Assembly: GCA_019240115.1 (NCBI GenBank)
Contig: JAFAYV010000004.1
Coordinates: 1-33,608 of the forward strand
DNA length: 33,608 nucleotides
Direction of reading: 5' to 3'
Source of the DNA: Solirubrobacterales bacterium
Lineage (GTDB): Bacteria > Actinomycetota > Thermoleophilia > Solirubrobacterales > Solirubrobacteraceae
Part shown: one piece after another, positions 1 through 33,608 of the stretch
Layout: every line of letters starts with the position of its first letter
Numbering within the stretch: the first letter of the stretch is position 1
Position numbers and translations under genes: made by a program
Notes under the pieces: generated by a model
Told to the model about the DNA's origin: nothing
What the model saw: only the letters and a program-made list of their open reading frames with translations
The model's database searches: none

Positions 1-1526
1 CCGCCGAACCCGCCGCCGCCGAACCCGCCGCCGCCGAACCCGCGCCCGCCGCCGAGCGTCCCGGAGCTGCCCGCGCTCGAGCTCGTCGTGCTCGTCCCGA
101 GCGCCGGGAGCGTCTCGGTGACGATGACCTGGTCGCCGGCCCGCAGCCCGCTGGCGATGATCGTCCGCGAGTCGCCGGTGATCCCGGTGACCACCGGGGT
201 GGACACCGTCCTGCCGTTCTCGTCCTGCTGGACGGTGGCGGTCCCGCCGCTCGTGCTGACCGCGCTGCTGGGCACGTTGACGCCGGACCTCTGGGCGGTG
301 ATGATCGACGCCTCGGCGCTCATGCCCGGCTTGACCTGCGGGTTGCCCTGGTCGAGCGTCAGGGTCACGTCGTAGCTGACGACGCCCGAGCTCTCGGTGC
401 CCACGGTCGAGACCGAGCTGACGTGCGCGGCCAGTTCGACGCCGGTGAGCGCCTCCATCGTCACCGTCGCGGCCTGGCCCACCCGGACCTGGGCGATGTC
501 GGACTCGCTGAGCGGCACGACCATCGTCAGCGGGCGGGTGTTCACGATCTCGACCAGTCCGCCGCTCGTAGACGAGGAGCCGCTCGCGGAGCCCAGCGAG
601 CCCGCCGTGGAGGAGCCGGCGCCGGCGCTCGACCCGCCTGAGCCCGAGCTCGAGCCACTCGACGCGCCTGAGCCCGAGCTCGAGCCGCTCGAACCCGCGC
701 CCGAGCCGCCGCCGCCCGACGACGAGCTGCCGCTGCCCGACGAGGCCCCGCTGTTGCCCGAGGAGGTGCCGCTGACGGCCTCGCCGGGCGAGATCGACTC
801 GAGCGACGCCACCGTTCCGCTCGCCGGCGCGTACAGCCGGGTCTCGTCGAGCACCTTCTGGGCGCTGGTGACGTTCGCCTGGGCGCCGTCGACGGACGCC
901 TGCGCCGAGGCGACGGCGCCTGCCTGGGAGGCCTGGGTTGCCGCGGTGTCCTGGGTCGTCGTTGTCGTGGGGGTCGTCGTGGCGGTCTTGCTGCCCGATC
1001 CGGAGCCACTCGTGGCGCCCGATCCGGGGGAGCTGGGCGAGCTCGAGGCGCCTGCAGAGGAGCTGGGCGAGCTCGAGGCGCTTCCCGATCCCGAGGTCGT
1101 CGAGGTCGTCGAGGTCGAGGTGGTCGCGGCCGCCTGTGCGTCCTGCGCGCTGGTCAGCTGGTCCTGCGCCGCGGTGAGGCTCTGCTGCGCCTGGTCGAGC
1201 GTCGCCTGCGCCGCGGACGGGTCCAGCGTGGCGAGCAGCTGGCCGGCCGCGACGTGCTGGCCGACCTTGACGTCGATGTTCTGCAGCGTGCCGGTCGTCT
1301 GAAAGTTGACTGTGTCGTCGGTGGAGGGCTCGACGTTGCCGCTGCCCGACACCGTCGACTGGACGACTCCGTTCGCGGCGGTGACGATCTCGTGCGACCT
1401 CCGGCTCGAACGCGTGGGCGGGCCGAGCGTGAGCGCCGCCGCGACGGCGACGCCGACCGCCGCCAGCGCGATCAGCAGCAGTGGCCACGCGGAGCGGATG
1501 CGGCTTCGCGGCCGGGTCGGTGCCAT
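1..1526 (-). CDS. MacA/HlyD-like efflux periplasmic-adaptor-type protein (partial, C-terminus off the left edge)
   Basis: This is a membrane-anchored adaptor of the RND/ABC (MacA/HlyD) class, expected to couple an ABC exporter to export across the envelope. About 508 residues are visible. They show a transmembrane anchor (about 14-34), the first lipoyl half (74-103, VKVGQHVAAGQLLATLD), a coiled-coil hairpin (104-230), the second lipoyl half (231-256, LYAPASGTVASLESISPGE), a beta-barrel (about 323-395) and a membrane-proximal domain (about 410-470). Two low-complexity inserts are unusual: a Ser/Thr/Pro stretch at the hairpin tip (133-197) and a Ser/Gly stretch (251-322). The visible end is a Gly-Phe repeat (GFGGGG). 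The ATG at 1526 has GGTGAG just upstream; an in-frame GTG at 1535 is an alternative. It lies 33 bp after the sensor kinase, so it is very likely co-transcribed. ABC ATPase and permease genes would be expected beyond the left edge. Confidence 0.88.
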   Translation of the reverse strand, partial: MAPTRPRSRIRSAWPLLLIALAAVGVAVAAALTLGPPTRSSRRSHEIVTAANGVVQSTVSGSGNVEPSTDDTVNFQTTGTLQNIDVKVGQHVAAGQLLATLDPSAAQATLDQAQQSLTAAQDQLTSAQDAQAAATTSTSTTSTTSGSGSASSSPSSSAGASSSPSSPGSGATSGSGSGSKTATTTPTTTTTQDTAATQASQAGAVASAQASVDGAQANVTSAQKVLDETRLYAPASGTVASLESISPGEAVSGTSSGNSGASSGSGSSSSGGGGSGAGSSGSSSGSGASSGSSSGSGGSSAGAGSSTAGSLGSASGSSSTSGGLVEIVNTRPLTMVVPLSESDIAQVRVGQAATVTMEALTGVELAAHVSSVSTVGTESSGVVSYDVTLTLDQGNPQVKPGMSAEASIITAQRSGVNVPSSAVSTSGGTATVQQDENGRTVSTPVVTGITGDSRTIIASGLRAGDQVIVTETLPALGTSTTSSSAGSSGTLGGGRGFGGGGFGGGGFG

Positions 1527-1559
1527 CGTGCTCACCGACGAGTACGGTGGGGCATCGAG

Positions 1560-3035
1560 CTAAGAGTCGGACGTGAGGAGGCTGGGACTTTCCTGAGAGG
1601 CCGCGGCCGTCTCGGCCGCCGGTAGCTCGAGTACGAACGCCGCGCCGCCGCCCGGCGCGTTCTGCGCGTGGATCGTGCCGCCGTGCGCCCGTGCGATCTC
1701 CCGCGCGATCGCCAGGCCCAGACCCGCGCCGCCCCGGCCGCGCCGCCGGCCACGCTCGTTGTGCCAGAACCGCTCGAACAGCTGCTCGGGATCGCCGGCG
1801 GGCAGGCCACCGCCGTGGTCGCGGACCTCGCATACGGCCGTCTGCTCGTGCTGGAGCACGCACAGCTCGACCGGGGTGCCTGGCGGCGTGTGGATGACCG
1901 CGTTGCGCGCGAGGTTGCCGAGCGCGCGGTGAAGCTGCTCGCGATCGCCCATGACGGTCACCTCCTCGGTGACGTGCACGCTCACGTCGCGGTCGGCGGC
2001 GATCGCGCGGGTGTCCTGCGCGACCTGCTCGGTCAGGCGCCGCAGCGCCAGCGGCTCGCGTCGCGGCGCGCGCTCCTCGTCGAGCCGCGCGAGCACGAGC
2101 AGCTCCTCCACGAGCGCGCCCATGCGCGCCGACTCGGCTTCGATTCGCGCCAGCGTGCGTGCCAGCGCCTCGGGATCCTCCGTCGTGGCGCCGATGCGAA
2201 ACAGCTCCGCGTAGCCGCGGATCGCCGCCAGCGGCGTACGCAGCTCGTGCGAGACGTCGGCGAGGAAGCGGCGCAGGCGTTCCTCGCTGCGCTGGCGGTC
2301 GACGAACGCCTGCTCGATCCGGCCGAGCATCTCGTTGAGCGAGCGGGCGAGCCGGCCGACCTCGGTGCGTCCGTCCGGGGGCTCGACGCGGCGGGACAGG
2401 TCGCCGCTGGCGATCTCCGACGCGACTCGGCCGATCCGGGTGAGCGGGCGCAGGCCGATCGTGATCACCACCCAACCGAGCGCCACCATCGCGAGCAGCA
2501 GCCCGCCCGCGGCGATCGCCTCCACCGCGATCAGCCGTCGCAGCGTCTGCTCGGCCTCGGTGATCGGGACGGCGGCGATCAGCGTGTCGCCGTGCTCGCT
2601 GACCGCTGCCGCCCGATAGTGCGTCCCGTCCCGCGCGCTCACGTCGAAGAGGTGCAGCGTGGCGCGTGTGGAGCTCGCCGGCGGCTCGGCGGGGAGTCGC
2701 GGCGGGGGGCCGGCGTGCCCGCCATAGGTGAACGTCTCGCGCTCAAGCACCCGGCCGGCCCGGTCGCGCACCTCCCCGTAGGTGCCCGGCGGCAGCTGGG
2801 CGTGCGCTGCCAGCGTGCCCGGAGGGTGGCCGGGGGAGCCGGGGGCGCCGTCGCGCCGGCGCTGCTCGAAGGCGAGCGGGAACAGCGCCGAGCGCACCTG
2901 CCGGTCGACCCGATGAAGCAGGAACGACCGCTGCTCCAGGTAGGTGACCGTCGCCGCCGCGGCCAGGCCGGCGGCGACGAGCGCGACCATCCCCACGAGC
3001 AGCCGCGCCCGGAGCGAGAGGGCCGGCATCGTCAT
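1560..3035 (-). CDS. Sensor histidine kinase (HAMP-HisKA-HATPase)
   Basis: Membrane sensor kinase of 491 aa, partner of the OmpR-type regulator encoded just upstream. TM1 is at about 10-30, followed by an extracytoplasmic sensor segment of about 135 residues and TM2 at about 168-193. The HAMP linker follows (195-247). The dimerisation/phosphoacceptor domain has DVSHELRTP with His263. The ATPase domain has the N box (NLARNAV, about 374-380), the G1 box DHGGG (406-410) and the G2 box GAGLG (436-440). Its ATG overlaps the regulator's stop by 4 bp (ATGA), so the two are translationally coupled. The last codons contain a copy of a putative operator (1582-1597) that would lie upstream of the adaptor gene. 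The C-terminal tail beyond residue 473 is not part of the kinase fold, so it is free to carry this DNA signal. The ligand is unknown. Confidence 0.95.
   Translation of the reverse strand: MTMPALSLRARLLVGMVALVAAGLAAAATVTYLEQRSFLLHRVDRQVRSALFPLAFEQRRRDGAPGSPGHPPGTLAAHAQLPPGTYGEVRDRAGRVLERETFTYGGHAGPPPRLPAEPPASSTRATLHLFDVSARDGTHYRAAAVSEHGDTLIAAVPITEAEQTLRRLIAVEAIAAGGLLLAMVALGWVVITIGLRPLTRIGRVASEIASGDLSRRVEPPDGRTEVGRLARSLNEMLGRIEQAFVDRQRSEERLRRFLADVSHELRTPLAAIRGYAELFRIGATTEDPEALARTLARIEAESARMGALVEELLVLARLDEERAPRREPLALRRLTEQVAQDTRAIAADRDVSVHVTEEVTVMGDREQLHRALGNLARNAVIHTPPGTPVELCVLQHEQTAVCEVRDHGGGLPAGDPEQLFERFWHNERGRRRGRGGAGLGLAIAREIARAHGGTIHAQNAPGGGAAFVLELPAAETAAASQESPSLLTSDS
1582..1597 (-). promoter_or_regulatory. 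Putative response-regulator operator, copy 2
   Basis: Read on the minus strand this is CTCAGGAAAGTCCCAG. It matches the sequence in front of the regulator gene (3759-3774) at 15 of 16 bases. It sits inside the 3' end of the kinase gene, 56 bp upstream of the adaptor ATG, where an internal promoter for the export genes would be useful. That it is an operator is inferred from the duplication and from its positions. Confidence 0.5.
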
Positions 3036-3718
3036 CGCGGCGGCAGCTTCAGCGCATAGCCGACGCCGCGCACGGTGTGGAGCAGCGGGGGCCCCGGCCC
3101 GACGGCCAGCTTGCGTCGCAGATAGCTGATGTAGGTCTCCAGCACCCGCGCGTCGCCGCCGAAGTCATAGCTCCACACATGGTCAAGCAGCTGGGCGCGC
3201 GTGAGCGCACGGCGCGGGTTGCTCATCATGTAGCGCAGCAGCCGGTACTCGGTCGGCGTGAGATGCAGCGGCTGGCCCGCCCGGGTCACCTCTCGCGCGT
3301 CATCGTCCAGAACGATGTCGGCGAACGTCAGCACGCTCGGCGCCGCGACGCCGCTGTTCCCGCGTCGGAGCATGTTGCGCACCCGCGCGATCAGCTCCTC
3401 GAGACTGAACGGCTTGGTCACGTAGTCGTCGCCGCCGGTCGTCAGCCCGCGCACCTTGTCGGCCGTCGTCCCCCGCGCGCTGAGATAGAGGATCGGCACG
3501 CTGGCGCCCTCGGTCGCGATCGCACGCGCGACGTCGAACCCCTCCATGTCGGGCAGCATCACGTCCAACACCATCGCGTGCGGGTGCCAGTCACGAACCC
3601 GCGCCAGCGCGACGGCACCCGTTTCGGCGCTCAGAACGTCGTAGCCGTGGTGGCGCAGCGCCATCGAGACGACATCGACGATGCTCGGCTCGTCGTCGAC
3701 GACCAGCACCCGGGGCAT
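3032..3718 (-). CDS. OmpR/PhoB-family response regulator
   Basis: Two-component DNA-binding regulator of 228 aa. The receiver domain has the acidic pair D8-D9, the phosphoacceptor D52 (MVLDVMLP), S80 (ILYLSA) and K102 (VTKPF). The C-terminal winged helix shows LTPTEYRLLRYMMSNPRR, then the recognition-helix region ending in the LETYISYLRRKL and TVRGVGY motifs. The frame is open to an ATG at 3790. I prefer the ATG at 3718, which starts MPRVLVVDDEP, is preceded by GGCGAG, and gives the usual family length; the longer start adds 24 arginine-rich residues with no family match. It is first in an operon with the kinase (4-bp overlap) and the adaptor. It probably regulates itself through the site at 3759-3774. 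Confidence 0.95.
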   Translation of the reverse strand: MPRVLVVDDEPSIVDVVSMALRHHGYDVLSAETGAVALARVRDWHPHAMVLDVMLPDMEGFDVARAIATEGASVPILYLSARGTTADKVRGLTTGGDDYVTKPFSLEELIARVRNMLRRGNSGVAAPSVLTFADIVLDDDAREVTRAGQPLHLTPTEYRLLRYMMSNPRRALTRAQLLDHVWSYDFGGDARVLETYISYLRRKLAVGPGPPLLHTVRGVGYALKLPPR

Positions 3719-3758
3719 CTCGCCGCCCGGCTCCACGTTGTCATGGTGTCGCCGTCGC

Positions 3759-3774
3759 CTGGGAGTTTCCTGAG
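3759..3774 (-). promoter_or_regulatory. Putative response-regulator operator, copy 1
   Basis: Minus-strand sequence CTCAGGAAACTCCCAG, 41 bp upstream of the preferred regulator start. It contains two related half-sites (CTCAG and CTCCCAG) on one face, as expected for the tandem binding of OmpR-family proteins. The near-identical copy at 1582-1597 supports a regulatory role. This is an inference; no binding data are available. Confidence 0.5.
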
Positions 3775-3960
3775 CGTCAGGTGAGAACAACCGAAGAGGG
3801 CCGGCCAGCAGCTGGGGGCGGGCGGACGCGGCGCCGAGCTCGACTACGCTGACTTACGGTTCGTTCACCAAGTCGTTAGCTGTCCGATGCGAGCGGGGGC
3901 AGACTCGTGAGCGGGAGAGGTGACTGCTCAGGCCCGCCGGCGACCCTGGAGGTAGCAACG

Positions 3961-6237
3961 ATGGCCACGACGTCGAAACCTTCCGTCCGTACGGGGCCTG
4001 CCGTCGTCACTCGCGCACGTTTGAGGTCGCTCGTCACCGGGCGTCCGGAGGACCCGTGGTGGTCGCGCCCCGGGCTCATCGCGGTGGGGGCGCTCGCCGG
4101 TGGGCTCGTCTTCTGGGCGCTGACGGTGAGCGGCTACGCCAACTCCTGGTATGCCGATGCCGCGCTCGCGGCGAGCCGGAGCTGGAAGGCGTTCTTTGAC
4201 AACGCGGCGGATCTCAGCGGCGTGGTCACGCTCGACAAGGGACCGTTGTCGGACTGGATGATGGGCCTGTCCGGGCGGATCCTCGGGTTCAGCTCGTTCA
4301 GCATGCTGTTGCCCGATGCGCTGTGCGGGGTCGCTTCCGTGGTGCTCTTGCACAACGTCGTGCGCCGGACCCTCGGGCACCGGGCGGCGCTGCTCGCCGC
4401 GCTGACGCTCGCGCTGTCGCCGGTGAGCGTCGTGATGGCCCGCTACAACAATCCCGACGCGCTGCTCGCCCTGCTGCTCGTCGCCGCCGCCTGGGCGCTC
4501 GTCCGCGCGATCGAGTCGGGGCGCCTGCGCCACATCCTGCTGTGCGGTGCGTTCGTCGGTTTGGCGTTCAACACGAAGATGCTCGAGGCCTACATCATCG
4601 TGCCGGGTCTTGCCGTCGCGTTCCTGATCGCGAGCCGGGGTGGCCTGCGGCGGCGCATCGGCCATCTGCTCGCCGGCGGCGTGGTCATGATCGTCGTGAG
4701 CTTCGCGTGGTTCGGGACGATGATGCTGATCCCGGCGGCGAGCCGGCCGTTCGTCGACAGCACGACGAACGACTCGTGGTTCTCGCTTATCTTTGGCTAC
4801 AACGGGCTGTCGCGCCTGACCGGGGGCGGCCGGGGCGGGTTCGGCGGCGCGGGAGCGGGTCGACGGCTCAGCGGCGGGGCGCAGGAGCTGTTCGGCGGCC
4901 GGCACTTCGGCGCGGGCGGGTTCGGGGGGTTGCGAAGCTCGACCGGACTGACCCGCCTGTTCACCGGCGCCGATGTCGGCGGTCAGATCGGCTGGCTGCT
5001 CTTGTTTGCGCTCGCCGGGCTGATCGCCGGCCTGTGGGCGACGCGGCGGGCGGCGCGCGAGGACCGGGCACGGGCCGCGTATGTCATGTCGGGCCTGTGG
5101 GCGCTGGCGGGCTTTGTCGTGTTCAGCTTCGCGCAGGGCACGTTCCATCCCTATTACACGAGCGCGATGGCGCCCGCCGTCGCGGTGCTGGCCGGCGGCG
5201 GCGCGGTCCTGCTGTTCGATCGCGCCCGCACCGGCTGGGGCTGGGCGGCGGCGCTCGCCGCAGCCGTGGCCGCGACGGCGGTCGTGAGCTTCCTGCTCCT
5301 GGGCGATACGCCGTCGTTCATCCCGTGGTTGCGCTGGGCGGTGCTCGCCGCGGGCGCGCTCTCGGTGCTCGCCGTCCTCCTGCTCGGGGCGGGCCTTCAC
5401 CGCTCGAGCTCATCCGGTGGGCGCCGCTCGCGCCGAGCGGTGTTCGCGCTGGCGCTCGGCGGCAGCCTGGTGGCACTGCTCGCCGGTCCCACCGCCTACT
5501 CGATCGCCACGCTCGGGCACGGGCAGACCGGGAGCAATCCGGCCGCCGGCCCGGCGAGCGCCGTCGCGGCGGGCGGCTTCGGTCGCGCCTCTCAGACCGC
5601 CGGCGACCTCGCACCGAGCTCTGCCGCCGCACGCGGCGGTGCGGCCGGTGACGTGACGAGCAGAGCCCTCGTTGACTATCTCGTGGCCCACCGCGACGGG
5701 GCGAGGTACCTGGTCGCCGCGACCGGCTCACAGACGGCCGCGCCGATCGCGCTGGCGACCGGCGACCCGGTGATCACCATGGGCGGCTTCATGGGCTCCA
5801 CTCCGGCGCCGACCGTGCCCCAGCTCCGGGCGTTCATCGCCAAGGGCGAGCTTCGCTACGTGATCGTCGGCGGAGGGTTCGGTGGCTTCGGCGGGTTCGG
5901 TCAAGGCTCGGCGGGCCCTGGCGGGTCCGGCGGCGATGTCGGCGGCCGTCCGAGCGGTGGGTCCAGCGGGGCGAGTCTGGGTCTGAGCGAGCTGTTCGGC
6001 TCGCCCGACCACGACGGCGGCGGGTTCGCCGGCGGCGCGAGATCGAGCGCGACGACGGCGCTGACGGCATGGGTGAGGTCAAGCTGCCAGGCCGTCACGG
6101 TTCCCGGCTACTCGACGTCGCCGAGCGCGTCGGCCGGCGCCGGCTCGACCGGTGGCGGCGGCGCCAGCACGACGCGCGGCCGGGCGGGCGGCAGCCTGTA
6201 CCTGTGCACTCGGGCAGACGCCACCGGTGCGCCGTAG
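3961..6237 (+). CDS. Family 39 (ArnT/PMT-like) membrane glycosyltransferase
   Basis: Polytopic transferase of 758 aa from the polyprenyl-phosphate-sugar-dependent GT-C fold. It is expected to move a lipid-linked sugar onto an extracytoplasmic acceptor. After a cytoplasmic N-terminus and TM1 comes the first outer loop with SWYADAALAAS and TLDKGPLSDW, typical of the family and carrying the likely catalytic Asp. About a dozen hydrophobic helices follow. A glycine-rich insert (GGGRGGFGG, roughly residues 283-325) lies in an outer loop. The C-terminal soluble domain (LVDYLVAHRDGARYLVAATGS onward) contains more GFGG runs and ends with a Cys pair (SSCQAV and LYLCTR). The frame is open from GTG 3907, but ATG 3961 has GGAGGT at ideal spacing, so I start there. 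It is divergent from the two-component operon and convergent with 6278-6670. Acceptor and sugar are unknown. Confidence 0.9.
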   Translation: MATTSKPSVRTGPAVVTRARLRSLVTGRPEDPWWSRPGLIAVGALAGGLVFWALTVSGYANSWYADAALAASRSWKAFFDNAADLSGVVTLDKGPLSDWMMGLSGRILGFSSFSMLLPDALCGVASVVLLHNVVRRTLGHRAALLAALTLALSPVSVVMARYNNPDALLALLLVAAAWALVRAIESGRLRHILLCGAFVGLAFNTKMLEAYIIVPGLAVAFLIASRGGLRRRIGHLLAGGVVMIVVSFAWFGTMMLIPAASRPFVDSTTNDSWFSLIFGYNGLSRLTGGGRGGFGGAGAGRRLSGGAQELFGGRHFGAGGFGGLRSSTGLTRLFTGADVGGQIGWLLLFALAGLIAGLWATRRAAREDRARAAYVMSGLWALAGFVVFSFAQGTFHPYYTSAMAPAVAVLAGGGAVLLFDRARTGWGWAAALAAAVAATAVVSFLLLGDTPSFIPWLRWAVLAAGALSVLAVLLLGAGLHRSSSSGGRRSRRAVFALALGGSLVALLAGPTAYSIATLGHGQTGSNPAAGPASAVAAGGFGRASQTAGDLAPSSAAARGGAAGDVTSRALVDYLVAHRDGARYLVAATGSQTAAPIALATGDPVITMGGFMGSTPAPTVPQLRAFIAKGELRYVIVGGGFGGFGGFGQGSAGPGGSGGDVGGRPSGGSSGASLGLSELFGSPDHDGGGFAGGARSSATTALTAWVRSSCQAVTVPGYSTSPSASAGAGSTGGGGASTTRGRAGGSLYLCTRADATGAP

Positions 6238-6277
6238 TGACGTCGGGGGTCGGGAATCAGCCAGGTGGCGGGCGTCG

Positions 6278-6670
6278 TCAGAGGGCGTCCAAGCCGCCGT
6301 CGAAGACGCCTTCGATGACCTCGATGGCGTCGGCCTCGGATGCTCCGGCCGGCGTGAAGGTCGCCCGCCAGTCAACCACCGAGCCCCCGCCTTCGCCGTC
6401 GCGGACCGCGATCGTGGCCTCATAGTCTGAGACCGGCAGCGGCCCCGGATCCAGGATGCGGTACGTGTAGGAGCTGTCGGTCTGAGCCACGCGACGCTCG
6501 ACGACCTTGGCGCCGTCGGGCAGCGCCAGCTCGCGAACCTCGCCGTCCTCCTGGGGCGTGCACCGGGCGATGCCCGGGTGCCACGCGGCGACGCCCTGAA
6601 AGTCCCCGATCCGTCCCCACATTTGTTGCGCCGTCACGTCGAAGCGCTTTGACCGCTCCACCTCCGCCAT
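6278..6670 (-). CDS. START-like (SRPBCC) small-molecule-binding protein
   Basis: Soluble protein of 130 aa with the polyketide-cyclase/Bet v1-like fold. It opens with a beta strand (EVERSKRFDVTAQQMW), then the helix-helix segment (IGDFQGVAAWHPGIARCT), an antiparallel sheet (VRELALPDGAKVVERRV, SYTYRILDPGPLPVSDYEATI) and a long C-terminal helix (ASEADAIEVIEGVFDGGLDAL). It resembles the SRPBCC proteins that follow the pattern WxxIGDFxGxxxWHP. The ATG has AGGGAG 7 bases upstream. The family binds hydrophobic ligands or acts as cyclase/dehydratase, but no ligand can be deduced here. It stands alone, convergent with the GT39 gene. Confidence 0.85.
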   Translation of the reverse strand: MAEVERSKRFDVTAQQMWGRIGDFQGVAAWHPGIARCTPQEDGEVRELALPDGAKVVERRVAQTDSSYTYRILDPGPLPVSDYEATIAVRDGEGGGSVVDWRATFTPAGASEADAIEVIEGVFDGGLDAL

Positions 6671-7277
6671 GCCGTCTCCCTTGCTGTCGTCGAGAACCGA
6701 GGCCGAAGGCTACACGGGGCGGGACGGGCGTGGCGATTGCCGCATCTCGTGATCCCATGGCCGGCCGAGGCGGCCACGACGTCGCGGGATGTCCCACGGG
6801 CGAGCAGGAACCCCGGCGCTCGGGTGCCGTGAGCATCATCATGGGGCGCGCGACGCGTCGCTGGCGGCCAGGAGTCGGTGGAGCGTTGTCGACCAGACGG
6901 ATCCGTCCGGGTCAGAAGGGCAGATCGTCTTGCCGGGCCCGCGACGCTCGAGCAGCTCGAGGAGCACGGCGCGCAGCCGAGGCTGTTGGGAGGCTTCGTC
7001 TTCGCCACCCGCGTCGGCGGCCATGAGTTTCAGGGTCTCGACCTCCTGCGACCGGTGCCGACGGACTCGTCACTGACGGGTCCTCGGCACCTCTACCGTC
7101 CGCGCGGGGCTCATCGGCCCCTCGTCGCGCAGCAGCCGCCCCCCGCACGGGCCTGAGCGATCAAGAGCGCGAGCAAGCCGCCAGGCGGAGCCGAGGTCAG
7201 GATCGAGATCGAGCACCCGACCTGCTCCGTGCTGCGAGCGCGCTCCCCGTCAATGCGACGGCCGTCGTGGGAGATGG
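6671..7277. other. About 600 bp with no intact gene
   Basis: This stretch separates the START-like gene from the zinc-ribbon gene. Apart from the possible DUF3253 relic at 6840-7024, I see no frame with convincing protein character. The right end runs into the hairpin at 7297-7340. Confidence 0.5.
6840..7024 (-). pseudogene. Possible truncated DUF3253-like gene
   Basis: Minus-strand reading from an ATG at 7024 gives a peptide of about 61 aa whose middle (LRAVLLELLERRGPGKTICPS) strongly resembles the start of DUF3253 proteins. In that family the segment is followed by a Val-Ala-Arg helix and a conserved Trp-Arg segment of about 50 more residues. Here the match stops right after ICPS, and the frame ends about 23 residues later without the remaining family motifs. 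No other frame downstream restores them. I read it as a decayed or truncated copy. A short functional protein is possible. The start has only a distant AGGAGG (17 bases away). Confidence 0.4.
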
Positions 7278-7487
7278 TCACGGGAGCCGTTGCTCAGTCG
7301 TCAGCACCGGCTCGTCTGCTGATGAGCCGGTGCTGACGACACCGCGACGACGGGCTGCCGAGCTGGTCTGGAACATCGGGATGCTGATGCCGGCGCGTCC
7401 CAGGCAGCGTGGGCAGCGCTCGAGCGTCAGGTTGCTGGTGCGAACGTGGATTTTGAGGCCGCAGCGCGGACAGTTCAGGTAGGTCAT
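7278..7487 (-). CDS. Small zinc-ribbon protein
   Basis: A 69-aa protein. The first 30 residues hold two Cys pairs (CPRCGLKIHVRTSNLTLERCPRC), a classic four-Cys zinc ribbon that would bind one zinc ion, followed by a short basic tail. GAGGAG lies a few bases upstream of the ATG at 7487, supporting this start. The last 20 or so residues (VVSTGSSADEPVLTTEQ) are encoded by a perfect 17-bp inverted repeat (7297-7340), so the natural tail may have been replaced or extended by this DNA. The function of such short zinc ribbons is unknown. Confidence 0.7.
   Translation of the reverse strand: MTYLNCPRCGLKIHVRTSNLTLERCPRCLGRAGISIPMFQTSSAARRRGVVSTGSSADEPVLTTEQRLP
7297..7340. repeat. Perfect 17-bp inverted repeat with a 10-nt loop
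   Basis: Arms 7297-7313 and 7324-7340 are exactly complementary (GTCGTCAGCACCGGCTC in the left arm) around the loop GTCTGCTGAT. It overlaps the 3' end of the zinc-ribbon gene. It has no T-tract in either direction, so it may be a non-canonical terminator or a remnant palindromic element. Confidence 0.8.
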
Positions 7488-7692
7488 CGGCTCCTCGAGC
7501 AGGCTTCGGCACTAGCGAGGCACCGCAGCATTCCGTCAGCGAGACGCTGCCGACCCATCAAACGAACACGCAGCCAAGCACCCTCGTAAGAGAACGCACA
7601 ACCGCACCGCGGATCCTACCGATGGCGAACCGAGGTGGGCGCCGCGCGTTCCGGGAAACGTCGCAGCGTCCGGCCAAACCCTCGCTCGGCGG

Positions 7693-8070
7693 TTAGGACG
7701 AGCCGCTGTCGCGGGGTGCGAAAAGGAAGTTCTCGAACACGATGCCGCGGTCGGGATCCACGGCGCTGGCAAACGCGATCACCTCGCGATCAACGATCGC
7801 CTCGGTCGCGGCGACGAACTCCTCCCTGGCGGCCGCTTGAAACGCGCCTCGGGTCTCTCGCACGCGCTCCTGCTGACCCAGCTTCACCATCTTGCGCTCC
7901 GCGGGCAACAGCGCGTCCCGCAAGACGCAGACCAAGCCGTCGTCGCTTGTGAAGTGGCTGCGAGAGCGGGTCGGACCCCGACCGAACTGCTCCTTATGCA
8001 GGCGCACCAGCGCGCTGGATACGGCCTCGAGCAGCGAACTGTTGCGCTCGACGGATTCCTCAGTAGCCAT
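7693..8070 (-). CDS. DUF2294-family protein
   Basis: A 125-aa protein that matches the DUF2294 pattern: an N-terminal helix, LVRLHKEQFGRGPTRSRSHF, DDGLVCVLRDALLPAERKMV, then RVRETRGAFQAAAREEFVAATEAIVDREV and a final strand (FENFLFAP). The family's biochemical role is not established. The frame extends to an ATG at 8151, but the ATG at 8070 (MATEESVERNS) gives the usual family length. AAAGGA lies upstream of it. It lies alone on the minus strand between two poorly coding stretches. Confidence 0.8.
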   Translation of the reverse strand: MATEESVERNSSLLEAVSSALVRLHKEQFGRGPTRSRSHFTSDDGLVCVLRDALLPAERKMVKLGQQERVRETRGAFQAAAREEFVAATEAIVDREVIAFASAVDPDRGIVFENFLFAPRDSGSS

Positions 8071-8315
8071 GACAGGCCATCCTTTGCTTCCTCTCAGGTC
8101 AGATGCGAGCCAGAGGGAGGAGGAAGATGCATCCCTCAGACGCGTGATCAACGGTGCCGGCGCCGCCCCACTGGATGAGCCGAGGAGGCCGCTGCCTCGC
8201 TCGCGCCCCGCCGGGCGACGGCCTGTGGCACAGGCGCCTTCAATCGACTACCCCCGCTCCAACCCACGACACAGAGCGGCCAGGCGGCGGCCCGACGGGT
8301 CATTACAGGGGAGAC
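8071..8315. other. Intergenic stretch, nothing recognised
   Basis: About 245 bp between the DUF2294 gene and the phasin-like gene, both on the minus strand. Frames crossing it are compositional. It presumably carries the promoter of the DUF2294 gene and the terminator of the phasin-like gene, but I cannot identify either. Confidence 0.4.
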
Positions 8316-8708
8316 CTACCGCCACGGCATATAGGCGCTGGTGAGCTCCCGCGCGAGGTCGGCCTGGGACTCGGTGATGTTCTTGATCAACTCGCCCTGG
8401 GTGGCGCCGGCCAGCTTGAGCTGCGCCTCGGCAGCCCGCTCGACGGTCGCGCTGACGAGCTTGAGTTGCGCCTCGGCAGCCCGCTCGACGGTCGCGCTGA
8501 CGAGCTTGAGCTGCGCCTCGGTAGCCCGTTTGACGATTTTCTCGTAGCTATCAAGGTAGGCGTTGCCAGCCTCGCGGGCGCCGGCGATGAGCGGCTGCTG
8601 CGCCTGGCTGACGCTCTTGGCCATGCTGTCGATGCTTGTGGACCGGTCATGGCGGTCTGCTCGACCATCTCTGGCGGTGGAGGTGGTGGGCTGGGTGGCG
8701 GCGGGCAT
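8316..8708 (-). CDS. Phasin-like amphipathic-helix protein with 15-residue repeats
   Basis: A 130-aa, almost wholly helical protein. Residues 1-25 are polar and disordered-looking. From about 28 the chain is amphipathic (SMAKSVSQAQQPLIAGA, AYLDSYEKIVKRA). A tandem repeat follows at about 63-107: the unit AEAQLKLVSATVERA occurs twice nearly exactly, and a third copy is diverged (AEAQLKLAGATQGEL). It ends with ITESQADLARELTSAY. The composition and helix pattern resemble phasins, which coat polyhydroxyalkanoate granules, and other lipid-surface-binding helices. The ATG at 8708 has AAGGAG six bases upstream. No PHA synthase gene is in the window, so the granule role is only a guess. Confidence 0.6.
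   Translation of the reverse strand: MPAATQPTTSTARDGRADRHDRSTSIDSMAKSVSQAQQPLIAGAREAGNAYLDSYEKIVKRATEAQLKLVSATVERAAEAQLKLVSATVERAAEAQLKLAGATQGELIKNITESQADLARELTSAYMPWR
8413..8535. repeat. 45-bp in-frame tandem repeat
   Basis: Three successive units with starts near 8413, 8458 and 8503. The first two are nearly identical at DNA level over 45 bp; the outermost parts have diverged. It encodes the 15-residue helical repeat of the phasin-like protein. The high DNA identity suggests a recent duplication. Confidence 0.85.
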
Positions 8709-9077
8709 ATCTGCTCCTTGATGTTTGGTGTAGCGATCGGGGCCTTCTCCCCGTGAGCTTGCGAGAATTGCAGCGACCGGCGTCCGCGGGTGACGAGCCG
8801 GCCGGGCTCTCCTCCAAGCGCCCCGGTTGCCTGCAGTGGCTGTCGCTGGCCTGGCAGCAGGCATCCCCGGCCGGCTCGTCACCCGCGGCGCTCATGAGGC
8901 CGAGCCTCACTCTGGCCTCGGCCGCGGTGTTTCGGGGTCAGGCCCTCGCATCACCGTCTGGAGGCAGCGCAAGCGCGAACAAACTTCCTTGGCCGAGGTT
9001 ACCTGACAAAGATTTCGCGTGACCTAGATCGTGAAAAACTTATCGTGGGATTAGCCGGTCAGATCCGCCCCCGGCTG
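8709..9077. other. About 370 bp intergenic region with a palindromic element and an AT-richer stretch
   Basis: This divergent region lies between the phasin-like gene (minus) and the winged-helix gene (plus). It carries the palindrome at 8784-8888 and, from about 8979 to 9060, an unusually AT-rich stretch for this genome (for example GTGAAAAACTTATCG). That stretch probably holds promoter elements. Confidence 0.5.
8784..8888. repeat. 105-bp palindromic element with perfect 23-bp terminal inverted repeats
   Basis: Arms 8784-8806 and 8866-8888 are exactly complementary over 23 bp (left arm begins CCGCGGGTGACGAGCC). The 59-bp centre contains a second inverted pair (TGCCTGC near 8828 and GCAGGCA near 8857). 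This nested layout is like REPIN or MITE-type extragenic elements. No second copy is in the window and no target-site duplication is obvious. Confidence 0.8.
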
Positions 9078-9083
9078 TAGGGT
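9078..9083 (+). promoter_or_regulatory. -10-like box for a leaderless start
   Basis: TAGGGT lies 7 nt before the GTG at 9091. Spacing of 5-8 nt from a TANNNT box to the start codon is what a leaderless transcript needs. Other genes in the window show the same arrangement. Confidence 0.4.
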
Positions 9084-9090
9084 GACCAGC

Positions 9091-9411
9091 GTGGCGCCGT
9101 TCTCGTTCCTGTCTAACCACGGGCTTGTGCTTCTGTGCATCGCCGCCGACCCGCACTCGCGGATGCGCGACATCGCCGCCGCCCTCGAGATCACCGAGCG
9201 CGCCGCCCAACGGATCGTCGCCGACCTCGTCGAAGCCCACTACGTCGAGCGCACCCGCAACGGGCGCCGCAACCACTACACCGTCCGGACCGAGCTCTCG
9301 ATCGCTCTGCCCAACCAACGCGAGATCGACGTCGGCTCGCTGCTCAACGTCCTCATACCCCCCGGATCCAGCGACCACCGCCACCAACGCCTCGCCGACG
9401 CCCACGCTTGA
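9091..9411 (+). CDS. Winged-helix (MarR/ArsR-like) transcriptional regulator
   Basis: A 106-aa DNA-binding protein. The core is a helix-turn-helix (HGLVLLCIAADPHSRMRDIAAALEI, TERAAQRIVADLVEAHYVER) followed by the wing (TRNGRRNHYTVRT). After it comes a short C-terminal segment (REIDVGSLLNVLI) that may dimerise. GTG 9082 and GTG 9091 are both in frame. I choose 9091 because a -10-like TAGGGT ends 7 nt before it, consistent with leaderless translation. No effector domain is visible. Its target is unknown. A hairpin at 9416-9441 follows the stop. Confidence 0.8.
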   Translation: MAPFSFLSNHGLVLLCIAADPHSRMRDIAAALEITERAAQRIVADLVEAHYVERTRNGRRNHYTVRTELSIALPNQREIDVGSLLNVLIPPGSSDHRHQRLADAHA

Positions 9412-9415
9412 CGCT

Positions 9416-9441
9416 TGACCACCCGGCCGGCTCGGTGGTCA
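9416..9441 (+). terminator. Hairpin after the winged-helix gene
   Basis: Stem TGACCACC (9416-9423) pairs with GGTGGTCA (9434-9441) around a 10-nt loop, 4 bp after the stop codon. No T-tract follows, as is common for terminators of high-GC actinobacteria. Confidence 0.5.
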
Positions 9442-9493
9442 TCGGCGTCCAGCTCGTTGGGGGCGTCAGGAAATCTGTACCGGTGAGCTTGTC

Positions 9494-9658
9494 CTAGGTT
9501 CTAAGCCTTGGGTTTGAGGGTGGTAGATGGTGGATGTCAGCTTGAGCGGCCGGGACGCGGTCAGCAAAGGCGATCTTGAACGCCAGCAGCGCCGCCGTCC
9601 AATTGCGCGTCTTCGTCCGGGGATTGCTGCGCAAGTTCCGAGGCTTCTGCTGATCTAA
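9494..9658 (-). other. Possible gene remnant next to the tRNA-Ser 3' end
   Basis: On the minus strand the sequence directly downstream of the tRNA reads as an open segment ending at 9494 (fragment NWTAALLAFKIAFADRVPAA). It looks protein-like rather than compositional, but it has no start of its own and I do not recognise the family. A position at the 3' end of a tRNA gene is where integrated elements leave debris. Confidence 0.25.
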
Positions 9659-9747
9659 CGGAGAGGGGGGGATTCGAACCCCCGATGGACGGATACGCCC
9701 ATACCGGTTTTCGAGACCGGCGCATTCAACCGCTCTGCCACCTCTCC
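9659..9747 (-). tRNA. tRNA-Ser (anticodon CGA)
   Basis: The minus strand begins GGAGAGGTGGCAGAGCGG and folds as a tRNA with a 7-bp acceptor stem (GGAGAGG with CCTCTCC). The anticodon stem CCGGT/ACCGG has loop CTCGAAA, giving anticodon CGA, which reads UCG. The long variable arm is typical of class II tRNA-Ser, and the T arm is GGGGG-TTCGAAT-CCCCC. The discriminator base is G and CCA is not encoded. It lies 47 bp downstream of tadA on the same strand. Confidence 0.97.
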
Positions 9748-9794
9748 GGGAGCGATCAGACAAGTTAGCGAACCCCCGGCGGCCGTCGGATCGC

Positions 9795-10271
9795 TCACCG
9801 ACGGGCCGCGAAGAAGCCGCGCAGGAGCGTGGCGCACTCGTCGGCGAGCAGCCCGGACTCGACGCGGGGGCGATGGTTGAGCTGGGGCTGGGCGAGGACG
9901 TCGAGGACGCTTCCGGCGGCGCCCGCCTTGGGGTCGGAGGCGCCGTAGACGACGCGGGGGACGCGCGCGAGGACGATCGCGCCGGCGCACATCGCGCACG
10001 GCTCGAGGGTCACGTAGAGCGTCGCGTGCAGGACCCGCCAGCTTCCGAGCGCGCGGGCGGCGGCGCGGAGCGCGAGGACCTCGGCGTGCGCGGTGGGGTC
10101 GGCGCGCCGCTCGCGCTCGTTGTGCCCGCGGGCCAGCACCACGCCGTCGTGGACGACGAGGGCACCGATCGGGATGTCATCGTGCGCGGCGGCTCGCTCG
10201 GCCTCCTCGAGAGCCATGCGCATGAGGCCCTCATCTGCTGCGGAAAAGGGCAACGTCGACGGAGCAGCCAC
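9795..10271 (-). CDS. tadA: tRNA-specific adenosine deaminase
   Basis: Converts adenosine to inosine at the wobble position (A34) of tRNA-Arg(ACG). The 158-aa cytidine-deaminase-fold enzyme has the zinc motif: His62-Ala-Glu64 (TAHAEVLAL) and Pro91-Cys92-Ala-Met-Cys95. It also has IPIGALVVHDGVVLARGHN at the N-terminal sheet, and YGASDPKAGAAGSV and LNHRPRVESGLLADECATLLRGFF further on, all as in TadA. The GTG at 10271 is the likely start; an ATG at 10223 is possible, since TadA homologues often begin close to this helix. It is co-oriented with tRNA-Ser and divergent from the subtilisin gene. Confidence 0.95.
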   Translation of the reverse strand: MAAPSTLPFSAADEGLMRMALEEAERAAAHDDIPIGALVVHDGVVLARGHNERERRADPTAHAEVLALRAAARALGSWRVLHATLYVTLEPCAMCAGAIVLARVPRVVYGASDPKAGAAGSVLDVLAQPQLNHRPRVESGLLADECATLLRGFFAARR

Positions 10272-10373
10272 CGATGTAGCTACCTTTCGGATACGAGAGA
10301 GACTTTCGCGTGCTCAACATGTTCTAACGACGTACGGCGGCCCGCGTCATCGCTGGGTCTCTCGAACTTGCCA

Positions 10374-11789
10374 ATGTCCGCACATCGCCTCCTCTGCCGG
10401 TCGCGCATCGCGATCCTCTGCGGGGCGCTGGGGCTCGTGCTCGCCGCCTCCGCGGCGACCACGGCCAGCGCGGCGGCCCCCGCGGCGTACGTCCCCGGCG
10501 AGGTCATCGTCGGCTACCGCGCAGGGCTGGGCGGCGACGTCGGTGCGGCGATCGACGCGATCGGCGGGATGCGCCCGGCGCAGGCCGCCCCGAGCGCGCG
10601 GGTGCGGGTCCTGCGCCTCCCGGCGGGCGAGCGCGTGACGACGGCGCTGGCGCGCCTGCGCCGCCAGCCGGGCGTCGCCTACGCGGTGCCGAACTACATC
10701 GCGCACGCCGCCGGGAGCTTCATCCCGAACGATGCCGGAATCGCCAACGTCTACCAGGGCTGGGAGAAGGCGCAGTGGAACATGCTGCCGGGGGCGGGGG
10801 TCGACGCGCCACGGGCGTGGTTCAACCTGCGCGCCGATCATCGCGCCGGTGGCTCGGGGGTGACGGTGGCCGTGATCGATACCGGCGTGGCCTATCGGAC
10901 GTGGCGGCACTTCATGCCCTCGCCGGACTTCTCCCAGACGCGGTTCGTCTCCCCGTACGACTTCGTCGACCACGACCGGTATCCGCTCGACCGGCTCGGG
11001 CACGGCACGTTCGTCGCCGGGGTGGTGGCCGAGTCGACGAACAACCGGATCGGCCTCACCGGCCTCGCCTACGGCGCGTCGATCATGCCGGTCCGGGTGC
11101 TCGATGCCCAGGGCGACGGCGACCAGGTGACGATCGCCCGCGGCATCCGCTACGCGGTCGCACACGGAGCCAAGGTCATCAACCTCAGCCTCGAGTTCCT
11201 GCCCAGCCAGGTGTACTCCTCGTCGCAGATCCCCCAGATCGTCAGCGCGCTGGACTACGCGCACCGCCGCGGGGTCGTGGTCGTGGCCGCCGCGGGCAAC
11301 GACGAGACCGACCAGATCGCCTATCCGGCGCGCGCGCCCGGCGTGATCTCGGTCGGCGCCACGACGCGCGACCGGTGCCTCGCCAACTACTCCAACGGCG
11401 GTGACACCCTGAGCATCGTCGCTCCGGGCGGTGGCTCGGACGCGATCGTCACCGGCGACGAGGACTGCCACCCCGAGCGTCGCCTGCCGCCGATCTACCA
11501 GATGACGCTCACCGACCCGCCCAACTGGAGCCGGTTCGGCTTCCCCGGCGACTACATCGGCACCTCGATGGCCTCCCCGCTGGTGGCCGCGACGGCGGCG
11601 ATGGTCATCGCGAGCCAGGTCCTCGGTCCCCATCCCACTCCCGATCAGGTGGCCGCCCGGCTCGAGCAGACCGCAACCCCGCTCGGCGGCAGCCAGCCCA
11701 ACGACACCTACGGCTGGGGTCTGCTCAACGCGGGCCAGGCGACCGCCGACCTCCTCCAGGGCGGCCCCGTCACCTCGCCGACGCCATAG
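10374..11789 (+). CDS. Secreted subtilisin-like serine protease (S8)
   Basis: Exported protease of 471 aa. A signal peptide (1-33, hydrophobic ILCGALGLVLAASAATTASA) is followed by an inhibitor-like propeptide (about 38-110, YVPGEVIVGYRAG to VAYAVPNYIAHA). The catalytic domain has Asp169 (VAVIDTG), His210 (LGHGTFVAG), the oxyanion Asn309 (AAAGND) and Ser398 (IGTSMASP). A complete catalytic set implies an active enzyme. The frame is open far upstream, but the ATG at 10374 starts the signal peptide directly; no strong ribosome site is visible. Two Cys (C335, C365) could form a disulfide in a surface insert. It is divergent from tadA and convergent with the stress-protein gene. Confidence 0.95.
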   Translation: MSAHRLLCRSRIAILCGALGLVLAASAATTASAAAPAAYVPGEVIVGYRAGLGGDVGAAIDAIGGMRPAQAAPSARVRVLRLPAGERVTTALARLRRQPGVAYAVPNYIAHAAGSFIPNDAGIANVYQGWEKAQWNMLPGAGVDAPRAWFNLRADHRAGGSGVTVAVIDTGVAYRTWRHFMPSPDFSQTRFVSPYDFVDHDRYPLDRLGHGTFVAGVVAESTNNRIGLTGLAYGASIMPVRVLDAQGDGDQVTIARGIRYAVAHGAKVINLSLEFLPSQVYSSSQIPQIVSALDYAHRRGVVVVAAAGNDETDQIAYPARAPGVISVGATTRDRCLANYSNGGDTLSIVAPGGGSDAIVTGDEDCHPERRLPPIYQMTLTDPPNWSRFGFPGDYIGTSMASPLVAATAAMVIASQVLGPHPTPDQVAARLEQTATPLGGSQPNDTYGWGLLNAGQATADLLQGGPVTSPTP

Positions 11790-11795
11790 CCGGCA

Positions 11796-12254
11796 CTAGC
11801 TGGTCCGGACGATCAGCACCGAGCAGGGAGCGTGATGCGAGACGCGGTTGGGCACCGTGCCGAGCAGGAAGCGGGTCGCGCCGGTCATCCCCCGGTGCCC
11901 GACGACGATCAGGTCGCAGCGCTGCTCCTCGGCGACGTCGAGGATCGCGTCGGCGGCGTCGCCGACGCGGGCGAAGGTCTCGACGGCGGCGAGGCCCGCG
12001 GCCTGCGCCTCGCGCTGCGCGCCCGAGAGCAGCGCGAGCACCGCCTCGCGCGCGTTGACCGTCCATTGCGAGGCTTCGTCGGGGGCGCGGACCGCCTGGG
12101 GTCGCAGCCGCTGCTCGGGCACCGGCTCGTAGGCGGAGACGATCTGCAGCCGGGCGCCGAGCGCCGCCGCGAGTTCGATCGCGCGGGCCACGGCGACCTG
12201 GGCGGTGTCCGAGCCGTCGGTCCCGACGAGGATCGATGCAACCGCGGAGCCCAA
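11796..12254 (-). CDS. Universal stress protein (UspA family)
   Basis: A 152-aa single-domain Usp of the ATP-binding type. It has the strand-loop SILVGTDGSDTAQVAVARA at the start and the nucleotide motif GHRGMTGATRFLLGTVPNRV near the C-terminus (G-x2-G-x9-G-T), ending VSHHAPCSVLIVR. The frame starts at a TTG (12254), the only usable in-frame start near the first strand; it lies 6 bp after the stop of the tiny membrane protein, so the two are probably co-transcribed. Usp proteins help survive starvation and other stress; the ligand cannot be proven here. Confidence 0.92.
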   Translation of the reverse strand: MGSAVASILVGTDGSDTAQVAVARAIELAAALGARLQIVSAYEPVPEQRLRPQAVRAPDEASQWTVNAREAVLALLSGAQREAQAAGLAAVETFARVGDAADAILDVAEEQRCDLIVVGHRGMTGATRFLLGTVPNRVSHHAPCSVLIVRTS

Positions 12255-12260
12255 GCCGGG

Positions 12261-12353
12261 TCAGGCCAGCTTCGTGATCGCGATCACGATCCCCGCGAGC
12301 ACGAACACGAAGATCAGCACCTGCGTCCAGAACCACAGCCGCGGCATTCCCAT
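12261..12353 (-). CDS. Very small single-pass membrane protein
   Basis: A 30-aa peptide from the ATG at 12353: MGMPRLWFWTQ, then an uninterrupted hydrophobic helix (VLIFVFVLAGIVIAI) and TKLA. The charge pattern fits a single membrane helix with a short N-terminus. A longer 39-aa version from ATG 12380 would overlap the kinase start. A -10-like TAGCTT (12362-12367, minus strand) ends 8 nt before the 12353 ATG. The stop is 6 bp before the stress-protein start, so an operon is likely. I do not recognise a family; the clean hydrophobic helix and the operon position make it probable. Confidence 0.6.
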   Translation of the reverse strand: MGMPRLWFWTQVLIFVFVLAGIVIAITKLA

Positions 12354-12361
12354 CTTGAGCA

Positions 12362-12371
12362 AAGCTATCGT
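12362..12371. promoter_or_regulatory. Overlapping divergent -10-like boxes
   Basis: Plus strand: TATCGT (12366-12371), 7 nt before the kinase ATG. Minus strand: TAGCTT (12367-12362), 8 nt before the small membrane protein ATG. The two boxes overlap by 2 bp, so the two leaderless transcripts would start 26 bp apart and compete for polymerase. Confidence 0.4.
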
Positions 12372-12378
12372 CTCGCCC

Positions 12379-13521
12379 ATGCCGGAGCCGGTGAGCCCTG
12401 CGCTGCGAGCGGTCTCCGACGCGGTGCTGGCGGTCGCGGCCCAGCGGTCGGTCGACGAGGTGCTGCAGCGCCTCGTCGAGTCGGCGCGAGAGCTCGCCGG
12501 GGCGCGGTACGCGGCCCTCGGGATCCCCGATGACGCCGGCGGCTTTCGCCGCTTCCTCGTCGCCGGGATGAGCGATGAGCTGATCGCGGCCCTGGGACCG
12601 CTGCCGCGCACGCACGGGATGCTCGGCGCGATGCTCGACGGGCGCGGCGCGTACCTGACCGATGACCTGCACGCCGACCCGCGCTTTCGCGGCTGGTGGC
12701 CGCGGCAGCATCCCGACATGCGCTCGTTCCTCGGGGTGCCGATCGTGGCTGCCGACGAGGTCATCGGCGCCTTCTACCTGACCGAGAAGGAGAGCGCGGC
12801 GACGTTCGACGAGTCCGACCGCGAGCTGATCGAGCTGCTCGCCGCCCACGCCGCGATCGCGATCACCAACGCGCGGCTGAACGAACGCAGCCGCGAGCTC
12901 TCGACGCTCTCGGAGCGCAACCGGCTCGCGCTCGAGCTGCACGACGCCGTGTCGCAGAAGCTGTTCAGCCTCAACCTCGTCGCCGAGTCCGCGGCGACGC
13001 TCATCGACCAGGATGTCGCGGCGGCGCGGACGCAGCTGCAGCGCCTGCGCGCGCTCTCGCGCGAGACGCTCGCCGAGCTGCGCGGCCTGATCCTGAACCT
13101 GCGCCCGGCCGATCTCGAGCACGACGGGCTCGCGGGCGCGCTGCGCAAGGAGGCGGCGATGGTCTCGCGCGTGCACGGCGTCGACGTCGCGCTGCGCGCC
13201 GAGGCGGTGCCCGAGCCCGATGCGGCGCGTGACGCGGCGGTGCTGCGGATCGCCAACGAGGCGATCCACAACGCGGTTCGTCACGCGGCCGCCGGGCACG
13301 TGTCGGTGGCGCTGCGCGGCGGCGACGGCCCGCTCCTGACGGTCGAGGTCGCCGACGACGGCAGCGGCTTCGATCCCGACGACCCCGAGCTGCGCTCCCG
13401 CCATCTCGGCCTGACCTCGATGGAGGCGCGGGCGGCGGAGCTCGGGGGCTCGCTGCGGATCAGCTCGGCGCCGGGGATCGGCACCACCGTCCGCCTCGAG
13501 CTGCCGCGCGATGGCGACTGA
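12379..13521 (+). CDS. GAF-containing NarL-type sensor histidine kinase
   Basis: Cytoplasmic kinase of 380 aa, partner of the regulator that follows. An N-terminal GAF domain (about 22-165; [27 protein letters not shown] onward, FLGVPI and GAFYLTEK) would sense a ligand or redox cue. The HisKA_3 dimerisation domain carries His188 ([15 protein letters not shown]). The HATPase domain has [18 protein letters not shown] and the [14 protein letters not shown] motif, ending in GTTVRLELP. This resembles the DevS/NreB-type kinases. I start at the ATG at 12379, preceded by TATCGT at 7 nt, which fits a leaderless message; the open frame continues upstream but lacks domain matches. It overlaps the regulator by 11 bp. 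Confidence 0.93.
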
Positions 13522-14209
13522 TCCGGTCCGGGTGCTGATCGTCGACGACCAGCCGGTCGTCCGCGAGGGGCTGCGGACGTTCCTGGCGCTGCAGCCGGGG
13601 ATCGAGGTCGTCGGTGAGGCGGGCGACGGCGCGCAGGCGCTCGATCGCGCCGCCGCGCTGCATCCCGACGTCATCCTCATGGACCTCGTCATGCCGCGGA
13701 TGGACGGGGTGGCGGCGATGCGACGCCTGCGCGAGCGCGCGCCGGCGAGCCGGGTGATCGTGCTGACGAGCTTCCTCGACGACGAGCGGCTGATGCCGGC
13801 GCTGCGCGCCGGCGCCGACGGCTACCTGCTCAAGGACATCGAGCCCTCAGAGCTGGCGCGCGCCGTGCGCTCGGTCGGCGAGGAGCGCTCGACGATCGAT
13901 CCGAGCGTCGCCGCCCGCCTGCTGCGGACGCTGTCCGAGCCCGGGCCGGGGCTCGCGGCGACCGGCGACGGCGAGTCGCTGACGGCCCGCGAGCGCGAGG
14001 TGCTCGAGCTCGTCGCCGCCGGACGCTCGAACAAGCGCATCGCCCGCGAGCTCGGCATCGCCGAGAAGACGGTGAAGACCCACGTCGGCCATCTGCTGGC
14101 CAAGCTCGGGGTCACCGACCGCACCCAGGCGGCGGTGATCGCGGTCCGTCGCGGCCTCGTCTCGTCGCCAGGCGCAGGACGGCCGCGGGCGGGCGGGCCC
14201 AGGTCCTAG
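13511..14209 (+). CDS. NarL/LuxR-family response regulator
   Basis: A 232-aa regulator whose receiver domain has the acidic pair at 12-13 (VDDQPV), D58 (VILMDLVMP), T86 (IVLTSFL) and K108 (YLLKDI). The LuxR-type HTH lies at about 155-220 ([22 protein letters not shown], then [19 protein letters not shown]). The ATG overlaps the last codons of the kinase gene (11 bp), so translation is probably coupled. The C-terminal tail is short, Gly/Pro/Arg-rich and unlikely to be functional. The kinase/regulator pair is a complete two-component system; its target genes are not evident in the window. Confidence 0.95.
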
Positions 14210-14246
14210 GACCAAAGACCGCTGTCAAGCGGGACCTGACCGCGCC

Positions 14247-14252
14247 TAGCGT
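14247..14252 (+). promoter_or_regulatory. -10-like box for a leaderless start
   Basis: TAGCGT lies 7 nt before the SDR ATG at 14260. Same spacing as in front of 9091, 12379 and the minus-strand start at 27059. Confidence 0.45.
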
Positions 14253-14259
14253 GCCGGTC

Positions 14260-14952
14260 ATGTCAACCGCAATCATCACCGGAGCATCCCGAGGCCTCGG
14301 ACTGGCGCTCGCCAGGGGCCTCGCCACCCGCGACTGGACCCTCGTGATCGACGCCCGCGGAGCCGACGCGCTCGCGCGGACGGCGGCCGAGCTGAGCGCC
14401 ACCACCGAGGTGCGGGCGCTGCCCGGCGACGTGACCGACGAGTGGCACCGCGGCGCGCTCGTCGAGCTCGCCGGCGGCTCGATCGACCTCCTCGTCAATA
14501 ACGCGTCGGCGCTCGGGCCGAGCCCGCAGCCCCGGCTCGAGGACTATCCGCTCCCGGAGCTGCGGCGCGTCTATGACGTCAACGTGCTCGCGCCGGCGGC
14601 GCTCATCCAGCTCGCCCTCCCCGCGATGTCCGCCCGCGCGGCCATCGTCAATATCACCTCCGACGCGGCGGTGGCGCCCTACGTCGAGTGGGGTGGCTAC
14701 GGGTCCTCGAAGGCCGCGCTGGATCAGCTGACCGCGATCCTCGGCGCCGAGCACCCCGAGCTGCGGGTCTACGCCGTCGACCCCGGCGACATGCGCACCG
14801 AGATGCAGCAGGCGGCGTTCCCCGACGAGGACATCTCCGACCGGCCGCCGCCCGAGCTCGTCGTGCCCGGCCTGCTCGAGCTGATCGGGTCCGCGCGGCC
14901 GAGCGGCCGCTATCTGGCTGGCGACCTCATCGCGGCGGGGAGTCGGTCATGA
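14260..14952 (+). CDS. Short-chain dehydrogenase/reductase
   Basis: NAD(P)-dependent oxidoreductase of 230 aa. It has the nucleotide-binding TGASRGLG (7-14), the NNAS motif (80-83) and a complete catalytic set: Ser134, Tyr147 and Lys151 (YGSSK), with Asn at the NVLAPA helix. A short C-terminal region (PPPELVVPGLLELIGSARPSGRYLAGDLI) matches classical SDRs in which the tail closes the active site. The substrate is unknown. The frame extends to GTG 14251, but the ATG 14260 fits a leaderless start after TAGCGT. Its stop overlaps the QueA-like start by 4 bp (ATGA), so the two are coupled and probably act together. Confidence 0.93.
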   Translation: MSTAIITGASRGLGLALARGLATRDWTLVIDARGADALARTAAELSATTEVRALPGDVTDEWHRGALVELAGGSIDLLVNNASALGPSPQPRLEDYPLPELRRVYDVNVLAPAALIQLALPAMSARAAIVNITSDAAVAPYVEWGGYGSSKAALDQLTAILGAEHPELRVYAVDPGDMRTEMQQAAFPDEDISDRPPPELVVPGLLELIGSARPSGRYLAGDLIAAGSRS

Positions 14953-16001
14953 GCGCGCTCTCCTTCGAGCTGCCGACGGGGCTGGAGGCCACCGAGCCGC
15001 CCGAGGAGCGGGGTGCGAGCCGCGACGGCGTTCGGCTGATGGTCGCCGATCAGCGCCAGGATGGACTCGTGCACGCCCGCTTCAACGAGCTGCCGTCGCT
15101 GCTGGAGCCCGGCGGCCTGATCGTCGTCAACGTGTCGGCGACGCTGCCGGCCGCGGTCGACGGGCGGCGCGGGGACGGGGCGCCGGTCCGGGTGCACTTC
15201 GCCACCGCGGCGCGAAACCTCGACGAGCGGTGGCGCGTCGTCGAGCTGCGCAGCGCCGACGGCTCGCGACCCGCGCGGGGCGGTCCGGGGGAGGCGATCG
15301 CGCTGCCCGGCGCGACGCTCGAGCTCGTCGCCCCGTATGCCGCCGCCGACCGTCTGTGGCTCGCTCGCCTCGACGGCGATGGCGAGTCGGTGCCGGAGCT
15401 GCTCGCTCGCGCCGGACGCCCGATCCGGTACGGCTACGTGCCGCGCGCGTGGCCGCTGGAGGCCTACCAGAACGTGTACGCGACGACCCCCGGCAGCGCG
15501 GAGATGCCGAGCGCCGGACGCCCGTTCACGCCCGAGCTCGTGACCGCGCTCGTCGCCCACGGCATCGGGGTGGCGCCGATCACGCTGCACGCCGGGCTCA
15601 GCTCGCCCGAGCGCCACGAGGGACCGGTGCCCGAGCCGTTCGCGGTGCCGCCGGCCACGGCGCGGGCGGTCAACGCCACGCGGGCGGCGGGTGGGCGGGT
15701 CGTGGCCGTCGGCACCACCGTCGTCCGCGCGCTCGAGACCGTCGCGGGCGAGCCGGCCGCCGATGGCCGTGCCGACGTTCGCCCCGGCGAGGGATGGACG
15801 AACCTGGTCATCGACCCCGAGCGCGGCGTGCGCGCGGTCGACGGGCTGATCACCGGCTGGCACGAGCCCGAGGCGTCACACCTGCTCATGCTCGAGGCGG
15901 TCGCCGGCGACGATCTGCTTCGCCGCAGCTACGCCGCCGCGCTGCGCGGCGGCTACCTCTGGCACGAGTTCGGCGACAGTCACCTGATCCTGCGCGACTG
16001 A
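14949..16001 (+). CDS. QueA-like S-adenosylmethionine ribosyltransferase-isomerase family protein
   Basis: A 350-aa homologue of QueA, the enzyme that transfers the ribosyl part of SAM onto 7-aminomethyl-deazaguanine in tRNA during queuosine synthesis. Family parts seen: ARFNELPSLLEPGGLIVVN near the N-terminus, YQNVYATTPGSAEMPSAGRPFT (about 173-194), VNATRAAGGRVVAVGTTVVRALE (241-263), and WTNLVIDP with VDGLITGWHEPEASHLLML near the end. Several family signatures are altered: PTAGLHFT is PSAGRPFT, VTLHVG is ITLHAG, and TNFHLPxSTL is TGWHEPEASHL. It is coupled to an SDR and no other queuosine gene is in the window. I therefore call it QueA-like, not queA. Confidence 0.85.
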   Translation: MSALSFELPTGLEATEPPEERGASRDGVRLMVADQRQDGLVHARFNELPSLLEPGGLIVVNVSATLPAAVDGRRGDGAPVRVHFATAARNLDERWRVVELRSADGSRPARGGPGEAIALPGATLELVAPYAAADRLWLARLDGDGESVPELLARAGRPIRYGYVPRAWPLEAYQNVYATTPGSAEMPSAGRPFTPELVTALVAHGIGVAPITLHAGLSSPERHEGPVPEPFAVPPATARAVNATRAAGGRVVAVGTTVVRALETVAGEPAADGRADVRPGEGWTNLVIDPERGVRAVDGLITGWHEPEASHLLMLEAVAGDDLLRRSYAAALRGGYLWHEFGDSHLILRD

Positions 16002-16004
16002 CGA

Positions 16005-17042
16005 TCAGCGCCCGCGCAGCTGCCCCGAGTCGAGGCCGTCGAGCAGGCCGACGACCCGCGGGTCGCGAGCGGGCTCGAGCAGCGCCGCGCTGCCCGGCCA
16101 GTACGGATGCGGCGGCGTGGCGCGATCGAGGAGCACCGGCTCGAACAGCCACGAGCCGGTGTTCAGCAGTCGCGTCCCGTCTGGAGCCTCCGGCCAGCGC
16201 TCGCCGTTCAGCGGGCCGGCCCGATGGACGTGCCCGAACACGACCCAGTCGGCCTGCACGCCGAGCCGCCGCACGACCTGGCCCATCGCGCTCAGGCTCC
16301 CGTGACGCATCTGGGCATCGATCAGGGCGGCCGTGACCGGCGCGAGGTCGGCGTCCATGAGCAGCCGGGGCAGCCGCGGCAGGGCCGTGCGGCGCAGCGC
16401 CTCCGCGGTCGTCTCCAGCACCGTCGCGATCGGGCGCTCGCTGAGGCGAGGGAGCAGCGATTCGCTGCGCCGTCGCGCCCGCCGCCGCCGACTGCGCCAC
16501 CGCGCGAGCTCGTAGCCGTTGGGCAGCTCCGGGCTCGCCCGCCCGCCGCGCAGGCGGCCGCGCGGCAGGCCGAGCGCCGATTCGGGCAGCAGGTGTCGAT
16601 CGAGGTAGTGACCGTGCGTCGCCCAGACGCGATCGGCGAGCCAGACGCCGGGGTAGCGGACGGTGACCTGAGCCGGTGCCAGCCAACCGGTCATCTCGCG
16701 CAGCAACGGGGTCGCCGTCGTCGGGACCTGCTCGTCGAGCCCGAGGAGCTCGCCGCGCTGCAGTGCCCATGGGCGTATGAGGCTCGCATCGTGGTTGCCG
16801 GGGACGACCACCACCTCGCGCCCGGCGCCCAGGCGACGGCCGAGCTCGCGCAGCAGCGGCTCCGCGATCGCCATCGAGCGCCGCGGCCGGCGCGTCATGA
16901 GCTCGACCGTGTCGCCGAGCAGAACGAGCCGGTCGACGCCGGCGGCCGCGTCGAGCAGCCGCGCCCGCGGCTCGGCCAGGCGGAGCACGTCGTGCCGCGC
17001 GCGGTTGCCGAGATGCAGGTCGGAGATGACCAGCGTGCGCAC
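16005..17042 (-). CDS. Calcineurin-like metallophosphoesterase
   Basis: A 345-aa metal-dependent phosphoesterase with all five family blocks: SDLHLGN (8-14), GDTVEL (44-49), GNHDASL (103-109), ATHGHYLDRHL (about 166-176) and FGHVHRAG (about 267-274). These residues bind two metal ions. The C-terminal part contains an arginine-rich segment ([14 protein letters not shown]), possibly for an anionic ligand or the membrane. The overall order resembles LpxH-like and related enzymes, but the substrate cannot be told. It is convergent with the QueA-like gene, with 3 bp between stops. A 420-bp structured non-coding region lies upstream. Confidence 0.9.
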   Translation of the reverse strand: MRTLVISDLHLGNRARHDVLRLAEPRARLLDAAAGVDRLVLLGDTVELMTRRPRRSMAIAEPLLRELGRRLGAGREVVVVPGNHDASLIRPWALQRGELLGLDEQVPTTATPLLREMTGWLAPAQVTVRYPGVWLADRVWATHGHYLDRHLLPESALGLPRGRLRGGRASPELPNGYELARWRSRRRRARRRSESLLPRLSERPIATVLETTAEALRRTALPRLPRLLMDADLAPVTAALIDAQMRHGSLSAMGQVVRRLGVQADWVVFGHVHRAGPLNGERWPEAPDGTRLLNTGSWLFEPVLLDRATPPHPYWPGSAALLEPARDPRVVGLLDGLDSGQLRGR

Positions 17043-17119
17043 GAGGCGCGGACGTTAGCCGGACGAGCGCGACGTTTCGGCGAGTGCCCCGTTCTGCCGA
17101 CTTGGGGCGGCGCGCCGTC

Positions 17120-17175
17120 GTGCGGTGGATTTCATCCGCCACGGGCCCCGTGGCGGCGGATCGTTTCCACCGCAC
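17120..17175. repeat. Long two-part hairpin
   Basis: Outer arms GTGCGGTGGA (17120-17129) and TCCACCGCAC (17166-17175) are perfectly complementary. Inside them ATCCGCCACGG (17134-17144) pairs with CCGTGGCGGCGGAT (17148-17161), with one 3-nt bulge. The two asymmetric 4-nt joints (TTTC and CGTT) make it look like an RNA structure more than a simple terminator. Confidence 0.75.
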
Positions 17176-17341
17176 CTCGTGCGACGTGGCGGGCCGTGGT
17201 CGATTTGGCTCACCCCGGGGATCCTTTCCACCGACCCCCGCCCCGCATGCCGTGGTGTGGTCGTTTTTCCCCGCGGATCGACCCCGGCGAGCCACCCGGG
17301 CTCGGGGGTGGCAGCCGGAATGGCGTGCGGAGGGCGCTTAT

Positions 17342-17428
17342 TGGCGGCCACCCCCCGCGGCGGCGGCCACCCCCCGCGGCCACCCCCGTGGCGGCGGCCA
17401 CCCCCCGCGGCGGCGGCCACCCCCCGCC
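17342..17428. repeat. 19-bp GC-rich minisatellite with G-tracts on the minus strand
   Basis: The unit GGCGGCGGCCACCCCCCGC (19 bp, plus strand) occurs about five times, one of them shortened. It has C-tracts of 5-6 at 17351, 17370, 17383, 17401 and 17420. On the minus strand, the coding strand of both flanking genes, these are five G-tracts with 7-13-nt loops, which could form a G-quadruplex in DNA or RNA. Confidence 0.85.
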
Positions 17429-17462
17429 GCGGCGGTCACATCTCCGGCGCGGCGCGGCGACG

Positions 17463-18149
17463 CTAGACGGTGACCAGCGACTGGAAGGTCAGCGGCAGAC
17501 CGCGGGCGACGACGAGCACCGGGGCGGTCGCCTCCTCGATCGCGTTCTGGGCACTGGAGGTGAGCATCGCGCGGCCGTGACGCGCCTCCGGCCGGGAGCC
17601 GGCGACGATCAGGTCGACGCCCGAATGGCGGTCGACGACGGTGGCCTCGAGGCGGTCGGCGAGCGTGTAGGCGGTTTCGATCGCGGCCTCGTCGGCGGTG
17701 CCGCGCAGGATCCCGATGGTCGCGATCTCGGGCTCGGGTCCGACCGCGTAGCAGGCCGGCGCGAAGCCGACGGCGACCGGTCCGTTCTCGAGCAGCGGCT
17801 GCGCCGAGCGGCCGATCGCGACGTGCCCGGCGCGGGTGCGGTACTCGGAGCCGAAGACGACGAGATCGGCGCCGATGTCGCCGGCCAGCCACGACAGCCC
17901 AGCGCTCGTCGAGGCGCTCATGACGACGTGACGCTCGACGTAGGAGTCATCGAGCCAGGCGGCGCCGCGGTGCAGCAGCGCGCTCGCCGCGCGGGCCGCC
18001 TCCTCCTCGCGCTCGAGCCGTCCCTGCGCGGCATGGCGCACATAGGCGAGGGTCAGCTCCGCGCCGGCGTCGCGGAGGACCCGGCCGAGCATGAGCGCGT
18101 CGTGGTCGTTCTGGCTGTCGTCGTAGGAGATGATCGCGTTCGTTCGCAT
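17463..18149 (-). CDS. Tandem-domain universal stress protein
   Basis: A 228-aa protein of two Usp-like halves. The first (1-125) begins with NAIISYDDSQNDHDALMLG and closes with GADLVVFGSEYRTRAGHVAIGRSAQPLLENGPVAVGFAP. The second (about 140-225) closes with GVDLIVAGSRPEARHGRAMLTSSAQNAIEEATAPVLVVARG. Both keep the G-x-S loop and GRS/TSS helix start of the family, though the strand-1 nucleotide loop is changed. The ATG at 18149 has AGGGGCGG upstream. It is divergent from the LysR gene over 102 bp, so LysR may control it. Role in stress survival is inferred from the family. Confidence 0.88.
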   Translation of the reverse strand: MRTNAIISYDDSQNDHDALMLGRVLRDAGAELTLAYVRHAAQGRLEREEEAARAASALLHRGAAWLDDSYVERHVVMSASTSAGLSWLAGDIGADLVVFGSEYRTRAGHVAIGRSAQPLLENGPVAVGFAPACYAVGPEPEIATIGILRGTADEAAIETAYTLADRLEATVVDRHSGVDLIVAGSRPEARHGRAMLTSSAQNAIEEATAPVLVVARGLPLTFQSLVTV

Positions 18150-18251
18150 CGCTGCCGCCCCTGGTGAAAGGTGTGGTTTCGGCCCGGGACTGTGCCAGTC
18201 GCGTCATATCAGTTCCAGTGAAGGTCGTCATCAACTACATTAGCGTTGCTG

Positions 18252-19199
18252 ATGCTCAACCTCGCTCGTCTGCAGGTGTTTCGCGAGGTCGTCACGTGCG
18301 GCTCGTTTTCGGCCGCGGCCGATGCACTGTCCTACACGCAGTCGGCGGTGTCGCAGTCGGTCGCGCGCCTGGAGGCCGAGACGGGCGCGGCGCTCGTCGT
18401 CCGCGACCGCAAGGGCGTGCGACCCACCGAGGCGGGGGCGACGCTGCTGCGCCACGCCGAGCTCATCCTCACCCAGGCTCGGGCGGCCGAGGCCGAGCTC
18501 GACGCGATCCTCGGCCTGCGCGCGGGCCGGTTGCGCGTCGCGTCCTTCCCGTCGGGCGGCGAGACCCTGATGCCTCCGGCGGTCGCCCGTTTCCGTCGCG
18601 CGCACCCCGAGGTGGCGCTGACCCTCGTCGAGGGCGAGCCCGAGGAGATCGGCCCCCGGATCCGCTCCGGCGACGTCGACCTCGGCCTCCTGTACGAGTT
18701 CCCCGGCGCGCACCGCGCCGGACTGCGTCCGTCGGTCGGCCTGCGGGCACGGCGGCTGCTCGACGACCCGATGCACGTGGCGCTGCCCGCCGAGCACCCC
18801 CTCGTCGGCGTGTCCCGGCTGCGCCTCGCCGACCTGTGCCACGAGCAATGGGTGCAGACGTCCTCGACGAGCCCGTGCGCGCGCCACGTCGTCCGCACCT
18901 GCCTGGACTCCGGCTTCGCGCCCGACGTGGCGTTCGAGTCAGACGACTACGACACCGTGCAGGGTCTCGTGGCGGCGGGCGTCGGCGTCGCGCTCATCCC
19001 CCAGCTGGCGCTCAGCCGGCTGCACTCGGGGGTCGTCGTGCGCTCGCTGACGCCGAGCAGCCCGAGCCGGCGGGTGACCGTCGCCACGCTGCCCGGGGCG
19101 GGCGTCGCGCCGGCGGCGCGATCGATGATCCAGGTGCTCTCCGACGTCGCCGCTCGTCACCGGGAGCGGGCGCGATCGACCGATCCCGCCGTCGACTGA
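18252..19199 (+). CDS. LysR-family transcriptional regulator
   Basis: A 315-aa LTTR with an N-terminal helix-turn-helix (LARLQVFREVVTCGSFSAAADALSYTQSAVSQSVARLEAETG, about 4-44) and a periplasmic-binding-protein-like effector domain (about 90-295; GRLRVASFPSGGETLMPP, DVDLGLLYEFP, DYDTVQGLVAAGVGVALIP). The ATG at 18252 is preferred over an in-frame TTG at 18246. A -10-like TAGCGT ends 5 nt before the ATG, possibly a leaderless message. It is divergent from the tandem stress protein. The last residues (RSTDPAVD) and the stop are encoded by the edge of the repeat array that follows, so the natural C-terminus may have been altered. Confidence 0.92.
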   Translation: MLNLARLQVFREVVTCGSFSAAADALSYTQSAVSQSVARLEAETGAALVVRDRKGVRPTEAGATLLRHAELILTQARAAEAELDAILGLRAGRLRVASFPSGGETLMPPAVARFRRAHPEVALTLVEGEPEEIGPRIRSGDVDLGLLYEFPGAHRAGLRPSVGLRARRLLDDPMHVALPAEHPLVGVSRLRLADLCHEQWVQTSSTSPCARHVVRTCLDSGFAPDVAFESDDYDTVQGLVAAGVGVALIPQLALSRLHSGVVVRSLTPSSPSRRVTVATLPGAGVAPAARSMIQVLSDVAARHRERARSTDPAVD

Positions 19200-19319
19200 C
19201 CGGGCAGTCGGCTCGTCCCGCGGTCGACCGACCGGCAGTCGACTCATCCCGCGGTCGAGTGATCGGGCAGTCGGCTCATCCCGCGGTCGACTGACCGGCA
19301 GTCGACTCATCCCGCGGTC
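19174..19319. repeat. Tandem array of 31/32-bp hairpin repeats between convergent genes
   Basis: Four full units start at 19194, 19226, 19257 and 19289 with lengths 32, 31, 32 and 31, preceded by a degenerate half unit at 19174. Each unit carries a dyad (GACTGACCGGCAGTC and variants) and ends in CCCGCGGTC. Units 1 and 3 share GGGCAGTCGGCTC and units 2 and 4 share GGCAGTCGACTCATCC. The array is therefore a duplicated 63-bp dimer with four differences. It separates the LysR gene from the START-like gene. Confidence 0.9.
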
Positions 19320-19329
19320 GCGTAACCCC

Positions 19330-19779
19330 TCAGTCGAGCGCCGTGACCTCGGCGGCGAGCTCCTGCGCCCGCCGGCCGACGACGAGCGGGCGCAGGGCGC
19401 GCTCGAGCGCTCGGGCCATGAAGTTGACCGGCCCGGCGTCGAGCGCGAGCCGGAACGTCGCGCGCGTCCGGTCGCCGGCGAGCTCCTCGAGCTCCCACGA
19501 GCCGTCCATCGCGTCCACGTCCTCGGACTCCACGCGCGTGAAGCTGACGCGGTACGGCGCGTCGTAGCTGAGCCCCACGCGGCAGGCGACCTTCTTGACG
19601 CGGGCGTCGGACACCGTGTCGCACACGAGTACGCGGCCCTCGGCGTCGGTCTCCACGACCTCGACGCTCTCGAGTCCCTGCTGCCACCGCGGCCAGCGCG
19701 CGACGTCCTGGAGCACCGCCCAGCAGCGCTCGACGCCGGCGTCGATCTCGGCGGTGGACTCGCCGGTGAGCATCGTCAT
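19330..19779 (-). CDS. START-like (SRPBCC) protein
   Basis: A 149-aa protein with the polyketide-cyclase/START-like fold: first strand (GESTAEIDAGVERCWAVLQD), the helix-turn VARWPRWQQGLESVEVVE, sheet strands VLVCDTVSDARVKKVACRV, YRVSFTRVES, SWELEELAGDRTRATFRLAL and a C-terminal helix (NFMARALERALRPLVVGRRAQEL). Such proteins bind lipids or other hydrophobic ligands. The ATG at 19779 overlaps the stop of the sedolisin gene by 4 bp (ATGA), and GAGG lies upstream, so it is translated with the protease. A link between ligand-binding protein and protease is not obvious. It differs in sequence from the START-like protein at 6278-6670. Confidence 0.88.
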   Translation of the reverse strand: MTMLTGESTAEIDAGVERCWAVLQDVARWPRWQQGLESVEVVETDAEGRVLVCDTVSDARVKKVACRVGLSYDAPYRVSFTRVESEDVDAMDGSWELEELAGDRTRATFRLALDAGPVNFMARALERALRPLVVGRRAQELAAEVTALD

Positions 19780-21971
19780 CGTCGTCGCCTCGTCGCCGAC
19801 ACCGTCCAGTGGAAGCTGCGCGTCGCGGTCGAGCGCTCGCCGTCGAAGGCCGAGACGTGGACGAGGAATCGTCCCTGCCGACGGGGCCGTCCCGAGATCT
19901 CGCCGGTCCGGGCATCGATCCTCAGGCCGATCGGCAGCCCGCGGGCCGCGTAGGTGATCCGCTGCCCCGAGGCGTCGCTCGCGTGCACGCGCACCGTGAC
20001 CACGTGGCCGACGGTCGCGCGATGGTCGGCGATGCGCGGCAGGCGGATGGTCGAGGCGCACAGCGATCGGGCGAGCGCGGCCGCGTCGGGCGAGCCGAGC
20101 CCGCTGGCCAGGTCGTAGCCCGGGGCGGCGCGGAACTGGCCGCCGTTGGTGGCGGTGAAGTCGTTGTCGCCGACCCTGACGTCGTGGAAGTCGGCGCCGT
20201 AGGAGGTCGCGGCGGCGCGGTACAGCGCGGGATCGGCGTAGCCGACCGAGGCATGGCGACAGCCCGGCGAGTCGTCGACGAGCGCCATCAGCGCCGCCCA
20301 CACGGGAGCCGCGCCGCTCGTACCGCCGACGCCCTGCCAGCCCCGCGGGAGGCCGTCATCGGCGCCGGATCCGTTGAAGTAGAGGAGATAGCCGGTCGTC
20401 GGATCGGCGTCCATCGCGACATCGGGCACGGCTCGACAATATCCGCGCGTCCTGCCGCAGTGCCCTCCGGCGTCCGCCGGCTGGCGGACGTGCAGCCGGT
20501 CGGGCGCCTCGGACTGCGCGGGCGGCATCGTCCACAGCGCCGAGACGCCGCCCCCGCCGGCGCCGGCCGTCGGCAGCCCCGCCGCGGGCGAGCCCGCGTT
20601 GTTCCAGACCGCCTCGGTCGGGGGCGGGCCGGTGGCGCGCAGCGTCGTACCACCGACGCCCGTCGCGTAGGGCTGGCTCGCCGGGTCATCGACCGCGAGC
20701 CGCGTATTCGGCGCCGAGCCGGGGATGTCGCAGTCCTGCGCGCCGCTGTCGCCGGCGGCGGCGACGATCGTCTGTCCCTGGATCGTCGCCTGCGCGAACA
20801 GCGTGCTCTCGGCTCGGGCATCGGAGCGGCCGAGTGCCGACTCGCACTCTCCCCACGACACGCTGATCACGCGTGCCCGATCCTGGTTGATGATCGACGA
20901 GAAGATGTCGTAGGGACCCGAGCCGGGCGCGCCCAGGTTCGAGTTCGGGCCCTGGTAGACGAGCACCCGGGCGTCGGGCGCCATCGCGATCGTGTTCTCG
21001 ATGTCGAGCGCCGCTTCGCCGCCGCCCGGGCCGTGGCCGGCGCCGCCGTCGACCGGGACATAGGACACCGCGGCGTCAGTGCCATAACAGGCCTGGAAGG
21101 CGGCGATGTCGTCGGGGTCGTCGGGTTCGAGCTCGTACAGCGCGATCGTGATGCCCGCCCCGCGGTCGCCGCTGCGATACAGACCCGAGAAGCCGTAGGC
21201 GGAAGCGATCTGGTCGGCGGTGTACGCCGATTGGGTGGGAGCCGCCGCCCGCGCCTGCGCGCAGGGCTGCGGCCCGTCGGTGTCGACGTCGGGCCGCGCC
21301 CGGGCCGCCGCGGTCGCCGGTGCCGCCGCAATCGCCGGTGCCGCCCCGGTCGCCGGTGCCGCCCCGGTCGCCGGTGCGGCCGCGATCGCCGGTGCCGCCC
21401 CGGTCGCGGGTGCCGCCGCGATCGCCGGTGCCGCCGCGATCGCCGGCGCCGTCCAGGCCGCGCCGCGCGCGAGGCGGTCGAGCAGGGGCCGGGGCGCCGC
21501 CGTGGCGCTCAGCCCGACGATCGATTGCACGCCGACGTCGAGCCGGGGTGGTGCGCCGGCGGAGATCGTACCGTGGGCGTGGCCGATCAGGTCGATCGCG
21601 AGTGCCGACTGCAGCCGGGCCGCGGTCGCGATCACCGGGATCGACAGCCCGCCGGCGGCCGTCGGGCCCGGGCGCAGCCCGCGGGCGCGCAGCCGGGCGC
21701 GGACGCGGCGGATCTCGCTCGCCGGCGCGCCGAAGCGCGCGGCGAACTGGTGCGGGGTCAGATACCGGCGGTAGTCGGGGCTGCCCGGATCCGAGACCGC
21801 CGCAGCGTACGCGCGCAGCGCGGCGGGGTCGCGGGGGCGCAGCGCCACCTGCAGGTGGACGCGCGTCCGGGGCGCCACGCGGGCGGCGCCGGCCATCGGC
21901 GCGAACAGCGGCGGCCCGATCACGACGAAGGCGGTGGTGATCCATGCCGCGGTGCGCGAGCGTCGCGACAT
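19776..21971 (-). CDS. Secreted sedolisin (peptidase S53) with Ala-Pro linker and Ig-like tail
   Basis: Secreted acid-type serine peptidase of 731 aa. Signal peptide or anchor at 1-30; pro-kumamolisin domain (about 35-170, SPDYRRYLTPHQFAARFG). An Ala-Pro-rich linker (173-224) is built of repeats of AIAAAP and ATGAAP. The catalytic domain (about 245-640) has Glu319 and Asp323 (GEAALDIE), oxyanion Asp408 (AAAGDSGA) and Ser552 (GGTSGAAP), plus the calcium-binding end (ADFHDVRVGDND, APGYDLASGLGSPD). A C-terminal He_PIG-type Ig-like domain (about 642-724, LPIGLRIDARTGEISGRP) may aid surface binding. The ATG at 21971 starts the signal peptide; the frame runs open further up. The catalytic set is complete, so it should be active. 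Confidence 0.93.
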   Translation of the reverse strand: MSRRSRTAAWITTAFVVIGPPLFAPMAGAARVAPRTRVHLQVALRPRDPAALRAYAAAVSDPGSPDYRRYLTPHQFAARFGAPASEIRRVRARLRARGLRPGPTAAGGLSIPVIATAARLQSALAIDLIGHAHGTISAGAPPRLDVGVQSIVGLSATAAPRPLLDRLARGAAWTAPAIAAAPAIAAAPATGAAPAIAAAPATGAAPATGAAPAIAAAPATAAARARPDVDTDGPQPCAQARAAAPTQSAYTADQIASAYGFSGLYRSGDRGAGITIALYELEPDDPDDIAAFQACYGTDAAVSYVPVDGGAGHGPGGGEAALDIENTIAMAPDARVLVYQGPNSNLGAPGSGPYDIFSSIINQDRARVISVSWGECESALGRSDARAESTLFAQATIQGQTIVAAAGDSGAQDCDIPGSAPNTRLAVDDPASQPYATGVGGTTLRATGPPPTEAVWNNAGSPAAGLPTAGAGGGGVSALWTMPPAQSEAPDRLHVRQPADAGGHCGRTRGYCRAVPDVAMDADPTTGYLLYFNGSGADDGLPRGWQGVGGTSGAAPVWAALMALVDDSPGCRHASVGYADPALYRAAATSYGADFHDVRVGDNDFTATNGGQFRAAPGYDLASGLGSPDAAALARSLCASTIRLPRIADHRATVGHVVTVRVHASDASGQRITYAARGLPIGLRIDARTGEISGRPRRQGRFLVHVSAFDGERSTATRSFHWTVSATRRRR
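21300..21455. repeat. Short-period repeat coding for the Ala-Pro linker
   Basis: Variants of GTCGCCGGTGCCGCC and ATCGCCGGTGCCGCC recur with 15-18-bp spacing on the plus strand and translate on the minus strand to Ala-Ala-Pro-Ala linker units. The two alternating sub-units (with Ile or with Thr-Gly) suggest slippage growth. Confidence 0.85.
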
Positions 21972-22131
21972 CAGCGCGGGCAGCGTACTACCGCGGCCGG
22001 GTGGGGTCCGCCGGGCGCCGCCCGGACCAATGACCCCGACGCGATCCCGCTGGACGCGGCGGCGTTCAGACATCCGTCCAGTCGCGGCACCGACGCGCGT
22101 CATGCACCGGGCCAGACCCGAAAAGCCGAGC

Positions 22132-24033
22132 ATGAGCATTGCCCCCCTCGATGCGGCAACCCCGCTTCCCCTCGGCCAGGCGCTGGTCGCCGCCGGTCTG
22201 ATCGACGAGCAGCAGCTCGAATGGGGGCTCGCGCGCCAGCAGCGCACCGGCGAGCGCCTCGGGCGGATCCTCGTCAACGTCGAGGCCGTGCATCGCCTCG
22301 ACCTGCAGAGAGTGCTCGGCGAGACCTGGGGCCTGCCGTTCGTCGACCTCTTCGACTACGACCACGACGCGGAGCTGACCGGTCGCTGCACTCCCGACAC
22401 GCTTCTCGCGGAGGGATGGTTCCCGCTCCAGCAGATCGGCGACCGGCTCGTCGTCGCCACCTCCGAGCCGCCGTCGCCCGCCCTCCACGAGGCGATCCAC
22501 CGCCAGCTCGGAGACGAGCTGACGATCGAGCTGCGCACCACGACGCCGATGGACATCGAGCGCGCGGTCACCAACGCCTACCGCGACGAGCTGGTGCAGC
22601 GCTCGACCGCCGGGCTGAAGACCCGGCGCCCCGAGCAGTCGGCGGCCACCGGACTCTCGAGATTTCAGAAGATCACCTTCGGCCTGTTCGCCGTGGTCGC
22701 GATCGTCGGCGGGATCGTCGACTGGAGGTTCTGGCTCTCCGGGCTGATCCTGTTCGCCAACATCGTCTTCTTCGGCGCGATCGTCTTCAAGCTGACCTGC
22801 GTGCTCGCCGGCATCGGCTCGCGCATGACGCTGAAGGCGTCCGCGGTCGAGCGCAACGATCGCGACCTGCCCGTCTACACGGTGCTCGTTCCCGTCTATC
22901 GCGAGGCCAACGTCGTCGCCGACCTGATCGCCAACCTCGGCGCGCTCGACTACCCCGAGGAGAAGCTCGAGGTGCTCGTGCTGCTCGAGGCCGACGATCA
23001 CGAAACGATCGCCGCCGCGCGCGCCGCCAGGCCCCCGTCCAGCGTGCGCCTCGTGATCGTGCCCGACGCCGCGCCGAAGACCAAGCCCAAAGCCTGCAAC
23101 GTCGGCCTGACGCTCGCACGCGGCGAGCTGCTCGTCATCTATGACGCCGAGGACCGCCCCGACCCCGATCAGCTGCGCAAGGCGGTCGCCGCCTTCCGCG
23201 AGGCCGGCCCCAGGACCGTCTGCGTCCAGGCGCGCCTGCGCTACTGGAACGCCTCGGCCAACCTCCTGACCCGCATGTTCGGCCTCGAGTACGGCTACTG
23301 GTTCGGTGCGATGCTTCCGGGCCTCGACCGGCTGCGCATGCCGATCCCGCTCGGCGGCACCTCGAACCACTTCCGCATCGGGGCGCTGCGCGAGCTCGGC
23401 GGCTGGGATCCGCACAATGTCACCGAGGACGCCGACCTCGGCCTGCGCGCCGCCGTCGAGGGCTACCGCGTCGGCGTCATCGACTCCAGCACCGACGAGG
23501 AAGCGTGCGGCGAGCTGCGCGCCTGGATCCGCCAGCGCACCCGCTGGATCAAGGGCTACATGCAGACCGCGCTCGTCCACACGCGTCATCCCGTCCAGCT
23601 GCTGCGCGACGTCGGTCCGCTCGACGCCCTCGGCTTCCTGCTGCTGATCGCGGGCACGCCCCTGACCTTCCTGCTCGCCCCCCTGCTGTGGGCCGGCACG
23701 GCGAGCTGGTACGCCTTCGGCGAACCGCACCTGCCCCTCGTCAACAACGGCATCTTCTGGATGATCGCGATGATCGACCTGATCGCCGGCAACGTGATCA
23801 TGATCGGGCTGAACATGATCGCCGCCGTCCACGATCGCGGCTGGCGGTGGGCGCCGTTTGCGGTGCTCAACCCCTTCTACTGGGTCCTGCACTCGTGGGC
23901 CTCGTGGCGGGCGCTGATCCAGCTGATCCGCAACCCGTTCTACTGGGAGAAGACGCCGCACGGCCTGCCCACGGCGGTCTGTGACGAGGAGCCCGGGGAG
24001 GGCATCGCCTTCGCGAGGCCGGCAGCCGTCTGA
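22132..24033 (+). CDS. Membrane GT2 glycosyltransferase with N-terminal MshEN domain
   Basis: A 633-aa membrane protein. Residues 10-150 form an MshEN (GspE N-terminal) domain, known from MshE and NfrB as a cyclic-di-GMP-binding module. It has two copies of its motif, PLGQALVAAGLIDEQQLEWG and RLGRILVNVEAVHRLDLQRV; the first lacks the leading Arg and the second has Glu for Gly. Two TM helices follow (about 180-225). The GT2 catalytic domain (about 246-475) has YTVLVPVYREANV, YDAEDRPDPDQL (D338, D341), VTEDADLGLRA and QRTRW (468-472), as in processive synthases. Three or four TM helices close the protein. NfrB has the same parts in the other order. A c-di-GMP-gated exopolysaccharide synthase is the best reading. 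The ATG at 22132 is preferred to 22102. It is divergent from the sedolisin gene. Confidence 0.88.
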   Translation: MSIAPLDAATPLPLGQALVAAGLIDEQQLEWGLARQQRTGERLGRILVNVEAVHRLDLQRVLGETWGLPFVDLFDYDHDAELTGRCTPDTLLAEGWFPLQQIGDRLVVATSEPPSPALHEAIHRQLGDELTIELRTTTPMDIERAVTNAYRDELVQRSTAGLKTRRPEQSAATGLSRFQKITFGLFAVVAIVGGIVDWRFWLSGLILFANIVFFGAIVFKLTCVLAGIGSRMTLKASAVERNDRDLPVYTVLVPVYREANVVADLIANLGALDYPEEKLEVLVLLEADDHETIAAARAARPPSSVRLVIVPDAAPKTKPKACNVGLTLARGELLVIYDAEDRPDPDQLRKAVAAFREAGPRTVCVQARLRYWNASANLLTRMFGLEYGYWFGAMLPGLDRLRMPIPLGGTSNHFRIGALRELGGWDPHNVTEDADLGLRAAVEGYRVGVIDSSTDEEACGELRAWIRQRTRWIKGYMQTALVHTRHPVQLLRDVGPLDALGFLLLIAGTPLTFLLAPLLWAGTASWYAFGEPHLPLVNNGIFWMIAMIDLIAGNVIMIGLNMIAAVHDRGWRWAPFAVLNPFYWVLHSWASWRALIQLIRNPFYWEKTPHGLPTAVCDEEPGEGIAFARPAAV

Positions 24034-24050
24034 CGCGGCCGGGGACCTTG

Positions 24051-24074
24051 GCAGCGCGATCCCGGCGGCGCTGC
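24051..24074 (+). terminator. Hairpin after the GT2 gene
   Basis: GCAGCGC (24051-24057) pairs with GCGCTGC (24068-24074) around a 10-nt loop, 17 bp after the GT2 stop. There is no T-tract. Confidence 0.35.
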
Positions 24075-24097
24075 GTCCGGCTGCTTGACTGGAGCGG

Positions 24098-24892
24098 GTG
24101 CGCAGCCCGCAACGCCTGGTCTTCGGCGAGGTCGCCGAGCGCTATGACCGCAGCCGGCCCACGTACCCCGACGCGCTGATCGACGATCTGCTCCGCCGGG
24201 CACCGCTGACGCCCGGCGTGCGGGCGCTCGAGGTCGGGGCCGGCACCGGCAAGGCGACCCGGCTGCTGGCGGCGCGCGGCGTGTCGGTGCTGGCGATCGA
24301 GCCGAGTCCCGAGATGGCCGCGATCAACCGGCGGGCGGCGCGGCCCGGGACCGAGATCGTCGAGTCCGATTTCGAGTCCTTCGATCCCGGGGGCGAGCGC
24401 TTCGGGCTCGTCTACGCCGCGCAGTCGTGGCATTGGGTCGACCAGAGGGTCGGCTATGAGCGGGCGCGGGCGGCGCTCGTCGACGGAGGCCTGCTCGCGG
24501 TGTTCTGGAACCGTCCGGGGTGGACCGACTCGCCGGTGCGCCGGGCGATCTCGCGCGCCTACCGCGCGCACGCGCCGAGCCTGGACCGCGAGAACCCGTC
24601 CCATCCCGACAGCCGCGACGGCCGGCGCTACGCGACCTGGGACGACGACGCCGCCGCCGCGGCGGGCCTGGAGCCGCTGCCGGATCGGACCGACGCGTGG
24701 GAGCTGCACTACGGCGCGCGGGAGTACGCCGACCTGATCTCGACCCACTCGGAGATCGTCATGCTCGACCCCGGGGCGCGCGAGCCGCTGCTCGACGCGG
24801 TGGCCGCGGCAATCGAGGGCTGCGGCGGGCGGCTGACGATGCCGGTTCGCACCCGCTGCCGGCTCGCCCGCGCGGTCGGGGAGCCGGGTTGA
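24098..24892 (+). CDS. Class I SAM-dependent methyltransferase
   Basis: A 264-aa methyltransferase with the Rossmann fold. Motif I is LEVGAGTGKATRLLA (about 46-60), motif II follows with VLAIEPSPEMAA, and motif IV/V with GLVYAAQSWHWVDQ. The N-terminal AERYDRSRPTYPDALIDDLL is typical of the SAM-binding-domain family acting on small molecules or fatty acids. The substrate cannot be told. The GTG at 24098 has GGAGCG just upstream; TTGACT ends 7 nt before it, possibly a weak -10-like element. It is a single gene, convergent with the oxidoreductase. Confidence 0.9.
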   Translation: MRSPQRLVFGEVAERYDRSRPTYPDALIDDLLRRAPLTPGVRALEVGAGTGKATRLLAARGVSVLAIEPSPEMAAINRRAARPGTEIVESDFESFDPGGERFGLVYAAQSWHWVDQRVGYERARAALVDGGLLAVFWNRPGWTDSPVRRAISRAYRAHAPSLDRENPSHPDSRDGRRYATWDDDAAAAAGLEPLPDRTDAWELHYGAREYADLISTHSEIVMLDPGAREPLLDAVAAAIEGCGGRLTMPVRTRCRLARAVGEPG

Positions 24893-25107
24893 AAATCGAC
24901 TCGGGCCGTGACCTGCCTGAGGATCAAGCCGCTGCGGCTGCCCACGGCCGAGTCCGGAGCGGGAGCTGGCTTCATGCCGCTGACGTGACGCCGGAGGATG
25001 CACGCGAACCGGGGAGCGTGCTCGTGGCCATCACGAGCACCGCCATTTCATCCGAACTCGGGGGGCGCGCCAACGGCCACCCCCAACCCCAGGTGCGGAG
25101 GGAGGCA

Positions 25108-26460
25108 CTACAGCTCGAGCTGCTGGAGCGCGAGCAGGTAGGCCTCGGAGTAGGAGGGGAACTGCGCGACGGTGTCGGTCAGGACCTCGAGCGGTACCTG
25201 GGCGCGCACCGCGAGCACCGCCTGGTGGATCCACTCCGAGGCCAGCGGCGCCACCGCCCAGGCGCCGAGCATCACCCGCCGCCGGCGGTCGACGACGACG
25301 CCGAGCTCGCCGCGCGGGTCCTGCTCGTAGGTGTAGGCGCGGGCCACCCCGCCGGTGGGCAGGTCAAGCGTCGTCGCGACGACGTCGTAGCCCGCCTCGC
25401 GCGCCTGGGCCTCGGTGAGGCCGACCGAGGCCACCTCGGGATCGGTGAACACGACCCGCGGGATCGCCGCGTAGTTGGCGGTCACCGGATGGCCCGCCAT
25501 GTCGGCCATCGCGATCCGCGCCTGGTACTTGGCCATGTGGGTGAAGAGCATCGTGCCCGTGCAGTCGCCCGCCGCCCAGACGCCCTCGGTCACCCGGCAG
25601 TGGTCGTCGATCGGCACCTCGCCGTGCTCGCCGGCCTGAGCCCCGATCGTCTCCAGGCCGATGTCGTGACCTCGGGGGCGGCGGCCGACGGCGACGATCA
25701 GCCGCTCGCCGCGGACCGTCGAGGTGTCGTTCAGGCGAACGACCCGGTCGCCGCCGTCGAGCTCGACGAACTGCGCGTGGACGCCGCAGCGGAGCGTGAT
25801 CCCGTCGGCCTGCAGCGAGGCCGTCAGCAGCTCGGACACGCGCGCGTCCTCGCGCGGGTCGAGTCGGTCGGCGCCCTGGACGAGCGAGACCTCGGACCCG
25901 AACCGGCGCAGGAACTGGGCGAGCTCGATGCCGACGGGTCCGCCGCCGACGATCACGGCGCTCGCCGGGATCTCATGCAGCGCGGTCGCTTCCCGGTTGG
26001 TCCAGTACCCGGCCTCGGCGAGTCCCTCGATCGGCGGTACGACCGCCTCGGAGCCGGTCGAGATGAGGATCCGGTCGGCCTCGTAGGTTTCGCCGCCGAC
26101 CTCGAGGCGGCCCGGCCCCGCCAGGCGACCGTCGCCCTTGACCACCGTGACCCCGCGTTCCTCGTAGCCGCGCACGCGCGCCGAGTCGTCGCCCGCCGAG
26201 GTCATGTAATCGCGGTAGCGGTCCAGCGCGGGCCAGTCGAGCTCGGCGGCGCGCGTGCCCGCGGCGCGTCCGGACGCGCCGCGGAGCTCGGTGGGGCGCA
26301 GCAGCGTCTTGGTCGGGATGCACGCCCAGTTGGAGCACTCGCCGCCGATCAGCTCGCGCTCGACGAGCAGGACGTTCATGGAGCGCGCGAGCAGGCCGTT
26401 GACGGCGTGCTCGCCGCCCGGCCCGGCGCCGAGGACCGCGACGTCGAAGCGATCGGCCAT
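25108..26460 (-). CDS. FAD-dependent pyridine-nucleotide disulfide oxidoreductase-like protein
   Basis: A 450-aa flavoprotein of the dihydrolipoamide dehydrogenase/mercuric reductase class. It has the FAD motif VAVLGAGPGGEHAV, the redox-active disulfide C42-SNWA-C47 (GGECSNWACIPTKTLL), the NAD(P) motif VIVGGGPVGIELAQFL, GDCTGTMLFTHMA and a dimerisation domain ending in QFPSYSEAY. In classical enzymes the last motif is HPTLSE, where His acts as the base. Here position 434 is Phe while Glu439 is kept, so the disulfide may serve another reaction. The ATG at 26460 overlaps the acetyltransferase stop by one base (TGATG), so the two form an operon. No lipoyl partner gene is in the window. Confidence 0.92.
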   Translation of the reverse strand: MADRFDVAVLGAGPGGEHAVNGLLARSMNVLLVERELIGGECSNWACIPTKTLLRPTELRGASGRAAGTRAAELDWPALDRYRDYMTSAGDDSARVRGYEERGVTVVKGDGRLAGPGRLEVGGETYEADRILISTGSEAVVPPIEGLAEAGYWTNREATALHEIPASAVIVGGGPVGIELAQFLRRFGSEVSLVQGADRLDPREDARVSELLTASLQADGITLRCGVHAQFVELDGGDRVVRLNDTSTVRGERLIVAVGRRPRGHDIGLETIGAQAGEHGEVPIDDHCRVTEGVWAAGDCTGTMLFTHMAKYQARIAMADMAGHPVTANYAAIPRVVFTDPEVASVGLTEAQAREAGYDVVATTLDLPTGGVARAYTYEQDPRGELGVVVDRRRRVMLGAWAVAPLASEWIHQAVLAVRAQVPLEVLTDTVAQFPSYSEAYLLALQQLEL

Positions 26461-27059
26461 CAGGCGACCGGGATCCCCAGCCGGGCCTCGAGCCCGCGCC
26501 TGACCCGCGGCCAGTCGTCGTCGGTCACCGCGTAGTACGCGGAGTCGCGCGCGCTGCCGTCGGGGAGGACCATGTGCTTGCGGAAGATACCCTCCGGTTG
26601 CGCGCCGAGGGCCTGCAGCGCGCCCCGCGAGCGCTCGTTGCGCGCGTCGGTCTTGAACTCGACCCGGCGCAGGCCGACCCGCTCGAAGGCGTGGCCGAGG
26701 AGCAGGAGCTTGGTCTCGACGTTGACCCCGGTTCCCCAGGCCGAGCGCGTCACCCACGTCCAGCCGATCTCGGCCCGGAGGTGCTCGAGGCGCAGCTCGA
26801 GGAACCGGGTCGAGCCGAGCACCGCGCCGTCGTCGATGGAGAGGATGGCGAAGGGGACCTCGCGCTCCTCCTCGGCGGCGTGCAGGGCGGCCGTCGTCCA
26901 GGCCCGCAGCGCCCGCGCCGAGGTCATGTCGACGGGCATCCAGGCGAACACCTGCGGATCGGCGGCGGCTTCGAGCAGCCCCGGCTCGTGGTCGGAGCGC
27001 AGCGGCTCGACCACCACGCGGCGGCCGGTCAGGCGCCGGCGGAGGTCGGCGGCGATCAC
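26460..27059 (-). CDS. GNAT-family (RimJ/RimL-like) N-acetyltransferase
   Basis: A 199-aa acetyltransferase. LTGRRVVVEPLRSDHEPGLLEAA opens the fold. VPFAILSIDDGAVLGSTRFLEL, AEIGWTWVTRSAWGTGVNVETKLLLLGHAFE (acetyl-CoA pyrophosphate region) and RRVEFKTDARNERSRGALQALGA complete it, as in RimJ/RimL-type enzymes that modify protein N-termini or small molecules. The frame is open to 27155, but that would overlap the sigma-factor gene. The GTG at 27059 has TATCGT 7 nt upstream, fitting a leaderless start, and gives the usual length. It is operonic with the flavoprotein and divergent from the sigma gene. Confidence 0.88.
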   Translation of the reverse strand: MIAADLRRRLTGRRVVVEPLRSDHEPGLLEAAADPQVFAWMPVDMTSARALRAWTTAALHAAEEEREVPFAILSIDDGAVLGSTRFLELRLEHLRAEIGWTWVTRSAWGTGVNVETKLLLLGHAFERVGLRRVEFKTDARNERSRGALQALGAQPEGIFRKHMVLPDGSARDSAYYAVTDDDWPRVRRGLEARLGIPVA

Positions 27060-27066
27060 ACCGACC

Positions 27067-27072
27067 ACGATA
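27067..27072 (-). promoter_or_regulatory. -10-like box for the acetyltransferase
   Basis: Minus-strand TATCGT ends 7 nt before the GTG at 27059. The same hexamer and spacing precede the kinase at 12379. Confidence 0.45.
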
Positions 27073-27085
27073 ACGGGCGCCGGGT

Positions 27086-27091
27086 TACCAT
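27086..27091 (+). promoter_or_regulatory. -10-like box for the sigma factor
   Basis: TACCAT ends 8 nt before the ATG at 27100. It lies 13 bp from the divergent box at 27067-27072, so the two promoters share one small region. Confidence 0.4.
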
Positions 27092-27099
27092 CTCGCGCC

Positions 27100-28098
27100 A
27101 TGGAGGCTCGTGCCACCCAGGCCGCCGTCCCGCTGCCCGGTCCCGACCGCTTCACCGCCGAGATGGAGGGGCACCGCCGCGAGCTGACCGGCTACTGCTA
27201 TCGCATGCTCGGCGCCGGCTCCGAGGCCGAGGACGCCGTCCAGGAGACGTTCCTCCGCGCCTGGCGCTCGCGCGACGGGTTCGAGGGTCGGGCGAGCCTG
27301 CGCTCGTGGCTGTACCGGATCGCCACCAACGTCTGCCTCGACATGCCCCAGCGGCCCCAGCGGCGGGCGCGGCCGATGGACCTCGCCGGGCCGGCCACGA
27401 CCGCCACCGCGGTGCTCGCCGAGCAGCCCGAGCACCGCTGGGTGCAGCCGATCGCCGACGGGCGGGTGCTCGGCGGCGAGGATCCCGCCGAGCTCGCGGC
27501 ACAGCGCGAGACGATCCGCCTCGCCTTCATCGCCGCGCTGCAGCGTCTTCCCGCGCGTCAGCGCGCGGTCCTGATCCTCCGCGACGTGCTGCACTGGCAG
27601 GCGAGCGAGGTCGCCGACCTGCTCGGCTGCACCGCCGCCTCGGTCAACAGCGCGCTGCAGCGCGCCCGCGCCACGCTGCACGAGCCCCGGCCCGAGGTCG
27701 CCGGCGACGAGCCCGATCTCGATCCCGACGCCGCGGCGCTGCTCGCCCAGTACGTCAGCGCCTTCACGAGCTACGACATCGACCGGCTGGTGACGCTGCT
27801 GCGTGACGACGTCACGTTCTCGATGCCCCCGCACAACCTCTGGCTGCGCGGCCCGCTCGAGGTCGGCCGCTGGATGCTCGGGCCCGGGGCGGCCTGTCGC
27901 GACAGCCGCCTGGTGGCCACCCGCGCCAACGGCTGCCCGGCTTTCGCCTCCTACAAGCCCGATGGGGCCGGCGGACATCGCGCCTGGTCGATCCAGGTGC
28001 TGTCGATCAACGACGACCGCATCACCGCGATCCACAATTACCTGAACACCGAGCTGTTCGAGGCATTCGGGCTCCCGCTCGCCCTGGGGGCCGGCTAG
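27100..28098 (+). CDS. ECF-type RNA polymerase sigma factor with SnoaL-like C-terminal domain
   Basis: A 332-aa extracytoplasmic-function sigma factor. Region 2 (about 18-90) has GYCYRMLGAGSEAEDAVQETFLRAWRS and SLRSWLYRIATNVCLDMPQRP. Region 4 (about 145-200) has LPARQRAVLILRDVLHWQASEVADLLGCTAASVNSALQRA. The C-terminal part (about 215-325, LLAQYVSAFTSYDIDRLVTLL to AIHNYLNTELFEAFG) is a SnoaL-like domain, as in the SigJ/ECF41 and SigX5-type groups, where it replaces a separate anti-sigma factor and controls activity. The ATG at 27100 is preceded by TACCAT at 8 nt, so the gene may be leaderless. An FMN reductase follows within 2 bp of the stop. Confidence 0.92.
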   Translation: MEARATQAAVPLPGPDRFTAEMEGHRRELTGYCYRMLGAGSEAEDAVQETFLRAWRSRDGFEGRASLRSWLYRIATNVCLDMPQRPQRRARPMDLAGPATTATAVLAEQPEHRWVQPIADGRVLGGEDPAELAAQRETIRLAFIAALQRLPARQRAVLILRDVLHWQASEVADLLGCTAASVNSALQRARATLHEPRPEVAGDEPDLDPDAAALLAQYVSAFTSYDIDRLVTLLRDDVTFSMPPHNLWLRGPLEVGRWMLGPGAACRDSRLVATRANGCPAFASYKPDGAGGHRAWSIQVLSINDDRITAIHNYLNTELFEAFGLPLALGAG

Positions 28099-28100
28099 CC

Positions 28101-28676
28101 GTGCCGCGGCTGCTGACGATCATCGCGAGCACGCGCCCCGGCCGCGTCGCCGTTCCCGTCGCCGACTGGTTCGCCGGGCGGGTCGTCGAGCACGGCGGCT
28201 TCGAGCTGCACCTCGTCGACCTCTACGAGCTCGACCTGCCGCTGCTCGACGAGCCCAACCACCCGCGGCTGCGCCAGTACACCCACGCCCACACCCACGC
28301 GTGGAGCGCCACCGTCGACGCCGCCGACGCCGTCGTGCTGCTCACCGCCGAGTACAACTACGGCTATCCGGCGGCGCTGAAGAACGCGCTCGACTACCTG
28401 CTTCACGAATGGCGCGCCAAGCCGGTCGGCTTCGTCTCCTACGGCGGCGTCGCCGCCGGCACCCGCTCGGTCCAGCAGCTCAAGCAGGTGGTGGGCGCGC
28501 TGGGCATGTTCGCCGTGACAGCCTCGGTCAACATCCCGTTCGTCGCCCAGAAGCTCGATGACACGCGGGTCCTGCAGCCCAACGACGTCATGAACCAGGC
28601 CGCCGCCGACATGCTCGACGAGCTGCTCCGGGTGCAGGCCGCGCTCGCGCCGCTGCGCGCCTCCGCGGCCGGGTAG
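28101..28676 (+). CDS. NADPH-dependent FMN reductase family protein
   Basis: A 191-aa flavodoxin-like reductase. The phosphate-binding loop is IIASTRPGRVAVPVADWF, followed by LPLLDEPNHPRL, the flavin loop AEYNYGYPAALKNALDYLLHEW (about 83-104) and GFVSYGGVAAGTRSVQQL. This is the signature of NADPH-dependent FMN and quinone reductases that reduce free flavin or quinones with NADPH. The GTG at 28101 lies 2 bp after the sigma-factor stop, so the pair is one operon, and the reductase is a likely product of sigma-dependent stress control. Its gene is convergent with the diguanylate cyclase. Confidence 0.92.
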   Translation: MPRLLTIIASTRPGRVAVPVADWFAGRVVEHGGFELHLVDLYELDLPLLDEPNHPRLRQYTHAHTHAWSATVDAADAVVLLTAEYNYGYPAALKNALDYLLHEWRAKPVGFVSYGGVAAGTRSVQQLKQVVGALGMFAVTASVNIPFVAQKLDDTRVLQPNDVMNQAAADMLDELLRVQAALAPLRASAAG

Positions 28677-28683
28677 CCGGTGC

Positions 28684-29664
28684 TCAGGCGACGCGCGCCG
28701 GCTTGAGCGTCTTGCGCGCGTACAGCGCCGCGTCGGCGCGCGCGAGCAGCTCGCGCAGGTCCTCGCCGATCTCGGCGGTCACCCAGCCGACCGAGACGGT
28801 CACCGAGTGCAGGTCGCCGCCGATCTCGATCGGCTCGGCGAGCAGCTGGGCGACCCGGCGGTGCATCGCGAGCGCGCCGTTGCAGTCGGCGACCTCGGCG
28901 AACACGACGAACTCGTCGCCGCCCACGCGGGCGACGGCGTCCTGACCGCGCACCGCCGAGCGCAGCCGCGCCACCACGGCCGCCAGGACCTCGTCGCCGG
29001 CGGCATGGCCGTGCAGGTCGTTGATCAGCTTGAAGTCGTCGACGTCGCAGAGCGCGACGAGCGTCTCGCCGCCTCGGCGTAGCTGCCGGGCGAACGACTC
29101 GGCCAAGTGGTCGCCGAGCACCAGCCGGTTGATCGCGCCGGTGAGCGGATCGTGCGAGGCGGCGTGCCCGAGGTCGCGGACGATCTTCATCAGCTCGATC
29201 TGGGAGACGACCTGGGCGGCGAGCCCCTCGATCAGCGCGATCTGCTCGTCGGACATCGAGCGCTCCACGGTGTCGAACGCGCACAGCGTGCCGACGACGA
29301 CCTCGTCGGAGGTGCGCAGCGGCACGCCGATGTAGAAGCGCCGCGGCTCGGGGCCGCGGGTGAACGAGCTGAAGCTGAACCGGGGATCGGCGGCGGCGTC
29401 GGCGCAGAAGATGCGCTGCCCGGAGTCGATCACCAGGCGGCAGTAGGTCTGCTCGAGCGGCATCGGTTCCATCGGGACGTTGACCGAGGCGATCGGTCGC
29501 AGCAGGCGGTCGTCGATGACGTTGATCGCGGCGTCGGGCGCGCCGGTGACATAGGAGACGAGGCGGGTCAGGGAGGTGAGGCCGGGGTCGCCGGCGCGAT
29601 CCAGAAGCTGCAGGCGCCCGATCGCGTCCGCGCGCCGCTCGACGGTCAGTTCTTCGGTGTGCAT
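28684..29664 (-). CDS. GAF-GGDEF diguanylate cyclase
   Basis: A 326-aa cytoplasmic enzyme that makes cyclic di-GMP from two GTP. The GAF domain lies at about 25-155 (GDPGLTSLTRLVSYVTGAPDAAINVI to VGTLCAFDT). The cyclase domain follows from about 168 (HDPLTGAINRLVLGDHL): metal-binding CDVDDFKLIND with Asp207, HGHAAGDEVL, and the active-site GGDEF at 248-252. The allosteric I-site R-x-x-D (RGQD, 239-242) lies five residues before GGDEF, as needed for product inhibition. No EAL domain. The frame is open further upstream; the ATG at 29664 matches the domain start and has a -10-like TACCGT 5 nt before it. A c-di-GMP-binding partner, the MshEN-GT2, is at 22132-24033. Confidence 0.93.
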   Translation of the reverse strand: MHTEELTVERRADAIGRLQLLDRAGDPGLTSLTRLVSYVTGAPDAAINVIDDRLLRPIASVNVPMEPMPLEQTYCRLVIDSGQRIFCADAAADPRFSFSSFTRGPEPRRFYIGVPLRTSDEVVVGTLCAFDTVERSMSDEQIALIEGLAAQVVSQIELMKIVRDLGHAASHDPLTGAINRLVLGDHLAESFARQLRRGGETLVALCDVDDFKLINDLHGHAAGDEVLAAVVARLRSAVRGQDAVARVGGDEFVVFAEVADCNGALAMHRRVAQLLAEPIEIGGDLHSVTVSVGWVTAEIGEDLRELLARADAALYARKTLKPARVA

Positions 29665-29669
29665 GGGCC

Positions 29670-29675
29670 ACGGTA
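29670..29675 (-). promoter_or_regulatory. -10-like box for the diguanylate cyclase
   Basis: Minus-strand TACCGT ends 5 nt before the ATG at 29664. The divergent TauE gene starts 95 bp away, so promoters for both lie in this interval. Confidence 0.35.
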
Positions 29676-29758
29676 TCGGCGCGGCTGCGCCGCCCGTTGA
29701 GCGCCGGGCGCGGACTGGACGCGTGTATGAGCCGGATGTCGGGCAGACTCCTGCGGTC

Positions 29759-30511
29759 GTGAACCCCCTGCACGCGATCGCGATCTTCGCCGCCGGCATC
29801 GTTGCCGGGACGATCAACACCGTCGTCGGCTCGGGGACCCTGTTCACCTTCCCGGTGCTGCTGGGGTTCGGCTATGCGCCGGTCGTCGCGAACGTATCGA
29901 ACACCGTCGGCCTCGTCCCGGGCTCGATGACCGGCGCGATCGGCTACCGCGCCGAGCTCGCCGGCCAGCGCCGCCGCGCGCTCGTGCTTGCCGGCGCGTC
30001 GCTGAGTGGAGGGATCATCGGCGCCGTCCTGCTCCTCAGCCTCCCGGCCTCAGCGTTCAAGGCGATCGTCCCGGTGTTCATCGCGATCGCGCTCGTGCTC
30101 ATCGTCGTGCAGCCGAGGATCTCGCCCTGGCTCGAGGCGCGGGGGCGCGCCAAGCGCGAGCAGCCGGGGCCGATCGCGCTCGGCGCCATCTTCGCCGGCG
30201 GGATCTACGGCGGCTACTTCGGCGCCGCCCAGGGCATCCTCGTCCTCGCCGTCCTCACGCTCTCGGTCGAGGACGAGCTGCAGCGCCTCAACGCGGTCAA
30301 GGTCGTGCTGACCGGCCTGGTCAACCTCGTTTCGGGCATCGTCTTCGTCATCGCCGCCCACGTCGCCTGGGGCGCCGCCGGGCTCATCGCCGGCGGCTCG
30401 CTGCTCGGCGGGATGCTCGGCGCACGCGTCGGCCGGCGGCTGTCCCCGCGGGTGCTGCGCGGCGTGATCGTCGTCGTCGGGATCATCGCGATCGTCCGCC
30501 TCGTCGCCTGA
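29759..30511 (+). CDS. TauE/SafE-family sulfite/anion export permease
   Basis: A 250-aa membrane protein with about eight hydrophobic helices and the family opening FAAGIVAGTINTVVGSGTLFTFPVLLGFGY, followed by the characteristic Asn-rich helix VVANVSNTVGLVPGSMTGAIGYR. The second half repeats the fold (GAIFAGGIYGGYFGAAQGILVLAVL, NAVKVVLTGLVNLVSGIVFVI). TauE/SafE proteins move sulfite, sulfoacetate and other small anions across the membrane; the substrate here is unknown. The GTG at 29759 starts at the first helix. The gene is divergent from the diguanylate cyclase. Its 3' end has been duplicated (30479-30560). Confidence 0.9.
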   Translation: MNPLHAIAIFAAGIVAGTINTVVGSGTLFTFPVLLGFGYAPVVANVSNTVGLVPGSMTGAIGYRAELAGQRRRALVLAGASLSGGIIGAVLLLSLPASAFKAIVPVFIAIALVLIVVQPRISPWLEARGRAKREQPGPIALGAIFAGGIYGGYFGAAQGILVLAVLTLSVEDELQRLNAVKVVLTGLVNLVSGIVFVIAAHVAWGAAGLIAGGSLLGGMLGARVGRRLSPRVLRGVIVVVGIIAIVRLVA

Positions 30512-30560
30512 GTCGTCCGAGTCGCGGGATCATCGCGATCGTCCGCCTCGTCGGCTGAGT
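30479..30560. repeat. Direct repeat of the permease gene end
   Basis: A 35-bp sequence that includes the last codons and stop of the permease (30479-30513) recurs at 30526-30560 with one change (CGCC to CGGC), offset by 47 bp. The next bases are also related in both copies, giving a weak third unit. It looks like a recent tandem duplication of the gene's 3' end. Confidence 0.9.
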
Positions 30561-30586
30561 GGTTCGGATCGCGGTCGTCGGGGGCG

Positions 30587-31054
30587 CTAGTGCGAGAACG
30601 TGCCGACGAGACGCGCCTGCTCGATGACGTGGTCCTCGATCCGGTCCAGCAGCGCCCGCCGATCGAGGCCCGGCGGCAGGTCGAGGTCATCATCGAGCGC
30701 GTAGACCCAGAAGTAGTAGTGGTGGGTGCCGTGGTCGGGCGGCGGCGCCGGGCCGTTGTAGCCCTCGTTGCCGAGGGAGTTGACTCCGTTGACGGCGTCG
30801 CCACCCCCCTCGGGCAGGCCGGTGGCGTCCGCGGGGATGCCGTAGGCCACCCAATGGGTGAAGCCGTCGACGAGCGGCGCGTCGGGATCGTGGACGACGA
30901 CCGCGAACGCCTTCGTCCCAGCGGGCACGCCCGTCCACTCGACGGCCGGGGCGACATCCTCGCCGTCGCCCGAGTGGCGGTCGGGGATGCGCTTGTGGTG
31001 GTCAAACGCGGAGCTCGAGAGCTTCAGGTCCGCGACGTTCAGTGCTTGAGCCAT
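30587..31054 (-). CDS. PEBP-family protein (YbhB/YbcL type)
   Basis: A 155-aa protein of the phosphatidylethanolamine-binding family. The ligand-site motifs are all present: VVVHDPDAP (52-60), FTHWVAYGIP (65-74) and NEGYNGPAPPPDHGTHHYYFWVYAL (96-120), which form the anion-binding pocket. YbhB-type bacterial members bind small anions and are thought to sense or protect small molecules, but no enzyme activity is established. The frame continues open into the GH65 gene region; the ATG at 31054 starts the classic MAQALNVADLKLSSSAF N-terminus. It lies 56 bp after the GH65 stop on the same strand and may be the last gene of that operon. Confidence 0.92.
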   Translation of the reverse strand: MAQALNVADLKLSSSAFDHHKRIPDRHSGDGEDVAPAVEWTGVPAGTKAFAVVVHDPDAPLVDGFTHWVAYGIPADATGLPEGGGDAVNGVNSLGNEGYNGPAPPPDHGTHHYYFWVYALDDDLDLPPGLDRRALLDRIEDHVIEQARLVGTFSH

Positions 31055-31110
31055 GCCCGGGCGGATACCCGGCGACGGCGGCGGCGAACCCACCACGCGG
31101 CGAGGATCGT

Positions 31111-33477
31111 CTAGGAGCGATCCGAGGTCTGAAGGGTCCGGCGCCGGACGGGCTCGCGCCCGGGCGGCTGACGCGGCGGCGGCTGCGAGCGGATCCCCGG
31201 GATCGCGAGCTCGACCTGCTCGTCGGACACGGTGACCGGCTCGTCGTAGTGGACGATCTCGAGCGCCTCGCCCTCGCCCAGCTGATAGCGCGCGTGGCGG
31301 GAGTCGACCTCGACGACGAGGCTGCGCCCGCGGAACTGGACCCGGAACCGCATGTGGCTGAGCGCCACCGGGAGCCGGGGGCGGAAGCTCAGCCGGCCGC
31401 CGAAGTCGCGCATCCCGCCGAAGCCGGCGACGGCGGTGATCCAGGTCCCCGCGACCGAGGCGATGTGGATGCCGTCGCGGGTGTTGTGCTCGAGGTCGTC
31501 GAGGTCCATCAGCGCCGCCTCGGCGAAGTAGTCGTAGGCGAGCTCGAGGTGCCCGACCTCGGCGGCGATGATCGCCTCGGTGCAGGCCGACAGCGACGAG
31601 TCGCGCACGGTCATCTGCTCGTAGTAGGCGAAGTTGCGGGCCTTCTCCTCCGCGCTGAAGGCGTCGCCGCACCACTGCAGGGCGAGGACGAGGTCGGGCT
31701 GCTTGACGACCTGCTTGCGGTAGAGGTCGAAGTAGGGGAAGTGCAGGAGCAGCGGGTATTGATCGGCGGCCCCCTCGTCGAAGTTCCACCGCTGGTGGCG
31801 GGTGAAGCCCTCGGACTGGGGATGCACCCCGAGGCTCTCGTCGTAGACGATCAGCATTCCGGCGGCGGCGTCGCGCCAGCTCGCGGCCTCCTCGTCGTCG
31901 ACGCCGAGCTCGGCGGCCCGCTCGGGATGGCGCTGCACCGCCGCGGCGGCCGCCTCCAGGTTGCGCTGGGCCATGAGGTTGGTGTAGATGTTGTTGTCGG
32001 CCACGGCGCTGTACTCGTCGGGGCCGGTGACCCCGTCGATGCGAAAGGCGCCCGCCGAGTCGTGATGGCCGAGCGAGCGCCACAGGCGCGCGGTCTCGAC
32101 GAGCAGCTCGGTGCCGACCGTGGCCTCGAACTCGGGATCGTCGGCGGCGGCCTGGTAGCGCGCGACCGCTGAGGCGATGTCGGCGTTGATGTGAAACGCC
32201 GCCGTGCCCGCGGGCCAGTAGCTCGAGCACTCCTCGCCGTGGATCGTCCGCCACGGGAAGGTCGCGCCGCGCAAGCCGAGCGTCCTCGCCCGCTCGCGGG
32301 CGAGGTCGATCGTCTCCAGGCGCCAGCGCAGTGCGTCGGCGGCGGCGTGCGGCACCGTGTAGGTGAGCACCGGCAGGACGAACATCTCGGTGTCCCAGAA
32401 CGTGTGGCCGTCGTAGCCGGGGCCGGTCAGCCCCTTGGCGGCGATCGCCCGGCGCTCGCCGCGCGCTCCGGCCTGCAGCGTGTGGAAGAGCCCGAAGCGC
32501 AGCGCCTGCTGGAGCTCGGGGTCGCCGTCGAGCTCGACGTCGGCGTGCTCCCAGAAGTGGTCGAGATACGCGCGCTGGTCGCGCAGCAGCCCGTCCCAGC
32601 CGGTGTGCGCGGCCGCCGCCGCCGCCGCGCTGACCTGATCGCGCAGCGCCGGGCCCGAGCGCTGGGCCGACCACCCGTAGGCGATCAGCTTGAGGATCCG
32701 CAGCGGCTTGCCCGGGGCCAGGTCGGCGGTCACCTCCAGCCGCGCATGATCGGGGAACGCCTCGGTGTGGCAGGCCACGCCGTCGGGCCCCTCGACGAGG
32801 TGCTCCATCGCCGCCGCCATCCGCAGCTCGCTCGCCCGCGTGCTGTGCACGAGGATCGCCCGCAGGCCGTTGGCGTCGTGCATCTCGGCGACGAGCGGCT
32901 CGGCGAGGGCCGCGGCGGCTCGCGGGTCCTTGCTCGCCACGGGCAGCGACTCGTTGGCCACCAGCTCGGACTGGACGACGACCGGGAACTCGCCGTCGAC
33001 GGGCTCGACGATGTACTCGACCAGGGCAACCGCGCGCTGGGTGAACGACACCATCCGGGTCGAGGAGACCGTGATCTCGCGCCCGGTCGGCGAGGTCCAG
33101 CGAACCGCGCGGCGCAGCACCCCGGCGCGCAGGTCGAGCACGCGCTCGTGGCTGCGCAGGACGCCGTAGCGGACGTCGAACGGCTCGTCCTCGACGAGCA
33201 GCCGGATCAGCTTCCCGTTGGTGACGTTGACGACGCTCTCGCCGGCCTCGGGGTTGCCGTAGGCGGCCTCCGCGTACGGCAGCGGTGAGCGCTCGTAGAA
33301 GCCGGCGAGGTAGGTCCCCGGGAGGCCGCTCGGCTCGCCCTCGTCGAGGTTGCCGCGCAGGCCGATGTGCCCGTTCGAGAGCGCGAACAGCGACTCCGTC
33401 TGCGCGAGCTGGTCGATGTCGAGCTCGGTCTCGCGCAGCGCCCAGGGCTCGGAGGAGAAACCCGGGTGGCGGATCAC
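31111..33477 (-). CDS. Glycoside hydrolase family 65 disaccharide phosphorylase/hydrolase
   Basis: A 788-aa GH65 enzyme that splits an alpha-glucoside such as maltose, trehalose or kojibiose. Phosphorylase members release beta-glucose-1-phosphate. The N-terminal beta-sandwich (1-280) starts [19 protein letters not shown]. The (alpha/alpha)6 barrel has [13 protein letters not shown] (about 354-366) and the catalytic acid Glu488 in GVTGPDEYS, followed by [30 protein letters not shown] and GFGGMRDF are the phosphate/sugar-binding region. A C-terminal beta domain closes the protein. The GTG at 33477 overlaps the upstream HAD gene stop by 4 bp. The HAD enzyme would turn beta-glucose-1-phosphate into glucose-6-phosphate, which favours a phosphorylase. 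Confidence 0.93.
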
Positions 33478-33608
33478 GGAGCGTCCAGCAGCTCGCCAAG
33501 GTCGGCCACGACCACGTCGGCGCCGCGCGCGCGCAGCGCGTCGGCCTGGCCGAGCCGGTCGACGCCGACCACGGTGGCGAAGCGGCCCGCGCGACCCGCT
33601 TCGACCCC
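33474..33608 (-). CDS. HAD-family phosphatase/beta-phosphoglucomutase (partial, 3' end)
   Basis: Only the last 44 residues lie in the window. They read [18 protein letters not shown] onward, ending [14 protein letters not shown], the typical end of a beta-phosphoglucomutase-like HAD protein: after the motif IV loop comes the strand-helix VVGVDR and [13 protein letters not shown]. Such an enzyme moves the phosphate of beta-glucose-1-phosphate to C6. The stop overlaps the GH65 GTG by 4 bp, giving a coupled phosphorylase/mutase operon. Most of the protein lies off the right edge, so the function is inferred from this tail and the neighbour. Confidence 0.8.

Follow-up and report, generated by a model that had tools for sequence, protein, structure and literature searches.

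Three genes at one end of the window (the whole stretch of DNA that was analysed, 33,608 nucleotides long) share the minus strand as their coding strand. The first encodes a PhoP-like response regulator (3032–3736, minus strand) with a Response_reg domain (PF00072, 92.3 bits) and a Trans_reg_C domain (PF00486, 94.8 bits), both above cut-off. With its receiver and its C-terminal winged-helix Trans_reg_C domain this protein is a member of the OmpR/PhoB family; it scored 219.9 bits against the PhoB equivalog TIGR02154 and so did not reach that model's cut-off of 296.2. The second gene encodes a sensor histidine kinase with HAMP, HisKA and HATPase_c domains in Pfam (1560–3035, minus strand). The third encodes a periplasmic adaptor of the HlyD/RND_mfp type, starting at GTG 1535 and incomplete at the contig end (3–1535, minus strand; HlyD_3, and TIGR01730 RND_mfp above cut-off). 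A very long low-complexity stretch rich in Ser, Gly and Thr (560–1140, minus strand) separates the lipoyl part of this adaptor from its barrel part, and the adaptor of one close relative (L040) is similar in this respect.

Two 16-mers on the minus strand, box A (CTCAGGAAACTCCCAG, 3774–3759) ahead of the regulator gene and box B (CTCAGGAAAGTCCCAG, 1597–1582) ahead of the adaptor gene, differ by a single mismatch at position 10. Direct sequence comparison bears out the sequence-only reading on both of its observations, namely that near-identical 16-mers one base apart occur at these positions and that the second copy lies within the terminal part of the kinase gene. Box B is wholly contained in the reading frame 1560–3035, past the last residue of the HATPase domain (474 of 491) and 46 nt ahead of the adaptor GTG at 1535. 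When up to three mismatches were allowed, two matches were found in the 33.6 kb window against 0.19 expected from shuffles, and no further copy within one mismatch was found elsewhere in the 4.03-Mb genome.

The boxes are direct repeats of the form CTCAG-N6-CYCAG (CTCAG-N6-CCCAG in both window copies) with a period of 11 bp, which is about one helix turn. The sequence-only reading had missed that every 16-mer consists of two half-sites with this spacing, and also that a -10-like hexamer stands behind each 16-mer at the distance that is fixed in the family. Scored with a matrix built from orthologous loci without the window, box A reached 25.1 bits and box B 24.0 bits. The third-best site in the window scored only 11.3 and is an extra half-site of the box A operator: a weaker unit, CTCAC, that precedes box A by 11 bp (3781–3785, minus strand; matrix match at 3785), at a position where many relatives have CACAG or CCCAG. 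The predicted -10 hexamer of box A, CACCAT (3743–3748, minus strand), begins 10 nt past the box, at the spacing of the GATAAT-like columns of the orthologues. With direct half-sites about 11 bp apart and a predicted -10 element fixed 10 nt away, CTCAG-N6-CCCAG has the layout of a tandem operator of the OmpR/PhoB type.

To characterise the conservation of box A, we compared the regions upstream of orthologous regulator genes (57–73% identity), which came from 87 of the 232 genomes of the order; many of these genomes are fragmentary and the orthologues are not mutually independent. After two truncated regulator genes (L051 and L247) were omitted from 84 rows, 82 upstream regions were usable, and 68 of them contained a half-site pair matching at 8 or more of 10 positions. 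Across all 84 rows, this threshold gave 70 matches versus 17 for reversed sequence and 23 on the opposite strand, and a threshold of at least 9 positions gave 46 versus 2 and 9, respectively. The orthologous loci share a common geometry: the box, 10 nt, a GATAAT-like -10 element, 6 nt and the start codon. In the GATAAT columns, 10–15 nt past the box, the G is present in 52/68 loci, the A in 55/68 and the last T in 54/68. An in-frame start codon lies 22 nt past the box in 39/68 orthologues and 20–25 nt past it in 56/68. In the window's own genome, a box with a -10 element at the family spacing occurs once, at box A. Related boxes (e.g., CACAG-N6-CACAG) are also often found upstream of the regulator genes of distant actinobacterial relatives (47–57% identity). 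Tandem boxes with CACAG or CTCAG half-sites and an 11-bp period precede a PhoP-like regulator gene in many other actinobacteria (L074–L153).

The start codon is located 6 nt behind the -10 element in 39/68 orthologues and in the window, from which a leaderless mRNA is predicted. Leaderless mRNAs are common in the actinobacterium P. acnes, where GTG starts are frequent (PMC3848588). Judging by the box-to-start distance of the orthologues, GTG 3736 is a more plausible regulator start than ATG 3718, which on this reading would be an internal methionine.

We searched for a counterpart of box B by scanning the kinase end and the following 260 bp of orthologous loci with the matrix of the upstream boxes. 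A second site scoring at least 9 was identified in 27 of 77 orthologues, compared with one in the reversed control and one in the opposite-strand control. The boxes of the window and of L040 lie just outside the scanned stretch, and their addition brings the count to 29/77. The second box is often a four-unit array situated at or past the kinase end, and the additional units keep the 11-bp register: the match to CTCAG is 2.45 at +22 and 2.72 at +33, versus 1.34 and 1.23, respectively, in neighbouring registers. A NANNNT hexamer occurs at offset 48 from the box start in 20/29 second sites, which places the last unit of the array again 10 nt from a -10 element, and an ATG occurs at offset 60 in 9 of the 29; a minor group of sites has a spacing that is one repeat shorter. 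The array in the window runs from 1597 to 1560 as CTCAG, CCCAG, CACGT (1575–1571, weak) and CTTAG (1564–1560), so that units 3 and 4 occupy 1560–1575 on the minus strand in the 11-bp register. It is followed, 10 nt past unit 4 and at offset 48, by the predicted internal-promoter -10 hexamer CACCGT (1549–1544). The adaptor GTG at 1535 lies at offset 62, 8 nt past this hexamer.

Across the relatives, the distance of the second box to the kinase stop codon ranges from -63 to +166, and in twelve of them the box begins within the kinase gene, in differing frames. The spacing from the second box to the downstream start codon is fixed. The combination of a fixed distance to the next start with a variable distance to the kinase stop indicates that the second box is conserved as DNA and not as protein. 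More generally, an operator hidden in a coding region can be recognised in this way, by a conserved distance to the next gene rather than to the gene that hosts it.

The regulator's closest solved relatives by sequence are the Mycobacterium tuberculosis PhoP chains (258 bits), followed by PrrA (179 bits). PhoP recognises TCACAGC-N4-TCACAGC as a dimer arranged head to tail; the spacer is strict, and arrays of three and four repeats are bound more tightly (PMC4832192). The sites described here resemble those of PhoP in their 11-bp period, their head-to-tail half-sites and their three- and four-unit arrays, and differ in the half-site itself, which is CTCAGG or CCCAGG in place of TCACAGC. An alignment of the two proteins revealed that the base-contacting residues Val213, Glu215, Tyr217 and Tyr220 and the wing residue Arg237 of PhoP are retained in the regulator, whereas Asn212 is replaced by Arg and Ser216 by Thr. 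The altered recognition residues and the different half-site rule out a PhoP orthologue in the strict sense. The Arg and Thr pair is present in 83 compared proteins, where the half-site has T or C as its third base in 91/116; in Asn-type relatives from other actinobacteria this base is A in 25/40. As a lead only, the altered helix may read the altered third base, since the two groups are also separated by descent. A literature search found no published work on the regulator's clade.

Likenesses to other systems are more limited. Like the pho box of PhoB, the boxes form a direct-repeat operator that covers the -35 position and lies near the -10 element; they differ from it in half-site sequence and in the predicted leaderless start, and the regulator is below the PhoB equivalog cut-off. 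As with the actinobacterial MprA and CutR, the two-component system is found beside envelope or protein-quality genes, an HtrA-like protease gene following the second box in one relative (L212). The published motifs of these regulators (TKTTAAGAAM for C. glutamicum MprA and TAWATAAA for CutR) differ from CTCAG-N6-CYCAG, which rules out motif identity with either. A literature search for the literal box motif, and for CTCAG together with MprA, returned no match.

We propose that the 16-mers are very probably operators of the adjacent PhoP-like regulator, through which it would activate both its own operon and an internal promoter for the adaptor gene. The sequence-only reading had suggested a self-regulating operator plus an internal promoter for the export genes, and the comparative data support both parts: in homologous operons the 16-mer type recurs before the regulator gene in 68/82 loci and after the kinase gene in 29/77. 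The same layout is seen in dozens of related bacteria, which suggests that the switch probably activates its own expression as well as that of its target. Under this model, the adjacent kinase would phosphorylate the regulator, which would then bind CTCAG-N6-CYCAG as a head-to-tail tandem dimer. This dimer would, at box A, take the place of the -35 element, 10 nt from the -10 element, where it could contact and recruit RNA polymerase; the predicted product is a leaderless regulator-kinase mRNA beginning at or beside GTG 3736, amounting to positive autoregulation. The four-unit array at box B would be loaded with the regulator, its last unit lying 10 nt from the second -10 element, and transcription of the adaptor gene and whatever comes next would begin from the internal promoter at GTG 1535 or close to it.

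Several observations count against this proposal. The window hexamers CACCAT and CACCGT match GATAAT poorly. In the array at box B, CACGT makes a weak third unit, and the adaptor begins at offset 62 instead of 60. No second box was seen in approximately 60% of orthologues, and the adaptor is the apparent target in one relative only. Finally, the autoregulatory site of M. tuberculosis PhoP is reported to lie downstream of +1, whereas box A is upstream of the promoter.

The same operators could act with the opposite sign, the regulator blocking the -35 region and repressing one or both promoters, which at box A would constitute negative autoregulation. A box at this position can also keep polymerase out, and the sign of regulation is unreadable from sequence. 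We nevertheless consider repression unlikely: in dozens of genomes the box replaces any recognisable -35 element and is fixed 10 nt from the -10 element, a layout that corresponds to class II activation, which has been modelled for PhoB and suggested for PhoP at lipF and pks2.

It is also conceivable that the boxes are read by another OmpR-family regulator of the cell, as the genome encodes several and binding by the adjacent one is only predicted. This is highly improbable, given that the box follows the orthologues of the adjacent regulator across the order and resembles the site of its closest characterised relative, PhoP. Furthermore, no box was found upstream of the 18 other OmpR-family regulators that exceed the family cut-off in the genome, where upstream scores were at most 5.6 compared with 25.1 for box A. 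A further reading would make box B a stretch of kinase coding sequence that is simply conserved, or a repetition of box A that arose by chance. In its favour, the box has the same kinase frame in the window and L040, which would allow joint inheritance. The likelihood of this reading is nevertheless negligible: among the relatives the second box lies between 63 nt upstream and 166 nt downstream of the kinase stop with the next-start distance kept, box B scores 24.0 by the window-free matrix, and the genome has no other copy within one mismatch.

In the window's own genome, a pattern restricted to the half-sites matched 20 times versus 21 times in the control, and because of this lack of excess we do not claim a wider regulon; unlike for PhoP, these own-genome pattern searches gave no sign of a large regulon. 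The weaker genome matches (L003, L057 and L069) have no -10 element at the right spacing. Across the 232 genomes of the order, 33 boxes of the exact type were found versus one for the reversed pattern, and approximately half of them are at the regulator locus. Exact-type boxes at other loci (e.g., G106:C1:1621562, G180:C1:1832590 and G181:C1:919785) are possible further targets of the regulator in relatives.

The genes behind the second box encode a GT2/GtrA glycosyltransferase, a PMT-type mannosyltransferase, an HtrA-like protease, a PepSY protein, an NRPS-like enzyme or an adaptor, the efflux adaptor being found only in the window genome and L040. Most of these have envelope or secretion functions, suggesting that the system likely responds to an envelope-related signal. 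A broader account, to which we give an even chance, is that a PhoP-like clade with Arg and Thr at the Asn212 and Ser216 positions recognises a half-site of its own and drives two mostly leaderless types of promoter, an autoregulatory one with two to three units and a target one with four. The target promoter would be fixed before whichever envelope gene follows the kinase gene, such that targets are exchanged and the switch is retained. For this clade, the analysis provides a concrete predicted operator, two predicted promoters and a revised start for the regulator gene, and regulator targets in related genomes might be predicted from the layout. In several relatives the array is also present on the opposite strand, where it would serve a divergent glycosyltransferase or mannosyltransferase gene. 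The window likewise has a divergent PMT/YkcB-like mannosyltransferase gene (3907–6237, plus strand); no box is present on its side (the best site scores -3.5), so the gene may have dropped out of the regulon.
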